This document shows, piece after piece, positions 1 through 64,000 of a DNA stretch of 64,000 bases (position 1 is the first letter of the stretch; every line of letters starts with the position of its first letter). Location: positions 558,001 through 622,000 of the forward strand of contig NZ_QRGB01000001.1 in assembly GCF_003449035.1 (NCBI RefSeq), in the 5' to 3' direction. The stretch comes from Pedobacter indicus. GTDB taxonomy: Bacteria > Bacteroidota > Bacteroidia > Sphingobacteriales > Sphingobacteriaceae. The translations under genes were made by a program, and so were the position numbers. The notes beneath the pieces are model-generated. The model was not told the DNA's origin. It did no database searches and saw only the letters and a program-made list of their open reading frames with translations.

Positions 1-220
1 GGTGTTTATGGAAGTAAAAACGAGGAAAAGTACCCGATACGGACTACCTTTCGAAGCTGTAAATTACCACAAACAACAAAAGCTTAACCGTGCAGCTAAT
101 CTATATATTTCCTATAAAAAGCATCAGGGAGATATACGTTTTGATATTATTTCTATTATCTCAGATCAAAAAAACGGATTGACAGTAGAGCATATTCGTG
201 ATGCTTTTTGGCCGGAGTAA
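1..220 (+). CDS. YraN/UPF0102 family protein, C-terminal part (cut by window edge)
   Basis: Only the last ~72 residues are present; the start lies before the window. The visible segment begins with the family signature VFMEVKTR followed by KQQKLNRAA, which matches the conserved E-V-K motif of UPF0102 proteins, a family with a restriction-endonuclease-like fold of unknown role that many genomes carry as a short (about 120 aa) housekeeping gene. The frame ends with a TAA at the end of the call. It is followed after about 45 nt by a lipoprotein gene on the same strand. The reading frame is clear; the molecular function of the family is not settled. Confidence 0.85.
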   Translation, partial: VFMEVKTRKSTRYGLPFEAVNYHKQQKLNRAANLYISYKKHQGDIRFDIISIISDQKNGLTVEHIRDAFWPE

Positions 221-265
221 GTAATTTAATCATAAATCATTATTTTAGCGATATATTGAATTCTC

Positions 266-1315
266 ATGAGAAATCTATTCCTTTTTATATTTTTTCTATC
301 CTTTGTGATCTCTACAGGCTGCAATAGCCAGAAGAAAACATCTGGAATCACATTTATCAGTCCTGAACCGGGTAATATCTATTTGGGTGATACGATCAAA
401 CTCCAGCTGAATGTTCCCGAATCAGAACAAACGGATTCGATTGTCTATTATGTGAATGACAGTGTAATCGAAAAAAGTAACGGTAATGACCCAATCTATT
501 TTGATAGTAGTAAACTACGCTACGGCTCACAACAACTGATCGCTAAACATTATCAAAATGGGGAACTTACGGAACGAAAAGTTTCGGTAACCGTACTACC
601 ACAACAAGCTCCGGAGCAATTCAGCTTTTCAGTGGTTAATAGTTTCCCGCACGATAATGGAGCATACACACAAGGTTTAGAATATAAGGACGGTTTTCTT
701 TATGAAAGTACCGGCGAGTATGGACATTCAAGCCTCCGTAAAGTAAATCTCAAAACAGGAGAAGTCGTTCAGAAAGTAGACCTCCCACAGTCACAATTCG
801 GGGAAGGGTTGACCATCGTCGACAATAAAATCCTACAGCTCACTTGGCGAGAAGGCATTGGTTTGGTATATGACTTGACTTCTTTTGAAAAATTAAAAGA
901 GTTTAACTATCAGGCGAGCCGAGAAGGCTGGGGTATATGTTATGATGGAGAGAAACTTATCAAATCTGACGGATCTAATCGACTTTACTTTTTAGATAAG
1001 GATAGCTATGCTGAAACAGGTGAATATATTGATGTGTACAACCAAAGCGGTGCGGTCGATAATCTCAATGAGCTGGAGTTCATTAACGGAAAAATTTACG
1101 CTAATATTTATCTAACTGACAAAATCGCCATTATCGACCCGGCTACCGGAGTCGTTGAAGGTGAACTCAATTTGATAGGTCTGCTACCGCAGAAAGACCA
1201 TAAGCCAGATACCGATGTTCTAAATGGCATTGCTTATGACAAAAATCAAGACCGGATATTCGTTACGGGTAAGAAATGGAATACGCTATTTGAAATCAAA
1301 TTATTGCCGCATTAG
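266..1315 (+). CDS. Glutaminyl-peptide cyclotransferase-like lipoprotein
   Basis: 349 aa. The N-terminus is a lipoprotein signal (hydrophobic FLFIFFLSFVI, lipobox STGC), so the protein is probably anchored in the cell envelope. Residues ~30-110 form an Ig-like/bridging region. From about residue 125 to the end the sequence matches the beta-propeller type glutaminyl cyclase family (Glu_cyclase_2), with the segments PHDNGAYTQGLEY, STGEYGHSSLRK, FGEGLT and NELEFINGKIYANIY. Family members convert N-terminal glutamine of exported proteins to pyroglutamate. It ends 3 nt before the convergent gene at 1319. The catalytic function is inferred from the family. Confidence 0.85.
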   Translation: MRNLFLFIFFLSFVISTGCNSQKKTSGITFISPEPGNIYLGDTIKLQLNVPESEQTDSIVYYVNDSVIEKSNGNDPIYFDSSKLRYGSQQLIAKHYQNGELTERKVSVTVLPQQAPEQFSFSVVNSFPHDNGAYTQGLEYKDGFLYESTGEYGHSSLRKVNLKTGEVVQKVDLPQSQFGEGLTIVDNKILQLTWREGIGLVYDLTSFEKLKEFNYQASREGWGICYDGEKLIKSDGSNRLYFLDKDSYAETGEYIDVYNQSGAVDNLNELEFINGKIYANIYLTDKIAIIDPATGVVEGELNLIGLLPQKDHKPDTDVLNGIAYDKNQDRIFVTGKKWNTLFEIKLLPH

Positions 1316-1318
1316 TCA

Positions 1319-2062
1319 TTATTCACTTAAGTCAGGTGCTTTAAAATCCGGCAACTTAGGCGCAGCAGGGCGTCCATTTTTTTCGAATTGTTCAAAAGCT
1401 TTCATTACATAGTTTGTGACGTCATATTCGCTCCAATTTCGCGCCCGCTCGTAAGAAGGACGATAAATGATCACGAAATTATCTAGGTCTTCACCGTCCA
1501 AATTCGTTAACGAAGCTATCAGCGAACGGTTGAACTTTCGATCGACAACCAACTGATCCTGTTCATAGCTCATGTAATCTTGAAATCTACGCGATCTCCT
1601 TCCTGCCTTACCGAATCTCTCGCTCAAAGCAGAGATGGGGTTGAATATATACGCTAGCGTCGGAGGCTTTCCGTCATAATAACTACCCTGCTTTCGATAT
1701 TGTTCCAGCACATCTTCCATTCGCTGTTCCTTAGTTTCCCCGAAAACATTGACGGTTTTCAACTGCGTTGATATAGGCCGAAGTCGTACAATAAGATCTT
1801 CTTCAGAGGAAAGTATGGCATTCTGCTCGTTATAACCCTCTTTGAATATCCGCAATGTATCACCCAGTTCACCTACAATATTAAACAGACCGAGTGAATT
1901 CGTCATAAAGCGATCATGTGTTCTTATGTTCCTGATCTCGACATCGCCTATCCGAGTATCGTTCGAGGCATTAAGAACAACACCTCGAACCGTCTGTTGG
2001 GTAAAACCAACTAACGGAAGCAACAGGAAAAAAGGACATAGAAATCTGTATAATCTGTTCAT
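1319..2062 (-). CDS. Secreted carboxypeptidase-like regulatory-domain protein
   Basis: 247 aa. A signal peptide (hydrophobic LYRFLCPFFLLLPLVGF, cleavage near TQQ) is followed at residues ~23-95 by a beta-sandwich of the CarboxypepD_reg-like type (VRGVVLNASNDTRIGDVEI ... DTLRIFKEGY), as found at the N-terminus of Bacteroidota TonB receptors, but no barrel follows. The C-terminal ~120 residues are basic and then acidic with no family I recognise. Probably a periplasmic or outer-membrane-associated protein of unknown role. A TAAGTTTG -7 box at 2079-2086 on this strand lies just upstream of the start, divergent from yicC. Confidence 0.7.
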   Translation of the reverse strand: MNRLYRFLCPFFLLLPLVGFTQQTVRGVVLNASNDTRIGDVEIRNIRTHDRFMTNSLGLFNIVGELGDTLRIFKEGYNEQNAILSSEEDLIVRLRPISTQLKTVNVFGETKEQRMEDVLEQYRKQGSYYDGKPPTLAYIFNPISALSERFGKAGRRSRRFQDYMSYEQDQLVVDRKFNRSLIASLTNLDGEDLDNFVIIYRPSYERARNWSEYDVTNYVMKAFEQFEKNGRPAAPKLPDFKAPDLSE

Positions 2063-2078
2063 TGAGCATTCAATTCTC

Positions 2079-2143
2079 CAAACTTAAAGAAAAGGGTACA
2101 AAGAGTATGCTAAAAAATGTTAAAAGAATTTACGCTATCTTTG
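2079..2143. promoter_or_regulatory. Divergent Bacteroidota -7 elements
   Basis: On the minus strand TAAGTTTG (2086-2079) precedes the gene starting at 2062; on the plus strand TATCTTTG (2136-2143) lies 3 nt before the ATG at 2147. Both fit the lineage consensus TAnnTTTG. The plus-strand box implies that yicC is transcribed from almost its own start codon and makes the upstream ATG at 2117 unlikely. Confidence 0.55.
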
Positions 2144-2146
2144 CGA

Positions 2147-3022
2147 ATGATCAAATCAATGACTGGCTACGGTATTGCTCATTCAGACACTCAATACGGG
2201 CATTATACGGTTGAAATAAAATCACTAAATTCTAAATTTTTAGAGTTAAATCTAAAAGTTCCTAAATCATTTTCGGACAGAGAACTATTTCTGAGAAATG
2301 AGTGTTCCCGACTTTTGGAGCGAGGAAAGATCAACCTGACCATTACCGCTGAACATAATGACCCGGCTCTAAATGCGGCTAGCATCAACAAGCCTTTGGC
2401 AATATTCTATTACAATGAATTAAAAGAAGTTGCAGATGAAGTGGGCGCGAGTCACGACAACCTATTATCTACAGTTCTCGATCTTCCCGAGGTAATCGGT
2501 CACAAAGAAGAAAAAGCAGATGAAACTGCCTGGAACAATATCTATAGTGTTTTTTTAGAAGCCACGAACGAGTTTGACAAGTTTCGTAAAGACGAAGGGG
2601 AAGTATTGAAGGCTGACCTAACAATGCGAACAGCAAAGATCCTCGAGTATTTAGCCGAAATCGAAATCAAAGAAACGAGTCGCGTACCTCTAATCCGCGA
2701 AAGGATCATCAATTACCTTGACGATACCGTTGGGAAAGAAAATGTGGACAAAAATCGCTTTGAACAAGAGCTCATTTATTATATTGACAAACTCGACATT
2801 ACGGAGGAAAAAGTACGTCTGAAAAGCCACTGCAATTATTTTAGTAAAGCGCTTGACAGCGAAGACGCGAATGGTAAAAAATTAAACTTCATCTCTCAAG
2901 AGATGGGTCGGGAAATCAATACCCTGGGGTCCAAAGCAAACCACGCTGAAATTCAACAGATCGTTGTTAGGATGAAAGAAGAATTAGAAAAAATCAAAGA
3001 ACAACTTTTGAACGTTTTATAA
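2147..3022 (+). CDS. YicC/YloC family endoribonuclease
   Basis: 291 aa from the ATG at 2147, whose product begins MIKSMTGYG, the conserved beginning of the family; the frame extends 30 nt further upstream but that part overlaps the promoter. The C-terminus carries the conserved YicC block (NFISQEMGREINTLGSKAN, then a helix ending EKIKEQLLNVL). The family has been characterised as RNA-degrading endoribonucleases in E. coli and Bacillus. It is followed after 1 nt by gmk, an arrangement common in bacteria, and then by nadD, so the three probably form one operon. Confidence 0.9.
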   Translation: MIKSMTGYGIAHSDTQYGHYTVEIKSLNSKFLELNLKVPKSFSDRELFLRNECSRLLERGKINLTITAEHNDPALNAASINKPLAIFYYNELKEVADEVGASHDNLLSTVLDLPEVIGHKEEKADETAWNNIYSVFLEATNEFDKFRKDEGEVLKADLTMRTAKILEYLAEIEIKETSRVPLIRERIINYLDDTVGKENVDKNRFEQELIYYIDKLDITEEKVRLKSHCNYFSKALDSEDANGKKLNFISQEMGREINTLGSKANHAEIQQIVVRMKEELEKIKEQLLNVL

Positions 3023-3023
3023 A

Positions 3024-3608
3024 ATGAATGAAAAGTTAATTATTTTTTCTGCTCCCTCGGGTGCTGGGAAAACGACCATTGTCAGACACCTCCTCTCTAA
3101 ATATGCTGATCAGCTCGCTTTCTCCATATCTGCTTGCACGCGCCAGCCACGAGAAAATGAGGTAGATGGGAAAGATTATTATTTTATCTCACAGGAAGAT
3201 TTTCTTCACAAGATTGCCCAAAAAGAGTTCGTTGAATTCGAAGAAGTCTATGCCGGCACCTACTATGGCACGCTCCGATCAGAAATCGAAAGAATATGGG
3301 CAGGTCAAAAAGCTGTTATGTTTGATATCGATGTAATTGGAGGATTGCATCTTAAAAACAAATTCAAGGAGAAAGCTTTAGCAATATTTGTGCAACCCCC
3401 ATCATTGGAAGTTCTTTCTAAGCGGCTTTTTGGGAGAGGGACCGACACAATTGATAAGTTAAACGAGCGAATCGAGAAAGCAAAAAAGGAACTTGAATAT
3501 GCTGATCAATTTGATGTAATACTGGAGAATGACAACCTAGAAAAAGCATGCGAAAGAGCTGAACAGCTGATAGAGAATTTCCTGTTTGACAGAAATAACG
3601 AATCATGA
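3024..3608 (+). CDS. gmk: Guanylate kinase
   Basis: 194 aa, normal for the family. Converts GMP to GDP with ATP in purine nucleotide metabolism. The P-loop SAPSGAGKTT is at residues 9-18; the GMP-binding region shows STRxPR-like ACTRQPRENE followed by GKDYYFIS and EFEEVYAGTYYGT, and the lid region SKRLFGRGTD. Starts 1 nt after yicC and overlaps nadD by 4 nt (ATGA), so translational coupling is likely. Confidence 0.97.
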   Translation: MNEKLIIFSAPSGAGKTTIVRHLLSKYADQLAFSISACTRQPRENEVDGKDYYFISQEDFLHKIAQKEFVEFEEVYAGTYYGTLRSEIERIWAGQKAVMFDIDVIGGLHLKNKFKEKALAIFVQPPSLEVLSKRLFGRGTDTIDKLNERIEKAKKELEYADQFDVILENDNLEKACERAEQLIENFLFDRNNES

Positions 3609-4180
3609 ATAAAATAGGCTTATTTTTTGGCTCCTTCAACCCTATTCATACAGGACATCTGATTATAGCCAATTATATGGCTAATTACACTGATTTGAAC
3701 GAGGTTTGGTTGATGGTCTCACCACATAACCCACTAAAGAAAAAGAGTAACCTGGCTAATATGTACGATCGTTTAGAGATGGTGAATTTAGCGATACAGG
3801 ACACCGAAAATATTCGAAGCAGCGACTTTGAGTTCCGGTTAAATCAACCTTCCTATACCATCGACACACTGATTCATCTGAAGGAACGCTATCCGAAAAA
3901 GGAATTCATCCTTATTATGGGTTCTGACAACCTGGTAAGTTTAAAAAAGTGGAAAAACTATGAAGTTATTCTTCGTGACTACAAGGTATTTGTATATCCC
4001 CGGCCGGGATTTGAGGATGGAGAAATGGCTCAACACCCCTCTATTACAATAACTGATACCCCTTTGATGGAGCTCTCTTCAACCTTCATTAGAAAATCAG
4101 TAGCCAATCGAAAAAGCATTAAGTTTTTCGTGCCGGATGCAGTGGCTCAGTTCATCGACAGCAAAGGGCTCTACGGTTAA
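3605..4180 (+). CDS. nadD: Nicotinate-nucleotide adenylyltransferase
   Basis: 191 aa. Adenylates nicotinate mononucleotide to deamido-NAD in NAD synthesis. The nucleotidyltransferase motif GSFNPIHTGH is at residues 9-18, and the C-terminal ISSTxIR-type motif appears as LSSTFIRKS near residue 158. The start codon overlaps the gmk stop (ATGA). It ends 4 nt into the convergent gene at 4177. Confidence 0.96.
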   Translation: MNKIGLFFGSFNPIHTGHLIIANYMANYTDLNEVWLMVSPHNPLKKKSNLANMYDRLEMVNLAIQDTENIRSSDFEFRLNQPSYTIDTLIHLKERYPKKEFILIMGSDNLVSLKKWKNYEVILRDYKVFVYPRPGFEDGEMAQHPSITITDTPLMELSSTFIRKSVANRKSIKFFVPDAVAQFIDSKGLYG

Positions 4181-5637
4181 TATCTCCATTTCAATATCCC
4201 TTCCATATAGGTATCAACCAATGTTGCGTTTAGAACGTCATTGATAAATGCAATATATCCGTCTGGACGAATAAGCACCATCCTATGCTGCTCAGGATTT
4301 ATCTCGAACGCTTCGAAAACATGTTTATTCTTATCTGAGAAAGGAAGGTAATAAATATGCATATAGGTAGCATATTTTTGTTTCACCCATTGCCCAATTT
4401 TAAATCGCAGATGACTCGACAAGCTACCAATCAATAATAAAACAAAGCCAGGTTTTTCGATCCATTCATGTAAACTAGTTTCGTTACCTTTCCTTTCATC
4501 ATAAATTGTCAGGTTTGGCAATCGATCGCCTGAAACGATATTCTCGGATAGAGAGTGATGCAAAGACAAGCTACTCGCTCGATAATGATCTTTCGAGTTG
4601 AGCAACTGATCCAAACTTTTCAATAAAAACTTCTGACGGACTTTAGAAAGAATTTTACCTTTGTAGAGTAATATCTTCATTAGCCAATAGTTTCTCTTGA
4701 AAGACCTCATTGCTACAGGTCTGCGTTCAAGTTCATATGATGTAAGAATTGACTTGTCGATCTTTCCCAAAAGCGCGAGAGCCAGCTTCCAACTTAAATT
4801 GCACACGTCCTGAAAGTGTATATTCACTGATGATCGAAACAGACTGAAACTATCGAAATTGGTTTCCCCTAAAAAAATACATCGTTCGCGCATATATGCA
4901 CCCGCTATCGAAGCCGACGCTTTGACCTCGATAGCGGTTTCACCCTTGCTTGTACTCAATAGTTTATATCGATTTATACGTTCGCTGGGCTCCGCAAACA
5001 TAAAACCCCTCTTCATAAGAACAAGATGCTGATCTTTGTCGACTTGCTCATCGGGTTCAATTTCGGACACGAATATCGGCCTTTTAAAAATCCATCTTTT
5101 ATAATCCGCTTCCAGACTTCCATATATGGAAGCGTCAGACCTGTCCGAGCTAACTACCCATTCGGCTCTTACCCCGTGCGGCTGGCCCGCCTGCTGTATC
5201 ATGACGTTAACGCCATTATTATCTTGCTGTATCGCGGTAACCTTTGAGTCCCAATATACCGGACATACTTGTGACCCTAGGTAGGATAATAAAACCTTAT
5301 CGATTTTCTCTTGTTCAAGATTCACAAACGAGTTTTGAGCCGACAGATGTAAGTTGTTGCTGAAATCAAAATACCTCAAGACCTGTCCATCAGATTGTAC
5401 TGTCAGGCCTTCGCACTCACTTCCAGACTCTAATGGAACTTGTCCGAATCCTAGCCGGCTTAGAATATCAAGCGATATCCGGTCTAACGTAATAACTGAC
5501 GAGTTACTCGATAAGCCTTTGCGCGCGTCAATAATCGTTGGTCGAATACCATACTTTACTAACTGACTAGCTAAAAGCAAGGTAGCGGAATTCACCCCAA
5601 CGATGATTAAATCGACATTCTTATTGGTAAACTTCAT
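4177..5637 (-). CDS. Flavoprotein monooxygenase-like protein with degenerate FAD motifs
   Basis: 486 aa, intact frame. Overall organisation is that of PHBH/UbiH-type aromatic hydroxylases: N-terminal Rossmann strand (DLIIVGVNSATLLLASQLV), middle sheet domain, FAD-end motif region (ERCIFLGETNFD ... NLSWKLALALLGK) and a thioredoxin-like C-terminal domain ending in VLIRPDGYIAF, typical of this family. However the GxGxxG dinucleotide motif reads GVNSAT, the DG motif reads SSDRSDAS, and the GD of the FAD-binding motif reads GE with the usual His/Pro/Gly residues missing. Flavin binding is therefore doubtful. The ATG overlaps the stop of the upstream rsmI-like gene (ATGA), suggesting translational coupling. 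Confidence 0.7.
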   Translation of the reverse strand: MKFTNKNVDLIIVGVNSATLLLASQLVKYGIRPTIIDARKGLSSNSSVITLDRISLDILSRLGFGQVPLESGSECEGLTVQSDGQVLRYFDFSNNLHLSAQNSFVNLEQEKIDKVLLSYLGSQVCPVYWDSKVTAIQQDNNGVNVMIQQAGQPHGVRAEWVVSSDRSDASIYGSLEADYKRWIFKRPIFVSEIEPDEQVDKDQHLVLMKRGFMFAEPSERINRYKLLSTSKGETAIEVKASASIAGAYMRERCIFLGETNFDSFSLFRSSVNIHFQDVCNLSWKLALALLGKIDKSILTSYELERRPVAMRSFKRNYWLMKILLYKGKILSKVRQKFLLKSLDQLLNSKDHYRASSLSLHHSLSENIVSGDRLPNLTIYDERKGNETSLHEWIEKPGFVLLLIGSLSSHLRFKIGQWVKQKYATYMHIYYLPFSDKNKHVFEAFEINPEQHRMVLIRPDGYIAFINDVLNATLVDTYMEGILKWRY

Positions 5638-6344
5638 CTGTACAATAAAAAGATCGCCGGCCTTTTATGAAAATCTATTTTCCTTTTTTTCCAGTCTTTG
5701 ACAGGCTCACTGATGATAATCTCATCTGATGTAGTCAAATCACATGCGACACATAGCCTTGTGTGATCATTACAGTGCTTTTGGATATCTTCTAAAAGCG
5801 CATTATTTCGAAATGGGGTTTCGATAAAGATTTGTGTTTCTTGTCGTTTTATCGCGTTCTTCTCAGCATAAATCAGCTGCCTCCGCCGTTGCTCCTTATC
5901 AATTGGGAGATACCCGTGAAACGTGAAACGCTGGCCATTAAAACCCGAAGCCATCAAGGCTAAAATAATAGAATTCGGTCCTACAAGCGGAACAACACGT
6001 ATACCTAGTTTGTGAGCATGGGCGATAATTTCCGATCCCGGATCGGCTATACCCGGACAACCAGCTTCGCTCATTAGGCCAACATCCTTGCCAGACAATA
6101 AGCCTTGAAAGTAATCCTTAATTGAGGTATTCCCCCTTTTATGCTTCCCGTAGTCGTGTATAACAAGCTGATTCTGAGGCAACTTAAGACCTGCCTGTTT
6201 CAAAAACTTCCTGGCCGTTTTCTCGTTCTCAACGATATATTCACTTATCTCGTTTATTGTGTCGGAAAGATAAGGTGTAAAAGAAGCTTTCGCATTATCA
6301 GGCCCCAAAGGTACAGGAATTAGATATAGACAACCACGGTTCAT
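5634..6344 (-). CDS. RsmI-like SAM-dependent methyltransferase (TP-methylase fold, short form)
   Basis: 236 aa. Residues ~5-12 (LYLIPVPLG), the SEAGCPGIADPGSEI block near residue 95 and LVGPNSIILALMASGF match the tetrapyrrole-methylase fold of RsmI, which 2'-O-methylates C1402 of 16S rRNA. The usual GTPGISDPG reads GCPGIADPG, and the C-terminal helical domain of full RsmI (about 280 aa) is absent. In Bacteroidota such short paralogues occur beside true RsmI, so the substrate is uncertain. Co-transcribed with the degenerate flavoprotein, whose start overlaps its stop. Confidence 0.75.
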   Translation of the reverse strand: MNRGCLYLIPVPLGPDNAKASFTPYLSDTINEISEYIVENEKTARKFLKQAGLKLPQNQLVIHDYGKHKRGNTSIKDYFQGLLSGKDVGLMSEAGCPGIADPGSEIIAHAHKLGIRVVPLVGPNSIILALMASGFNGQRFTFHGYLPIDKEQRRRQLIYAEKNAIKRQETQIFIETPFRNNALLEDIQKHCNDHTRLCVACDLTTSDEIIISEPVKDWKKRKIDFHKRPAIFLLYR

Positions 6345-6417
6345 AATACAAATATGGTTATTAACCTGAACAATCCGATGGTTGTCCGACTTCTTTAATT
6401 CCAGTAGTTCTAAAAAA

Positions 6418-6451
6418 AGAAAGAGGAAACCCCCTAAAGCTTCCTCTTTCT
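6418..6451 (-). terminator. Intrinsic terminator without an assigned gene
   Basis: An 11-bp perfect stem (6418-6428 pairing with 6441-6451, AGAAAGAGGAA) with a 12-nt loop; read on the minus strand it is followed by a run of seven T. The nearest upstream minus-strand gene already has its own terminator at 6585-6620, so this one may end a short transcript from 6452-6584. Confidence 0.6.
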
Positions 6452-6580
6452 AAAAATCAACAATTAAAAATTTTTTGGTTCCCTTAAAGCTATAATTCTC
6501 ACTAATAACACTTTAAGCTTATCCTATAACGTTTATAAAATTAAGTAAAAAATCTTCTACGAAGGCAACAACTTTTCAAC

Positions 6581-6620
6581 AAAAAAGGGGTTATCCACAC
6601 TTTTGTGTGGATAACCCCTT
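6581..6620 (-). terminator. Terminator of the prx-trx operon, built from two inverted DnaA-box sequences
   Basis: Perfect 16-bp stem (6585-6600 with 6605-6620) and a 4-nt loop, followed on the minus strand by TTTT. Each arm contains TTATCCACA, identical to the DnaA-box consensus, so the DNA carries two boxes in inverted orientation. It lies 18 nt past the stop of the gene at 6638. Confidence 0.85.
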
Positions 6621-6637
6621 ACGTTAAGGCAATCATC

Positions 6638-6898
6638 TTACTTGTCGATAGAGCCCAAAACGCGCTTCATAAAGCTATTAAGCGCATCTTTCTTATCTAA
6701 CCCCTCTTCCTTAATTAATTTATTCACTTCAACAGCGCCATACATATTGGAGATCAACTCTCCGATAACATCAATTTCGTCATCCTTCAATCCCGGCGCC
6801 TCCGTCAATGATTCCAGAGTTTCGATGGTCTCTATTACAAAGTCCTCATCATTCTCCTCAATAAATTGAGTTAAATGTTTAATTACTGGTAACTTCAT
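6638..6898 (-). CDS. Small conserved acidic protein of a peroxiredoxin-thioredoxin operon (DUF6952-like)
   Basis: 86 aa, acidic, all-helical in appearance (HLTQFIEENDEDFVIETI ... EVNKLIKEEGLDKKDALN). I recall closely similar ~85-aa proteins in Bacteroidota next to thioredoxin and peroxiredoxin, classed as DUF6952; the name is from memory. Its start lies 20 nt inside the end of the thioredoxin gene, so it is translated from the same message. Function unknown; co-transcription suggests a partner or regulator of the redox pair. Confidence 0.75.
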   Translation of the reverse strand: MKLPVIKHLTQFIEENDEDFVIETIETLESLTEAPGLKDDEIDVIGELISNMYGAVEVNKLIKEEGLDKKDALNSFMKRVLGSIDK

Positions 6899-7193
6899 TC
6901 ACTAATTGCGTTAATGGATCCAACTTATTTGTTTGAATCTGATTCACCAACTTACCACCTTTAAAGGCCGCAAAAGTTGGCAAATTACTTACATCAGCCA
7001 GCTTTCTAGATTCAGGAAATTTTTCTGCATCTGCGATGACAAATTTCATTCCTTCATTCTCACCAGCCAATTTTTTAAATTTTGGTTTCATAATTCTGCA
7101 GTTCCCGCACCAAGAAGCTGAATACTGTACCAATACAACATCCTCTCCTCCGACGATCTCCGCCAAATTATCATTATCTAATTCTACTACCAT
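6879..7193 (-). CDS. Thioredoxin-family protein with a CGNC active site
   Basis: 104 aa, a single thioredoxin domain with no signal peptide, so cytoplasmic. The redox motif SWCGNCRIM has cysteines at 29 and 32, with Asn in place of the usual Pro; the cis-proline loop NLPTF is near residue 70. It sits 13 nt downstream of the peroxiredoxin gene, which makes it the likely dedicated reductant of that enzyme, and overlaps the following small gene. The changed third motif residue would be expected to alter redox potential or partner choice. Confidence 0.85.
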   Translation of the reverse strand: MVVELDNDNLAEIVGGEDVVLVQYSASWCGNCRIMKPKFKKLAGENEGMKFVIADAEKFPESRKLADVSNLPTFAAFKGGKLVNQIQTNKLDPLTQLVNEVTSN

Positions 7194-7206
7194 AATCTTA
7201 TTTTTA

Positions 7207-7845
7207 TTAATGTGCCGCTAGATAACTTGCAACGCCATCTCTATTAGCGTTCATAGCTTCTTTTCCTTCTTCCCAGTTTGCGGGACAAACCTCACCAAAC
7301 TTCTGTACGTGAGCATAAGCATCAATCAGACGGATATATTCTTTAACATTACGGCCTAGTGGCATATCGTTCACGCTTTCGTGGAATACTTTTCCATCTT
7401 CATCGATCAGATAAGTCGCTCTAAAAGTAACGTTCGATCCTTCGATAATCAATGAATCCAACTGTTCGTCATATTCAGCTTTCTGTACGTCCAGAATACC
7501 TAATATATTCGCTAAGTTACGAGTGGTATCTGCTAAAATCGGGTACGTTACACCTTCGATTCCTCCGTTGTCTTTTTCTGTATTCAACCAAGCGAAGTGA
7601 ACTTCATTCGTATCACATGATGCCCCGATAACAATGGTATTCCTTTTTTCAAATTCAGGCAATGCTTCCTGGAAAGCATGCAATTCAGTTGGACAAACGA
7701 AAGTAAAATCTTTAGGGTACCAAAACAATAATACTTTCTTTCCCTTCGAAGTCGCTTCTTGAAAAATGTTGATCTTTAAGTCATCGCCCATGTGATCCAT
7801 GGCATCTACTGTAATGTTGGGGAATTTTTTTCCTACTAAACTCAT
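7207..7845 (-). CDS. 2-Cys peroxiredoxin (AhpC/Prx1 type)
   Basis: 212 aa. Reduces hydrogen peroxide and organic peroxides. Peroxidatic Cys51 is in DFTFVCPTE and the resolving cysteine Cys187 is in GEVCPANW, as in typical 2-Cys enzymes. First gene of an operon with thioredoxin and a small acidic protein. A TATCTTTG -7 box is at 7882-7889 on the minus strand, ~37 nt before the ATG. Closest in type to the longer bacterial AhpC-like form with an extended C-terminus. Confidence 0.93.
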   Translation of the reverse strand: MSLVGKKFPNITVDAMDHMGDDLKINIFQEATSKGKKVLLFWYPKDFTFVCPTELHAFQEALPEFEKRNTIVIGASCDTNEVHFAWLNTEKDNGGIEGVTYPILADTTRNLANILGILDVQKAEYDEQLDSLIIEGSNVTFRATYLIDEDGKVFHESVNDMPLGRNVKEYIRLIDAYAHVQKFGEVCPANWEEGKEAMNANRDGVASYLAAH

Positions 7846-7881
7846 AATAATTATAATTTAATTTGTTCCTTTTTCGTGCTG

Positions 7882-7889
7882 CAAAGATA
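7882..7889 (-). promoter_or_regulatory. -7 promoter element of the peroxiredoxin operon
   Basis: TATCTTTG on the minus strand, matching TAnnTTTG, about 37 nt upstream of the start. No clear -33 TTG at 19-21 bp was seen. Confidence 0.5.
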
Positions 7890-8034
7890 AGAAATAGAAA
7901 GGGATAAGAACATCTTTTATAACGATAACCTATAGCTAAAATTTATAATGACATAAGCTTGATATTACTATACGCAATAACACACAAAAATACATTTATA
8001 TCCTATTTTTCTCAGAAAATCCTATTTGAAATGC

Positions 8035-8042
8035 TATTTTTG
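8035..8042 (+). promoter_or_regulatory. -7 promoter element of tRNA-Arg
   Basis: TATTTTTG, matching the lineage -7 consensus, 12 nt before the mature 5' end of the tRNA. Confidence 0.5.
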
Positions 8043-8054
8043 TGGGATCAACCA

Positions 8055-8126
8055 GGCCCTGTAGTTCAACGGATAGAATAGAAGTTTCCTAAACTTTAGA
8101 TATGGGTTCGATTCCCGTCGGGGCTA
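8055..8126 (+). tRNA. tRNA-Arg (anticodon CCU)
   Basis: A cloverleaf can be drawn by hand: acceptor GGCCCTG pairs with CGGGGCT at the 3' end (one G-U, one terminal G-U), D-arm GTTC/GAAT, anticodon arm with loop TTCCTAA giving anticodon CCU, and T-arm ATGGG-TTCGATT-CCCGT. The discriminator base is A and no CCA is encoded. CCU reads AGG arginine codons. Confidence 0.93.
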
Positions 8127-8152
8127 CTTTTATAATAGGACGCACAACCATT

Positions 8153-8187
8153 AAACGCCTTATCAGTATCGTTAAGGCGTTTTTTTG
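8153..8187 (+). terminator. Terminator after tRNA-Arg
   Basis: 10-bp perfect stem AAACGCCTTA (8153-8162) with its complement at 8173-8182, 10-nt loop, followed by a run of T. Placed 26 nt after the tRNA on the same strand. Confidence 0.8.
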
Positions 8188-8222
8188 TTCCAGATAGCTC
8201 CTGGAAAAAGAAAAAGTTGCAG

Positions 8223-8648
8223 TTACGCTTCTGCCAATTCCTTTACTATTTGCAATGCCTTTGCTGTTCCGGCGTCTAAATCGGCAAAGTATTTCTCCGG
8301 CATGTCCGAGGTTACGGATAGTGTGGTAACACCATCTTGCTCTTCAAGCTCATATTTTTCCACTAAGTTGCCGAGCTTCTGTCCTTCTTTTCCGGCTTCG
8401 AGTTCATGCAGGTGATGGAAGGTTATCTTCCGGTTTTCGGTCAGGGAATGCACCTCGCTTTCCATACCGTTGTTATTTGGGTCGAGGAATTGTACCCGCC
8501 CTCCCTGTTGGAGATCACCGGTGTAATGTGATCCGTCCGTATAAGCTGCTGCCCATTTTTTATAGGATTCTTTCTCCCATAATACTTGCCAGACCTTTTC
8601 CGCACTTGCATTGATCTTGACCTCCTGATTGATCGTTTTTGTCTTCAT
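8223..8648 (-). CDS. SRPBCC-family (START-like/AHSA1-type) protein
   Basis: 141 aa. The pattern INASAEKVWQVLWEKESYKKWAAAY near the N-terminus and the terminal helix (FADLDAGTAKALQIVKELAE) are typical of the SRPBCC ligand-binding fold. Members bind hydrophobic ligands or act as small stress-related proteins; the ligand cannot be predicted. It follows a VOC-family gene by 12 nt, so the two are co-transcribed. Base composition of the pair looks richer in GC than the neighbours. Confidence 0.8.
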   Translation of the reverse strand: MKTKTINQEVKINASAEKVWQVLWEKESYKKWAAAYTDGSHYTGDLQQGGRVQFLDPNNNGMESEVHSLTENRKITFHHLHELEAGKEGQKLGNLVEKYELEEQDGVTTLSVTSDMPEKYFADLDAGTAKALQIVKELAEA

Positions 8649-8660
8649 TTCTTATGTGTT

Positions 8661-9056
8661 TTACATGTTCAATACGACCCACCTGTGTCCGTCGGGATCC
8701 GCAAAGCGCATGACCCACCAGCCTTCTTTCATCTGTTCGGGACGGCTGATGATGTCGGCACCAATGCTGTCGAGTGCTTTCTCCCATTCCAACACTTCCT
8801 CCTTACTTTCTGCGGAGATACTGAAATTCACTTCGTTTCCCTGATCAGCTACTTTGGTTTTTACGGCATTTTCAAAGCGGGACGTTTGGAACAGGTTCAG
8901 AATAAAACCGGAATCCCCGATGTTGAGCGAGAGGAAACTGTCGCCGTCGTGTACGCTTTCGTTGACTGTGAATCCAAGCTTTGTATAGAATTCTTTGGAC
9001 TTATGAATATCTTTGATCGGATAATCTGCCCAGATCTTCGATGGTTGCGGAGCCAT
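8661..9056 (-). CDS. VOC-superfamily (glyoxalase/bleomycin-resistance fold) protein
   Basis: 131 aa. Begins with the paired beta-alpha-beta pattern WADYPIKDIHKSKEFYTKLGF and ends RFADPDGHRWVVLN, characteristic of the vicinal-oxygen-chelate superfamily. Members include glyoxalases, dioxygenases and antibiotic-binding proteins; substrate unknown here. First gene of a two-gene unit with the SRPBCC protein. Confidence 0.85.
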   Translation of the reverse strand: MAPQPSKIWADYPIKDIHKSKEFYTKLGFTVNESVHDGDSFLSLNIGDSGFILNLFQTSRFENAVKTKVADQGNEVNFSISAESKEEVLEWEKALDSIGADIISRPEQMKEGWWVMRFADPDGHRWVVLNM

Positions 9057-9161
9057 AATGTTTGCTATTTACTTATCAAATCGATGCATTTAATCCTCGC
9101 AATAATCTTGCCATAGGTCAGAAAACGTTGAAAGTCAGAAGCAAGCCTTTCCTATAGTAAC

Positions 9162-9197
9162 AAAGCTCTCTTTATTTTCAAGAGAGCTTTTCTTTTT
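9162..9197 (+). terminator. Intrinsic terminator between divergent genes
   Basis: 11-bp perfect stem AAAGCTCTCTT (9162-9172) with its complement at 9180-9190, loop of 7, followed by TCTTTTT on the plus strand. No plus-strand gene precedes it: the left neighbour is on the minus strand and the right neighbour starts at 9276. The rest of 9057-9275 shows no gene. Confidence 0.6.
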
Positions 9198-9275
9198 AAT
9201 TTCTTAACAAATCAGATTAGCTCAGCGATATAAACATTTGTTATATTCGATGATGAATACAATAATGAGGCTAAT

Positions 9276-10238
9276 TTGAAAACAGCGATTTATAAACGAT
9301 ACGGTGGTCCCGAGGTAGTATCTTTACAAGAAACACTGAAACCTCAACCAAAAGACAATGAAATACTGATTAAGGTATATGCCTCTTCCGTAAATCGCAC
9401 CGACTGTGGTTTCCGCGGTGCGGATTATTTCATATCACGACTTTTTAGTGGACTACTTGCACCAAAGCTCAAGGTATTAGGCTGCGAGTTTGCCGGAAAA
9501 ATAGAGGCAATCGGCAAAGCCGTAACGGAGTTCAATGTTGGAGACCGTGTTTTCGGTTATGATGATAGTAACTTCGGCGGCCATGCCGAATATAAAGTTA
9601 TTGACGCAGGTGCAGCTGTAACAACACTCCCCCTGCCTCTCAGCTATGCTGAAGGAGCAGCCCTTACTGAAGGCAGTCATTATGCACTCGGCAATATCCG
9701 GGCCGCAGGAGTAAAGCCGGGTGACTTCGTTCTTGTGTATGGCGCTACTGGGGCGATCGGCTCAGCCGCAGTACAATTACTAAAACACATAGGCACCTAT
9801 GTAGTAGCTGTTTCCAACACAAAAAACACAAGACTAATTGAGTCCTTAGGGGCCGACGAGGTCATCGACTATATGAAGCAAGACTTCACAAAGACGACTC
9901 TTCGTTTCGATTTTATCTTCGATGCCGTAGGCAAAAGTTCTTTCGGTCAATGCAAACCTCTAATGAAAGATAAAGGCGTGTATATATCTACCGAATTAGG
10001 CCAAGGATGGGAGAATATACTATTAGCGATGTTAGCACCTTTTAAACGAGGGAAAAGAGTACTATTCCCAATACCGACAACAAAAAAAGAAGATATTATC
10101 TACCTGCGTCAATTAGCAGAAAACAATATCTTCAAACCTGTTATCGATCGAGAATACCCCTTAGATGAAATCGTCGAAGCTCACCGTTATGTTGAAACTG
10201 GACAGAAAACAGGTAATGTTATTATAAAAATAGCTTAG
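9276..10238 (+). CDS. MDR-family NAD(P)-dependent oxidoreductase (zinc-lacking quinone-reductase type)
   Basis: 320 aa. Medium-chain dehydrogenase/reductase layout: N-terminal GroES-like domain with VNRTDCGFRG and LGCEFAGKIEAIG, then a Rossmann domain with VYGATGAIGSAAVQLLKHIG, and C-terminal YPLDEIVEAHRYVETGQKTG. The structural and catalytic zinc cysteines of alcohol dehydrogenases are not evident, so it is more like quinone reductases. The start is TTG, supported by TGAGG 5 nt upstream. Monocistronic by spacing. Confidence 0.87.
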   Translation: MKTAIYKRYGGPEVVSLQETLKPQPKDNEILIKVYASSVNRTDCGFRGADYFISRLFSGLLAPKLKVLGCEFAGKIEAIGKAVTEFNVGDRVFGYDDSNFGGHAEYKVIDAGAAVTTLPLPLSYAEGAALTEGSHYALGNIRAAGVKPGDFVLVYGATGAIGSAAVQLLKHIGTYVVAVSNTKNTRLIESLGADEVIDYMKQDFTKTTLRFDFIFDAVGKSSFGQCKPLMKDKGVYISTELGQGWENILLAMLAPFKRGKRVLFPIPTTKKEDIIYLRQLAENNIFKPVIDREYPLDEIVEAHRYVETGQKTGNVIIKIA

Positions 10239-10291
10239 TCATCGATTCTCAAAAACTTTACAATTTTAAGCCTAGATTCTGGAATATTTTG

Positions 10292-10327
10292 GGAACACGA
10301 CCTTCAAATTGGAACACAACCCTCAAA
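10292..10327 (+). repeat. Tandem 17-bp direct repeats upstream of the TonB receptor operon
   Basis: GGAACACGACCTTCAAA (10292-10308) and GGAACACAACCCTCAAA (10311-10327) agree at 15 of 17 positions with a 19-bp period. They lie 43 bp upstream of the -7 box at 10370. They could bind an activator, or be the end of an old insertion sequence; no transposase is nearby. Confidence 0.7.
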
Positions 10328-10369
10328 ACTTAAAAGCGCTTCGAAACTCAAATTTTAATTAAAATACTG

Positions 10370-10377
10370 TACATTTG
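10370..10377 (+). promoter_or_regulatory. -7 promoter element of the TonB receptor operon
   Basis: TACATTTG matches TAnnTTTG. It overlaps a TTG that would otherwise extend the reading frame to 10375, so the GTG at 10420 is the better start, giving a leader of about 37 nt. Confidence 0.6.
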
Positions 10378-10419
10378 CGCCTGCGTATAATCAGTCTAAA
10401 TAAGAACACCTGCTGCACA

Positions 10420-13212
10420 GTGAAAAGAAGGTACGGAAAATCAATTATTTGGCTATGGTCAGCTATTATCGGCACTTGCTTCTCGTTGAATATCGTGTTT
10501 GCACAAAATCCCTCATTCAATGTTCAGGGAAAGCTATTAAATAGTCGTACCAATGAGTCAATCTCATTCTTAGTGATTACAGCAAACAGCCAATCAGCAG
10601 AGTACCGGGCGATAAGCGATGACAAGGGTGGGTTTTTACTGGAAAACTTACCGGCCGGCTCCTATATGCTAAGTATCTCTTCTATACACTTCCAACCCAA
10701 AGATATTCAACTTGTTCTCAATAAAGACACAACAATAAATATCACGCTCGAACCCGCACAGCGTGTTCTTGACGACGTTTACATCACAGCCTCCGAATCT
10801 AAAGGCTTGACGAGTTCTTCAACGATCGACCGGAAAGCAATGGAGCACCTTCAGCCATCCAGCTTCACCGATATATTGGAACTACTGCCCGGTGGGAGGG
10901 CGATTGACCCTAAACTGACGGCCATGAATCAAATCCGGCTCAGGGAAGTTGAAGAGGCTAGCGCCGGATATGATATTAGTTCGCTCGGAACAGCGTTCTA
11001 TATAGACGGCAGCCCCATTAATACAACTGCCAATATGCAAACAACCAGTGGATTTACTACCACAGACCCCCACGGATCGCGTAATTCAACAAACAAGGGT
11101 GTCGATATGCGATCCATTCCTACCGACCAAATCGAGTCGGTCGAAATTGTCAGAGGGATTCCCAGCGTAGAATATGGAGATTTGACCAGCGGACTTGTTA
11201 AAATTACCCGTAAGAAAGGGAACACCCCTTATTCTGTTCGAATAAAGGCCGACGGTTTCAGTAAATTAATGGCAGCGGGAAAAGGTTTCTATTTCCCAGA
11301 AAAAAACCTATCGCTAAACGCAGATATCGACTTTTTAGATTCCCAATCGGATCCTCGTGACAATTACGAAAATTTTAAACGCTTAAGCGGATCTATCCGC
11401 ACAGAAAAGTTGTGGGAAACCAACCAAGGTGAATTTGCCTGGAACGCTTCCATCGATTACGGGACTACAATCGACAATCAACGTACTGATCCGGATAATA
11501 GTTATGCACTTACCGATAGCTACAAATCGACCTATAATCGTGTTGCCCTGAGCAATCATTTTACCTATAAATTTGCCAATAAGTCAGTTTTAAAGTCATT
11601 AAACCTGTCTACCAACTTCAGTTATCAGAACGACTTGGTTGACCTCGTAAGATGGACGCAGGCCAGAACCGCCACAGTGTTGATCAATTCACTTGAAGAA
11701 GGCGCGCATGATGCAAGGTATGTAACACCAAGTTACGCTGCTGAACTTCGTGTAGATGGCAAACCCCTCAATGCCTTTGTTAAGGCAAGAGCTAACTTCG
11801 AATTCCGAACAAAACAAATAAATCATCAGTTTAAAGTCGGCGCAGAAACCAATTACAGCAAGAACTACGGTGAGGGGCAAGTATATGATCTGGATTTTCC
11901 ATTAAGACAAGATCAAACTGCCCGTCCAAGAGCTTTTAATTCTATTCCCGCCATGCATAACCTCTCCTTCTTTGCCGAAGATGTCATGCATATGTATGTC
12001 GGTGACCATACCGTCAACCTATCAGCTGGGTTAAGAGGCATGGGCTTGCTGAGCATGGATAAACAATATTCTATTGCCAATAAAATACACTTGGATCCCC
12101 GGCTGAATATCAAGTGGACGCTGCCACAAATGGAAATAAACCAACAGAGACTATCCATTGGCTTTGGAGGCGGATATGGAATTCACACCAAGCTGCCAAC
12201 ATTGAATCATTTATATCCAGATCCAATCTACGAAGATATTATCCAGCTGAACTTCTATCACAACAATCCTGAATTCAGAAAGGCGAATGTGATGACCTAC
12301 ATTACTGATCCGACCAACTACGATCTAGCTGCTGCTGTGAATAAGAAATGGGAGATCAATAGTGATATTACCTTTGCGGGCAACCGACTGGCGATTACTT
12401 ATTTCAACGAAAAAATGAATTCTGGCTTTCGGAACACCTCCAGGTATCGAGCATTAGACTACAGAAGATATGACAATACATCGATTGATGCCGGCAACCT
12501 TACGGAAGCACCAGAAACAAGTGATTTCGAATATGAAGAAGCACGGGAGTTCATGGTTTATTCAATCAACACCAACGGTGGTTCTCTGGATAAGGAGGGA
12601 ATCGAATATCAGTTCACAACAAAGCGTTTTACCAGTATCAATACGCGTTTCACGCTTAACGGAGCATGGTTCAAATCAACCTACGCCAGTTCCCAACCTT
12701 CATACCAGGCTATCACACAAAATGTGATAAGCGACGGGAAAGTCAGACAATATGTAGGTGTCTATGAAGAAGATGCTGGAAATGTGAGACAACAATTTAA
12801 CACGAATTTGATCGTAGATAGCTATCTGCCAAAATTGGGTCTCACGCTCTCTAGTTCTGTTCAGAGCTTTTGGTTCACAGTTAGACAACAAAACTTTAAC
12901 TCAGGCAGACCAACAGCCTACATGGATATCCAAGAGGAATGGCACCCTTATACGGATGCAGAACTTTCGCATCCCGACTTGCAGTGGCTAAATATTCCGC
13001 GTCATGAAAGTACCTTTAGAAAATACAGGGTACCCATCGATCTTCAGGTAAATTTAAAAGCTACGAAAGAATTTAAGAACAAAGTACGGATTTCCATGTT
13101 TGTAAACCGTCTGTTTAAATACGCACCGAACTATGAGTCGTATGGCATTACCCAGTATAGACAAGATCTTACGGCTCCTTATTTTGGGATGGAACTTAAT
13201 TTCACATTGTAA
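10420..13212 (+). CDS. TonB-dependent outer-membrane receptor
   Basis: 930 aa from the GTG at 10420. A signal peptide (IIWLWSAIIGTCFSLNIVFAQ) is followed by a carboxypeptidase-like domain (FNVQGKLLNSRTNESISFLV ... NITLEPA, roughly residues 35-115), a plug domain with IPTDQIESVEIVRGIPSVEYGDLTSG, and a 22-strand-type barrel ending in YFGMELNFTL, whose last residues give an aromatic-rich beta-signal. It imports an unknown ligand using TonB energy. First gene of a tight operon with a surface lipoprotein, a second barrel and a di-heme peroxidase, so the ligand may be metal- or heme-related. Tandem repeats upstream are a candidate operator. Confidence 0.9.
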   Translation: MKRRYGKSIIWLWSAIIGTCFSLNIVFAQNPSFNVQGKLLNSRTNESISFLVITANSQSAEYRAISDDKGGFLLENLPAGSYMLSISSIHFQPKDIQLVLNKDTTINITLEPAQRVLDDVYITASESKGLTSSSTIDRKAMEHLQPSSFTDILELLPGGRAIDPKLTAMNQIRLREVEEASAGYDISSLGTAFYIDGSPINTTANMQTTSGFTTTDPHGSRNSTNKGVDMRSIPTDQIESVEIVRGIPSVEYGDLTSGLVKITRKKGNTPYSVRIKADGFSKLMAAGKGFYFPEKNLSLNADIDFLDSQSDPRDNYENFKRLSGSIRTEKLWETNQGEFAWNASIDYGTTIDNQRTDPDNSYALTDSYKSTYNRVALSNHFTYKFANKSVLKSLNLSTNFSYQNDLVDLVRWTQARTATVLINSLEEGAHDARYVTPSYAAELRVDGKPLNAFVKARANFEFRTKQINHQFKVGAETNYSKNYGEGQVYDLDFPLRQDQTARPRAFNSIPAMHNLSFFAEDVMHMYVGDHTVNLSAGLRGMGLLSMDKQYSIANKIHLDPRLNIKWTLPQMEINQQRLSIGFGGGYGIHTKLPTLNHLYPDPIYEDIIQLNFYHNNPEFRKANVMTYITDPTNYDLAAAVNKKWEINSDITFAGNRLAITYFNEKMNSGFRNTSRYRALDYRRYDNTSIDAGNLTEAPETSDFEYEEAREFMVYSINTNGGSLDKEGIEYQFTTKRFTSINTRFTLNGAWFKSTYASSQPSYQAITQNVISDGKVRQYVGVYEEDAGNVRQQFNTNLIVDSYLPKLGLTLSSSVQSFWFTVRQQNFNSGRPTAYMDIQEEWHPYTDAELSHPDLQWLNIPRHESTFRKYRVPIDLQVNLKATKEFKNKVRISMFVNRLFKYAPNYESYGITQYRQDLTAPYFGMELNFTL

Positions 13213-13242
13213 AACATTAAAAATTAATAAATAACAAATAAT

Positions 13243-14445
13243 ATGAACAAGTTAAAAACGATCGGATTCAGTTTTGTCCTAACATTTGCAGTTTTATTGC
13301 AAGCCTGTACAAAGGACGATGATCTATCCACGAAAAAAACAGATCTTAAGGTTACGATAGAAAATCCAACAGGTTTACAAAACGTAGAGCTTAAAAGTGG
13401 CACTATTTCTTTCACTGAAATCAATAGCGGAGACGTAACCTCTTCGGATGAATTTACCGATAATGAACTAATCGTCACCTTAACAGAGGGCTCTTATGAT
13501 ATCTCTTTTGAAGGAGAGATTGAATATCAGCTTGATGGAAAAACTCAAACATCTACTGTTCGCGGATATCAAACAGGATTGGTACTCAATGGTCCAACGG
13601 CGGTAACGACAATTGACCTGTTTCTTCATAGTGAAACGGCCGGATTTGTTATTAAGGAGATATTTTTCACTGGAACAGGCAGCTTTGAAGGAAAACCCTA
13701 TCATGGAGATAAATATTTCATTATCCAAAACAACTCTGATGAGGTGCTTTATGCTGATGGATTGGTGATCGCAGAATCAGCTTTCACCACGACTAGTAAA
13801 ACCCAATACACTCCCGACATAATGAACGAAGCATTCACCGCAGGAGATAGAAGCATTGTCATGATTCCGGGCAACGGCGAAGACTATCCCATAGAACCGG
13901 GAGCATCTTTTACTATCGCTAATAATGCGATTAATCACCTCGAACTAAACCCGAACTCACTTGACCTAACTGGTGCTGAGTTTGAACTTGAGCTTATCGC
14001 CAACCTTAATGTAGACAATCCCGAAGTGCCTAATTTAACCAATATTATTTTACCATTGTTGATGCATGACCGTGGATTTAAAAGCTATGTTTTAGCTAAA
14101 TTCGAGGTTAGCCCAGAAGAATTTAAAGTTCAAAATAAATATACTTATGAATACGTTGCCTCGGGTATCGAACGAAGCCGAGATGCATATAAAATACCAA
14201 ATGAATGGATTATTGACGCCGTTAATTTAAGCGTAGAAGCAGAATTTCAATGGATTGTAACTTCGCCGTCCCTCGACATGGGCTGGACATACGTTGGAAA
14301 AGTAGACAGTGATGAGAGCCGCTACGGAAAAAGTGTTACACGTAAAGTATTGTCAACTACCCCTGACGGACGCGAAATATTACAAGATACCAATAATTCA
14401 ACCGTAGACTTTGAGCCTGAAACTATACCATCCTTAATGAATTAA
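13243..14445 (+). CDS. DUF4876-type surface lipoprotein
   Basis: 400 aa. The signal peptide ends in lipobox LLQAC, followed directly by TKDDD, which resembles the acidic lipoprotein export signal that sends Bacteroidota lipoproteins to the cell surface. The body is beta-rich: an N-terminal sandwich and then, from about residue 135, a lamin-tail-like segment (IVKEIFFTGTGSF ... YFIIQNNSDEVLYADGLVI) and the C-terminal YKIPNEWIIDAVNLS. I recall this family as DUF4876, found beside TonB receptors. It starts 30 nt after the receptor and probably caps or hands ligand to it, by analogy with SusD; that role is inference. Confidence 0.8.
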   Translation: MNKLKTIGFSFVLTFAVLLQACTKDDDLSTKKTDLKVTIENPTGLQNVELKSGTISFTEINSGDVTSSDEFTDNELIVTLTEGSYDISFEGEIEYQLDGKTQTSTVRGYQTGLVLNGPTAVTTIDLFLHSETAGFVIKEIFFTGTGSFEGKPYHGDKYFIIQNNSDEVLYADGLVIAESAFTTTSKTQYTPDIMNEAFTAGDRSIVMIPGNGEDYPIEPGASFTIANNAINHLELNPNSLDLTGAEFELELIANLNVDNPEVPNLTNIILPLLMHDRGFKSYVLAKFEVSPEEFKVQNKYTYEYVASGIERSRDAYKIPNEWIIDAVNLSVEAEFQWIVTSPSLDMGWTYVGKVDSDESRYGKSVTRKVLSTTPDGREILQDTNNSTVDFEPETIPSLMN

Positions 14446-14452
14446 TACCTTC

Positions 14453-15973
14453 GTGCGGTTTTTAAAAAACATAGCGACATTAACATTCGTACTTAGCCTG
14501 AGCATAGGAATGCTCTATGCTCAGGACAGTACAGTATCTTCCGTTATCAGGGAGAACAGCTCTCCGCTTACCGCGTTTATCGAAGAGTATTACTCAAGTC
14601 CATCGCTCAAGTCTCACGAGCGAAGAAACAGCTTTTCCCAAATTGACGCTAGCTATTTCGATAGCGACCAAGACCTATTCATTAGCCAAGAAGGTAGCGG
14701 CCGACAAGGTTTCCGCGTAGATGCACGGTCTTATCTCAAAAACAGCCAGGCCAGTACACTATGGGGAAATGCCTTTTATGTAAACGAGAAAATAAAAAGC
14801 GTCAGTTACAACGAAAGTAGTGACTATGATTTAATTTACCCCTATGTCATGGCTGATACCATTGGCGGCGACCTTTCCTCGGAAACATATTTCTTTTCAG
14901 GGGGGCTGAGCAAACAGCTAGGGTCTTTTGAGTATGGTTTGGAAGCTAGCTTTAGGGGGGCACAAGCCTACCGAGATCGTGATCCGAGACCGAAAAACAT
15001 CATTTCAGATATCAATGCTTCGCTTTCCATAGCAACAAATGCGTGGAGGAATTACAGAACTTCAGCCGACTTGAATTTAAGAAAATACGATCAGGAGAAT
15101 ACATTAGACTTTGTCAGCGAACTGGGAGCACCCTTGATTTTTCATGATGCGGGTTTGGGCGTCTACAACAATATCTTAGCAGGCAGTCGTAATCTAGCTT
15201 ATTATAGAGGTTACACCTTCGGTGGACAGGTAAACCTTATCCCCATCAATAGGAATGGTTTTGTTGCGCAAATTGGATACCATCAGTTTAACTTTAATAA
15301 GGACCTGTCCAGCGTTGCAGATGCGGTAGGTCAAGTCAACGACCATCAGATCAATGCTCTCCTAGGTTATTTGCAGACGACAGAAGACCGCAGCCTATCT
15401 CTTAAACTCATGGGTATTCACAAGAACCGAGACGGTACGGAGGCGAAATTCGACAATAGAAACAGCAACAATTTTTTGCAAAAAGTCTCCGAAGACATCC
15501 GCTATCGGAACATCCAAAACCAACTAAGACTGGAAGGGATGTACGGACGCAAATCAGATGCATTTGATTTTTATATACATGGCAAGGTCGCTTATCTTGA
15601 AGATGATCAGGATTACATCAGTCCGGACAGGACTTTGAACTACAGCAATCTTCTTCTGGGTTTGAACTTCACAGGCATCAAACCAATTAACAAAAGTCTG
15701 TTAACCGCACAGATCGGCGCACAGAAACTTCAGAACCTCGATGCAGGCTATTTCTGGAATGATGCTAACCCGGAATCAGGAATCTACGAGATGCTGACAA
15801 GTAATTATCAGTACTTAACATCCTCAAGCTTTCAGATATCCGGCAAACTGCGTGTAGATTACCCTTTCCCGAACAACCTTAATTTCTTTGTTCAGGCCGC
15901 GGGCAACTATACAAACTTTACGGACGATTACCACGGCAAGCAGTTCGTTGTTTCAACAGGATTTGTCTTTTAA
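14453..15973 (+). CDS. DUF6850-type outer-membrane beta-barrel protein
   Basis: 506 aa from a GTG start 7 nt after the preceding stop. Signal peptide FLKNIATLTFVLSLSIGMLYAQ, then alternating beta strands (SLSIATNAWRNYRTSADLNL, LQTTEDRSLSLKLMGIHKNR, VDYPFPNNLNFFVQAAGNY) and a C-terminal phenylalanine (KQFVVSTGFVF) as in barrels inserted by the BAM complex. There is no plug domain, so it is not a TonB receptor. From memory such proteins are classed as DUF6850 and accompany DUF4876 and a TonB receptor. Function unknown. Confidence 0.78.
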   Translation: MRFLKNIATLTFVLSLSIGMLYAQDSTVSSVIRENSSPLTAFIEEYYSSPSLKSHERRNSFSQIDASYFDSDQDLFISQEGSGRQGFRVDARSYLKNSQASTLWGNAFYVNEKIKSVSYNESSDYDLIYPYVMADTIGGDLSSETYFFSGGLSKQLGSFEYGLEASFRGAQAYRDRDPRPKNIISDINASLSIATNAWRNYRTSADLNLRKYDQENTLDFVSELGAPLIFHDAGLGVYNNILAGSRNLAYYRGYTFGGQVNLIPINRNGFVAQIGYHQFNFNKDLSSVADAVGQVNDHQINALLGYLQTTEDRSLSLKLMGIHKNRDGTEAKFDNRNSNNFLQKVSEDIRYRNIQNQLRLEGMYGRKSDAFDFYIHGKVAYLEDDQDYISPDRTLNYSNLLLGLNFTGIKPINKSLLTAQIGAQKLQNLDAGYFWNDANPESGIYEMLTSNYQYLTSSSFQISGKLRVDYPFPNNLNFFVQAAGNYTNFTDDYHGKQFVVSTGFVF

Positions 15974-15991
15974 ATTTTTTATTTTTACACG

Positions 15992-17113
15992 ATGAACAGG
16001 TATCTTCTTCTGTTACTTTCTATAGGGATCTTTATCATTACGACGGCTTTTCTTTCGGAACGTCAGGAAGAAAACTTGCGAGCACTCTATAGTAAACCGA
16101 TAAATGAATGGCCGAAACCCTTTATCGACCCTGGCGTCGATTGGAAAGAATTTGAAGCCCTGGAGAAACAAGATACCAGTTATTTTAGAATCATCGCACA
16201 ACCAAAAGTTCACTTAGGAAAAATCCTTTTTTTCGACCCGATGCTTTCCGGTTCAAATCAGATCTCCTGTAGCAGCTGCCATGACCCCCAATCTTCCTGG
16301 GCCGATAAACGTTCAGTTGCCCTGGGAAATGATCATTTGGAAGGTAACAGGAACACCCTATCGCTATTGAATGTTGCCAGTCGTAAAACATTCTTCTGGG
16401 ATGGCAGAGCAGGAAGTTTAGAGGATCAGGCGAAAGAACCAATCGTCGCTCATCACGAAATGGCGATGAAACCAGAAGAACTGGGTGATAAATTAGGGGC
16501 AATCGAAGGGTACCGCGATATGTTCAAGGATGCTTATGGCGACGAACAGGTTACCTACGATAGGGTCCTGGAATCATTAGCTGCTTTTCAAAAGACCATC
16601 GTAAGCCGTCAAAGTCGTTTCGACCGCTTCCTAAACGGAGACTATGATGCAATGACCGATCAAGAGATTAAAGGAATGCATTTATTCCGTAATAAAGCAC
16701 GATGTATGAATTGTCATAATGGTAAATTCTTAACGGATGAAAACTTTCATAATATCGGACTGACTTACTATAAGCGTAAATATGAAGATCTGGGACGTTA
16801 CAACATCACCAAAAACCCCGAAGATGTAGGCAAGTTCAGAACACCTTCGCTAAGAGATGTTATGCACAACTCGCCGTGGATGCACAACGGACTGTTCAAT
16901 AATATTACCGGCATTATCAACATGTATAACAGCGGAATGCACATGATCGACCCAGATTCTGCAGAAAAAGCGGCTGATCCGCTTTACCCGGTTACCGATG
17001 AATTGATGCAACCGTTGGATTTAACCAAAGAGGAAATACAGGCACTTGTAGCCTTTATGGACGCGATCACCGCTACGCAATATCATATGCGCCGACCAGA
17101 GCTCCCGAGGTAA
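15992..17113 (+). CDS. Di-heme cytochrome c peroxidase (CcpA/MauG family)
   Basis: 373 aa. An N-terminal signal or anchor segment (YLLLLLSIGIFIITTAFL) places it in the periplasm. Two heme c sites are visible: ISCSSCHDPQ near residue 92 and ARCMNCHNGKF near residue 239; between them are FFDPMLSGSN, SLLNVA and FFWDGRAGSLEDQA, and after the second FRTPSLRDV and PWMHNGLF, all family hallmarks. Classical members reduce H2O2 with cytochrome c electrons; MauG-like members oxidise protein side chains. Last gene of the receptor operon (18-nt gap), an unusual partner for a nutrient receptor. Confidence 0.92.
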   Translation: MNRYLLLLLSIGIFIITTAFLSERQEENLRALYSKPINEWPKPFIDPGVDWKEFEALEKQDTSYFRIIAQPKVHLGKILFFDPMLSGSNQISCSSCHDPQSSWADKRSVALGNDHLEGNRNTLSLLNVASRKTFFWDGRAGSLEDQAKEPIVAHHEMAMKPEELGDKLGAIEGYRDMFKDAYGDEQVTYDRVLESLAAFQKTIVSRQSRFDRFLNGDYDAMTDQEIKGMHLFRNKARCMNCHNGKFLTDENFHNIGLTYYKRKYEDLGRYNITKNPEDVGKFRTPSLRDVMHNSPWMHNGLFNNITGIINMYNSGMHMIDPDSAEKAADPLYPVTDELMQPLDLTKEEIQALVAFMDAITATQYHMRRPELPR

Positions 17114-17179
17114 ATATACAAGGTTAATTCGTAGCCAAATATAGAAGGATCACCAGATCCCTGATAGAAACTTGTTGAA

Positions 17180-17296
17180 AACTTGTTAAGGGTATTTGCC
17201 AATTTATTACCTAATAAATCCCTATTGGACTCGTTTATTTCGACGAAAATAGGGATCCGTGAGGGTAGCAATAGACAATCAATCCTCCATGATGTA
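17180..17296 (+). repeat. Dispersed 117-nt repeat, copy A (probable coding remnant)
   Basis: Aligns without gaps to 59614-59730 on the opposite strand; by hand count about 85 of 117 bases agree. Shared blocks are TGTTAAGGGTA-like, CCTAAT, TCCCTATT, GAAAATAGGGA-like and ATCCTCCATGATGT. Read in frame both give LPNxSL...KIG...NRQxILHDV, including AGA versus CGG for the same arginine, so it may descend from a coding sequence. In this copy the frame has no obvious start. It fills the gap between the peroxidase gene and the gene at 17344; the remaining 17114-17179 and 17297-17343 show nothing else. Confidence 0.75.
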
Positions 17297-17343
17297 AGAC
17301 AAGGTATTAACAAGTCATTTTGTATTAACTCAAACCGGATAAA

Positions 17344-18369
17344 CTAGCTTTCTTCCTCGTAGTAGATTTTGTAGTACTTTCTTCCGTTGTCATCAACACC
17401 ACGCTCAATGAGATCGCGATTCCCATGTATATAGACGTGGAAATTCTTATCAAGCTTCAGTACACTTTTGAAGACCCGCTGTTGTTTTTTTACTGCTTGG
17501 GCAGATATCTGAAAATTGTCTTCCAGTTCAAGTTCGTGTTCGTCTTTGTAGCGCTGGTCATAACGGCGGAAGGAATCAATCACGCTGGAATCATTGAAAA
17601 CTTGTTCTTCGAACTCGTCCTTAACAAAAGTTTCGTTCTTTTTGAAGTAGTCGACCGAACGGTTCAACAGGTCGATCTGATCGGCTTTTGATATTTCAAA
17701 GTCATTTGCTAGCTGATCGGTAATATAACTCTTGGTAATGGTCAGAAAATCGGTCGTATTGTTAACGAAATCGTTCTTGGGTTTGTGCTTGATGAAATCG
17801 TTCTGCCAATAGTCGGTCGACTTGCTATTGTTGTCCAGTATCAGCAGGGTATAGGGCTCCTCGGTTAGCAAGATTAGACACGCTTTATCTGGTTTGCGGG
17901 AACTAAGTCCTTTGCGTCGGTCGATAACCGAACGTTTGTCGATAACGCTCGTTTCCAGAAAGTTTTCTTTTTCTTCAAACTTATAAATACCAATACCCTG
18001 TACGTAATCGCCGTTTAGTTCCAGCCCATCAAACTCAGCGACGAACAGGTCGCCATCATTAATATTGGCATGCTTTGAAGTCGCAATCAAATGTTGGGCA
18101 ATCGATTTGGAGGATTCGATGAAATCTTCTTTTTCAAAGATGCCTTTGACAAGCCCGAAAAGCACATTGTATTCAATATTGACTTCATGAGCAAACTCAT
18201 AGGTACTTGCGTGATTAACAAAAGGATTCAGGAGCAGTTTTTTTAGGATCGCCTCACTGTCTTCATCCCCTTGTGTCCACAACTGATTACTGAGCACTGA
18301 ATGGCCCTCATCAGACCCTATTTTATGTACGATGAATTTATTTAGGGCCGTATCATCCGTCTTGATCAT
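17344..18369 (-). CDS. Nucleoid-associated protein (NdpA/YejK-like)
   Basis: 341 aa, cytoplasmic. Matches the 37-kDa nucleoid-associated family: an N-terminal FIVHKIG, a middle region with DLFVAEFDGLELNGDYVQGIGIYKFE, and a C-terminal basic helix (SAQAVKKQQRVFKSVLKLDKNFHVYIHGNRDLIERGV is split across residues ~285-325). In E. coli the homologue is a nucleoid protein of unclear role. The start codon overlaps the stop of the sugar transporter gene (TAATG), so the two are translationally coupled, an odd pairing. Confidence 0.75.
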   Translation of the reverse strand: MIKTDDTALNKFIVHKIGSDEGHSVLSNQLWTQGDEDSEAILKKLLLNPFVNHASTYEFAHEVNIEYNVLFGLVKGIFEKEDFIESSKSIAQHLIATSKHANINDGDLFVAEFDGLELNGDYVQGIGIYKFEEKENFLETSVIDKRSVIDRRKGLSSRKPDKACLILLTEEPYTLLILDNNSKSTDYWQNDFIKHKPKNDFVNNTTDFLTITKSYITDQLANDFEISKADQIDLLNRSVDYFKKNETFVKDEFEEQVFNDSSVIDSFRRYDQRYKDEHELELEDNFQISAQAVKKQQRVFKSVLKLDKNFHVYIHGNRDLIERGVDDNGRKYYKIYYEEES

Positions 18370-19772
18370 TACAGCTCCGCCTTAGATGTACTTTTTAGTT
18401 TTCTTAGGCAGTAAACTCCATAAAATGCGATGTAGGCATAACAAAACATCGGCAAGATAAAGGAGAAACGGACACCATAAGCATCAGCAATACCTCCTTG
18501 AATTAAAGGTAAAAGTGCTCCTCCTAAAATACCCATCACCAAAAGTGACGAACCTTGACTGGTATGTTTCCCTAAGCCGGTAATGGCCAAGGTGAAAATA
18601 TTAGACCACATGATGGAATTGAACAACCCGATGGCCAGCAGACACCACATAGCCACTACACCACTACTTACCAAGGTCAGAAGAAGAAGCGCGATATTAA
18701 CGATGCTGAAGATGGCTAAGGTACGAGATGAAATCGCTTTTCCCAGCGCGAAGCCTACCAGGTTCAACGCAACGAAAATTAAAAAGACACTGAAATTAGC
18801 GAATGGGATGTCCACAATGCTGAAGATCAAAAGAACAACGGCTGCTGCGGTCAAAACCATGTAGGTAGCCCGCTTGGTAGAGCTCAGCTTATTATTCAAG
18901 GAAATAGCACCCAAAAAACGTCCAATCATAGCACCACCCCAGTAGAGAGCAAGGTAGTTTTTGGCAACACTTTCGTTAAAACCCATCACCTCGTCAAGAC
19001 TTAGGAAACTGATAATTAAACTTCCGATCGCTACTTCAGCTCCTACATAGAAGAATATACCGAAAATACCCATCTTAAGCTGAGGAAAGGCCAATGCGCC
19101 CAATCCTCTCATCGATGGATCATCATTTTTGAATTCAGGAAGCTTAACGAAGTAGATAAACAGGGCGAGGAGGATAAAAATTCCGGCAAAGATCAAATAC
19201 GGAATTTTAGTAGCTTCAGCAGTCATTTCGCCACCTTTACCGAAAAATTCAAAGATCAAGAACCCGCCTAATATTGGTGCGATGGTCGTTCCTAAAGAGT
19301 TGAACGCCTGAGCTAGGTTTAAACGGCTCGAAGAACTTTCTTCAGGGCCCAAGATAGCTACGTAAGGATTTGCCGATATCTGTAAAAGTGTAAACCCAAG
19401 ACCCAATGTAAAGAGTGCCAGAAGGAACATGTTATAAATCAGCAGTTCTTCTGCCGGATAAAATAAAAAGCAGCCCAACGCCGATAATAGGAGACCTATA
19501 AGCAATCCGCCTTTGTACCCGATCTTGTTAATCGGATCGCCGTAGAAATAAGAAAGTAGGAAGTAGATCAATGAACCGATAAAGTATGCACCAAAAAAGG
19601 CAAACTGAACCAGCATGGACTGAAGGTACGTTAATTGAAACAACTCTTTCAAATGAGGTATCAGGATGTCATTCATACAGGTGATGAAACCCCACATAAA
19701 AAATAATGAAATGAGCGTTGAAAGAGCGAAAGAATAATTGGGTCTTTGAGCTTCGTTATAGTTGTTTTCCAT
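18369..19772 (-). CDS. FucP/GluP-type sugar:H+ symporter (MFS)
   Basis: 467 aa with about 12 hydrophobic segments. The opening LFFMWGFITCMNDILIPHLK and the segment LVQFAFFGAYFIGSLIYFL are typical of the fucose/galactose-glucose permease group (FucP, GluP) in the major facilitator superfamily; LQISANPYVAILGPEESSSSR is another group-specific stretch. It would import a hexose by proton symport across the inner membrane. The exact sugar is not predictable. Co-transcribed with the nucleoid-associated gene. Confidence 0.9.
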   Translation of the reverse strand: MENNYNEAQRPNYSFALSTLISLFFMWGFITCMNDILIPHLKELFQLTYLQSMLVQFAFFGAYFIGSLIYFLLSYFYGDPINKIGYKGGLLIGLLLSALGCFLFYPAEELLIYNMFLLALFTLGLGFTLLQISANPYVAILGPEESSSSRLNLAQAFNSLGTTIAPILGGFLIFEFFGKGGEMTAEATKIPYLIFAGIFILLALFIYFVKLPEFKNDDPSMRGLGALAFPQLKMGIFGIFFYVGAEVAIGSLIISFLSLDEVMGFNESVAKNYLALYWGGAMIGRFLGAISLNNKLSSTKRATYMVLTAAAVVLLIFSIVDIPFANFSVFLIFVALNLVGFALGKAISSRTLAIFSIVNIALLLLTLVSSGVVAMWCLLAIGLFNSIMWSNIFTLAITGLGKHTSQGSSLLVMGILGGALLPLIQGGIADAYGVRFSFILPMFCYAYIAFYGVYCLRKLKSTSKAEL

Positions 19773-19948
19773 TTTGTTGAATTAGGTAACACCAAATATT
19801 GAAATAATTTCTGTATTAAGCACGGTTATTCTGAGAATAAGAGAATCTCAAAAATATATTTAAAATTATTAATCTGACAATCAATACGTTATAACATTTA
19901 TCAGGCATTGCATGTAACTATGCATTGCATACTACCGTCTTAAACATA

Positions 19949-19956
19949 TATCTTTG
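19949..19956 (+). promoter_or_regulatory. -7 promoter element of padR
   Basis: TATCTTTG, 4 nt before the ATG at 19961; implies a very short or absent leader and argues against the upstream ATG at 19925. Confidence 0.55.
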
Positions 19957-19960
19957 TAAT

Positions 19961-20329
19961 ATGATTGCTGAAAATACACAAACACAAATGAGAAAGGGGA
20001 TTCTGGAATATTGCATCCTCTCCATAATTTCGCAGGGCGAAATTTATGCCTCAGATATTCTGGGCGAGCTGAAAAAAGCTCGTCTGTTGGTGGTGGAAGG
20101 GACCTTATACCCCTTGCTCACCCGCTTGAAGAACAATGGTCTGCTAAGTTACAACTGGCGTGAGTCTACTTCTGGTCCGCCCAGAAAGTATTATGAAATT
20201 ACGACGACAGGCTTAGATGTTCTCAATAAATTGGACAAAACCTGGGACGAGCTGGTATTTGCAGTTGATTCTGCTATGGAGCACCGTCGAAATAATTCAC
20301 AATCAGAAAAACCTATAACAGATCAATAA
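19961..20329 (+). CDS. PadR-family transcriptional regulator
   Basis: 122 aa from the ATG at 19961. The winged-helix pattern MRKGILEYCILSII ... LLVVEGTLYPLLTRLKNNGLL ... SGPPRKYYEIT is characteristic of PadR regulators, which usually repress adjacent genes. The PspC-domain gene begins 9 nt later, so the regulator most likely controls its own operon. The upstream 36 nt of the frame overlap the promoter and are not counted. Confidence 0.9.
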   Translation: MIAENTQTQMRKGILEYCILSIISQGEIYASDILGELKKARLLVVEGTLYPLLTRLKNNGLLSYNWRESTSGPPRKYYEITTTGLDVLNKLDKTWDELVFAVDSAMEHRRNNSQSEKPITDQ

Positions 20330-20338
20330 TAAGAAATC

Positions 20339-21988
20339 ATGAATAAGACGATTATAATAAACATTAACGGGATCATCTTCCATATTGAAGAAGACGCCTA
20401 TGAGGTTTTACAAACCTACATGACCGGTGTAAAAAAACACTTTGGTTATTCTCCTGATAGCAATGAGATTGTCAGTGATATTGAAAATCGGATCGCCGAG
20501 ATGTTCACCGAGCGTATAACTCCTCAAAAAGCAGTCATTACGATGGAGGATGTCAACGAGGTGACCGCCCAAATGGGTCGTATCAGCGATTTCGAGGACT
20601 TTGATGAGAAGGGGGAGGAATATGCCAGTGACTATCAGGACTATTCGTATGACCCGGGAAGACGCGGTCTTTTTCGTGATCCCGATGATAAAGTGCTTGG
20701 TGGGGTGTGCTCAGGCTTGGGTCACTATTTTGACATCGAAGCGAAATGGGTACGCTTAATCCTTCTTTTATTGTTTTTATTTGCCGGATCCGGTCTCTTG
20801 CTTTACTTGATACTATGGGTAGTAATGCCGATGGCGAGAACCCGTGCTGATAAAATGTCGATGCGAGGGGAAGCGGCTAATATTCACAATTTTAAACGGA
20901 ACTTTGATGAAGAGATGGAGGGTCTTCGCCGAAATTTTACCGCGGCCGGTCAAAGAATAAGCCCCGGCCTTAAAAAAACGGCTCAAAAAACGGGAGTTGT
21001 ACTTGAACAAGGTGTAAGCCTGGTTGTAAAGATTATCGGTATTCTGGTAATTATTGCGTCCGTACTTGGTCTGGTAGCTGGCTTTATCGCTTTGTTTGTC
21101 TTTTTAGGCGTGTCTAACGGTGGATATTTTGGTGATGATTTCGCTCCGGCACTCTTTGTTGACCCAGCATACTATCAACCGCTTGTATGGGCAAGCTTCA
21201 TCGCCGGCGCGATTCCTTTGCTCGCATTGATACTCCTGTCGATCAGAATGATTTCTTCTGTCAAAATCAGTAAGTATCTTGGCTATTCTCTATTAATTCT
21301 GTGGATCGTATCAATCGGGTTTGTAATCTATTACAGTACGTTGATCTCGGTTGATCACTCGTTTGACGGTAAAGTCGTGGAAACGGAAACACTTCAGGCA
21401 GATAGCATTTACTTTCTTACCATGAACGACGTGACGGCAGTAGCCAAAAAAAGCAACTCCGATCCGCGGGTAAGAAGAAGGGTTATGAATATTACTGACG
21501 GGGAATGGTCTAAACAGATTCAACCGCGAATCTATATCAACAAGTTAACTTTTGGTGACACGGCAACGATCAACAAAAATTACGGTGCGGAAGGCAGGAA
21601 CTTTGATATAGCAACGGCCAGGGCGCAGAAAATCGTCTACAACGTAAAGCAGGAAAACCGGAAGATCGTGTTTGACAGTCATGGCTCGATCGGTAAAGGC
21701 GAGCTTATACGCGATCAGGAAATATGGGTTGAGTTGAACGTTCCGGTAGGAACCCGGTTGATCATCGATGAAAATGTTCAGCATCGGATTTACAACTTAC
21801 CAGACGACAATGTAGACAATGATGACTTTGATAACCGCAGTTATTATCCGTCTGAATGGATTATGACTGCCAATGGTCTGAAATATGTGTCTAAAGCTGT
21901 CAGTTCGACCATCCCGTTGCCGACTGACTCCATTAATGTACAAAATGATACAACGCAAGTGGCAATTGATACGCTAATTAAAAATTAG
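20339..21988 (+). CDS. PspC-domain inner-membrane protein
   Basis: 549 aa. The first ~80 residues form a small N-terminal domain (INGIIFHIEEDAYEVLQTYM). A PspC domain at ~115-165 shows RDPDDKVLGGVCSGLGHYF followed by two adjacent hydrophobic segments ending LWVVMPM. Further membrane segments occur near 230, 275 and 310, and the C-terminal ~200 residues are extracytoplasmic and beta-rich with no transmembrane segment. PspC domains take part in envelope-stress responses. It is co-transcribed with padR, a common Bacteroidota pair. Confidence 0.87.
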   Translation: MNKTIIININGIIFHIEEDAYEVLQTYMTGVKKHFGYSPDSNEIVSDIENRIAEMFTERITPQKAVITMEDVNEVTAQMGRISDFEDFDEKGEEYASDYQDYSYDPGRRGLFRDPDDKVLGGVCSGLGHYFDIEAKWVRLILLLLFLFAGSGLLLYLILWVVMPMARTRADKMSMRGEAANIHNFKRNFDEEMEGLRRNFTAAGQRISPGLKKTAQKTGVVLEQGVSLVVKIIGILVIIASVLGLVAGFIALFVFLGVSNGGYFGDDFAPALFVDPAYYQPLVWASFIAGAIPLLALILLSIRMISSVKISKYLGYSLLILWIVSIGFVIYYSTLISVDHSFDGKVVETETLQADSIYFLTMNDVTAVAKKSNSDPRVRRRVMNITDGEWSKQIQPRIYINKLTFGDTATINKNYGAEGRNFDIATARAQKIVYNVKQENRKIVFDSHGSIGKGELIRDQEIWVELNVPVGTRLIIDENVQHRIYNLPDDNVDNDDFDNRSYYPSEWIMTANGLKYVSKAVSSTIPLPTDSINVQNDTTQVAIDTLIKN

Positions 21989-22031
21989 TGCTTACTTTTA
22001 CTGAACTCTCTAATGGGTCAAATTAAGAAGC

Positions 22032-23330
22032 ATGCAGTTAGTCGATATCTATAAGATTTATTTAAGTCATCCGAAAATATCAACCGATACAAGAAAGATT
22101 GAGTCTGGCTCAATCTTTCTTGCGTTAAAAGGAGCGAATTTTAACGGAAACGAGTTCGCAGATAAAGCACTGGAACTGGGTGCAGCGTATGCAATTGTCG
22201 ACGAGGAGAAATATAAAACGAATGAGCGCATCATTCTGGTGCAAGATGTTTTGAAAACACTACAGGAGTTAGCGAGATATCATCGGGATCAATTGAATAT
22301 TCCCGTAATCGGCATTACAGGCACAAATGGGAAAACAACCACCAAGGAGCTTATTTACAGTGTTTTAAAAGAAAAATATCACTGCTTTGCTACGCAAGGC
22401 AATCTGAATAACCATATTGGGGTACCACTCTCCATTTTGTCTATTGACAAGAAAGTCGAGATCGCTGTGATCGAAATGGGGGCAAATCATATTGGTGAAA
22501 TTGCATTTCTATGTTCGATAGCCAAACCCAGTTACGGTTTAATAACCAATGTGGGCAGGGCTCATCTGGAAGGTTTTGGGAGTTATGAGGGGGTTAAGAA
22601 GGCGAAAGGAGAACTCTATACTTGGTTGAGTGAGCATCAGGGAACGCTGTTCATACAACAAGATAATCAAGAATTAAAGGGAATGGCTGAAACCTTACAC
22701 TTTAAAGAGCGAATAGGTTACGGCTACTCAGAGGATGCGACGGTTTCTGGTAAACTGGTCGAAAACAATCCGTTTTTAAGGCTGAAATGGATATTTAAGG
22801 GTCAGGAAAATACGGTGTCAACTCAGTTGACCGGTGCATATAATACTGAAAATATTCTGGCAGCTATCTGCATCGGTAGTTTTTTTGGTCTGACCGTACA
22901 GGAAATTAATCAGGGAGTTGCCGGCTATCAGCCACAAAACAATCGCTCACAGATTCTTAAGACGGATTGTAACACGTTAATCTGTGATTATTATAACGCC
23001 AACGTCAGCAGCATGAAAGCGGCACTAGAAAATCTCCAATCTATCCAGACCGGTCTAACCAAAGTCGCCATTTTAGGTGACATGTTTGAATTAGGGGACG
23101 ACTCGTCAGAAGAGCATAAAAAACTAATCGACGAAGCATTGGCTGTCAGCAACTTAAAATGCATTTTTATCGGACGCGCTTTTGCTGAACATCAATCTGG
23201 TAAAGCGTTGTTTTTTGAAACTACAGACGCAGCAGCTGAATGGATCCGCCAAAACCCACTTAGGGATAAACTCATTTTGCTGAAAGCCTCACGCGGAATG
23301 ACTTTTGAAAAATTGATTGATGTCTTGTAA
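22032..23330 (+). CDS. murF: UDP-N-acetylmuramoyl-tripeptide--D-alanyl-D-alanine ligase
   Basis: 432 aa. Adds D-Ala-D-Ala to the UDP-MurNAc-tripeptide in peptidoglycan precursor synthesis, in the cytoplasm. The ATP site GITGTNGKTTTKEL is near residues 95-108; NLNNHIGVPLSIL, MGANHIGEI and NVGRAHLEGFGS are Mur-ligase hallmarks, as are DYYNANVSSMKAAL and LGDMFELG toward the C-terminus. Starts 43 nt after the PspC gene and ends in a strong terminator; it stands apart from the usual division-and-cell-wall cluster. Confidence 0.95.
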   Translation: MQLVDIYKIYLSHPKISTDTRKIESGSIFLALKGANFNGNEFADKALELGAAYAIVDEEKYKTNERIILVQDVLKTLQELARYHRDQLNIPVIGITGTNGKTTTKELIYSVLKEKYHCFATQGNLNNHIGVPLSILSIDKKVEIAVIEMGANHIGEIAFLCSIAKPSYGLITNVGRAHLEGFGSYEGVKKAKGELYTWLSEHQGTLFIQQDNQELKGMAETLHFKERIGYGYSEDATVSGKLVENNPFLRLKWIFKGQENTVSTQLTGAYNTENILAAICIGSFFGLTVQEINQGVAGYQPQNNRSQILKTDCNTLICDYYNANVSSMKAALENLQSIQTGLTKVAILGDMFELGDDSSEEHKKLIDEALAVSNLKCIFIGRAFAEHQSGKALFFETTDAAAEWIRQNPLRDKLILLKASRGMTFEKLIDVL

Positions 23331-23370
23331 AAAAACAGCCTGTGAAAAAGAAAACCCACAGGCTGTTTTT
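23331..23370. terminator. Bidirectional terminator between murF and susD
   Basis: 14-bp perfect stem AAAAACAGCCTGTG (23331-23344) with its complement at 23357-23370, loop of 12, with T runs in both directions; it separates two convergent genes. Confidence 0.85.
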
Positions 23371-23391
23371 ATTTAATGGGCTGTCAATTGA

Positions 23392-24891
23392 TTAATTGTA
23401 GCCCGGATTCTGTGTTAGCTTATCATTTTTAACAATCTCATCATAAGGGATAGGAAATAAGGCATGATGAGGTTGAACATTTTTTGCTCCGTCTTCACTG
23501 TCAACTGCTATCTTCTGGATTGCGTCAACTAATTTACCCCAGCGACTTAAATCCCACTTTCTCTGGAACTCGCCAACAAACTCCCTTGCACGCTCTTCCA
23601 TGATCACCTCTCTCATTTCTTCTTGATTTAAACTACCGCCAACTACCAGTAAATCTGCTTTGGCTCTTCCTTTGATCATATTGAGATAGGTTACGGCCTC
23701 GGCAGTATTTCCTAATTCATTTGCAGCTTCGGCGAGAATCATGATTATATCGGCATAACGAAGAAAGTAGAAGTTTTTTTCACTTGCAGTGCGATTAGCC
23801 GTTAGGTCCCAAAATTTAGGCCCGAACCATGGGCGGTCATCTTTAGAGCCTCTGTCAAACTCTTTCCCATTAAATCCCCAAGCGAGAGAAACCTCGCGGC
23901 GCTCATCCTGATCTTCATAGATGTTGATCATATATTGTGTGGGATAAAACTGTGGATAAGACTGTAAAATAGTTGAACCAAAATTAACCCCGGCGTAGGT
24001 ACCTCCGGAAGCATCGCCCGTTGGAAAAAACCAAGTATAAAACGAATTAACAACGAAATTCTGATTGGTTTCTGCGCTTCGTTTGTACTGGATTTCGAAA
24101 ATCGACTCCTGATTATTTTTGCTCTTGTTGTAGGGATCGAAAAGATCAGCGTAATGTGGCAATAAGATGTATTCCCCATCTTTCACCTGTTTGGCTGTAT
24201 CATGAGCCTTCTGCCAGTCGCCATTAAACAAATGAACTTTTGCGAGTAGTGTCAAAGCGGCACCTTTTGTCGCTCTTCCTATGTTATTCGCATCATAACG
24301 TAGTGGAAGAGAAGCTACGGCTTCTTCTAAATCCTGAACCATTTGTGCCCGTACCTCTGCTAGGGGTGTGCGTGGGAGACTAGATACTTCTTCGATTTTA
24401 AGCTCATCGGTCCACAAAGGCACATCGCCAAATGTGTTGGTTAGAATAAAATAGTATAAAGCTCTTAAGAACTTATTTTCACCTAACAACTGGCTTTTAA
24501 CTTCTTCATTTATTGAAGATGCAGCGATACGGCTAATAACAAAGTTAGCGTCTTTGATAGCTGCATACGAAACCCGCCAAACTGCATGGCTATTGGCCTC
24601 TGTCGCTGAAGAAAAGTTGTAATCCTGAATGGCATCCACTGTTGCACTTCCCCCTTGGTTCATAAACAAGTCTGTTCCTGCAAATGTAACAGCACGAAGT
24701 GCGGTTTGATCAAAGATTCCCGGTAAGTGACTATAAACCCCATTAGTGGCCTGCCGGCTCTGGTCTTCGGTTTTGAAAAAAGCATCGGGTGCGATTATAC
24801 TCTGGGGATCTTCCACAAGTGTCTTTTCGCAACTTACACACATGAATAGGACGCTGATTAATGGTATGATGAAAAATTTACTCTTTAACAT
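23392..24891 (-). CDS. SusD/RagB-family nutrient-binding lipoprotein
   Basis: 499 aa. Lipoprotein signal with lipobox CVSC, then the SusD opening KTLVEDPQSIIAPDAFFKTEDQ-like region. The all-helical TPR core is seen as LLGENKFLRALYYFILTNTFGDVPLWT and the C-terminal signature FYFLRYADIIMILAEAANELG and RAREFVGEFQRKWDLSRWGK. SusD proteins sit on the cell surface and deliver glycans or other ligands to the paired SusC receptor. Second gene of a two-gene operon. Confidence 0.95.
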   Translation of the reverse strand: MLKSKFFIIPLISVLFMCVSCEKTLVEDPQSIIAPDAFFKTEDQSRQATNGVYSHLPGIFDQTALRAVTFAGTDLFMNQGGSATVDAIQDYNFSSATEANSHAVWRVSYAAIKDANFVISRIAASSINEEVKSQLLGENKFLRALYYFILTNTFGDVPLWTDELKIEEVSSLPRTPLAEVRAQMVQDLEEAVASLPLRYDANNIGRATKGAALTLLAKVHLFNGDWQKAHDTAKQVKDGEYILLPHYADLFDPYNKSKNNQESIFEIQYKRSAETNQNFVVNSFYTWFFPTGDASGGTYAGVNFGSTILQSYPQFYPTQYMINIYEDQDERREVSLAWGFNGKEFDRGSKDDRPWFGPKFWDLTANRTASEKNFYFLRYADIIMILAEAANELGNTAEAVTYLNMIKGRAKADLLVVGGSLNQEEMREVIMEERAREFVGEFQRKWDLSRWGKLVDAIQKIAVDSEDGAKNVQPHHALFPIPYDEIVKNDKLTQNPGYN

Positions 24892-24908
24892 GATGATCTT
24901 TTTAGAAA

Positions 24909-27900
24909 TTAGAAATTAACACTTGCTCCAATCGAAATTGTTCGGCTATTTGGGTACGCACCGTTGTCTTTTGCACGAATTGTGGAGCTTGTTCCTGCAG
25001 AGTTTACCTCAGGGTCGTATCCATTGTAATCTGTTAACAAGAATAAATTTGTTCCCGACAAAAAGATATTTAATTTCCGATCAGAACCCTTGAACACGGC
25101 CGGACTCAAATCATAGTTCAGCGTAAGTGACTTGAGCCGCAAGAATGATGAGTTTTGCAACAGATAGGTACTCGGTATATTATCTCTGGAGTTTACCGCT
25201 GGGATATCAGAGGTAGGGTTGTCTTCAGTCCATCTATCTTTCATATAAGTCATTTGATTCGTGAGGTACATACCAACGCCTGTGAAATACTGCATGCTAT
25301 TCCACATGGTGCTACCATGCTGAAACTGAAGGAACATATCTAGCGATAAGTTCTTGTACCGCAGTGTATTTCCCCATCCTCCGAAAAACGGCGGGTTCGG
25401 CGTGCCTAAATAATGGTAATCATCTATGTTTAATACCCCATCGCGCTTATAGTCGTAATATTTCTGCTTTCCTGGTTGATAGAAGTTTGAAATAGAAACG
25501 TATGTGCGCTCTTCAAGCGGCTTAGCCAATTCTGCATCGATCTCTTCCTGACTGTGCCATACGCCAGCGTACTCTAAACCAAAATTAGCACCTACGGGAA
25601 CCCCAACCTGTAGATAATTGGTCGTTGCACCGTAGCCTGTATTATCCAAAGCCACCATAACAAGAGGGCCAAGATCTGTCACCTCCTGATCGTTTGTACT
25701 AAGATTTAAGGACGTTGACCACCCGAAGTTTTTGTTGTTTACAATAGTCCCTCTAACCCCGATTTCAAATCCAGAAGAAACGGTCTTCCCGATATTGACT
25801 AATCGGCTTCCATATCCGGTTTGTGTTGGTGTTTGTACTGTCAACAGCAGATTTTTAGTATGCATGTTGTAGTAATTTGCGGTAACGTCCATTCTGCCAG
25901 AAAACAATTGGAAATCCAACCCTACGTTCAACTGTTTGGAGGTCTCCCATGTGAGGTCATCATTTGCAATGTTACCCTGTTTGTAACCGAGAGTCGGAAC
26001 CCCGGCAAATACATAAGCTGTGGCATCGGCGGATAAGGTTGGAAGCGACTGGTAGTTGCTAATACCCTGGTTACCGGATAGTCCGTAACTTAAGCGCAAA
26101 GAAAGGTCTGTCAAAACTGACTGTGATACCGACATGTTCTGGAAGAAATCTTCTTCTGAAATTCTCCATTTAACTGCTGAAGAAGGGAAATAACCCCACT
26201 TTTCATTGGCAGCAAAATTGGACGCACCGTCATAACGATTGGTAACGGTTAGATAATATTTATTGGCGTAATTGTATTGTACCCGACCAATAAAGGATAG
26301 CTGCTTGTTTAATGTGTAGCCCGAGCTTATGTTACGCTGCTCTTGAGGGATGCTACCAAAGCTATTCCAGCGGACAATGTCATTGGTTAAACCGCCACCC
26401 CAAACATCCATCGAGTTGCTTTCAGATGTTTGATAGGTGAATCCTCCTAACAAATTCAAGTTATGCTCTCCGAACGATTTATCATAGGTTAGTGTGTTTT
26501 CGCTCAGGAGGTAATCTTGGAAACCGACGTCTCTTCTTGCATTTCCGAACTCGGCTCCACTAGCAACATAGGACGGCATGTAAGACGGGATATATTGATA
26601 GTAATTACTATTGCTCAGATTAACTCCTAACGACGTTTTAAAATTCAGCCCTTCAAGTAGTTCATATTGGGCATATACGCTACCCAATAGATCATTGTAG
26701 GTTGTGTAGGCTGTTATCAATTCAGCAGAAGCGAGCGATGTGTTAACAACACCGCCGCCGAAGTATGCGATGGGGTTAAAACTGGAAGGCGACCCATCTG
26801 GGTTTCGTGCCGGCATGGTTGGCGGCAATGTGATCATTGAGCTTTTCCAGCCTGCAGTTGTTCCGAGGTTTACACTCGAACTCGGTTCTCTTTTATATCT
26901 CGCGATATTCATGTTAAGTCCCATTTTTAAACGAGTTCCGATGTTTTTCGCTAAATTTAAGTTTGCCTGATAGCGCTTGTAAGATGAGTTGAGAACTACA
27001 CCTTTCTGATCAACGACGTTCCCCGAAACACGGTAGGTAAAGTCTTCGGAACCACCTGACAGGGCTAAATTAAAATCAGAGTATTCTCCGGTTTGGAAGA
27101 TCTCTTCTTGCCAGTTTGTACCTTCAGGACCGGTAATGGCTAAAATGGAATCAACATTTGGATACAAGGGCTTTTGACCTTCATCGATGTAGGCCTCGTT
27201 CACAAAAGAGACGAAGTCTTCAGCTCCCATCATATCGACTAATTTTGGGACGTCGGAAATACCATGAGTTGCAGAAAATGAAATCCGATCTTTCCCGGCC
27301 TTCCCTTTTTTGGTTGTGATAATGATAACACCGTTAGAGGCTCTTGAGCCATATATAGCTGCTGATGAGGCATCTTTGAGAACATCGATGCTTTCGATAT
27401 CGGCTGGGTTGATGGTATTGAGGTCACCCGCACCTACAATTCCGTCGATAACATATAGGGGTTCATTAGATGCGCTTACCGACCGACTACCACGTATACG
27501 AATAGTCGTACCAGCACCCGGTGCACCCGTGCTCGAGGTCACCTGTACCCCGGCAGCGCGACCTTGCAACATCTGATCTACACGTTGTACGGGTATCCCG
27601 TTTAAATCATCGCCATTTACAGAAGAAACGGCTCCGGTTAGGTCTCTTTTTTTAACTTCTCCGTAACCAACGACAACAACCTGCTCTAGAGAAGAAACCT
27701 GAGGCTCAAGAACAACAACATGTTCCTTACCTTTATTTAAAGATACTTCTTTTGGTGCGTAACCGATAAAGCTGAATACTAAAATGGCTTCGTCATCTGA
27801 AGTACTTACGGAAAAATCTCCTTCAGCATCAGTCGAAGAAGAAGATGCGCCCCCTTTTACACTTACGCTTACACCCTGAAGAGGCGCACCTGCTTCATCT

Positions 27901-28007
27901 AGCACCTTACCGATAATGGCGTCCTGAGACTGAGCAGAAAGAGGAAAAATAAATAATGAAAATAGAAACAAAAGAACACTACATCGAATGTTGTAATTTT
28001 TAGTCAT
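24909..28007 (-). CDS. SusC/RagA-family TonB-linked outer-membrane receptor
   Basis: 1032 aa. Signal peptide (VLLFLFSLFIFPLSAQ), carboxypeptidase-like domain (IIGKVLDEAGAPLQGVSVSV), TonB box-like linker VVVGYGEVKKRDLTGAVSSV, plug with the SusC signature GAPGAGTTIRIRGSRSVS and EPLYVIDGIVG, then IDVLKDASSAAIYGSRASNG and a large barrel. Imports oligomeric nutrients with its SusD partner 17 nt downstream. No glycosidase, sulfatase or sigma/anti-sigma gene flanks the pair, so the substrate cannot be inferred. Confidence 0.97.
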   Translation of the reverse strand: MTKNYNIRCSVLLFLFSLFIFPLSAQSQDAIIGKVLDEAGAPLQGVSVSVKGGASSSSTDAEGDFSVSTSDDEAILVFSFIGYAPKEVSLNKGKEHVVVLEPQVSSLEQVVVVGYGEVKKRDLTGAVSSVNGDDLNGIPVQRVDQMLQGRAAGVQVTSSTGAPGAGTTIRIRGSRSVSASNEPLYVIDGIVGAGDLNTINPADIESIDVLKDASSAAIYGSRASNGVIIITTKKGKAGKDRISFSATHGISDVPKLVDMMGAEDFVSFVNEAYIDEGQKPLYPNVDSILAITGPEGTNWQEEIFQTGEYSDFNLALSGGSEDFTYRVSGNVVDQKGVVLNSSYKRYQANLNLAKNIGTRLKMGLNMNIARYKREPSSSVNLGTTAGWKSSMITLPPTMPARNPDGSPSSFNPIAYFGGGVVNTSLASAELITAYTTYNDLLGSVYAQYELLEGLNFKTSLGVNLSNSNYYQYIPSYMPSYVASGAEFGNARRDVGFQDYLLSENTLTYDKSFGEHNLNLLGGFTYQTSESNSMDVWGGGLTNDIVRWNSFGSIPQEQRNISSGYTLNKQLSFIGRVQYNYANKYYLTVTNRYDGASNFAANEKWGYFPSSAVKWRISEEDFFQNMSVSQSVLTDLSLRLSYGLSGNQGISNYQSLPTLSADATAYVFAGVPTLGYKQGNIANDDLTWETSKQLNVGLDFQLFSGRMDVTANYYNMHTKNLLLTVQTPTQTGYGSRLVNIGKTVSSGFEIGVRGTIVNNKNFGWSTSLNLSTNDQEVTDLGPLVMVALDNTGYGATTNYLQVGVPVGANFGLEYAGVWHSQEEIDAELAKPLEERTYVSISNFYQPGKQKYYDYKRDGVLNIDDYHYLGTPNPPFFGGWGNTLRYKNLSLDMFLQFQHGSTMWNSMQYFTGVGMYLTNQMTYMKDRWTEDNPTSDIPAVNSRDNIPSTYLLQNSSFLRLKSLTLNYDLSPAVFKGSDRKLNIFLSGTNLFLLTDYNGYDPEVNSAGTSSTIRAKDNGAYPNSRTISIGASVNF

Positions 28008-28184
28008 AAGAAATTGAGTTGATATTTATAAGTAGTGATATGGATGATTGCATTAAACCAAATTGGAAGTTACCGTTACACGTATTAGATAAATCACCGG
28101 CAAATAACGGGAACTTAAAGTAAAGCTATGGTTAAAAAAGCGTTATCAAATTACTTCTTATGCTGGGGGGGCTATAAACAGAAA

Positions 28185-28217
28185 ATGCCCCTGTATTTAT
28201 CATACAGAGGCATAAAA
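28185..28217 (-). terminator. Terminator after pyruvate kinase
   Basis: 12-position stem (28185-28196 with 28202-28213) with one mismatch and a 5-nt loop; TTTT follows on the minus strand. The rest of 28008-28241 upstream of susC shows no clear promoter consensus; a G7 run is at 28165-28171. Confidence 0.6.
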
Positions 28218-28241
28218 AGAAAATGAATTTATTTGAGGCAG

Positions 28242-29669
28242 TTAAATTGCTGCTACTTTAATCATATTGGTTTTTCCTTTTTCTTCGATCGGGATGGAAG
28301 CTGTATTTACGACAAAATCACCTTTGTTAATCAAGCCTTTCTCCAAAAGCACATTATTTACATCCTTAATGGTAACGTCGGTACTTTCATAACCATCGTA
28401 ATAAAAGCCCGTTACACCCCAAACCAAGCTTAAGGTATTCAATAAAGACGTGTTCCCGGTAAATATATAGATATTCGATTTCGGGCGATGACTTGAAATC
28501 TCAAAAGCTGTATAGCCCGAAGATGTCATAGCCACGATTGCATTAGCAGAAATTTTTTCAGCTAAAAATACCGACGAACTACAAATATGGTCAGGAACTA
28601 AACTAGCCTGGTCAGGCTTAGTTACTTTTTCCGTGAAGTATGGATAGGAAGTTTTTTCTACGTGGGTAATAACTTTTGACATGGTCTCGATTACAATTTC
28701 AGGAAATTCACCCACCGATGTTTCACCGCTCAGCATGACAGCATCCGCGCCATCCAAAACTGAGTTAGCTACGTCATTAACCTCCGCACGGGTTGGGCGA
28801 GGCGTAGTAATCATACTTTCGAGCATTTGTGTCGCAATGATTACAGGTTTGGAGGCGTCGCGGCATTTCTGTACGATAATCTTTTGCAGTCCGGGAACTT
28901 CTTCCATAGGCATTTCGACACCCAGATCACCCCGCGCAACCATAATACCATCAGAAGCCTCGATGATAGCATCAATATTTTCAATTGCTTCAGGTTTCTC
29001 AATTTTAGCAATGATCCTAGCTGTCTTGTTTTGCTCTTTGATATGCTTACGAAGCAACTGGATATCTGCAGCTGTGCGCACAAAAGACATCGCTACCCAT
29101 TCGACATCAAAGGATAAAGCAAAGTTAAGGTTATCAATATCTTCTTCAGTTAGTGAAGGGATCGATATTTTGGTATTAGGCAGGTTTACACCTTTTCTTG
29201 AAGTCAGCACTCCGCCATGCACAATCTCACACTCAACTGTATCTTTTTGGTTTGAAGAAAGAACTCGAAGTTGGATTTTCCCATCATCTAACAGGATAAT
29301 CTCATTTTCGGATACATCATTCGGGAAATTATCGTATGTGATGTATATATGTTTCTCATCACCGATTTGTTCGTTAGTCGTAATAGTTACCTTTTCTCCA
29401 TTTACCAAGAGGGCTCCGCCTTCTTTCATTTTCCCGATTCGAATTTTTGGTCCTTGCAAATCGGCAAGAATGGAAATCGGCACATTTGATTCATCAATAA
29501 TTTGTCGGATAGTCTCGATAGCATTTTGGTGATCTTCCTGGCTACCGTGAGAAAAGTTTAAACGGCACACATCAACTCCTAAAGCAATCATCTTGGACAA
29601 TGTATCTTTGTTCGTGGATGCTGGACCTAATGTGGCCACAATCTTAGTTCGCTTTTGAACCTTATTCAT
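28242..29669 (-). CDS. pyk: Pyruvate kinase
   Basis: 475 aa, normal length. Converts phosphoenolpyruvate and ADP to pyruvate and ATP. Visible hallmarks are TKIVATLGPAS at the N-terminus, RLNFSHGSQEDH, LADLQGPKIRIG, IIAKIEKPEAIENIDAII, the signature GIMVARGDLGVEMP and VIIATQMLESMI, then a C-terminal regulatory domain. The IPExxxVDY gene lies upstream on the same strand, 76 nt away. Confidence 0.97.
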   Translation of the reverse strand: MNKVQKRTKIVATLGPASTNKDTLSKMIALGVDVCRLNFSHGSQEDHQNAIETIRQIIDESNVPISILADLQGPKIRIGKMKEGGALLVNGEKVTITTNEQIGDEKHIYITYDNFPNDVSENEIILLDDGKIQLRVLSSNQKDTVECEIVHGGVLTSRKGVNLPNTKISIPSLTEEDIDNLNFALSFDVEWVAMSFVRTAADIQLLRKHIKEQNKTARIIAKIEKPEAIENIDAIIEASDGIMVARGDLGVEMPMEEVPGLQKIIVQKCRDASKPVIIATQMLESMITTPRPTRAEVNDVANSVLDGADAVMLSGETSVGEFPEIVIETMSKVITHVEKTSYPYFTEKVTKPDQASLVPDHICSSSVFLAEKISANAIVAMTSSGYTAFEISSHRPKSNIYIFTGNTSLLNTLSLVWGVTGFYYDGYESTDVTIKDVNNVLLEKGLINKGDFVVNTASIPIEEKGKTNMIKVAAI

Positions 29670-29745
29670 ATATCTTAAATCTTAGTGTCTAGTTTACAGT
29701 ATTTTACACTTCATTAGTGTTGTTTATACACCTAATAATAAGTCG

Positions 29746-30165
29746 CTAAAATACGAGATTTTCTTTGGATTTCAACTTTTCAGGGTCAATTTCGGTAGCG
29801 ACAACCACATCAGGAATACTATTTAACGACTTATGTAAGTTTTTCAAATCCTCTTCATCAATAAATTCTTTAATAATTAAGAAATAATCGGATCCCCGAA
29901 GTTCGGGGAGTAAGTAACCTGACTCAATACTTTTGTTCCCGATCAAATAAAATTCGGTTCCGGTACTTTCACTTATGTATACATATTTCGTAAAAAAGAG
30001 TGAAGTTGTGCTCGACATCCAAGTTTCATGATCACCTGTTTTCTCCAAATTGAGACCAGTATGTTTGTTTATATAGTAGCAAAGACGGTAGTCTTTAAGG
30101 GGACAAGTGATCGCAATTAATAGAAAATCAAGATCAATTTCGTATTTTAAGATGATTTTATTCAA
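29746..30165 (-). CDS. IPExxxVDY-family protein
   Basis: 139 aa, no signal peptide. I recognise a Bacteroidota family of about 140-160 aa of unknown function that regularly sits between pyk and acpP, as here. Visible features are an N-terminal strand-rich region (ILKYEIDLDFLLIAITCPLKDYRL), a middle FYLIGNKS and a C-terminal helix SLNSIPDVVVATEIDPEKL. Divergent from acpP. Confidence 0.75.
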   Translation of the reverse strand: MNKIILKYEIDLDFLLIAITCPLKDYRLCYYINKHTGLNLEKTGDHETWMSSTTSLFFTKYVYISESTGTEFYLIGNKSIESGYLLPELRGSDYFLIIKEFIDEEDLKNLHKSLNSIPDVVVATEIDPEKLKSKENLVF

Positions 30166-30332
30166 TTATCTTTCGTATTTTCACACGAAGATAATAAAAA
30201 CAAAATTCATTATTAATTGATTAATAGATATATTTAGTATCAAAACTATTGGTAAAAATTAAAAAGATTTGATATGTGATATAATTTATTTTTCTTTGCA
30301 TTTGATTTATTAAACATTAAACTATAAAAATC

Positions 30333-30569
30333 ATGTCTGATATCGCTTCAAGAGTAAAAGCAATTATCGTTGAAAAATTGGGTGTTGACGAAAACGAGGT
30401 TACACCAGAGGCTTCATTCACAAATGATTTAGGAGCGGATTCTTTAGATACCGTTGAACTAATCATGGAATTTGAAAAGGAATTCAACGTTGCCATTCCT
30501 GATGACCAAGCTGAAACGATCAGCACCGTAGGTCAAGCTGTGACCTATTTAGAAAAGAATGTAAAATAA
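30333..30569 (+). CDS. acpP: Acyl carrier protein
   Basis: 78 aa, acidic, four-helix pattern. The phosphopantetheine attachment serine is in [16 protein letters not shown] (Ser near residue 37). Carries the growing acyl chain in type II fatty-acid synthesis. First gene of acpP-fabF-rnc, with 26 nt to fabF. Confidence 0.98.
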
Positions 30570-30595
30570 CTAATCCATTAAGCCAAAATTCATAC

Positions 30596-31849
30596 ATGGA
30601 GCTTAAAAGAGTAGTTGTAACTGGGCTCGGTGCACTTACTCCAATTGGTAATACTATTCCAGAATACTGGGATAGTTTGGCAAATGGAGTGAGTGGCGCC
30701 GCTCCAATCACTCGTTTTGATGCTAGTAAATTTAAGACCCGTTTTGCTTGTGAAGTTAAAGGATTCAATGCTGAAGACTTTATGGACCGGAAGGAAGCAC
30801 GGAAACTGGACCCTTTTGTTCACTATGCGTTAGCCTCAACTGACGAAGCAGTTAAAGATGCCGAGTTAGATTTTGAAAAGCTCGATACGAATAGAATCGG
30901 CGTTATCTGGGGTTCGGGAATAGGAGGCCTTAAAACATTCTTAGACGAAGTAACAAACTTCTCCAATGGTGATGGGTCACCACGGTTCAACCCCTTTTTT
31001 ATCCCAAAGATGATTTTGGATATCGCTCCTGGACACATTTCCATGAGATATGGGTTACATGGACCAAATTTTTCAACCGTCTCTGCATGTGCTTCATCGA
31101 CAAATGCACTTATTGATTCTCTCAACTACATTCGCTGTGGTTATGCTGACATGATTATCAGCGGAGGATCCGAAGCCATTATCAATGAGGCTGGTATAGG
31201 CGGTTTTAATGCAATGCATGCACTTTCAACCAGAAATGACGATCCTGCAACGGCTTCCCGTCCGTTCGACAAAGACCGCGACGGTTTTGTGGCGGGGGAG
31301 GGTTCTGGAACGATCATTTTAGAAAGCTTAGAACATGCAAAGGCTCGGGGAGCCAAAATTTATGCTGAATTGGTAGGCGGAGGAATGAGTGCTGACGCTC
31401 ACCACATCACAGCATCTCACCCTGAAGGGTTAGGCGCACGCTTAGCGATGACAAATGCGATGCGCGATGCACACATTTCAACAGATGACATTGACTATAT
31501 CAATGTTCATGGTACATCTACACCCGTAGGTGATATCAGTGAGACCAAGGCCATTATGGACTTGTTTGGGGAACATGCTTTTGAACTGAATATCAGTTCG
31601 ACGAAATCGATGACAGGTCACTTGTTAGGAGCAGCAGGCGCGGCAGAATCAATCGCTTGTATATTAGCAATTGCCAATGGTGTTGTTCCTCCGACAATCA
31701 ATCATTTTACAGATGATCCGGCTTTGGATCCGAAATTAAACTTTACGTTTAACGAGGCGCAAAAGCGAGATATTCGGTACGCGCAAAGTAACACGTTTGG
31801 TTTTGGCGGTCATAATGCCTCTGTTGTCTTTAAAAAATATGAGGAGTAA
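30596..31849 (+). CDS. fabF: 3-oxoacyl-ACP synthase II
   Basis: 417 aa. Condensing enzyme of fatty-acid elongation. The catalytic triad is visible: Cys in VSACASSTNALID, His in INVHGTSTPVGD, and the lysine/histidine block STKSMTGHLLGAAGA; the C-terminus ends SNTFGFGGHNASVVFK. Lies directly downstream of acpP and upstream of rnc (13 nt). Confidence 0.98.
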   Translation: MELKRVVVTGLGALTPIGNTIPEYWDSLANGVSGAAPITRFDASKFKTRFACEVKGFNAEDFMDRKEARKLDPFVHYALASTDEAVKDAELDFEKLDTNRIGVIWGSGIGGLKTFLDEVTNFSNGDGSPRFNPFFIPKMILDIAPGHISMRYGLHGPNFSTVSACASSTNALIDSLNYIRCGYADMIISGGSEAIINEAGIGGFNAMHALSTRNDDPATASRPFDKDRDGFVAGEGSGTIILESLEHAKARGAKIYAELVGGGMSADAHHITASHPEGLGARLAMTNAMRDAHISTDDIDYINVHGTSTPVGDISETKAIMDLFGEHAFELNISSTKSMTGHLLGAAGAAESIACILAIANGVVPPTINHFTDDPALDPKLNFTFNEAQKRDIRYAQSNTFGFGGHNASVVFKKYEE

Positions 31850-31862
31850 ATGATGTAGGGCT

Positions 31863-32612
31863 ATGCCTTTTTCTAAAATCTATAAACTTCATATTTCCTC
31901 AGAACGCGAATATTTTCGAGCTTTAAAAAACTTACTGGGATTTGTGCCTGGAAACATTCGACTTTACCGAATGGCTTTTAGACATAAGTCAGCCGCTAGT
32001 ATCATCAAAGAAAATGAAAATGCCAAAAACAGTAATGAACGGCTGGAATTCTTAGGTGATGCTATTCTGGGATCAGTCATCGCGACACTTCTCTTTAAAA
32101 AATACCCATTCAAGGGCGAGGGCTTTCTCACTGAAATGCGATCTAAGATTGTCAGTCGGGCAAACTTAAACATCCTTGCAAAAAAGTTAGGATTAAATGA
32201 GTTAATAGAGTACGATATGCGCATGTTGGGTTATCCGCATCGGCAAAGCTCTCTCTTAGGGGACGCTTTTGAAGCGTTAATCGGTGCAGTTTACTTGGAT
32301 CGGGGGTACAAGAGAACTCAACTGTTTATACTCAATCGCATTATAGAGCCTTTTGTAGACATACAGATGCTAGAAAACACGGAAACTAATTTCAAAAGCC
32401 GACTTATTGAATGGTGTCAACAAAACAGTAAAGAAATTCAGTTTATTAAAGTAAAAAATGACGAGGAAAACCAATCTCGTTTATTTACTGTAAATGTTCT
32501 TATCGATGGAGAGGTGAAGGGCATCGGTCAGGATTATAACAAAAAAAACGCGGAAAAAATTGCTGCAGAAAAAGCTTATGAAGGGCTTACGGATCAGCAA
32601 CTCCCTCAGTAA
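31863..32612 (+). CDS. rnc: Ribonuclease III
   Basis: 249 aa. Cleaves double-stranded RNA in rRNA maturation and mRNA turnover. The signature NERLEFLGDAILG near residue 58 holds the conserved acidic residues, DAFEALIGAVYLDRG supplies the second acidic set, and the C-terminal ~70 residues form a dsRNA-binding domain (NFKSRLIEWCQ ... KKNAEKIAAEKAYEGL). Its end overlaps the convergent rarA end by 7 nt. Confidence 0.96.
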   Translation: MPFSKIYKLHISSEREYFRALKNLLGFVPGNIRLYRMAFRHKSAASIIKENENAKNSNERLEFLGDAILGSVIATLLFKKYPFKGEGFLTEMRSKIVSRANLNILAKKLGLNELIEYDMRMLGYPHRQSSLLGDAFEALIGAVYLDRGYKRTQLFILNRIIEPFVDIQMLENTETNFKSRLIEWCQQNSKEIQFIKVKNDEENQSRLFTVNVLIDGEVKGIGQDYNKKNAEKIAAEKAYEGLTDQQLPQ

Positions 32613-33886
32613 TTGTATTTTCCTTTCCAATTTTTTTTCAATTTTTCCCTTAGCTTATTCTCCGAAGGATTTGTACTTGGTTCATAAAGCTTTGTATTAG
32701 CGATCTTTTCCGGCATAAATTCTTGAACGACAAAGTTCCCCTCATAAGCATGCGAATATTGGTAATCTTTCCCATAGCCAATGTTTTTCATCAATTTTGT
32801 GGGTGCATTTCGTAAATGAAGAGGTACTGGCAGGTCTCCGGTTTGACGAACAAGCGCCTGAGCCTTATTAATTGCCTCATACGATGCGTTGCTTTTTTCA
32901 CATGACGCCAAGTAGGTTACTGTTTGCGAAAGAATAATTCGCGATTCAGGCCACCCAATTACAGATACAGCTTGAAAACAATTGTTCGCTAATAAAAGAG
33001 CGTTGGGATTTGCATTCCCGATATCCTCTGAGGCGAGGATCAATAAACGACGAGCTATGAATTTTGGATCCTCCCCCCCTTCGATCATTCGCGCTAACCA
33101 GTAAACCGCCGCGTTCGGATCGCTACCACGGATAGACTTGATAAAGGCAGATATAATATCGTAATGTTGCTCTCCGGACTTATCATAGAATGCCAGATTT
33201 TGCTGTACTAGTTTTAATACAAGCGCATTATCAATCGGGTAAGCTCTAGCATCATCAGCATTGGAAACGAGCTCCAATAAATTAAGAAGCTTACGTGCGT
33301 CCCCGCCCGATATCCGCAGTAAAGCGTCGTATTCTTTAATTGCTATTTTTTTATTTCGCAGGCTTTCGTCTTTTTCAATAGCAGTGTTTAGAAGATGGAT
33401 CAAGTCACGCTCTTCGATGTGCTTTAAGATATAAACTTGACAGCGTGATAATAAAGCGGATATCACTTCAAAAGACGGATTTTCTGTCGTGGCTCCAATT
33501 AGAGTTACTAATCCGCTTTCTACAGCACCTAAAAGTGAATCTTGTTGCGACTTTGAGAATCGATGTATTTCATCAATAAATAGTATAGGTTGCTCCGTTT
33601 GAGCAATTCGGATAGCCTTTGCCTTTTCAATTACATCTCTGATATCTTTTACTCCCGCATTGATGGCACTCAAATTGAAAAAAGGACGCTTTAAAGTTTC
33701 TGCGATAATGTGTGCCAAAGTAGTTTTTCCGACTCCGGGTGGACCCCAAAGGATCATCGAGGGGATGTTATCATTCTCGATCGCACTTCGTAATACCGCA
33801 TTGGGGCCGACAAGATGATCTTGTCCGATATAGTCATCAAGTGAGCGAGGACGTAATCTTTCTGCTAATGGTGGTAGAGTTGCCAT
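32606..33886 (-). CDS. rarA: Replication-associated recombination protein A (AAA+ ATPase)
   Basis: 426 aa. Walker A ILWGPPGVGKTTLAHII near residue 45, Walker B ILFIDEIHRFSKSQQD, sensor-1 GATTENPSFEV and the arginine-finger region LLSRCQVY are all present, followed by the MgsA/RarA tetramerisation domain (RGSDPNAAVYWLARMIEGGEDP). Acts at stalled replication forks. Convergent with rnc. Confidence 0.95.
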   Translation of the reverse strand: MATLPPLAERLRPRSLDDYIGQDHLVGPNAVLRSAIENDNIPSMILWGPPGVGKTTLAHIIAETLKRPFFNLSAINAGVKDIRDVIEKAKAIRIAQTEQPILFIDEIHRFSKSQQDSLLGAVESGLVTLIGATTENPSFEVISALLSRCQVYILKHIEERDLIHLLNTAIEKDESLRNKKIAIKEYDALLRISGGDARKLLNLLELVSNADDARAYPIDNALVLKLVQQNLAFYDKSGEQHYDIISAFIKSIRGSDPNAAVYWLARMIEGGEDPKFIARRLLILASEDIGNANPNALLLANNCFQAVSVIGWPESRIILSQTVTYLASCEKSNASYEAINKAQALVRQTGDLPVPLHLRNAPTKLMKNIGYGKDYQYSHAYEGNFVVQEFMPEKIANTKLYEPSTNPSENKLREKLKKNWKGKYNY

Positions 33887-33962
33887 CTATGAACAAAAGT
33901 AATTATTTTTTTCAGATGACGTGACTATGGGTTCTCAAAACAGAGCATGGAAAAATTTGCAT

Positions 33963-33970
33963 TATATTTG
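33963..33970 (+). promoter_or_regulatory. -7 promoter element upstream of the TPR gene
   Basis: TATATTTG matches TAnnTTTG, 47 nt before the ATG at 34018. Confidence 0.5.
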
Positions 33971-34017
33971 CAAAGAGTTTATAATCACAATAAAGAATTA
34001 GGTTTAACAAAGAAAAG

Positions 34018-35124
34018 ATGTGTATGAGAAAGGGACTATGGATGTGCGGACTGTTATTGTTTCTGTTTTCGGGTTTCGAAAGCCATGGTCAAACCAAGTT
34101 GAACCAACCGTCAAAATATAATGAACAATTTTCAGGAATCGGCCCGAAAGTTTATATTTTACCGCCACCGAAGACTAAAATAGAGATTATTCAAGAACAG
34201 TATTCTGATAAAAAGAAAGAGCAAAGTGAATTGTTGTCATTGATAGATCGGCTTCAATTATTTGAAAAACTAAAAAGAATTGACAACGGAAAGCTTCCCG
34301 GCAACATTACAAAGGATACATCTATTGTGAGTCGAGAAGAGCAGGTATCGGCAGTGATTGTCTATTATAAGCAAGCCAATAAGCTCGATTCTGTTTGGTC
34401 TTGGCAAAATCATTTGGGGATTATCAAGCTCCTTAAAGGCGAACATCAGGCTGCTCGCGACTTATTCGCAGCAGTCTTAAAAGAGTACCAATACCTCAGT
34501 AATGAGTCAAAAAGCATCGCTATCCTTAATAACTTAGCGATTCTGGAAAACAACGCCCAGAAGTATGAAGCTTCCCTCAGGTATTATGATGAACTGATTC
34601 AGTTGGCAAAGGCAAACCGGGACATTCTTGCGGAAGCTCTATACACGTTATCCGTGGCCAATATTGAAGCGCAGATGGGCAATTATCGTGCAGCACACAA
34701 CTTAGTTTTGACACGTAGTTTTCCTCTTCTTCAAAAAACAAGAAGTTATCCTAACATTGTTACAGCACTGAACACATTAGCACTAATCAAGGAAAACGAG
34801 GAAAAGTATGTGGAAGCAAAATGGATCTATTTGCAAGCGGTGGATGTAGCGACATTACACAATGATGAAAGGGGACTGGCTCAAAGTTTGTTCAGGATAG
34901 CTGAGTTAAAAAACAAAATCGGAGATGGAGCATTGGCCATAAAAGATTACAAACATGCAAAAGAACTAGCTTCCAAGCATGGTATGGATGCCATGCTTGT
35001 TGAGATCGAAGATGGAATAGGTGATGCTTATTTGAATATGGGCAAATATAATGAAGCCGCTCTAGCCCTAAATTCGTACAATATTTTAAAGGTCGAATTT
35101 ATCAATAAACAAATCCTAATGTAA
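34018..35124 (+). CDS. Exported tetratricopeptide-repeat protein
   Basis: 368 aa (ATG at 34024, giving MRKGLW, is an alternative start). A signal peptide (LWMCGLLLFLFSGFESHGQ) is followed by a proline-rich spacer and, from about residue 115 on, repeated helical pairs with the TPR pattern (AILNNLAILENNAQKYEASL, ALNTLALIKENEEKYVEAKW, IGDAYLNMGKYNEAALAL). Probably periplasmic or outer-membrane-associated scaffold; partners unknown. Stands alone between rarA and the protease gene. Confidence 0.75.
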   Translation: MCMRKGLWMCGLLLFLFSGFESHGQTKLNQPSKYNEQFSGIGPKVYILPPPKTKIEIIQEQYSDKKKEQSELLSLIDRLQLFEKLKRIDNGKLPGNITKDTSIVSREEQVSAVIVYYKQANKLDSVWSWQNHLGIIKLLKGEHQAARDLFAAVLKEYQYLSNESKSIAILNNLAILENNAQKYEASLRYYDELIQLAKANRDILAEALYTLSVANIEAQMGNYRAAHNLVLTRSFPLLQKTRSYPNIVTALNTLALIKENEEKYVEAKWIYLQAVDVATLHNDERGLAQSLFRIAELKNKIGDGALAIKDYKHAKELASKHGMDAMLVEIEDGIGDAYLNMGKYNEAALALNSYNILKVEFINKQILM

Positions 35125-35239
35125 AAAGATTAATATCTAGTTTTTAATCTTTTTATAATTATTAAAGGCTTCCACGAAAAGTGGATTTTATTTTGTTAAT
35201 TTACAAGTAAGAGCTTTATAAATTTATCAAGTTTATAGA

Positions 35240-37390
35240 ATGAGTTACAAATCATTTCAAGAAATGTTAAAAAAAGTATTTTTAGCCATATTTATCGCTG
35301 CGGCTATTTCATGTAGTGCAGGTGCGCGGGTGGATTTAAATGGGGAAGGACCGGGGACGCTTAAACCGAACGCAGCGCAGGGTGTTATCGCCAAAGATTT
35401 GGTGAGTTTGTTTGAGACTGTGCATTATAAGAAGGTTCCCTTCAACGATTCACTTTCGTCAGAGATTTATGATGTATATCTAAAAACATTGGACGAAGGC
35501 AGGAATTATTTCTTAAAAAGCGACATAGAAAGTTTTGAGCAATACCGTCCCATTTTATTAAAAGACCTTACGGATGGCGACTTGAGTGCCATGTTCCATA
35601 TATTTAATGTCTACCAGAAACGCTATCTAGAACGCCTTAACTATGCTGTCTCATTAGTAGATAGTGATTTTGACTTTACAAAAGATGAAGAATATATCTA
35701 TAATAGGAAGGATGAGGACTGGTTTAACTCACAAGAAGAAGCGGAAGAAACATGGCGGAAACGTGTTAAGTACGATATGTTGGTTCTGAAAATTCGTGAA
35801 GAGGATGGAAAAGAAGATAAAGAGAAACGTGTTAAAACACTAACTGACCGCTATAACAACTTGATTTCACAAGCTGAAAAATATAATAATGATGATGCAT
35901 TTCAAATTATCATGAATGCATTCACCGGGGCTATTGATCCGCATACCAATTATTTTAACCCTTCATTCGCACAAGCATTCAATGAAGATATGGCGCGAAC
36001 ATTTGAAGGGATCGGTGCGCGGTTAATGATGGACAATGAGGTTGTCAAGATTTCCGAGATATTGCCGGGTGGTCCAGCATTCAAAGATAAAACACTACAG
36101 GTTGATGACCGTATTATAGGGGTAGCTCAAGGGGATGAAGAATTTGTTGATATTATTGGGTGGCGTCTCGACAATGCGGTTTCTAAAATTAAGGGGCCAA
36201 AAGGAACGGAAGTTCGCTTGAAAATTATCCCAGCGGGACAAGAATTAACTTCTCAACCAAAAATCATATCGCTTATTCGAGACAAAATTGTGATGGAAGA
36301 AACATCCGCAAAAAAAGAAATAAGAAATATCACAGGCGATGATGGTAAAACATATAAAGTAGGGGTTATTAAAGTTCCAGGATTCTATATTGACTTTAAA
36401 GCTTACAACGCGAAAGATCCTAACTATAAGAGTACGACGCGAGATGTTAAATTAATTTTAGACACACTTAAACAAGAAAACGTTGATGCTGTTTTAGTTG
36501 ACTTGCGCGGAAATGGAGGAGGATCACTTATGGAAGCTATCGAACTAACAGGCTTATTCATAAAAAGCGGCCCGGTTGTACAAGTTCGAGATACCAGAAA
36601 TCGCATTGAAGTGGATAGTGATGATGATCCAGAAATTTTATGGGACGGGCCTATGGGTGTCATGATCGATCGGTTCAGTGCCTCAGCATCAGAAATATTC
36701 GCCGGTGCTATACAAGATTATGGACGGGGTGTGATTATAGGCACACAAAGCTACGGAAAGGGAACAGTACAATCAGCGATCGACATGGCTCGTGTTATTA
36801 GTCCTGCAAATCGTTTGTTATTAAAAGCTCAAAGTGCTGATAGTGGTTCCATACGATCTATGGGATCTGAAGACGCGCCTGCATTCGGGCAAATTAACAT
36901 CACCATGGCTAAATTCTATCGAATTAACGGCAGCAGCACGCAACATAAAGGAGTAATTCCAGATATCGAGTTCCCGATGATCTATCCAGCTGATAAATTC
37001 GGTGAAAGCTCAGAGCCTGCAGCCTTACCTTGGGATCAGATAAATGCAACAAAATACTCTGAAGTCGCTGACCTAGGAAGTGTAATCGATAGTTTGAATA
37101 TCAAACATGAAGAACGCATGAAGACCTCGTCTGAGTATAAAAACTTATTGGAGGATATTGCCTATCTGAATAAACGAGAAAGCGAGACCAGTGTCTCACT
37201 ACAGGAAGCGAAGTTAAAAGCTGAACGGGCAAAAAATGAAGAACGATCGAAAGCAAGACGTGACGCTCGTAGATCATCCTTAGGCTTGCCCGTCGGTGAA
37301 GAAGATGATGAGTCGAAAGAAAAAGGGGTAGACTTAATTGAAGATGAAAGTCTTAAGATCATTGCTGATATGATCCAGTTTACTAGCTAG
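35240..37390 (+). CDS. prc: Carboxy-terminal processing (tail-specific) protease, S41 family
   Basis: 716 aa. The N-terminus is an export signal with a possible lipobox AISC. The Prc-type N-terminal helical domain is followed by a PDZ domain (~residues 245-335, EGIGARLMMDNEVVKISEILPGGPA split there) and the S41 catalytic domain with VDLRGNGGGS, the nucleophile region DRFSASASEIFAGA and the catalytic lysine in SYGKGTVQ. Degrades or trims envelope proteins from the C-terminus in the periplasm. Ends before a strong terminator shared with convergent nirK. Confidence 0.93.
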   Translation: MSYKSFQEMLKKVFLAIFIAAAISCSAGARVDLNGEGPGTLKPNAAQGVIAKDLVSLFETVHYKKVPFNDSLSSEIYDVYLKTLDEGRNYFLKSDIESFEQYRPILLKDLTDGDLSAMFHIFNVYQKRYLERLNYAVSLVDSDFDFTKDEEYIYNRKDEDWFNSQEEAEETWRKRVKYDMLVLKIREEDGKEDKEKRVKTLTDRYNNLISQAEKYNNDDAFQIIMNAFTGAIDPHTNYFNPSFAQAFNEDMARTFEGIGARLMMDNEVVKISEILPGGPAFKDKTLQVDDRIIGVAQGDEEFVDIIGWRLDNAVSKIKGPKGTEVRLKIIPAGQELTSQPKIISLIRDKIVMEETSAKKEIRNITGDDGKTYKVGVIKVPGFYIDFKAYNAKDPNYKSTTRDVKLILDTLKQENVDAVLVDLRGNGGGSLMEAIELTGLFIKSGPVVQVRDTRNRIEVDSDDDPEILWDGPMGVMIDRFSASASEIFAGAIQDYGRGVIIGTQSYGKGTVQSAIDMARVISPANRLLLKAQSADSGSIRSMGSEDAPAFGQINITMAKFYRINGSSTQHKGVIPDIEFPMIYPADKFGESSEPAALPWDQINATKYSEVADLGSVIDSLNIKHEERMKTSSEYKNLLEDIAYLNKRESETSVSLQEAKLKAERAKNEERSKARRDARRSSLGLPVGEEDDESKEKGVDLIEDESLKIIADMIQFTS

Positions 37391-37438
37391 AGAGGCCTTC
37401 TAGAGAGTTGTTTGTTAAAGAAATTCCGATAAAAGAAC

Positions 37439-37470
37439 AAGGAGCTGTCAAAAAATGACAGCTCCTTTAT
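37439..37470. terminator. Bidirectional terminator between prc and nirK
   Basis: 12-bp perfect stem AAGGAGCTGTCA (37439-37450) with its complement at 37456-37467 and a 5-nt loop, between convergent genes. Confidence 0.85.
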
Positions 37471-37494
37471 TATTAACAACAAATCAAAACATGC

Positions 37495-38634
37495 TTATTT
37501 TATCGGTCCTGGTTCCGTAATTTCTTTCATTAAAGCATTATCCCATTCAGCACCCTCTGCCTTAACTTGAGCCACAGCTCCGAAAGCGACCGCTTCTATT
37601 AAGTTATGGTTAAGAAACGTATATGTGCCAGGCTCTCTGAACTTATATAACGCTGCTGCTGCCGATCCTCCAGGAATAGCCCAGGTCTCAAAGTCAGTGT
37701 AAGGAGTATTAGCGAACTTCCCGCCTGGCCAGAATAAGTCGGCATGCCCACCGATTAAGTGCAAACGAGTGTCTCTGTTTGCCTGGCCACTGATGAATAA
37801 TACATTATCTCCTACATTTACGCTCATCGCATTTTTACCAGTGAGGGAGTTCCTTCTACCGTTGAAAACTATATGAGTCGGGATCAGCGTTCTGATCGAT
37901 TTCTCCATCTCTGTCATGCTTTCATTAGCTGTCGCTATGCTTTTAAAAGAACCATCTTCGTTTTTCGGCAAATAGTAATCTTGTTCCATTACGTAAAATG
38001 CTTTGTCATACTTTACTAACTTGCCTTTCTCATCTTTTAGTCCCTCGCGGGGCAGAACCATAATTGCACCGTTCATTCCAGAGACTACGTGCATAGGGGT
38101 CATCATCCCACCTGGCGCGCAATGATATACGAATACCCCTGCACGGGTTGCCCTAAACCGGAACGTTACTTCCTGACCCGGATTTACTTTAGAAATATCT
38201 GCACCGCCCTCATGTCCTGTTGCAGCATGAAAATCAATATTGTGCATCATCGCATTTGTAGCCGGATTTTTTAGTGTTAGCTCAACAAAATCATCTTGAT
38301 GTACTACAATTAAAGGTCCTGGGACCGAGCCGTTGAAAGTCAATGCCCAGATAGAGTCTCCCGGTGCAACTTCCATCTTCTTTTCTTCAATCTCTAGTGT
38401 TACTTCAACGATCTTAGGCCCTCCAGTAGCTACTTGTTCGTGTACTGGAACCAATGGTGGCATTACCATTTCTTGTTGTATTCTTTCTAAGTCATCGCCT
38501 TCACCTTCAAAGGTTGCTTCCATAACGCCGGGACCACCTCCCGCGCCGCTACAAGCTGCGACAAGTGAAGCCATTACGATAGCTCCGAGAGGAACCATTT
38601 TTTTGACTAATTGTTGGATGTTTACTTTTTTCAT
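37495..38634 (-). CDS. nirK: Copper-containing nitrite reductase, predicted lipoprotein
   Basis: 379 aa from the ATG at 38634. Reduces nitrite to nitric oxide. Type 1 copper ligands are His131, Cys172, His182 and Met187; type 2 ligands are His136, His171 and His343; the catalytic Asp134 and His297 are also present (motifs NIDFHAATG, YHCAPGGMMTPMH, LIGGHADLFW, FLNHNLIEA). The signal sequence ends in SLVAACSG, a plausible lipobox, so the enzyme may be membrane-anchored rather than freely periplasmic. Its promoter has a TAGATTTG -7 box with a TGAC-N4-GTCA palindrome 23 bp upstream. Confidence 0.95.
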   Translation of the reverse strand: MKKVNIQQLVKKMVPLGAIVMASLVAACSGAGGGPGVMEATFEGEGDDLERIQQEMVMPPLVPVHEQVATGGPKIVEVTLEIEEKKMEVAPGDSIWALTFNGSVPGPLIVVHQDDFVELTLKNPATNAMMHNIDFHAATGHEGGADISKVNPGQEVTFRFRATRAGVFVYHCAPGGMMTPMHVVSGMNGAIMVLPREGLKDEKGKLVKYDKAFYVMEQDYYLPKNEDGSFKSIATANESMTEMEKSIRTLIPTHIVFNGRRNSLTGKNAMSVNVGDNVLFISGQANRDTRLHLIGGHADLFWPGGKFANTPYTDFETWAIPGGSAAAALYKFREPGTYTFLNHNLIEAVAFGAVAQVKAEGAEWDNALMKEITEPGPIK

Positions 38635-38677
38635 AATCAATTATTTAATTTTATTTTATTGTTATTTTTCTTTATAA

Positions 38678-38720
38678 CAAATCTAATACATCTGCTGAAT
38701 ACAAACAGTGACCTGAGTCA
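38678..38720 (-). promoter_or_regulatory. nirK promoter with CRP/FNR-type operator
   Basis: On the minus strand the -7 box TAGATTTG lies at 38685-38678 and the palindrome TGACCTGAGTCA at 38709-38720, 23 bp apart. If transcription starts about 5 nt after the -7 box, the palindrome centre is near -41.5, the position of a class II activator. The same spacing is found at the cytochrome gene promoter. Confidence 0.7.
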
Positions 38721-38742
38721 TTTAGATAATTGATTTTGAGTA

Positions 38743-39069
38743 TTAAAACCCTAATTGTTCTCTCCCTTCGTCGGAAATCTTTTCAAAAGTCCAGGCAGGC
38801 TCCCACACGATATCGACCAATACATTTGTATTGGGATATATATCATTGACCGCATTCCTTACTCCCTGCTCAATCGCGTGCCCTAAAGGACAGCCTTTTG
38901 AGGTTAATGTCATCACGATTTTCACCTCGCCGGGTACAGACAAATCGATGTCATACACCAAACCAAGATCGATAACATTTACCATGAGTTCAGGATCCAC
39001 CACCTGATAAAGTGCGGTCATGATCTTTGATTTTTCAGGGAAATAGGGATCGTTAAGTTGAAGTTCCAT
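38743..39069 (-). CDS. MIP18/DUF59-family Fe-S assembly-type protein
   Basis: 108 aa. The core IMTALYQVVDPELMVNVIDLGLVYD and LTSKGCPLGHAIEQGV match the SufT/PaaD-like DUF59 family, whose members assist maturation of iron-sulfur proteins; the conserved cysteine is in KGCPLG. It starts 17 nt inside the end of the upstream membrane-protein gene, so they share a message. Within a nitrosative-stress cluster it may help rebuild NO-damaged Fe-S centres. Confidence 0.85.
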   Translation of the reverse strand: MELQLNDPYFPEKSKIMTALYQVVDPELMVNVIDLGLVYDIDLSVPGEVKIVMTLTSKGCPLGHAIEQGVRNAVNDIYPNTNVLVDIVWEPAWTFEKISDEGREQLGF

Positions 39070-40321
39070 GACTGACAGGTTTGTGAAAAAAAACTTTAGC
39101 TACATTCAAATTATATAATATGGCCACCAATATCCAAAAGGAAAGACCGATTTTGATAATCAGGGTGTGTGATAATCCTACACCTACACAAAGCGAAACA
39201 AAAGCCACGACAAACACAACAAATTGCCAATAAAGGTATTTTTCATTATATAGGTGTTTGGGTAAGGGAATATTCTTTCTACCATGCATGTTTTCATAAT
39301 GTTTATTCCAAATGATAAATGGTAAGGTTTTAAAGGTTTTACCAAAAATAATCCCACTGACCCAGCCAAGAATAATAAATATGCCGTACAGAATGCTCCA
39401 TTGATTGCCGGAAACAAATACTAAAACTGGCACAATGAAAATGGCGGCAGTCAATGACAGTAATGAAATAAAGGTGTATTTCATTTGCATATCTACCTTC
39501 TTCTTTACTCGATTCCGGTATACATCTACAAGATAATAAAACCAAGTCGCCATGCCGCACACTACGATGGCAAAGTATACAAACATACGCGGAGATGATC
39601 CAAACAACCCTTGATCAACTACAAAACCGACTAAGCCTATATTTTGTAACACCAAAGAAGCACGTAAGAGAAACTCCTTCTGAGACTTTCCAAATAGAAA
39701 CATGGGTACTAGCTTGGAGCTAACACCGGTTATTAACTGCAGGAACCAACCAACGAAACCCATATGAGCATGTATCTTAAGAACTTCCATATGGCTGGTA
39801 GGTAGGAAAGGTATATATAGGTTAACAGCCAGCAAAAGACCAATAGAAGCCGTTAGTAGCAGCCAAATTCCTGATATAATAAGAAATGCTCGTTGGATTG
39901 AAGTATCAGATCTTTTAGAAGTTTGTATAACATTGATATTATAAAGCACGATACTAATCAATACCATACTACCGCCTGTGACCATGGGAGAGCCTATTAA
40001 AAAACCCCAAAAAGAAAAAGCCAAAAAAAGAGTTCCGAACAGAAGAAACCAAAAGGAAGCATAGGCAAGGCCTGAACTATACAGCTTTTTCCCAAAAATA
40101 ACAGGAATCAATTGATATGCTGCTCCAAAAATAATCATCGTACCCCACCCTAATACAGCAAGATGAACCAATGCCAAAGTTTCCGCTTTAAAAAAATGTG
40201 TCTCGAATCGGTCAGCGGCGATAAACATTAAAACCGTTAGGAAAAGAAAAAAGACGGACGCCGTGCCGTAGAACGGCAAAATAGAAGAATAGTCCGTCGT
40301 CTTTGAATTTTCAAATACCAT
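39053..40321 (-). CDS. Heme-copper-oxidase subunit I-like multi-pass membrane protein
   Basis: 422 aa with about 12 hydrophobic segments. Histidines in membrane segments resemble those of heme-copper oxidase subunit I and NnrS: ALVHLAVLGWGTMIIFGAAY near residue 50 and KIHAHMGFVGWFLQLITG near residue 185. The His-His pair and the His-Tyr of the copper B site are not evident, so it may bind heme without being a terminal oxidase. It lies between ric and the DUF59 gene on one strand and has no clear promoter of its own. Role in NO chemistry is inferred from context. Confidence 0.65.
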   Translation of the reverse strand: MVFENSKTTDYSSILPFYGTASVFFLFLTVLMFIAADRFETHFFKAETLALVHLAVLGWGTMIIFGAAYQLIPVIFGKKLYSSGLAYASFWFLLFGTLFLAFSFWGFLIGSPMVTGGSMVLISIVLYNINVIQTSKRSDTSIQRAFLIISGIWLLLTASIGLLLAVNLYIPFLPTSHMEVLKIHAHMGFVGWFLQLITGVSSKLVPMFLFGKSQKEFLLRASLVLQNIGLVGFVVDQGLFGSSPRMFVYFAIVVCGMATWFYYLVDVYRNRVKKKVDMQMKYTFISLLSLTAAIFIVPVLVFVSGNQWSILYGIFIILGWVSGIIFGKTFKTLPFIIWNKHYENMHGRKNIPLPKHLYNEKYLYWQFVVFVVAFVSLCVGVGLSHTLIIKIGLSFWILVAILYNLNVAKVFFHKPVSHGTST

Positions 40322-40354
40322 AAATTATATACCCACAGTATTATTAAAAGTTTC

Positions 40355-40384
40355 ATAGGCACCCCCAATATTGAGGATGCCTAT
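40355..40384 (-). other. 30-nt hairpin in the ric-to-oxidase-like intergenic region
   Basis: Positions 40355-40369 and 40370-40384 are complementary over 15 pairs; two pairs are G-U only in minus-strand RNA (they would be C-A mismatches on the plus strand), so the structure favours the transcript of this operon. There is no strong T run after it, so it may be an attenuator or processing site rather than a full terminator. Confidence 0.5.
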
Positions 40385-40435
40385 TGGTAAATAAAACATT
40401 AAAAGGAAAAGCCTTCGCTTCATCAACAAACGTCG

Positions 40436-41368
40436 TTAGCTTTGTGTTTCTAAATGAATTGCCTTCGGAAAAAGAATATTATTTTCAAGGTGAATATGTT
40501 TAAAGGTATCGTTTTCGAACTCCTTAAGTTTCTCGAATAGATAAGTATAGGAATTACAGGCCTCTGGTGGTAATTTATAATCATCAGTTAACGTTCGAAG
40601 CTCACGCAAATCTTCTCCTGTATGGTCATGATCCTCATGCATTGCCTTAATAATAGTTTCAACGGAAGAATCCTGCTCCTTTTTGCCGTTTACTAGATCT
40701 TTGATTGCGGGGAATAAAACTTGGTCTTCCTTGGAAATATGATCAAGGAGATCACCCATCAAAGCTTCTACTTTTTTGTTGACAGACCAAAGTTCAGGAT
40801 GCTGAGCTCCGTGATGCTGAGCTACTTTACTTGCTAGACCGGTTATCACAGTTGAACTTTCGCGGATATATTGATGATGGGTATTCGAAATAAAATCGGC
40901 AAGAAAGTCAATTTTCCAATTATTATAATCTTGAGAGGCCGATGTAGTTACCGTATTAGCTTGTTCAAGCTCTTCTTTCAGTTTCTCTTCTGAAATTCCA
41001 GCTTCAACACTTGCCTCCTTAAGAGATTTTTCTCCGCCGCAGCAGAAATCTATACCGAGTTTCTTAAAGACTTCAGCCTTCCGGTAATCTTTGGCGGCGA
41101 TTGCCCCCACCGTTTCTGCATCGTCCGTCGCACCTGAAGAGTTTAACGTAATTTTTACTAACCAAGAAGTTGGACCTTGTTCCATGTATTCCCACTTAAA
41201 AATAGCACCACGCTCTCCTAATAACTGGTAGTAAAGAGGCTTCGGATCATGATCATTATGAATAACAAAACTCTCACCCGGTTTAAGCGCATCAAAATGT
41301 TGAAAGATAGTCGGGTGCTTTAATCTTGGTTCGATCGTCGTAACATCGAGGGTTTCTGTAGTAATCAT
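40436..41368 (-). CDS. ric: Iron-sulfur cluster repair di-iron protein (RIC/YtfE/ScdA) with N-terminal DUF2249
   Basis: 310 aa. Three parts: a DUF2249 domain (~15-80, PTIFQHFDALKPGESFVIHNDH and LYYQLLGE), a ScdA_N/DUF542 domain (~88-140) with IDFCCGGEKSLKEA, and a hemerythrin-type di-iron domain (~155-305) with HHQYIRE, HISKEDQVLFPAI, HEDHDHTGEDL and HIHLENNILFP. The family repairs Fe-S clusters damaged by NO and oxidants in the cytoplasm. The promoter carries an Rrf2-type operator candidate within a long inverted repeat. Confidence 0.93.
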   Translation of the reverse strand: MITTETLDVTTIEPRLKHPTIFQHFDALKPGESFVIHNDHDPKPLYYQLLGERGAIFKWEYMEQGPTSWLVKITLNSSGATDDAETVGAIAAKDYRKAEVFKKLGIDFCCGGEKSLKEASVEAGISEEKLKEELEQANTVTTSASQDYNNWKIDFLADFISNTHHQYIRESSTVITGLASKVAQHHGAQHPELWSVNKKVEALMGDLLDHISKEDQVLFPAIKDLVNGKKEQDSSVETIIKAMHEDHDHTGEDLRELRTLTDDYKLPPEACNSYTYLFEKLKEFENDTFKHIHLENNILFPKAIHLETQS

Positions 41369-41410
41369 AGCAAATGGTTTTAATTTTATTAACTCGTTGG
41401 ATTAATATCA

Positions 41411-41472
41411 CAAAGATATAGCTTTTCTATTAATAAAAGACCTTTTTATCCTTTATTAACAGAAAAGCTATA
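41411..41472 (-). promoter_or_regulatory. ric promoter with long inverted repeat and Rrf2-type operator
   Basis: A TATCTTTG -7 box is at 41418-41411 on the minus strand. Two 21-nt arms (41417-41437 and 41452-41472) are inverted copies that differ at one position; the 14 nt between them read AGACCTTTTTATCC. Positions 41435-41460 match the rrf2 promoter (42409-42434) at about 21 of 26 bases. Confidence 0.65.
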
Positions 41473-41520
41473 CTTTTTTACACTAACATGAAAGTTTGAT
41501 CTGTTTCGACTTTTTTAAGC

Positions 41521-41922
41521 CTATGATAAAGGTTTATTATTAGATTGGAAATATTTAATTTTTGTTTCGAACATCACAGCCATCTTGTCCGCCCTCCATT
41601 TTGCCTCATCTGCTATTTTACCAACAAAAAGCTCATCAAGTGTCTCATTAAACAATTTAAGCCAAGCTTGAAAATGCACATGCTCGACCGGCAGGTTTGC
41701 ATGAGGAACAAAAGGGCTACCAAAATAAGTATGCTCTCCTAATAACACCGTTTGCCAAAAAGTATACATGATATTTAGATGTTGAGGCCAACGATCCTGA
41801 ATTATGCCATTAAAAATGGGGGCAAGTAGTTCATCTTCCCTAACTTTATCGTAGAAGGTGTCAACCAGTTTCTTTATATCATCTAAATCCCGAATATCAC
41901 CTTTTTCTGTTTTCATCATCAT
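41521..41922 (-). CDS. Group III truncated hemoglobin
   Basis: 133 aa. Short globin with DIKKLVDTFYDKVREDELLAPIF at the N-terminus, FWQTVLLGEHTYFGSP, the proximal-histidine region PFVPHANLPVEHVHFQAWLKLF and a C-terminal helix. Group III members bind oxygen or NO and are often near nitrosative-stress genes. It begins 2 nt after the Rrf2 gene stop, so it is in the regulator's own operon, which points to NO detoxification. Confidence 0.92.
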   Translation of the reverse strand: MMMKTEKGDIRDLDDIKKLVDTFYDKVREDELLAPIFNGIIQDRWPQHLNIMYTFWQTVLLGEHTYFGSPFVPHANLPVEHVHFQAWLKLFNETLDELFVGKIADEAKWRADKMAVMFETKIKYFQSNNKPLS

Positions 41923-41924
41923 TA

Positions 41925-42371
41925 TTAAATTGCTTTCGTAAATAACCGTAGATAAGCTTCTTTATTTTTAAGAAGCTCGTTATAATCTGTTATTTTCGAT
42001 GAGTTCAACATGTGAGAGACATCATTTCGAATTTTTTTAAACTCGCTATGGATCGGACAAGGGTGGGTTTCTGAACAATATCCTAAACCCAGACCACAAT
42101 TTACAAATAGCTTATCGCCGTCTATCGCTCGGACAACGTCCGCTAAGGTTACTTCTGAACTACTCTCTATGAAGAACCCACCATTTGGTCCCTTAAACGA
42201 CTGTAGCAAAGACTTCCTGCTCAGATCTTGCAGAATCTTTGCGATGAAGTGCTCTGGAGAATCGATGCCCTTTGCCACCTCTTTAACGCCAACCTTAAAA
42301 CCTTCATTAGATCGTTGTGAAACGTATATCATTGCACGAATAGCATACTCACATGTTTTAGAAAATATCAT
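41925..42371 (-). CDS. Rrf2-family regulator (NsrR/IscR type, three cysteines)
   Basis: 148 aa. Winged helix with MIFSKTCEYAIRAMIYVSQ at the N-terminus and PEHFIAKILQDLSRKSLLQSFKGPNGGF, the family signature. Three cysteines in FVNCGLGLGYCSETHPCP (Cys-x6-Cys-x5-Cys) are placed to hold a [2Fe-2S] or [4Fe-4S] cluster, as in the NO sensor NsrR. Co-transcribed with the truncated globin. Its promoter and that of ric share an operator-like element, so it probably represses both. Confidence 0.92.
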   Translation of the reverse strand: MIFSKTCEYAIRAMIYVSQRSNEGFKVGVKEVAKGIDSPEHFIAKILQDLSRKSLLQSFKGPNGGFFIESSSEVTLADVVRAIDGDKLFVNCGLGLGYCSETHPCPIHSEFKKIRNDVSHMLNSSKITDYNELLKNKEAYLRLFTKAI

Positions 42372-42387
42372 TGCCTAACATTTATTA

Positions 42388-42434
42388 CAAATGTAATCAT
42401 TTTTTAACAGAAGAGTTTTTTATCCTTTTTTAAA
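42388..42434 (-). promoter_or_regulatory. rrf2-globin promoter with operator
   Basis: -7 box TACATTTG at 42395-42388 on the minus strand; the element at 42409-42434 contains TTTTTATCCTTT and matches the ric promoter element. It starts 13 bp upstream of the -7 box, so a bound repressor would cover the -33 region. Confidence 0.65.
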
Positions 42435-42435
42435 C

Positions 42436-42469
42436 AAAAAAAAAGCGACAGCCTAAACAGGCTATCGCT
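42436..42469 (-). terminator. Terminator of the cytochrome c gene
   Basis: 11-pair stem (42444-42454 with 42459-42469), one G-U pair in the minus-strand RNA, 4-nt loop, followed by a run of nine T on the minus strand. Confidence 0.85.
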
Positions 42470-42494
42470 AAATAATTTTAAATCAAATTGTTAA

Positions 42495-42986
42495 TTAATT
42501 CTTAGTGTCATTTTCATGGAAAAAGTTTACTATTGCTAGTGCATCGTCATCCGTTAAAGCCTGATCAGGCATCCTAACCATACAAACTTCCAGTTGTTCT
42601 TGTAAAGCAGGATCCAGATCAATCATTTCATCTGTATTTGTCAAGAAATTCATAATCCAAACCGGAGTTCTTCGTTCACTAACTCCTTTGAAACCCGGTC
42701 CAACCAACATCTCATCGGTGAGTTTATGACAGCTCTGACATTTAGCGCTATAAATAGCATTCCCTTTTTCAGTCATTTCCGAATCATGAGAAAATTCGAA
42801 ATTATCTTCTGAAAATTTACCCTCCCCAACAAGAGCATCATACTCTGTTTGAACGTCTGCAGCAGTATCATCCGCCACCGAACTTTCATTTGTGCTTAAG
42901 GTACTCGTTGTATCGCTGCTGGAACTATTGCCAGAACAAGAATAGGCAAACACAACTACAAGAACCAAATAGAATAGTTTTTTCAT
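42495..42986 (-). CDS. c-type cytochrome lipoprotein
   Basis: 163 aa from the ATG at 42986 (MKKLFYLVLVVVF), chosen because the -7 box lies 37 nt upstream and the longer frame overlaps the leader. Lipobox FAYSC is followed by a serine/aspartate-rich linker. One heme c site KCQSCHKL sits mid-protein and a methionine ligand is likely in CMVRMPDQALTDDD. A small electron carrier, probably donor to NirK given the shared operator. Divergent from the oxidase-like gene at 43161. Confidence 0.88.
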   Translation of the reverse strand: MKKLFYLVLVVVFAYSCSGNSSSSDTTSTLSTNESSVADDTAADVQTEYDALVGEGKFSEDNFEFSHDSEMTEKGNAIYSAKCQSCHKLTDEMLVGPGFKGVSERRTPVWIMNFLTNTDEMIDLDPALQEQLEVCMVRMPDQALTDDDALAIVNFFHENDTKN

Positions 42987-43022
42987 AATTTCTGAGAATT
43001 TTACTTTTATATGATATTTAAA

Positions 43023-43118
43023 CAAATATATACACGAATTGTTTCCATTAATATGACTTAGGTCATAATCCTGTATATTTCTAAAAACTTTGTCTTCGTT
43101 TTAAAAAACTTATCTTTG
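43023..43118. promoter_or_regulatory. Divergent promoter with shared TGAC-N4-GTCA operator
   Basis: Minus strand: -7 box TATATTTG at 43030-43023. Plus strand: -7 box TATCTTTG at 43111-43118 with TTTG at 43089-43092. Between them lies the palindrome TATGACTTAGGTCATA (43052-43067; core 43054-43065). The core is 23 bp from the minus-strand -7 box, as at nirK, and 45 bp from the plus-strand one, two helical turns further. Confidence 0.7.
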
Positions 43119-43160
43119 AACATATCTGACCAATCATCGCGTACTGAAAAAGTAGTAATC

Positions 43161-44384
43161 ATGACCCTTAAAAAATGGATAAACTTGACTCTTATCAGCC
43201 TCTTGTTAGTAGCGATTTTAGGAGTTCTATTGCGATACAAAATTACATTTTCGCTGCCTATCATTAATCAGAAGTACCTACAACACAGCCATTCTCATTT
43301 TGCGATGACCGGTTGGATCACACAAATGATTATGATCCTCTTGGCATGCAGAGTCTCGTCCGTATTTAGTGATCAACATTTTAAGAAATATAATTTTGTC
43401 TTGTTTTTCAATCTCGCATCTGCATATGGCATGCTGGTCTCGTTCCTATTTCAAGGATATGGCCCTGTTTCTATTTTCTTTTCTACATGTTCCATCCTTG
43501 CGATGTACGTCTTTGGCGTTCAATTATGGAGGGACATGTCGAAATCAACTGTAAAGCTTCCCAGTTTTCCCTGGTTCAAAGCTTCTATAATCTTTGCATT
43601 TTTATCCACCCTAGGAATCATGTTTCTGGTTTACTTAATGGCTTCAAGAAATCGCGACATCAATATACAGCAAGCGACCACGTACTACTTTTTACACTTT
43701 CAGTATAATGGGTTTTTCTTCTTTTCCTGTTTTGGTTTGTTCCTGAACATTCTTGACAACAAAGGGATAAATCTGACGGGAACGAATAAGTTTTTTTGGT
43801 TCTATAGTATCGCAACTGCAATCTCTTATTTCCTTTCTACCTTGTGGATGCATTTTCCCCTAGGAATCTATCTAATAGTAGCTGCTTCAGGGATTGTATT
43901 ACTTATGGGATGGGTATGGTTCGTCAATCAATTACGAGGACATTTACCTGCACTCCGCCCAAGCTTATCGGTTCCGGTCAGTTGGCTTTTGCTTTTATCC
44001 GCTATTGCATATACCATCAAAGTTATCCTGCAAGCTGGATCCGCTATTCCCTCGTTAAACAACATGGCTTTCGGATACAGACCCATCGTAATCGGTTATT
44101 TACACCTTGTTTTCCTTGCTGTGATCACAATCTTCATTTTGGGATACCTGCTATATGCGCGATACATTAATTATAATAGACTCCTATGGTATGGCATGAT
44201 TGTCTTTATTATTGGCATAATCGCGAATGAATTAGCGCTGATGTTACAAGGGTTGGCAGCTATGAGTTATAAGGTATTGCCGTTTATCAATGAATCACTA
44301 TTTATCATAACCGTTGTGATGCTTACTGGCACAATAATGGTGAACCTCGGCATATATAAAAAGAGTAGCAAGCATAAAGATTAA
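43161..44384 (+). CDS. Second heme-copper-oxidase subunit I-like membrane protein
   Basis: 407 aa from the ATG at 43161 (the frame extends to 43116 but that part overlaps the -7 box). About 12 hydrophobic segments. Membrane histidines are in YLQHSHSHFAMTGWITQM, TTYYFLHFQYNGFF and IVIGYLHLVFLAVI, in an order reminiscent of oxidase subunit I, but no adjacent His-His pair for copper B is seen. Divergent from the cytochrome c gene and sharing its operator, so likely part of nitrite or NO metabolism. Function not established. Confidence 0.65.
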   Translation: MTLKKWINLTLISLLLVAILGVLLRYKITFSLPIINQKYLQHSHSHFAMTGWITQMIMILLACRVSSVFSDQHFKKYNFVLFFNLASAYGMLVSFLFQGYGPVSIFFSTCSILAMYVFGVQLWRDMSKSTVKLPSFPWFKASIIFAFLSTLGIMFLVYLMASRNRDINIQQATTYYFLHFQYNGFFFFSCFGLFLNILDNKGINLTGTNKFFWFYSIATAISYFLSTLWMHFPLGIYLIVAASGIVLLMGWVWFVNQLRGHLPALRPSLSVPVSWLLLLSAIAYTIKVILQAGSAIPSLNNMAFGYRPIVIGYLHLVFLAVITIFILGYLLYARYINYNRLLWYGMIVFIIGIIANELALMLQGLAAMSYKVLPFINESLFIITVVMLTGTIMVNLGIYKKSSKHKD

Positions 44385-44447
44385 TCATTTGCTTATACTA
44401 TTATGCAAACTATTCCCGTTATTGGTATTGAATTATAATATGTTTTC

Positions 44448-44909
44448 ATGAAAAGAAAATTACCTCAGATACTATTTCTTTTAATAAGTTCCGTTTTGTT
44501 AAGTTGTTCCCCAAAAATCAGCCAGGATTTAACTAGTTCAAGTGTGTCACCCGAAACGCTCGATGAATGGAGACCGCGCGGCCCTTTGTTTTTTGTAGCA
44601 CCGGCAGGAGTCTACAAAGGAGCCGTTCCCTGTGATGATTGTCCGGGAATTGAAGTCACCTTAGATTTTAAAAATGACAATTCAGTAGTAAAGTCTCAAC
44701 GATTTATACAAAGTAAAACCAAAAAAACTTCGAAGCATACGGGCAGTTGGGTCGTAATTGAAGATAATATCGTACGGATTTCCTTTTCGGATAAAAGCCA
44801 AGAGTTCTATAAGGCACAAAACGGTGGACACCTTATTATGTTAAATAATAATAAAGAGTTAAAAATTGATCCCGCTCAAGCACAGTTCTTCATTTTCAAC
44901 CCAGATTAA
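44448..44909 (+). CDS. NlpE-like copper-homeostasis/adhesion lipoprotein
   Basis: 153 aa. Lipobox LLSC. Residues ~60-145 match the NlpE N-terminal beta-barrel domain: GVYKGAVPCDDCPGIEVTL with the CxxC pair, then TGSWVVIEDNIVRIS. In E. coli NlpE signals envelope stress and surface contact to CpxA; here only the first domain is present. Possibly copper-related, next to a copper enzyme cluster; that link is inference. Confidence 0.8.
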   Translation: MKRKLPQILFLLISSVLLSCSPKISQDLTSSSVSPETLDEWRPRGPLFFVAPAGVYKGAVPCDDCPGIEVTLDFKNDNSVVKSQRFIQSKTKKTSKHTGSWVVIEDNIVRISFSDKSQEFYKAQNGGHLIMLNNNKELKIDPAQAQFFIFNPD

Positions 44910-45005
44910 AACAATCGAAAGCTTATTTGAACGAAACAAATTAATTGTACAGACGTTTATATCCATAAATTCACAAGTTATTTTAATTTAAATAATATAT
45001 ACAGC

Positions 45006-45347
45006 ATGAGTACTTCAGCTTCAATGACTCCCCTATCGCTTGTTATGAACCGGCTCAACGAAAAGGGATACGGCAACGAATTTAAAATTGGCAGAGACGG
45101 CGCATATCTAGAAGGCAATAGCAAACGATACAACCCAGATGAACTAACCATCGTTAAAACATATCGCTTTGAAGGGGATTCTGATCCTGCAGACATGGCA
45201 GTCCTATACGCTATCGAGAGCGGGGATGGAAAAACGGGTATGATACTAAACGCTTACGGCACCTATTCTGATCAAGACCAAGAGTTTTACGATAAATTCA
45301 TACTTGACGTTAGAGTTGACGAGCGAGAGGATTTAGAGATGGATTAA
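45006..45347 (+). CDS. Small conserved protein of unknown function
   Basis: 113 aa, acidic, no signal. Segments FKIGRDGAYLEG, DELTIVKTYRFEGDSDPADMAVLYAI and GKTGMILNAYGTYSD resemble a Bacteroidota family that databases often label phosphoribosylpyrophosphate synthetase. At this length, with no PRPP loop, that label cannot be right. It ends 1 nt before the convergent alkyltransferase-like gene. Confidence 0.65.
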   Translation: MSTSASMTPLSLVMNRLNEKGYGNEFKIGRDGAYLEGNSKRYNPDELTIVKTYRFEGDSDPADMAVLYAIESGDGKTGMILNAYGTYSDQDQEFYDKFILDVRVDEREDLEMD

Positions 45348-45348
45348 G

Positions 45349-45666
45349 CTATTTTTCAAATTCATCCCAAAACAGCTTTTTAAAGCCTCTGATTTTATCA
45401 TCAACTATATCAACACCCTCATTCTCTAGAAACTGGCGGACTCTTGTCGCTTTACAACTAATCGTGCCAGAACTACTGACAACTCGGTGAGCCGGTATTG
45501 GGCTATCTGCTTGATCTGAAACACGCATCGCATATCCAACCCTTCTCGACGATTTAGGTTCACCTACAGCTCTAGCAATCGCACCATAAGTTGTAACTCT
45601 CCCTTCAGGAACCTGGCGAGCAAATTCATAAACGCGATCACAAAACTCTTCTTTGGACAATGACAC
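45349..45666 (-). CDS. Alkyltransferase-like (ATL) protein, MGMT fold
   Basis: 105 aa. The DNA-binding helix-turn-helix and active-site loop of O6-alkylguanine transferases are present (PEGRVTTYGAIARAVG, SSRRVGYAMR), but the acceptor motif PCHRV reads IPAHRVV, so the methyl-accepting cysteine is replaced by alanine. ATL proteins of this kind bind alkylated guanine and flag it for nucleotide excision repair instead of reversing the damage. Confidence 0.92.
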   Translation of the reverse strand: MSLSKEEFCDRVYEFARQVPEGRVTTYGAIARAVGEPKSSRRVGYAMRVSDQADSPIPAHRVVSSSGTISCKATRVRQFLENEGVDIVDDKIRGFKKLFWDEFEK

Positions 45667-45776
45667 GGTATAAAAGTAACCACAAATGAAGAAGTTTTTA
45701 CTGCCATTTGTAATATTTACATTACAATTAAACTCTACAATAGAATTTAGGTCAAAAAAACAATATTTGCAATGGC

Positions 45777-46535
45777 ATGAATACTGTCCCTAATTTAACT
45801 ATTCTTTTATTGTTGATCTGTCTTTTTACTGACTCAACACTCAAGGCTCAAGAACGATTAGCCTGGAAAGAAAAACTCCAAATCGATGCTGATTTCTCAG
45901 ATTGGCAAGAAGATAGTCTCCAATACTTTTACGAAGACCAAGGTCTAAAATATAGTATTGCTAACGATAACGAATATTTATACGTCTATATACAAGTTCC
46001 TCACCAGATGCAACAATTAAAGGCAATTTACAATGGCTTTAATATTACCATCAACACCGAAGCTAAAGAGAAACCAGGCCCCAGTGTTATATTCCCCTTA
46101 CCAGATAAAGCTGCTTTGCGAGCCGTAAATGAGGAAAGCAGTACGGAGAAAGCAGTAAATAGGCGTGAATTTGGATTGAAAACTGTTCGCGCAATTTTCG
46201 TCCGAAACTTTGATGGTATTGTAGATGGCATGATCTCAATTAATAATAACTATGGGATACGACCAGCTGCAAAGATCGATTCTGCAGATGTACTAAACTA
46301 TGAACTGGCCATTCGCCTAGATGAAATAGGGATCGATAAAAGTAAGCCCTTTGCTGTTAACCTACGAATTAATGAGATAATTACCACTCGATATACCGAT
46401 CCTGGTTTTAGAAGGTACCGATACGGCTATCCATACTATGGCATGGATCCCTACGGCCGATCCACTTCACGATCAGGTATCACTCGCAAAGAAGTGCCCG
46501 GTGTCTGGCACATCGTAACCTTGGCAAACAACTAA
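45777..46535 (+). CDS. Exported CBM9/DOMON-like protein
   Basis: 252 aa with a signal peptide (LTILLLLICLFTDSTLKAQ). The pattern KLQIDADFSDWQEDSLQYF and KYSIANDNEYLYVYIQV resembles CBM9-like sugar/heme-binding sandwiches. A tyrosine/arginine-rich tract (RRYRYGYPYYGMDPYGR) lies near the C-terminus. It is followed after 29 nt by a large outer-membrane barrel gene, so the two probably act together. No specific function. Confidence 0.65.
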   Translation: MNTVPNLTILLLLICLFTDSTLKAQERLAWKEKLQIDADFSDWQEDSLQYFYEDQGLKYSIANDNEYLYVYIQVPHQMQQLKAIYNGFNITINTEAKEKPGPSVIFPLPDKAALRAVNEESSTEKAVNRREFGLKTVRAIFVRNFDGIVDGMISINNNYGIRPAAKIDSADVLNYELAIRLDEIGIDKSKPFAVNLRINEIITTRYTDPGFRRYRYGYPYYGMDPYGRSTSRSGITRKEVPGVWHIVTLANN

Positions 46536-46564
46536 CAACCCTATACTTAAATTCTTATCATTCC

Positions 46565-49354
46565 ATGCGTATTATCATCGTCACCTTATGCCTAATAGTG
46601 GGTTTACCAGCCGTTTATGGGCAAAACGGAAACCAGGTTAAAGGGCTCCTTCAGGACTCTACTGGTCAGAGTGTTATCGCGGCTTCCGTAAAACTTAAAA
46701 CAATATCTGATTCGTTGGTGACAACAAGCGACCTTAATGGAAATTTTGAATTCAAAAATGTAAACGCAAAATCGTTCTCACTTACTATATCCAGTCTTGG
46801 CTATGAAACAAAGACCTTCTCTTTTCAGTTTGACGATGAAAAACAGCTTGATCTAGGGACTCTTTTAATTAATGAATCCTCACAGCTGCTCCGAGAAGTT
46901 GCGGTAGACGGTACGCCGATGATAACGGTAAAAGAAGATACGCTTGAATATCGAACGAAGGATTACCAGCTGAGGGATGGAGCGGTTACAGAAGATCTAT
47001 TGAAAAAGTTGGACGGAGTAGAGGTAGACAAAGATGGAAACGTTACAGCACAAGGAGAATCAGTGGCCAGAGTAAGAATTAATGGGAAAGACTTTTTTGG
47101 AGGGGATGTTAAAACGGCAACAAAAAATCTGCCAGCTGACATCATCGAAAAAATTCAAATTATAGATGATTACGGTGATCAAGCTAATTTAACCGGAAAT
47201 CGAACCGGTGATCCCGAACGTGTCTTAAACATAGAAATTGCCCCTGAAAAAAATCGTGGAGATTTCGGAAATTTCCGAGTAGGTGGAGGAACTGAGGAGC
47301 GCTATCAGTTGACTGGTATGTACAGCTCCTTCGCTGATTCTAGACAATTTTCCACCTTAGCCAACTTAAACAACACCAACGCGGATTTATTCGATTTTAA
47401 TACGCAAGGTGGCGGAGCTAGGCGTATGAGGGGCGGACGATTTGGAGGCGGATTTGGAGGAAATCAAAATGGGTTGACAACCACAGGGTCGATTGGTCTC
47501 AACTATCGCAAATCTTTTTGGGACGAAAAGCTCACGACATACGGCAGTTATAGCTATAGTCATAACGATAATTCGACCCTAAGTAGCTCTTTTAACCAAA
47601 ACACCTATCCAGATAGTTTAATCATCACTAATCAGGGAAACACAGACGAAGCGACGATCGGGAACAACCACCGTTTCGACTGGAACGTAGAATATAAACT
47701 GGATGACAATAACTTTTTCAAATTATCCCCATCCTTTTCTCTAAGTACATCAAATGGTACTTCACTACAGAATTCGCAGTTCTCACAAAACGAACAGTTA
47801 GAAAACTTCGTAAATAGAAATAACGTAAACCATAATAGCTCTCCCAATGTTGGGGTGAGTGGATTATTCAATCATCGTTTTAATGATAAAGGTCGAAACC
47901 TATTCGTGAACTTTTCGATTAACAACGCAAGTACCGAAAGTGATCGCGACGAAATAACCGAAACGTACCTTTTTGGCATGAATGCCAGTCAAGACAGCAT
48001 ATATCAGCGACAGTTAATTGACTTACAAAACAAACGACTAAATGGTGGTACCTCGATATCATACATCGAACCTTTAGGAGAAAACAGTAATATCGAGCTA
48101 GAATATCGCTATGACTTCTCAAATTACGATAACGACCGAATAGCCAATACGGTAAATCCGGATGGTGAAACTGAGTATAATCCAGAATTAAGCAATATCT
48201 ACGACTATAAATTCATCAATAACAACATCAATCTTAACTACAGATTCCGGACAGACAAGTTAAATTACTCTATCGGCGCAAGTGTACAACCGTCTTCATT
48301 AAAAGGCAATACGGTTATCAACAACGAATCACTATCTTTCTCGCGGAATTCGACACACTTCGCCCCGATTGCCCGTTTCGAATATCGATTTTCGCGAACA
48401 AAACGACTAAGTTTTAACTATTCCGGACGACCGAACGAGCCCAGCTATTCTCAGTTACAGCCCGTAACCGACATCTCAAACCCTCAGTTCCCAGTCACCG
48501 GAAACCCCGATCTCGCCGCAGAGTTCTCTCATAATCTTTATTTCAGATATAACAATTTCGATTATGCATCCGGGAACTCCCTCTTTGTCATGCTAAACGG
48601 TACCATGACGAACGACAAAGTTGTTTCGAACCGGGTTCAAAGTATCGATGAAGTACACGGTGTTGTACAATCGACAACTTATCTCAATACAGATGGCTAT
48701 TATAGTTTGCGTGGATTCTATAATTACTCAAAACCATTTTTGGATAGAAAGTATGTCGTCTCTTTAAATGGATCGGCGAACTTCAATAATAATATCTCAT
48801 TCACCAATAGTGAAAAGAATATGGCACAGAACTGGGTGCTATCACAGGGCTTAAACATGCAAATAAACCCGAAAGAATGGCTCGAAGTAACACCAGGGGT
48901 ACGCTATTCTTTTAATACAACGCAGAACTCAATAGATAACCGAAGTAATTTAAATATCCATACCTGGTCAATGGAGATGGACAGCAAGGTGTATTTTACT
49001 CCAACATTCTTATGGGGATTAACCTTAAATAAAATGTCCAATTCAGGGTATACTTCAGATGTTGACGCAAACCCTTTTATTATTAATACCTACCTCGAGA
49101 AGCAATTCCTAAAAGGAAACAAGGGCGCCCTGCGTCTTCAAGGATATGACCTGCTAGACGAGCAGGTTAATATATCAAGAACCGTTACCGAGAATACAAT
49201 AAATGACAGAAGAAGCAACCGTCTTGCCCGATATTTCATGCTCACATTGTCGTATCGATTTGATAAATTCGCAGGTGGAACTGGCGGAAGAGAACAAGGA
49301 GAACGCAGAGGCCCCGGAATGCCGGGAAGATTCGGACCTCCGGGTCCACGCTAA
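46565..49354 (+). CDS. Outer-membrane beta-barrel protein with carboxypeptidase-like and plug regions
   Basis: 929 aa. Signal peptide ending in VYGQ, carboxypeptidase-like domain (QVKGLLQDSTGQSVIAASV), a plug-like region (DLLKKLDGVEVDKDGNV, RVRINGKDFFGGD, DIIEKIQIIDDYGDQ) and a long barrel of the OMP_b-brl_3 type. A glycine/arginine tract (RRMRGGRFGGGFGG) occurs near residue 285, and a GREQGERRGPGMPGRFG-like tail follows the last strand (LSYRFDKF). Likely a TonB-type transporter of unknown ligand. The stop codon lies within the following terminator stem. Confidence 0.85.
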   Translation: MRIIIVTLCLIVGLPAVYGQNGNQVKGLLQDSTGQSVIAASVKLKTISDSLVTTSDLNGNFEFKNVNAKSFSLTISSLGYETKTFSFQFDDEKQLDLGTLLINESSQLLREVAVDGTPMITVKEDTLEYRTKDYQLRDGAVTEDLLKKLDGVEVDKDGNVTAQGESVARVRINGKDFFGGDVKTATKNLPADIIEKIQIIDDYGDQANLTGNRTGDPERVLNIEIAPEKNRGDFGNFRVGGGTEERYQLTGMYSSFADSRQFSTLANLNNTNADLFDFNTQGGGARRMRGGRFGGGFGGNQNGLTTTGSIGLNYRKSFWDEKLTTYGSYSYSHNDNSTLSSSFNQNTYPDSLIITNQGNTDEATIGNNHRFDWNVEYKLDDNNFFKLSPSFSLSTSNGTSLQNSQFSQNEQLENFVNRNNVNHNSSPNVGVSGLFNHRFNDKGRNLFVNFSINNASTESDRDEITETYLFGMNASQDSIYQRQLIDLQNKRLNGGTSISYIEPLGENSNIELEYRYDFSNYDNDRIANTVNPDGETEYNPELSNIYDYKFINNNINLNYRFRTDKLNYSIGASVQPSSLKGNTVINNESLSFSRNSTHFAPIARFEYRFSRTKRLSFNYSGRPNEPSYSQLQPVTDISNPQFPVTGNPDLAAEFSHNLYFRYNNFDYASGNSLFVMLNGTMTNDKVVSNRVQSIDEVHGVVQSTTYLNTDGYYSLRGFYNYSKPFLDRKYVVSLNGSANFNNNISFTNSEKNMAQNWVLSQGLNMQINPKEWLEVTPGVRYSFNTTQNSIDNRSNLNIHTWSMEMDSKVYFTPTFLWGLTLNKMSNSGYTSDVDANPFIINTYLEKQFLKGNKGALRLQGYDLLDEQVNISRTVTENTINDRRSNRLARYFMLTLSYRFDKFAGGTGGREQGERRGPGMPGRFGPPGPR

Positions 49355-49378
49355 GCTGAGCTTAGCTCTAGCTTTTTT
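49350..49378 (+). terminator. Terminator overlapping the stop codon of the barrel gene
   Basis: GCTAAGC (49350-49356), loop TGA, GCTTAGC (49360-49366), then a T run at 49373-49378. The TAA stop is inside the left arm. Confidence 0.65.
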
Positions 49379-49380
49379 CC

Positions 49381-49388
49381 TATCTTTG
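49381..49388 (+). promoter_or_regulatory. -7 promoter element of the M16 peptidase gene
   Basis: TATCTTTG, 7 nt before the ATG at 49396. Confidence 0.5.
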
Positions 49389-49395
49389 CACGCTA

Positions 49396-50634
49396 ATGGA
49401 TCACCATATTTTTTCCCTGGCAAACGGGCTTCGTATTGTATTCCACCCCACAAACTCGCCGATCACACACGCGTGTATGATTATTAATGTGGGCACAAGA
49501 GATGAGCAGAACGGCGAATTCGGGATAGCTCACTTTGTCGAACACCTCCTGTTTAAGAGAACAAAAAAGAGAAGCACCAATCAGATCTTAAATCGACTGG
49601 AGTTGGTTGGTGCCGATTTAAACGCATATACAACCAAAGAATATACCTGCATTCATGCATCTTTTTTAAATCCCCATTTAACCCGAACGATTGACCTTTT
49701 TGAGGACATCCTTTTTAACTCTGTGTTTCCTAATGAAGACATCGAAAAAGAAAAAGGCATCGTATTGGATGAGATATCGTCATATCAAGACAGTCCTGAA
49801 GATGCCATAATGGATGACTTCGAGGATCTTATCTTTTCCGGGAGTGGGTTAGGACATAACATTCTAGGCACAGAAAAAGATCTAAGCGCATTGGAGAAAC
49901 CCAACGTGCTTGCTTTCGTAGAAAAACATTACCAACCAGAAAATATGGTATTGGGTATAACGGGAAATTACTCGCTGAGCTACATACAACGAATTGCATC
50001 GAAATACTTCAGTCATCTGGAAAATCATAAAGTAGCGCGCAAACGTTTGCCACCACCCGCAATTCTTCCAGCAAATCTTTCGTTAAAAAGACCCATCAAC
50101 CAAGCACATTACATGATGGGTACACGTGCCTACCCTGTTAACCACCCAAAAAAAATGCCGTTAATGATACTCAATAATTATCTCGGTGGTATGGGAATGA
50201 GCTCCCGCCTCAATCTTTTGGTCAGAGAAAAACACGGTATCGCCTATACAATTGAGTCAAGCTACACGCCATATTCTGATGCGGGGGTCTTTTCAATTTA
50301 TTTTGGCACCGAAGCTGATAAAGGAGAAAAAGCACGCGCCCTCGTTCTCCGAGAGATAAAAAATTCTACAAAAAGAAAATTAGGCTCTACACTTTTAAAA
50401 CAGGCAAAAAATAAGTTTATCGGACAAATAGCATTGGGAGAAGAGAACAGAATGTCGCTGATTATTTCCATGGCTAAAAATCTGATTGACCTTGGATATG
50501 TACAAACGCTCGATGAAATCTACTCGCAAATTGAAAGCGTATCTGCGAACGATTTATGGGAAGTTGCAAACGAACTGTTCACAACAGAGCAGTTGACTAC
50601 CCTCTTATATGAACCTTCTTTTGATAAAAATTAA
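49396..50634 (+). CDS. M16-family zinc metallopeptidase
   Basis: 412 aa. The inverted zinc motif HFVEH is in GIAHFVEHLLFKR (near residue 48), with the downstream glutamate in EKGIVLDEISSYQDSPEDA; the second half shows GGMGMSSRLNLLVREKHGIAY, the non-catalytic M16 repeat. No signal peptide is evident, so it is probably cytoplasmic. Related to processing peptidases that degrade small peptides. Followed by def after 35 nt. Confidence 0.93.
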   Translation: MDHHIFSLANGLRIVFHPTNSPITHACMIINVGTRDEQNGEFGIAHFVEHLLFKRTKKRSTNQILNRLELVGADLNAYTTKEYTCIHASFLNPHLTRTIDLFEDILFNSVFPNEDIEKEKGIVLDEISSYQDSPEDAIMDDFEDLIFSGSGLGHNILGTEKDLSALEKPNVLAFVEKHYQPENMVLGITGNYSLSYIQRIASKYFSHLENHKVARKRLPPPAILPANLSLKRPINQAHYMMGTRAYPVNHPKKMPLMILNNYLGGMGMSSRLNLLVREKHGIAYTIESSYTPYSDAGVFSIYFGTEADKGEKARALVLREIKNSTKRKLGSTLLKQAKNKFIGQIALGEENRMSLIISMAKNLIDLGYVQTLDEIYSQIESVSANDLWEVANELFTTEQLTTLLYEPSFDKN

Positions 50635-50669
50635 TAAATTAGCACTTTATTAAAAACTTTATACGACCC

Positions 50670-51245
50670 ATGAAATTACCCATCATAGCATACGGAGACC
50701 CTATTTTAAGGCAAAAAGCGAAAGAAATCGACGAAGATTATCCAGAGCTGAATACCCTTATCGACAATATGTTCGAAACGATGTATGCTGCGTCCGGTGT
50801 CGGTATTGCCGCTCCCCAAATCGGCAAATCAATTCGGTTGTTCGTAATCGATGCCTCTCCTTACGAAGAAGACGAACCACCGTTAAAAGATTTTAAAAAA
50901 GTATTCATAAACCCAATTATCATTCAGGAAGAGGGAGAGAAATGGTCCTCTAGCGAAGGTTGTTTAAGTATTCCTGATATCCGAGAAGATGTTTCTCGCC
51001 TTTCTAAACTTACCATCAATTATCTAGATCAAAATTGGGAAGAACATGAGGAGACCTATGACGGCCTAGCCGCGAGAATCATTCAACATGAGTATGATCA
51101 TATCGAGGGCAAACTATTTACTGATCATATTACACCATTACGCAAAGCATTATTAAAAAGCAAGCTAGATGCAATAGCAAAAGGGCGCGTAAATGTAGAT
51201 TACAAGATGAAATTTCCCGCATTAAAGCGAAAAAAAAGATTCTAA
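50670..51245 (+). CDS. def: Peptide deformylase
   Basis: 191 aa. Removes the formyl group from nascent protein N-termini. All three motifs are present: GVGIAAPQIG, EGCLSIP and QHEYDHIEG, giving the Cys and two His metal ligands plus the catalytic Glu. Confidence 0.97.
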   Translation: MKLPIIAYGDPILRQKAKEIDEDYPELNTLIDNMFETMYAASGVGIAAPQIGKSIRLFVIDASPYEEDEPPLKDFKKVFINPIIIQEEGEKWSSSEGCLSIPDIREDVSRLSKLTINYLDQNWEEHEETYDGLAARIIQHEYDHIEGKLFTDHITPLRKALLKSKLDAIAKGRVNVDYKMKFPALKRKKRF

Positions 51246-51261
51246 CCGGCAACGCGCACAG

Positions 51262-51648
51262 CTAGGCGTCGCCATTGTCGGCTCCCTTATTACCTGCTTT
51301 ACCCTTATTAATCTCGTCAAATAGCTTATCAATATGCTGCCGATATTCCACGCTGTCATCAATAAAGAACTCCAATGTAGGGACACTTTTCGCCTGATCC
51401 TTAATCTTGTTCCCTAGTTTATACCGTATCTCACCTGATTTTGACTTAACCTGATCAATTGCCTCCTGAGGCGACTTGGCATTTAAAAAGCTTAAGTAAA
51501 CGCGCGCTATGCCTAAATCCGATGTAACGCGTACACTGGTCACAGTAATCATAACCCCTGGAAGCCAAGAGTTACCTTCACGAAGAAATATATCACCTAA
51601 ATCCTGCTGAATTATCCTAGCAAATTTCTGTTGTCTTTTACTTTCCAT
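51262..51648 (-). CDS. rbfA: Ribosome-binding factor A
   Basis: 128 aa. Small KH-fold factor for 30S maturation; the sequence RQQKFARIIQQDLGDIFLRE and VTSVRVTSDLGIARVYLSFL are typical, as is ELEF-like TLEFFIDDSVEYRQHIDKLF. A short acidic/glycine tail follows. Convergent with def; lies 29 nt after hflX on the same strand. Confidence 0.92.
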   Translation of the reverse strand: MESKRQQKFARIIQQDLGDIFLREGNSWLPGVMITVTSVRVTSDLGIARVYLSFLNAKSPQEAIDQVKSKSGEIRYKLGNKIKDQAKSVPTLEFFIDDSVEYRQHIDKLFDEINKGKAGNKGADNGDA

Positions 51649-51677
51649 AGTAATAATGATTATCTAAACTATTGCAA

Positions 51678-52859
51678 TTAATACAAAAGGTTGTCGTAAG
51701 GATACCGAGTCTTATGAATGGTAAGAACCTCATTGTATATCATTGTTCTCAATTTTTCAATATTCTCCTTTTCAGTCGCCGAGATAAAGATAGCGGGATT
51801 AGCATTTTTCTTCATCCAGCTTTTTTCAAAATCTTCCATTTTAAAGTCAGGGTTATCCTCATCTCCCTGACGTTCCTGAAAAATATCTATTTTATTAAAT
51901 ACGGTAATAATCGGCTTGTCTAACGCGCCAATATCTTTCAGTGTCTCGTTTACCGCACTTATCTGATCCTCAAAGTTTGGATGTGAAATATCTACGACAT
52001 GTAATAGCACGTCGGCCTCTCTCACCTCATCTAGCGTCGACTTAAAGCACTCTACAAGGTGATGTGGTAGTTTCCTGATGAAACCAACGGTATCAGATAA
52101 GAGAAACGGAAGATTATCGATAACAACTTTCCGCACGGTCGTATCCAACGTGGCAAACAATTTGTTTTCAGCGAAAACGTCTGATTTAGACAGCATATTC
52201 ATAATCGTAGATTTCCCTACATTCGTATAGCCTACTAAAGCGACCCGGATTAATTGCTTCCTGTTTTTCCTCTGAGTTTCATTCTGTTTATCTATCGCAC
52301 GTAGTTTTTCTTTTAAGAGCGCGACTTTATTTAAAATCAAGCGTCTATCCGTTTCAATCTGACTTTCACCCGGCCCGCGCATACCAATCCCACCACGCTG
52401 CCTCTCTAGGTGAGTCCATAAGCGCGTTAGTCGTGGAAGTAAATATTGTAACTGGGCTAACTCTACCTGCGTCTTTGCCTGTGCGCTTTTAGCACGCCGC
52501 GCAAAAATATCCAGGATCAGGTTACTTCGATCCAGGATTTTTACTTTAAGCTCCCGTTCAATGTTCCTGAGCTGGGTTGGAGACAACTCATCATCAAAAA
52601 CAACCATATCGATATCTTCCGCATCAACATAACTTTTAATCTCGTCAAGTTTCCCACTCCCAACAAAAGTAGCCCGATCGGGTTTCTGCATTTTCTGAGT
52701 AAATGAAGAGACTGTTATGCCCCCGGCCGTATCCACTAAGAATGCCAACTCTTCTAAATATTCCCGTTCAAGCTCTTCATCTTCCAATGGAGTGATGATA
52801 CCCACCAATATTGCTCGTTCCGGCTTTATCGCTGTATCAAAATATTTCGCTTTCGCCAT
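51678..52859 (-). CDS. hflX: GTPase HflX
   Basis: 393 aa. HflX N-terminal domain (RAILVGIITPLEDEELE ... LDEIKSYVDAEDIDMVVFDDEL), the glycine-rich GPGESQIETDRRLI, and a G domain with G1 VGYTNVGKSTIMN, G3 DTVGFIRKLPHHLVE and G4 FNKID. Binds and splits ribosomes, notably under stress. Confidence 0.95.
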   Translation of the reverse strand: MAKAKYFDTAIKPERAILVGIITPLEDEELEREYLEELAFLVDTAGGITVSSFTQKMQKPDRATFVGSGKLDEIKSYVDAEDIDMVVFDDELSPTQLRNIERELKVKILDRSNLILDIFARRAKSAQAKTQVELAQLQYLLPRLTRLWTHLERQRGGIGMRGPGESQIETDRRLILNKVALLKEKLRAIDKQNETQRKNRKQLIRVALVGYTNVGKSTIMNMLSKSDVFAENKLFATLDTTVRKVVIDNLPFLLSDTVGFIRKLPHHLVECFKSTLDEVREADVLLHVVDISHPNFEDQISAVNETLKDIGALDKPIITVFNKIDIFQERQGDEDNPDFKMEDFEKSWMKKNANPAIFISATEKENIEKLRTMIYNEVLTIHKTRYPYDNLLY

Positions 52860-52960
52860 TAATTTATTTTCCTATGTTCTTATTTTCTGCCTAAACCAAA
52901 TTCCCGTCACAAATAACACCTCTTCCCAATACCCTAACAAAACTTAAAGATAGGTGTTTG

Positions 52961-55048
52961 TTAAGATATTTTTTCCCATCCTATACCGGGTTCCCCGGAT
53001 AATCCTTTTCGTAATAAAGTATTTTCATCAAGATTCAAATTCGGATCGTTGTCCAGAATATGAATAACCTCATTTCTAACGGTCTGCAGAAGAGTTTGAT
53101 CAGTCGCCAAATCGGCAATCTTCAAATTAACGATCCCGCTCTGCTGCAGACCCGTAATATCTCCCGGGCCTCTAAGCTCCAAATCCTTTTCGGCGATTTT
53201 GAAACCATCGTTGGTCTCAACCATTGTTTCCAAACGAATTTTACTTTCACGACTCAACTTATCCTTTGACATCAAAATACAAAAAGATTGCTCCGCACCA
53301 CGTCCTACCCGACCTCTTAGCTGATGTAATTGAGATAACCCGAAACGTTCAGCATTCTCAATAACCATCACAGATGCATTGGGAACATTTACTCCAACTT
53401 CGATTACCGTCGTTGCTACTAAAATTTGTGTTTGCCCCTTCACAAAGCGCTCCATTTCTGACTCTTTCTCCTTTGGTGATAACCGCCCGTGCACGATACC
53501 AATTTTGTATGTTGGTAGCGGGAACTCCCGCTCGAGCGCTTCCAGACCAGCATTTAGATAGAGTAAATCAAGTTTCTCGCTTTCCTCGATTAATGGATAG
53601 ACCACATATACCTGACGTCCCTTAGATATCTCCTCCCTAAGCAAACCAAACATCCTTAACCGCATATTTTCTTTCAAATGTACAGTCTTGATTGGACGCC
53701 GGCCCGCAGGTAGCTCATCGATTACAGACACGTCTAAATCCCCATACAAAGTCATCGCCAGGGTCCGGGGAATCGGTGTAGCGGTCATCACCAACATATG
53801 AGGCGTAAGTTTGTTTTTTTTCCACAACTTTGCCCGCTGCTGCACACCAAAACGGTGCTGTTCATCAATAATAGCTAAACCAAGATTATTAAATTTCACG
53901 TTATCTTCTAATAACGCATGAGTGCCAACAATAATCTGTAACTCACCATCAGCTAAACTTGTTAAAATTTCACTTCGTTGTCTTCTTTTCGTGGATCCGG
54001 TAAGCAAGGAAATTTCAACACCATCACCCACCAATGCTTTTAAACCTTGATAATGTTGCTGAGCCAGGATTTCTGTAGGCGCCATCAAGCATGCTTGAAA
54101 ATCATTGTCAAGGGCCAACAGCATACTCAAGAGTGCAACGATGGTTTTCCCACTACCAACATCCCCCTGCAGTAACCTGTTCATTTGTGCCCCATGAAGC
54201 GTATCGCGGCGAATTTCTTTTAACACACGCTTTTGCGCATTTGTTAACTCAAAAGGGAGCCTCTCACTGTAGAAAGAATTAAAGTTCGCCCCAACGTTCT
54301 TAAAGATAGGGCCAGCAAAACGCACGCTATTGGTTATTTTACTTTTTAGAATCTTTAATTGAAGAAAAAAAAGCTCTTCAAACTTTAATCGATAATTAGC
54401 ATTTGCCAAAGATTTTGTACTCTCCGGGAAATGGATATTACGTAAGGCGACTGGCAAATCTGCCAATTCATATTTAGATCGTATGTATAGTGGTATCGTC
54501 TCGTTGATACGAACTGATTTCAATAACACATCAATGGCTTTCGAGAGCCCTTTACTATCTAATGATAACCTTTTTAATTTTTCTGTCGAATTGTAAACAG
54601 GTTGAAATGTCCGGTTAACTTGATTGGGTTTATAACTCTCTATTTCCGGATGTGCAATCGATATTTGGTCGTTAAAAAGAGTCGGAGTCCCATAAATGGT
54701 ATACACATTCCCCACCTTAAGCATTTTCTCGACCCATCTTATACCTTGAAACCAAACCAATTGGGCGATACCTGTTTCATCCTTTACAGCCGCCACTAAG
54801 CGTCTAGTCCTTTTTTCGCCCTGAATAGAGTAACTGACTAGCCTCCCCAAAAACTGTACTCCGGAACCCGACGGCTCTATCTGATTGATTTTGTGGAATA
54901 CCGTTCGATCAATATACCGAAATGGATAATGATGCAATAAATCTCCAAAAACGAATATTCCTAACTCTTTCGCTAAAACATCGGAACGATGGGGCCCGAT
55001 TCCAGATAAATACCCAATTGGTGTCTTTAAATTGAATTCTGGCGCCAT
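52961..55048 (-). CDS. recG: ATP-dependent DNA helicase RecG
   Basis: 695 aa. Wedge domain at the N-terminus (OB-fold segment SGSGVQFLGRLVSY), helicase motifs LLQGDVGSGKTIVAL (Walker A), IIDEQHRFGVQQRAKLW (motif II), VMTATPIPRTLAMTLYGDLD (motif III) and QLRGRVGRGAEQSFCIL (motif VI). Remodels stalled forks and Holliday junctions. Starts 27 nt after the ridA stop on the same strand. Confidence 0.96.
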   Translation of the reverse strand: MAPEFNLKTPIGYLSGIGPHRSDVLAKELGIFVFGDLLHHYPFRYIDRTVFHKINQIEPSGSGVQFLGRLVSYSIQGEKRTRRLVAAVKDETGIAQLVWFQGIRWVEKMLKVGNVYTIYGTPTLFNDQISIAHPEIESYKPNQVNRTFQPVYNSTEKLKRLSLDSKGLSKAIDVLLKSVRINETIPLYIRSKYELADLPVALRNIHFPESTKSLANANYRLKFEELFFLQLKILKSKITNSVRFAGPIFKNVGANFNSFYSERLPFELTNAQKRVLKEIRRDTLHGAQMNRLLQGDVGSGKTIVALLSMLLALDNDFQACLMAPTEILAQQHYQGLKALVGDGVEISLLTGSTKRRQRSEILTSLADGELQIIVGTHALLEDNVKFNNLGLAIIDEQHRFGVQQRAKLWKKNKLTPHMLVMTATPIPRTLAMTLYGDLDVSVIDELPAGRRPIKTVHLKENMRLRMFGLLREEISKGRQVYVVYPLIEESEKLDLLYLNAGLEALEREFPLPTYKIGIVHGRLSPKEKESEMERFVKGQTQILVATTVIEVGVNVPNASVMVIENAERFGLSQLHQLRGRVGRGAEQSFCILMSKDKLSRESKIRLETMVETNDGFKIAEKDLELRGPGDITGLQQSGIVNLKIADLATDQTLLQTVRNEVIHILDNDPNLNLDENTLLRKGLSGEPGIGWEKIS

Positions 55049-55075
55049 CTACTTCAATAAAAGCCGGTAAATTTT

Positions 55076-55453
55076 CTATTTGAATGCGATCGCCGATATC
55101 TCGACTCTTACGTTTTTTGGCAATGTTTTTACAGCAACAGTTTCTCGAGCAGGAGCTTGGTCGTCAAAATACTCACCATATACACCATTAACCTCTGAGA
55201 AGTCATTCATATCTGCCAAAAATATCGTTGTCTTAACAATGTCTCTAAAATTGTATCCGGCTTCTTCCAAAATAAACCCGATATTTTCCATAACCTGCTT
55301 GGTCTCTTTACTGATATCCCCACTCACAAGTTCGCCACTAGGGGTAGACATAGGTATCTGACCAGAGATATACAAGGTATTACCAGCTTTGATAGCCTGA
55401 TTGTAGGGTCCTATAGGGGCGGGAGCTTTAGAGGTGTTGACAACTGTTTTCAT
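55076..55453 (-). CDS. RidA-family enamine/imine deaminase
   Basis: 125 aa. Hallmarks APAPIGPYNQAIKAGNTLYISGQIP, TKQVMENIGFILEEAG and the C-terminal signature RVEISAIAFK, with the catalytic arginine in PARETVAV. Hydrolyses reactive enamines released by PLP enzymes. Preceded by a 45-codon gene 14 nt upstream, and followed by recG. Confidence 0.93.
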   Translation of the reverse strand: MKTVVNTSKAPAPIGPYNQAIKAGNTLYISGQIPMSTPSGELVSGDISKETKQVMENIGFILEEAGYNFRDIVKTTIFLADMNDFSEVNGVYGEYFDDQAPARETVAVKTLPKNVRVEISAIAFK

Positions 55454-55467
55454 ATTTTCTTTTTTAT

Positions 55468-55605
55468 TTAGGATAATAGATACTCAATAAGTTTATACAA
55501 CAGGCCTAATAAAAAAACGATAATCGCTATTTTATTAAATGTGTGCATCACCTTTAAATTAAAACTCTTAGGCCTATCTTCACTCCTTTTTCCAAAAAAA
55601 TACAT
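55468..55605 (-). CDS. Small single-pass membrane protein (DUF6728-like)
   Basis: 45 aa: a basic hydrophilic N-terminus (MYFFGKRSEDRPKSFNLKV) and one hydrophobic helix (IAIIVFLLGLLYKLI). I recall short Bacteroidota proteins with the same FNLxxMHxxNKI pattern, classed as DUF6728. It ends 14 nt before the ridA start. The reading is supported by family resemblance and operon spacing, not by a Shine-Dalgarno sequence. Confidence 0.65.
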   Translation of the reverse strand: MYFFGKRSEDRPKSFNLKVMHTFNKIAIIVFLLGLLYKLIEYLLS

Positions 55606-55650
55606 AAACGAAGTTACATTTGATTATGCAATATTCAAAACGAAGAGCTT

Positions 55651-55690
55651 TAAAAAGAGAGAGTCCAACGAAATCGTTGGACTCTCTCTT
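55651..55690 (-). terminator. Terminator of the ompA-like gene
   Basis: 17-position stem (55655-55671 with 55674-55690) and a very short loop, followed on the minus strand by TTTTT (55656-55652). Placed 32 nt after the stop at 55722. Confidence 0.85.
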
Positions 55691-55721
55691 ATAATGTGTA
55701 TTAAAATTTAGAAGTTCAATT

Positions 55722-56996
55722 CTATTTGCTGAACTCTACACGACGGTTTTGAACACGTCCTGATTCAGTAGCGTTAGATGCGATTGGTTGAGTTTCACCG
55801 TAACCAACTACTTCTAATTTGTTTGCGTCAACACCAGAGTTTACTAGGTAGTTTTTCACAGCGTTTGCACGGTCTTTTGACAATTGCATGTTGTAATCTT
55901 CAGTACCTTCAGCAGAAGCATGTCCTTCTAAAGTAAGAGCGTTTCCGCTATCACGTAGATCTTGTGACACTTTATCCAAAGTTGGGTAAGAAGAAGTTTT
56001 CAACACGTAGCTATCAAACTCAAACTGAATTGGAGAATAATCACCAACTACTGCTTCAGTAGTTTCAGGGAATTTGATTGGGCAACCTGACCCGTCAACT
56101 ACAGTTCCCGCAGGAGTGTCAGGACATTTGTCGAATCTATCAGCAACACCGTCACCGTCAGAATCTCTTCCTAACTCATCAACAGTACCTTCTAATGTAG
56201 TTACACGTTGTTTTAGAGCTTCCACTTCGTTTCTCAATTCTGGGTCTTTCAACTCATCATAAAGATTAGCAACTGGGTTGTTCCACTCTAAAGATGGTTT
56301 GTCTTTGCTTCCTAAGATGAATTCTAATCCAGCATAACCGTAGCTATAGTGGTCTAATGAACCGTTATTAGCCCATACTCCATCTAAGTTATCAGCATTT
56401 AAGAAGTTCATTTTGTAACCTAAATCTAAGTTAACAACACCTCCTAATTTGAACTTAACACCACCACCTACAGGGATTACTTGTTCAGTTCTATCTTCTC
56501 CGTCAACATTTGGACCTTCAACAACTTCGTAATTTGCGATGTTATAACCAGCAGATAAGTAAAAACCTACTGAATTTTCACGACGTAAGAAGTCGATTGC
56601 ACCGAAATGGAAGTTACCTGTCAAACCAGTTTGCCAGTTAAGGTCTGTTTTGTAAGCATCACCATATTGCCAGTTATCATTAACTTCTGATGCCTCACCA
56701 GATGCTTCTAACGATCCTCTTAAGAAATCAGCCTGCATTGAGAAGTGAGGTGAGAATTGCTTACGGATGTTAGCTCCGTATCCTAAAGTGATTTCAGGGT
56801 GAGAGTTATCTCTCAAACCACCGATAACTACAGCTGGTGATAAAGCCCCAGCGTTAACGCCAATAGACCAAGTTCTGTACTGGCTTCTTCCGCCAAAAAC
56901 TTTTGCTGGCTCTTGTGCATTAGCAACGTCAGCATAACCTATCGCGGCTACCAACGTGCAAGCTAATGCTGCTTTTTTAATTGTAGAATAGTTCAT
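55722..56996 (-). CDS. OmpA-family outer-membrane protein with peptidoglycan-binding domain
   Basis: 424 aa. Signal peptide (ALACTLVAAIGYADVANAQ), an eight-strand-type barrel over ~30-230, a coiled segment (ELKDPELRNEVEALKQRV), a thrombospondin type 3-like calcium motif (DSDGDGVADRFDKCPDTPAG) and a C-terminal OmpA domain (IQFEFDSYVLKTSSYPTLD, LEGHASAEGTEDYN, NRRVEF). Anchors the outer membrane to peptidoglycan. Strong consensus promoter upstream, so probably highly expressed. Confidence 0.95.
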   Translation of the reverse strand: MNYSTIKKAALACTLVAAIGYADVANAQEPAKVFGGRSQYRTWSIGVNAGALSPAVVIGGLRDNSHPEITLGYGANIRKQFSPHFSMQADFLRGSLEASGEASEVNDNWQYGDAYKTDLNWQTGLTGNFHFGAIDFLRRENSVGFYLSAGYNIANYEVVEGPNVDGEDRTEQVIPVGGGVKFKLGGVVNLDLGYKMNFLNADNLDGVWANNGSLDHYSYGYAGLEFILGSKDKPSLEWNNPVANLYDELKDPELRNEVEALKQRVTTLEGTVDELGRDSDGDGVADRFDKCPDTPAGTVVDGSGCPIKFPETTEAVVGDYSPIQFEFDSYVLKTSSYPTLDKVSQDLRDSGNALTLEGHASAEGTEDYNMQLSKDRANAVKNYLVNSGVDANKLEVVGYGETQPIASNATESGRVQNRRVEFSK

Positions 56997-57044
56997 ACTC
57001 TGTTTTTTTTAAGGTTAAAAAATTTTAATTGTATAATTTTTATA

Positions 57045-57074
57045 CAAAAATAGTTAATAGTTTGATTTACGCAA
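57045..57074 (-). promoter_or_regulatory. Consensus promoter of the ompA-like gene
   Basis: On the minus strand TTG (57074-57072), a 19-bp spacer and TATTTTTG (57052-57045), a full match to the Bacteroidota -33/-7 pattern. The rest of 56997-57359 holds a C10 homopolymer at 57233-57242 and a hairpin (GCTTGAAT arms, 57317-57339) without a clear role. Confidence 0.75.
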
Positions 57075-57359
57075 CAAAAACAAAATTCGTACCAATATTT
57101 ATTTTACCTAAATTAAACATAACTTTTTTTAGCTAAAATTTAAACGACTAAGGAACGAATCACCTCTAATCGACGTTTCCGACCCATTAGACGTGCACGA
57201 TAGCGATCTGCAATAACCGTTCCAAAAACACACCCCCCCCCCGTAAATTATATCAAAAAAATCGAAAAACAAGCCATTGTATTTAAGGCCCTTTCTTTTC
57301 CAATCTTTAATTTCAGCTTGAATGTCTATTATTCAAGCCACTTTTTATAATAAAAGGTT

Positions 57360-58253
57360 TTAATAGTGTGTATTAATAAAACGATAAAGGTTAAATTGAG
57401 GCTTGAGAAAGCTTTCTTGCAGTTTTACAGCTAACTGCTCTTTATCTATTGATCGAACCCTTCGTTCAACAATCAATCGCCACGCCCTTTCTGTTAACGA
57501 TGTCAATATTTTGGACCGGTCAGCTTGCAGAGGCCTGACAATCCATTCAAACAACTCCCGCGTCCCAAGACCCCGCTCCGCTTGGGTGCCCAAAACAGGA
57601 ATGTCTTTATTGTTCTGGCGCAACGTCTTTTTTAACATGGAAGAGAATCGTTCTGAGCCTTCCCTGTCTGCTTTATTCACGACAAATAGATCAGCAATCT
57701 CCATGATCCCCGACTTAGAATGTTGAATCTCATCACCACTTTCAGGAACCAATACCACAATCGTCCGATCGGCAAGACCCGCGATGTCGACCTCTGATTG
57801 ACCAACCCCAACGGTTTCTAACAAAATAGCATCAAAATTTGACGATCGTAAAATATCCACTATTTCAATTGTCTTATAGGACAACCCTCCAAGTGCACCC
57901 CGGCTCGCTAGAGACCGAATATATATATCCGGATGATTGAATACCGAATGCATTCTAATCCGGTCACCCAATAATGATCCCTTAGTAAATGGCGACGTGG
58001 GGTCAACCGCTATGATGGCTACCCTTTTACCCTCACTCAAAAAATTCTCGACAACAGTTCGCACCAACGTACTCTTACCAGCACCTGGTGGTCCCGTGAA
58101 TCCAACCACCGGAACTTCCGTAGAAGGAGAGAGGTGCTCCAATATCTGCCAGGAGAGGGGTGCATCATTTTCGACTAAGCTAATAGCTCGAGCCAACACA
58201 CCATAAGCCCCTTCCTTAATTCCTTTGACGTAGTATCCAATAGGGTTGTGCAC
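57360..58253 (-). CDS. meaB: MeaB/ArgK-family P-loop GTPase
   Basis: 297 aa. GTP site VVGFTGPPGAGKSTLVRTVV, AIIAVDPTSPFTKGSLLGDRIRM, IRSLASRGALGGL, ILLETVGVGQSEVDIA and FVVNKADREGS are the family's conserved blocks. MeaB proteins guard and reload adenosylcobalamin on methylmalonyl-CoA mutase. No mutase gene is in the window. Upstream on the same strand are a small membrane protein (2 nt away) and a rhodanese. Confidence 0.92.
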   Translation of the reverse strand: MHNPIGYYVKGIKEGAYGVLARAISLVENDAPLSWQILEHLSPSTEVPVVGFTGPPGAGKSTLVRTVVENFLSEGKRVAIIAVDPTSPFTKGSLLGDRIRMHSVFNHPDIYIRSLASRGALGGLSYKTIEIVDILRSSNFDAILLETVGVGQSEVDIAGLADRTIVVLVPESGDEIQHSKSGIMEIADLFVVNKADREGSERFSSMLKKTLRQNNKDIPVLGTQAERGLGTRELFEWIVRPLQADRSKILTSLTERAWRLIVERRVRSIDKEQLAVKLQESFLKPQFNLYRFINTHY

Positions 58254-58255
58254 AA

Positions 58256-58441
58256 TTATTTTTCACTAGTAGCTCTAATTTTCCTCAACAGGCGGACTTT
58301 TAGGTATATCAACAACGCTAAACCCGGGATAATACCCATTAGAAGTAAATACTGTTTTGTATTTATTGCGATGAACCCGCAATACAACAAAACCATGATC
58401 CCAATATTAAGGAAAGTACTATACAAAAGCTTTTTTACCAT
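58256..58441 (-). CDS. Small two-helix membrane protein
   Basis: 61 aa from the ATG at 58441 (a TTG 12 nt earlier is possible but lies inside the rhodanese gene). Two hydrophobic helices (LNIGIMVLLYCGFIAI and YLLLMGIIPGLALLIYL) with basic ends. I do not assign a function. It is squeezed between the rhodanese gene (1-nt gap) and meaB (2-nt gap), so all three are on one transcript. Confidence 0.7.
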   Translation of the reverse strand: MVKKLLYSTFLNIGIMVLLYCGFIAINTKQYLLLMGIIPGLALLIYLKVRLLRKIRATSEK

Positions 58442-58442
58442 T

Positions 58443-58757
58443 TTAGTACACAATCATATCCGGATCAAACTGATCTCGCCAAGCGATGATCCCACCTTCA
58501 AGATTCGCCAAATTAGAAAAACCTTGCCCTTCAAGTAATTTAACTGCCTGAGCACTTCGTTTTCCACTGCGACAGTGAATAATAACCGGCTTGTCCTTCG
58601 AAATTTTATCCTTTTCTAAAAGTATATTTGCCAATGGAATATTCTCTCCATTGATATTGGATGTTTCATATTCAAAAGTTTCCCGAACATCCACTAGCTG
58701 AAAATCCTCGTTCTCTTCGATTTTCTTTTTTAATTCATCTACTGTTACTATTTCCAT
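58443..58757 (-). CDS. Rhodanese-like sulfurtransferase domain protein
   Basis: 104 aa, one rhodanese domain, cytoplasmic. FQLVDVRETFEYETSNI and the active-site loop IHCRSGKRSAQAVKLL with the catalytic cysteine are visible, then GFSNLANLEGGIIAW. Transfers sulfane sulfur or carries it between partners. First gene of the rhodanese-small membrane protein-meaB unit. Confidence 0.92.
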   Translation of the reverse strand: MEIVTVDELKKKIEENEDFQLVDVRETFEYETSNINGENIPLANILLEKDKISKDKPVIIHCRSGKRSAQAVKLLEGQGFSNLANLEGGIIAWRDQFDPDMIVY

Positions 58758-58873
58758 TTTGTAGCATTTTCATCAAATATAAGCTTTTTGCAAATACTAT
58801 GACGCTGCAAGAAGTAGATTAAGGGGCATCGACATCAAAACAGGAGGATGCTTTTTATTAATTGTAATAATAA

Positions 58874-58903
58874 TTGATTTTATATTGTTTTTTTATATTT
58901 TTG
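58874..58903 (+). promoter_or_regulatory. Promoter of the Lrp-family gene
   Basis: TTG (58874-58876), 19-bp spacer, TATTTTTG (58896-58903), followed by a leader of about 100 nt to the ATG at 59012. The rest of 58758-59011 shows no gene. Confidence 0.6.
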
Positions 58904-59011
58904 GTAAATCATCCGAATATTTATTAAATTTATAATTTATGGGTCACTTTGATGCCAAATAATAGAAGAATTACAGGAGTATAGAACCACACCTACAACC
59001 TTTAACAATTT

Positions 59012-59488
59012 ATGGAAAAGAAGAATTCAAATTTTGAATTGGACAATTTGGATATCCAAATCTTATCGATCCTGATGAACGATGCATCAGTCCCTTATAC
59101 AGAAATCGCAAAAAAACTTGTTGTATCTGGAGGAACCATCCATGTAAGAATGAAAAAAATGGAGGATCTAGGGATCATCAGAAGCTCCAATTTAACGATT
59201 AACCCTCAAAAAATCGGGTTCGATATAACCGCTTTCCTAGGCATCTATCTGGAAAAAGGCTCGCAATACAACCACGCCGTTGAAGAGCTCCGCAAAGTAA
59301 AAGAGGTAGTTGAGCTACACTATTGCACCGGATCATACAGCATGTTTGCTAAGATCATCTGTCGAGACACAGATCATCTCCGCCAAGTACTCAATGAAGG
59401 AATACAAGGAATCAAGGGGATTCAAAGAACGGAAACCATCATATCACTTGAAGAGAGTATCCGAAGACAAATCAGCCTTATTGACTAA
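59012..59488 (+). CDS. Lrp/AsnC-family transcriptional regulator
   Basis: 158 aa. N-terminal helix-turn-helix (LDIQILSILMNDASVPYTEIAKKL, GTIHVRMKKMEDLGII) and C-terminal RAM/AsnC ligand-binding domain (GFDITAFLGIYLEKGSQY, CTGSYSMFAKIICRDTDHL). Usually senses amino acids and acts as octamer. Long leader upstream. The regulon is unknown; pdhB downstream is on the other strand. Confidence 0.92.
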   Translation: MEKKNSNFELDNLDIQILSILMNDASVPYTEIAKKLVVSGGTIHVRMKKMEDLGIIRSSNLTINPQKIGFDITAFLGIYLEKGSQYNHAVEELRKVKEVVELHYCTGSYSMFAKIICRDTDHLRQVLNEGIQGIKGIQRTETIISLEESIRRQISLID

Positions 59489-59613
59489 TCCTTGACTAAT
59501 CGCAAACAAGCATAAACCATCTAAAAGAAGGTTGGTTTTGCTGTATCCAGCAAAGCCAGATATATCGCAACATTATTCGTAAACATCGGTGACAGGACGG
59601 AAAGGACTCGTTC

Positions 59614-59730
59614 GACATCATGGAGGATTCCTTGCCGATTTATTTCCTGATCACTCCCTATTTTCATCAATTTGAAGGGGTGGAATAGGGAATCATTAGG
59701 CAATTAATAGTTAATTACCCTTAACATGTT
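59614..59730 (-). repeat. Dispersed 117-nt repeat, copy B (probable coding remnant)
   Basis: Reverse-complement counterpart of 17180-17296, about 85 of 117 bases the same by hand count, no gaps. In the matching frame it has an internal TAA where copy A is open, then LPNDSLFHPF, KIGSD, NRQGILHDV; the open frame continues to 59521. It lies in the 430-nt gap after the Lrp gene. The remaining gap holds two TTGACTAATC copies around the Lrp stop and the terminator at 59854. Confidence 0.75.
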
Positions 59731-59853
59731 TTTACCAAGGTAATTTATTTTTCGTTGCTTTTTGTTGCTTTCTTGACACGAGAAACAGCAGGACTTACGA
59801 GCTATCGAAATTGCTTAATTTAGGTCGACGATAGCACCATCGGAATACTCCAT

Positions 59854-59892
59854 AACAAGAAAAGCCCGATGGGATATCGGGCTTTTCTTGTT
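59854..59892. terminator. Bidirectional terminator downstream of pdhB
   Basis: 17-bp perfect stem (59854-59870 with 59876-59892) and 5-nt loop GGGAT; the arms contain AAAAG/CTTTT so either direction gives a T-rich tail. It lies 27 nt past the pdhB stop. Confidence 0.85.
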
Positions 59893-59919
59893 AATTCAAC
59901 TATTTAAATTTTCTGCGTC

Positions 59920-60906
59920 CTATTTCACTTTGTATAGAACTTCTTTGACAGCTTTAACAACTTTATTTACTGAAGGCAATGCCGCTTCTAATAAAGTAGG
60001 GGCATAGGGAATAGGAACATCGGCAGAGGTAATTCTAACTACCGGAGCATCCAGGTAATCGAAAGCCTCGCTTTGAATCTTATACGCTATCTCAGATGAG
60101 ATAGAAGCCAACGGCCATGCTTCCTCTACGATAACTAAACGATTGGTCTTTTTTACGGAATCTATAATAGCCTGGTAGTCAATCGGCCTAACAGAGCGAA
60201 GATCTATCAGTTCTGCATCGATCCCTTCATTTTTTAATTCCTCTAATGAAGGAATTACCACTCGAGGCACCATTTTACCAAAGCTCACGATCGTAACATC
60301 CTTGCCTTCTTTAACAATATTCGCTTTACCAATTTCAAGATAATACTCATCCGCAGGAACATCCCCCTTATCTCCGTACATCACCTCAGATTCCATAAAG
60401 ATAACCGGATCCGGATCGATGATCGCCTGTTTCAATAGGCCTTTGGCATCATAGGGGTTTGAAGGAACGACAACCTTTAAGCCGGGCGTATTTGCGTACC
60501 AGTTTTCAAAATTCTGCGAGTGCTGCGCTGCCAATTGCCCTGCATTACCGGTAGGTCCTCTAAAAACCATCGGCAGAGGGAACTGTCCGCCACTCATCGA
60601 ATTCATCTTTGCGGCAGAGTTTATAACCTGATCAATCGCTACCAACGAGAAGTTGAATGTCATGAACTCGATAATGGGCTTCAGGCCATTCATCGCGGCA
60701 CCAACACCGATACCTGCAAAACCGAGTTCAGATATTGGTGTATCGATAACACGTTTTTCTCCAAATTCATCAAGCATTCCCTGGCTCACTTTGTAAGCAC
60801 CATTGTATTCGGCAACTTCTTCACCCATTAAAAAGATCTTCTCATCTTTCCTCATCTCTTCGCTCATCGCTTCTCGAAGGGCCTCTCTGAACTGTATTTC
60901 TCTCAT
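59920..60906 (-). CDS. pdhB: Pyruvate dehydrogenase E1 component, beta subunit
   Basis: 328 aa. REIQFREALREAMSEEMRKD at the N-terminus, GEEVAEYNGAYKVSQG, VIDTPISELGFAGIGVGAAM, FRGPTGNAGQLAAQHSQNFE and the C-terminal transketolase domain with DLRSVRPIDYQAI are typical. Decarboxylates pyruvate with thiamine diphosphate as part of the E1 alpha2-beta2 complex. No alpha subunit gene is adjacent. Confidence 0.95.
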   Translation of the reverse strand: MREIQFREALREAMSEEMRKDEKIFLMGEEVAEYNGAYKVSQGMLDEFGEKRVIDTPISELGFAGIGVGAAMNGLKPIIEFMTFNFSLVAIDQVINSAAKMNSMSGGQFPLPMVFRGPTGNAGQLAAQHSQNFENWYANTPGLKVVVPSNPYDAKGLLKQAIIDPDPVIFMESEVMYGDKGDVPADEYYLEIGKANIVKEGKDVTIVSFGKMVPRVVIPSLEELKNEGIDAELIDLRSVRPIDYQAIIDSVKKTNRLVIVEEAWPLASISSEIAYKIQSEAFDYLDAPVVRITSADVPIPYAPTLLEAALPSVNKVVKAVKEVLYKVK

Positions 60907-60993
60907 ATTTAATTAATGTAAAGTCATATCCGTGGACGAGCAAATATAATGTTTATTTATGAAGTTTTAATTTTAGCGTGGCGAAAAATCCTG

Positions 60994-62526
60994 TTACTGA
61001 AAAACAATTGTTTCGGTATTTGAGGGTCCGCTCTCGTTCTTCATCCGATCGATACTTGTAATCACGTACGTATAGCGGGCATTTTTGCGAGCGGAGTCGT
61101 CCGTGTACGTTGTATAACGGCTATTAAATGAGATATGCAAAATGTTTTTCGGGTTCGTTAAGTCTATTCCTTCGCCTGCTTCAAACCGATAGACAACATA
61201 GCCGTATGCTTTGTCTCCGTCTTCAGCAGGATCCGGCTTTTGCCAATGTAGTGTGATTGCTTTACCTCCGGTTACGCGCAGCGTCAAACCTCTTGGGGCG
61301 TTCGGCAGGACGTTATCAATCCAAGGCATTGTCGGTGGTAATGCCCTATAACGATAGTGATTATATTGTAGAGAATCCCTAAAGCCCCTTATGTTATTGG
61401 TTAATGATTTAGAGCTAAAGAAAATGCTTCCTTGAACGTTGTCATTTTTTCGTAAATAATGTATTTGCCTTGATAGTTGATCGGGTTCGCGCCAGCCCAT
61501 CCCACCCTCATTCGCACGGTAGGCTCCTTGACCAATATATAAATGACGGCCGTAACTGTGGTCAGCCCACCAATCGAGCAATACTTCAAATGCGGCAGCT
61601 TTATAATTAAATGGAAAATAGAGTTGTGGGCTATTATAATCTACCCAACCTTCTTCGGTCCATTTCTTTGCGTCAGCATACAGCTGACGGTAACCGCTGA
61701 AGCCGGCGGTCTCAGACCCCTCTGGGTGATCCCTCTTATTGTCCCATATACCAAAGGGGCTGACACCAAATTTAACATAGGGTTTCGCGGCATGAATACT
61801 GTCTGATACTTTCTTAATCAAAAGATCGACATTATCCCGGCGCCAATCGTCGATTGAGCTAAACCCTCGTGGATTTCTCTTAAAGGTCGCATAATCTGGA
61901 ATTGCTTCTTTCGTAGGATAGGGGTAGAAGTAATCATCAAAATGAACGCCATCAATATCATAAGCACGTACGACATCCATCACAACCGACGTAATGTACT
62001 CCCGAACTTCGGAAAGGCCGGGGTTAAAAAGCTTCTTCCCACCGTAGCTAAAAAACCAATCGGGATGTCGGCGTGTAACATGATCACGCGCTATGCTGCT
62101 CCCTCCGCTAAATGTTGCACGGTAGGGGTTAAACCATGCGTGCAACTCCATACCCCTTGCATGTGCCTCCTGGATAGCAAATTCTAAAGGGTCATACTGA
62201 GGGTCACCTCCTTGGGTACCGGTCAAGTACTCACTCCAAGGTTCTCTCGAATTGGCATACAATGCATCAGCCGCTGGTCTGATTTGGAAGATTATACTAT
62301 TAATCCCAGCGCGTTGGTGAGCATCTAAGATTCGTACAAGTTCAGCTTTTTGCTGAGCAGCACTTAAGCCCGGTTTTGACGGCCAGTCAATGTTGACAAC
62401 CGTTGCAATCCAAACTCCTCTAAATTCTCTCTTCTTTAGTATATTGTCTTGCGCTGCAAGCATATTCACAGAACACGCAAACAGCAATAATAGTGAAAAT
62501 AATCGTCTAAAATTCCTTCTTAACAT
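60994..62526 (-). CDS. GHL10-family (DUF187/YngK-like) glycoside hydrolase with fibronectin III domain
   Basis: 510 aa from the ATG at 62526, which gives a good signal peptide (RRLFSLLLLFACSVNMLAAQ); the frame runs 24 nt further upstream. The TIM-barrel signatures are EFRGVWIATVVNIDWPS, FQIRPAADALY, HAWFNPYRATF, HFDDYFYPYP and VKFGVSPFGIWDN. The C-terminal ~90 residues form a fibronectin type III domain (NAPRGLTLRVTGGKAITLHW). Probably acts on peptidoglycan-derived or other polysaccharide in the envelope. Confidence 0.9.
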   Translation of the reverse strand: MLRRNFRRLFSLLLLFACSVNMLAAQDNILKKREFRGVWIATVVNIDWPSKPGLSAAQQKAELVRILDAHQRAGINSIIFQIRPAADALYANSREPWSEYLTGTQGGDPQYDPLEFAIQEAHARGMELHAWFNPYRATFSGGSSIARDHVTRRHPDWFFSYGGKKLFNPGLSEVREYITSVVMDVVRAYDIDGVHFDDYFYPYPTKEAIPDYATFKRNPRGFSSIDDWRRDNVDLLIKKVSDSIHAAKPYVKFGVSPFGIWDNKRDHPEGSETAGFSGYRQLYADAKKWTEEGWVDYNSPQLYFPFNYKAAAFEVLLDWWADHSYGRHLYIGQGAYRANEGGMGWREPDQLSRQIHYLRKNDNVQGSIFFSSKSLTNNIRGFRDSLQYNHYRYRALPPTMPWIDNVLPNAPRGLTLRVTGGKAITLHWQKPDPAEDGDKAYGYVVYRFEAGEGIDLTNPKNILHISFNSRYTTYTDDSARKNARYTYVITSIDRMKNESGPSNTETIVFQ

Positions 62527-62652
62527 AAGCGACATATTAGCAAGCGTCAAAGATAACCAACAGCTCTAACTATCAACGAAAAAAGAGATGATTTATTTGG
62601 AATAATTTTTGCTTCAGTCATTTACAATTCTTTTTATTGATGTTAAAACGTT

Positions 62653-63594
62653 ATGGAAATTAAGAATGGGAAATTAATATTGGAAGACGAGTCTACGCAG
62701 GATGAAAAGCCTAAAAACTCGAGTAAAATATATTTCTTTATACTTGCTATTGTCGCATTGCTAGCAACTAATGCGTACTATGCCATACGTTACAAAAATC
62801 TTGGCAAACAGGTAGAAGTCCTGAATTCGGAAAAAAACCAACTGGAAATCGAGATAGACCGTATCGAAGCGGAATTAAACCGAGTTACTGCTGAGAACCT
62901 AGAATTGGCAACATCTTTTAAACAAGAGCATGATGCTGCTCGCGAATTAATTACTGAATTGAGGAGCCAGCTTGACGAGAACCCAAATATTAGTCAGGAC
63001 GATCTACTTAGAACTCAACAAGAAATAAGACGTTTGAGATTGTTGGTGGAACAATACAGCAATGACTTGGAAGATCTGAGAGCTGAAAACCACCAGCTTT
63101 CAATTGAAAAAGATGATCTCCAAAGCTCAGTAAACACAATCACAGAAAGAGTCGACGAGTTGGAGCAAGAAAATACAGGTTTGGAAGAAATGGTGAAATC
63201 TGCGTCAGTATTAAAGGTGTCGTCTATGAGCATTACACCTCAAAGAATAAATGATGGTGAGCAGTCAGATGCAGAAACCAGAGCAAGAAGAACCGATAAG
63301 TTTAGAATCCATTTTGCAATAGCCAACAACTCATTAGCCCCAACGGGCGAACATACGATTTACTATCGTGTCACTGAACCGAGTGGCAACCTTCTCACGA
63401 ATGGAGATCTATTTAAAGTAAACAACGAAGAAATTCAGTATACTCAAGCTACAATTATAGACTTCCAGAATGACGGTAAGCAGTATAGCATAGAATGGAT
63501 CCCAAAAGAATATAAGTTTCAGAAAGGAACCTATACAGTGATACTATATACTACCGAAAGTGTTTTAGGCAGAGCTTCGGTAATATTAAAATAA
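62653..63594 (+). CDS. Membrane-anchored coiled-coil protein
   Basis: 313 aa. A short cytoplasmic N-terminus is followed by one membrane helix (IYFFILAIVALLATNAYYAI, residues ~27-46), then a long coiled coil (~50-185, rich in EIEIDRIEAELNRV-type heptads) and a C-terminal beta-sandwich-like domain (~215-313, FRIHFAIANNSLAPTGEH, YTVILYTT). Not recognised. The C-terminal domain is on the outer side of the inner membrane by this topology. It ends against the convergent kinase gene with no gap. Confidence 0.7.
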   Translation: MEIKNGKLILEDESTQDEKPKNSSKIYFFILAIVALLATNAYYAIRYKNLGKQVEVLNSEKNQLEIEIDRIEAELNRVTAENLELATSFKQEHDAARELITELRSQLDENPNISQDDLLRTQQEIRRLRLLVEQYSNDLEDLRAENHQLSIEKDDLQSSVNTITERVDELEQENTGLEEMVKSASVLKVSSMSITPQRINDGEQSDAETRARRTDKFRIHFAIANNSLAPTGEHTIYYRVTEPSGNLLTNGDLFKVNNEEIQYTQATIIDFQNDGKQYSIEWIPKEYKFQKGTYTVILYTTESVLGRASVILK

Positions 63595-64000
63595 CTAGCG
63601 GCTTTTTATAGGCATCGTAATAAAGAATGTCGTGCCAACTCCCTTTTTTGTTTTAAAGGTGATTGTTCCCCTCATCGTTTCTATAGCTTGCTTCACAAAA
63701 GCCAACCCTAGTCCCGTTCCGGAGCTTTTGGTAGTGAAATTCGGCTGAAATATCCTCGCCTGCACTAACTCGTCAATCCCCTTTCCAAAATCTTGTACTG
63801 TTATGCTAAGGTAGCCAGGTCTTTTTATCTCCGTGATAATTTTCATTTTACACTGTGGCTGACCGACACAAGCTTCGATCGAGTTTTTAATAAGGTTGTT
63901 GAAAGATCTGAGTAGCTGATCCTGATCACCGTGTACCAGTATTTCTCTGTTCGTCCGACTATCAAACTCTATATTGATCTGTGGATTTTCGCTATGTAAA
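63595..64000 (-). CDS. Sensor histidine kinase, C-terminal part (cut by window edge)
   Basis: The frame stays open to the window edge (135 codons seen). The N box FNNLIKNSIEA, G1 box VQDFGKGID, F box IFQPNFTTK and G2 box GTGLGLAFVKQAIE of the HATPase domain are present in order. It is the C-terminal catalytic part of a histidine kinase; sensor and dimerisation domains are outside the window. Confidence 0.93.
   Translation of the reverse strand, partial: LHSENPQINIEFDSRTNREILVHGDQDQLLRSFNNLIKNSIEACVGQPQCKMKIITEIKRPGYLSITVQDFGKGIDELVQARIFQPNFTTKSSGTGLGLAFVKQAIETMRGTITFKTKKGVGTTFFITMPIKSR

Follow-up and report, generated by a model that had tools for sequence, protein, structure and literature searches.

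Palindromic repeats with an 11-nt rhythm, dispersed between the genes of Pedobacter indicus, and related elements in its family

The window analyzed here is a single stretch of 64,000 nt from the genome of Pedobacter indicus, and it contains two copies of a repeat, referred to as A, each lying between a pair of convergent genes. Copy 1 occupies 17168..17310 on the plus strand, where the neighboring genes were assigned by Pfam to a CCP_MauG cytochrome c peroxidase (+) and an NA37 nucleoid-associated protein (-). Copy 2 occupies 59600..59742 on the minus strand and is flanked by genes assigned in the same way to an Lrp/AsnC regulator (+) and to a protein with two transketolase-type domains (-), the latter probably being pyruvate dehydrogenase E1 beta. 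An earlier note on this DNA had counted by hand about 85 identical positions out of 117 between 17180-17296 (+) and 59614-59730 (-), and the count of 85/117 without gaps was confirmed. A repeat search within the window lengthened the pair to 17171-17295 and 59615-59739 (125 nt, 74% identity), and a covariance model extended each copy to 143 nt, with matches of 136.6 bits (E 2.7e-21) for copy 1 and 144.8 bits (E 1e-22) for copy 2. The similarity of the pair is not due to chance, given an E value of 1.9e-15 by within-genome BLAST. No third copy of A was found in the 64,000-nt window by the covariance model. The inner inverted repeat TCCCTATT/AATAGGGA that had been reported for the pair is present in both copies. 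In copy 1, the left arm TCCCTATT, at the innermost 11-nt unit, is found at 17219..17226 (+) and pairs with the right arm AATAGGGA at 17248..17255 (+), and in copy 2 the corresponding left and right arms are found at 59684..59691 (-) and 59655..59662 (-), respectively. Within the inner left arm, TCCCT is invariant across an alignment of 18 copies.

In the host genome (3.47 Mb), BLAST searches followed by the covariance model gave 25 A sites, of which 23 have E ≤ 3e-8, one has 0.003, and the last is weak. Beyond the window pair there are thus 23 further sites, all but one of which (22) reach E ≤ 0.003, and these refute the alternative of one recent local duplication. The covariance model (R1) was built from 18 A copies and contains only 3 base pairs, making it essentially a sequence profile. 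Copies of A are dispersed through the genome in both orientations and are intergenic, with none of the 25 found inside a long gene. Those at G000:C1:259958 and 327150 (G000 being the host genome) adjoin blocks that share one set of short open frames, and these blocks look like ribosomal RNA operons.

As far as sampled, in one congener and about 150 genomes of the family, the A family appears by its sequence to be species-specific. The model search returned no match in the approximately 150 family genomes and, in the congener, G001, a single one that is doubtful (26 bits, E 0.4). The pattern CCCTATTNNNTCCCTATT was absent from all other genomes among 395 of the class, and a pattern scan of public genomes gave 46 matches in unrelated organisms, none of which was a good match to the model. 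Between orthologous gene pairs, the intergenic gap in the congener is smaller by the length of the element or more, as at site 142997 (about 10 bp in the congener and about 294 in the host) and at the locus of window copy 2 (145 and 431, respectively); these are length comparisons rather than precise empty sites, because the two species are too diverged for the gaps to be aligned base by base.

All A copies match the model on both strands (for copy 1, also at 17164-17317 on the opposite strand with 52.5 bits; for copy 2, at 59605-59735 with 41 bits), and the whole element is therefore an imperfect palindrome. Its arms are made up of 11-nt units, roughly TGATTCCCTAT, with a self-identity at lag 11 of 0.43 overall (z = 10.2) and of 0.51 in the left arm (z = 9.0); the right arm has a z of 5.0. 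In the divergent copies at 1303316 and 1416884, CCCTATT is changed to CCGCATT in successive units of both arms, and the copy at 1032300 has a perfect stem of 18 bp. A degenerate ACTTGKTTTAC can be seen at the ends on both sides but is weakly conserved, and the centre of A is better conserved than its ends in the 18-copy alignment. As the inverted arms carry one motif, the element combines a phased array of putative recognition sites with the capacity to form a hairpin.

A larger non-coding repeat of 0.5-0.7 kb, referred to as M, contains A and often also B, a GC-rich 11-nt phased palindrome with CCCCTGT units that is related to the reverse complement of A. B adjoins A in several copies, also within M, and is found alone at G000:C1:3463436-3463481 (L164). 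M, exemplified by G000:C1:726734-727444 and its relatives L129, L138, L125, L134, L143, and L142, has inverted ends of 14 bp (ACCCGTTGTGCATT/AATGCACAACGGGT), and the copy at 2746037 is flanked by an exact 8-bp duplication, ATTATTTA. The youngest A copies sit within M. For A itself, no target-site duplication stands out among 16 copies. The Y1_Tnp transposase is absent from the host genome, which excludes A as a REP mobilized by a RAYT, and no autonomous partner for A was identified by searches for Y1_Tnp and for the ends of M. A plasmid or phage origin was also considered, and no match was found apart from one to a viral contig.

Elements with the same layout and other motifs were sought with a motif-blind scanner, which scores palindromic pairing together with the self-identity of each arm at a set lag, whatever the motif. 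At loci picked for A, 20 scanned windows lay above the lower threshold at lag 11, compared with 0 or 1 at other lags. Matches of at least 65 at lag 11 numbered 6 + 7 in the host, and in 400 kb of host sequence not picked for A, the high threshold was passed 7 times at lag 11 and never at lags 7-10 or 12-15. The congener gave 5 at lag 11 in 400 kb and at most 1 at other lags, and 200 kb of another genome (G017) gave 2, a sample that is weak taken alone because several matches were also found at other lags. None was found in 200 kb of G008 or in 80 kb each of G014, G002, G007, and G005, all members of the family, nor outside the family in 224 kb of other families and 50 kb of Escherichia coli. 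By extrapolation from these samples, the total for the host genome may be of the order of a hundred elements.

The elements found in this way include families with other units, namely D (CCACTGTTTGA), E (around TGTCCGAACAA), and F (around CCCGTTGTGAA). D is common to the host (about 13 copies) and the congener (about 29); in a second, large genus of the family, 18 of the 94 species gave weaker matches to the D model. The second-genus examples that were read are clearly palindromic and phased at 11 nt, with CAGTGCTTGTT among their units, and one of them (L347) has 11-bp closing ends, TGACCAAATTC/GAATTTGGTCA. L345, L346, and L347, from three species of this genus, are apparently one element at one locus, which would then have persisted through speciation. 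Matches to the D model of 120, 142, and 109 nt differ from 131 nt by exactly 11 or 22, as expected if entire units come and go. A unit consensus near TTGACCCCTGT may be common to the families, but with many rotations tried it is no more than suggestive. A palindrome of the second-genus type, likewise phased at 11 nt, was also seen on a predicted viral contig (IMGVR_UViG_2639762920_000002; L348:8595-8615).

The best explanation, to which we give an even chance, is that A is one family in a set of non-coding palindromic elements of about 130-145 nt that are MITE-like, non-autonomous, and built with phased arms. A protein encoded elsewhere would recognize either the phased array or the hairpin extruded from it, and the elements would spread and then persist between genes at little harm, presumably with no function for the host; some A copies would travel within M. 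In favor of this explanation are the dispersal of intergenic copies in both orientations, the absence of A from relatives and the shorter gaps in the congener, the palindrome with its 11-nt rhythm, the several unit families of one layout, the motif changes that extend over both arms and successive units, and the carrier M with its inverted ends. Several observations count against this explanation. The ends of A are less conserved than its centre, which is unlike a typical transposon; conservation in D tracks the 11-nt unit, in keeping with a selected function; one second-genus element seems to lie at a shared locus in three species; and A has neither a visible target-site duplication nor a mobilizing enzyme that could be found. 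A broader proposal, made tentatively and judged rather unlikely, is that the elements, known from two or more genera of one family, are strictly 11-bp-spaced inverted arrays read by a dedicated, fast-evolving protein or by hairpin-binding machinery, and that on several occasions a new motif took over in all units and both arms together, leaving each lineage with its own array types.

The 11-bp phased motifs could alternatively be used by the host as multi-site platforms to which a sequence-specific DNA-binding protein attaches, for nucleoid organization, segregation, or gene-end insulation, and be kept by selection, an explanation we regard as unlikely but worth weighing. It would account for the conservation of D, which is periodic at about 11 nt (38 and 30 of 5000 permutations), and for the pairing at D spacer positions, where an arm taken from another copy does nearly as well (0.444) as the copy's own arm (0.458), so that the motif is kept rather than the pairing. 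It also fits the placement of A, as convergent gene pairs flank 11 of the 25 copies compared with 21 of 169 background gaps. However, conservation in A shows no 11-nt periodicity, the congener has some of the gene pairs that flank A but not A itself, and no candidate binder was identified.

It is less easily argued, and in our judgment improbable, that the elements are transcribed as long hairpins in 3' untranslated regions, where they would help to protect, process, or terminate mRNAs. A-form RNA makes one turn in 11 nt, and several elements fold far better than their shuffles. The clearest case, L220:18865 (G000:C1 about 2278865), is a separate palindrome with CTTGTT/AACAAG ends that forms a single full-length hairpin of -61.8 kcal/mol (z -8.9), and many other elements have z values of -4 to -7. 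Placement between convergent genes and the occurrence of motif changes in both arms are in keeping with such an RNA, although two-arm changes may also stem from quasipalindrome template switching. Opposite positions of A, taken on the plus strand, are C-A in 95 cases and G-U in 36, as if a minus-strand RNA tolerated G-U, but this excess is driven largely by one subfamily of related copies, and the same strand-specific count over all opposite columns of D gives 107 versus 86. An apparent one-strand G-U excess in D (70 versus 20) was rejected because RNAalifold had picked columns allowing G-U. Also against an RNA, hardly any pairs form in the consensus fold of the 18 A copies, and for both window copies the advantage over shuffled sequences is slight (z -1.4 to -2.2). 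Two further tests were set aside, namely permutations of A arms between own and other copies, in which the best register was chosen per copy, and a covariation count that took in both strands of each element. Rfam contained no family matching at the curated threshold; weak matches to microRNA families were far under threshold and merely reflect the hairpin shape. Both window copies resemble intrinsic or bidirectional terminators in being palindromes between convergent genes but differ from them in that no terminator-like site (a GC-rich hairpin with a T run) is found inside either copy.

Descent from a protein-coding gene is highly improbable, for although the frame proposed in the earlier note is open over 39 codons in copy 1 (copy 2 has one stop there), only 2 of the 25 copies are open (chance about 6% per copy), the 32 differences that had been read as including synonymous changes are split 11/10/11 over the codon positions, the 11-nt unit is no multiple of 3, and no intact, full-length parent was found, the only longer relative being M. 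What the earlier note had proposed is therefore upheld as regards a multicopy mobile or structured non-coding element, in view of the many intergenic, palindromic, species-specific copies, and abandoned as regards former coding capacity.

Among known systems, bacterial MITE-like palindromic repeats include RPE, ERIC/IRU, YPAL/RU-2, NEMIS/Correia, and RUP, and as reviewed they resemble A in being about 100-200 bp, non-coding, and intergenic, with a long imperfect palindrome and families restricted to species or genera (PMC2229807). The descriptions consulted make no mention of an 11-nt rhythm or of several families alike in layout but different in motif (PMC2229807). A is short, non-coding, multicopy, and dispersed, and it behaves like a bacterial MITE in its dispersal; strict membership of that class fails on the target-site duplication, and no partner is known. 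REP sequences are palindromes of 20-40 bp that carry GTAG or CGTC as a terminal tag and are associated with RAYT transposases (PMC3733652). Like REPs and REPINs, the elements described here are short extragenic palindromes in many copies, with families that have alternative stem letters (PMC3733652). Unlike REPs, A is about 143 nt in length, has no GTAG or CGTC tag at its aligned ends, and is found in a host without Y1_Tnp. The parC locus of plasmid R1 consists of two clusters of 11-bp direct repeats around a short centre, at one locus beside parMR, and arrays of this type are bound by a ParR-type protein encoded alongside. To our knowledge, no account of parC presents these clusters as a palindrome with inverted arms. 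A likewise has 11-bp arrays around a centre but is present in approximately 25 chromosomal copies, apparently without a partner gene.

No description of such elements was found in the literature searched, and the recurrence of one layout with different units in related species suggests an undescribed class of small DNA elements that are probably mobile. Small palindromic repeats are common in bacteria; a strict 11-nt rhythm maintained across differing sequences is an unusual constraint. The sharing of this rhythm implies a specific reader or generator, and the combination of period, inversion, and motif offers a handle for finding that reader and for distinguishing among mobile DNA, chromosome-organizing sites, and RNA hairpins.
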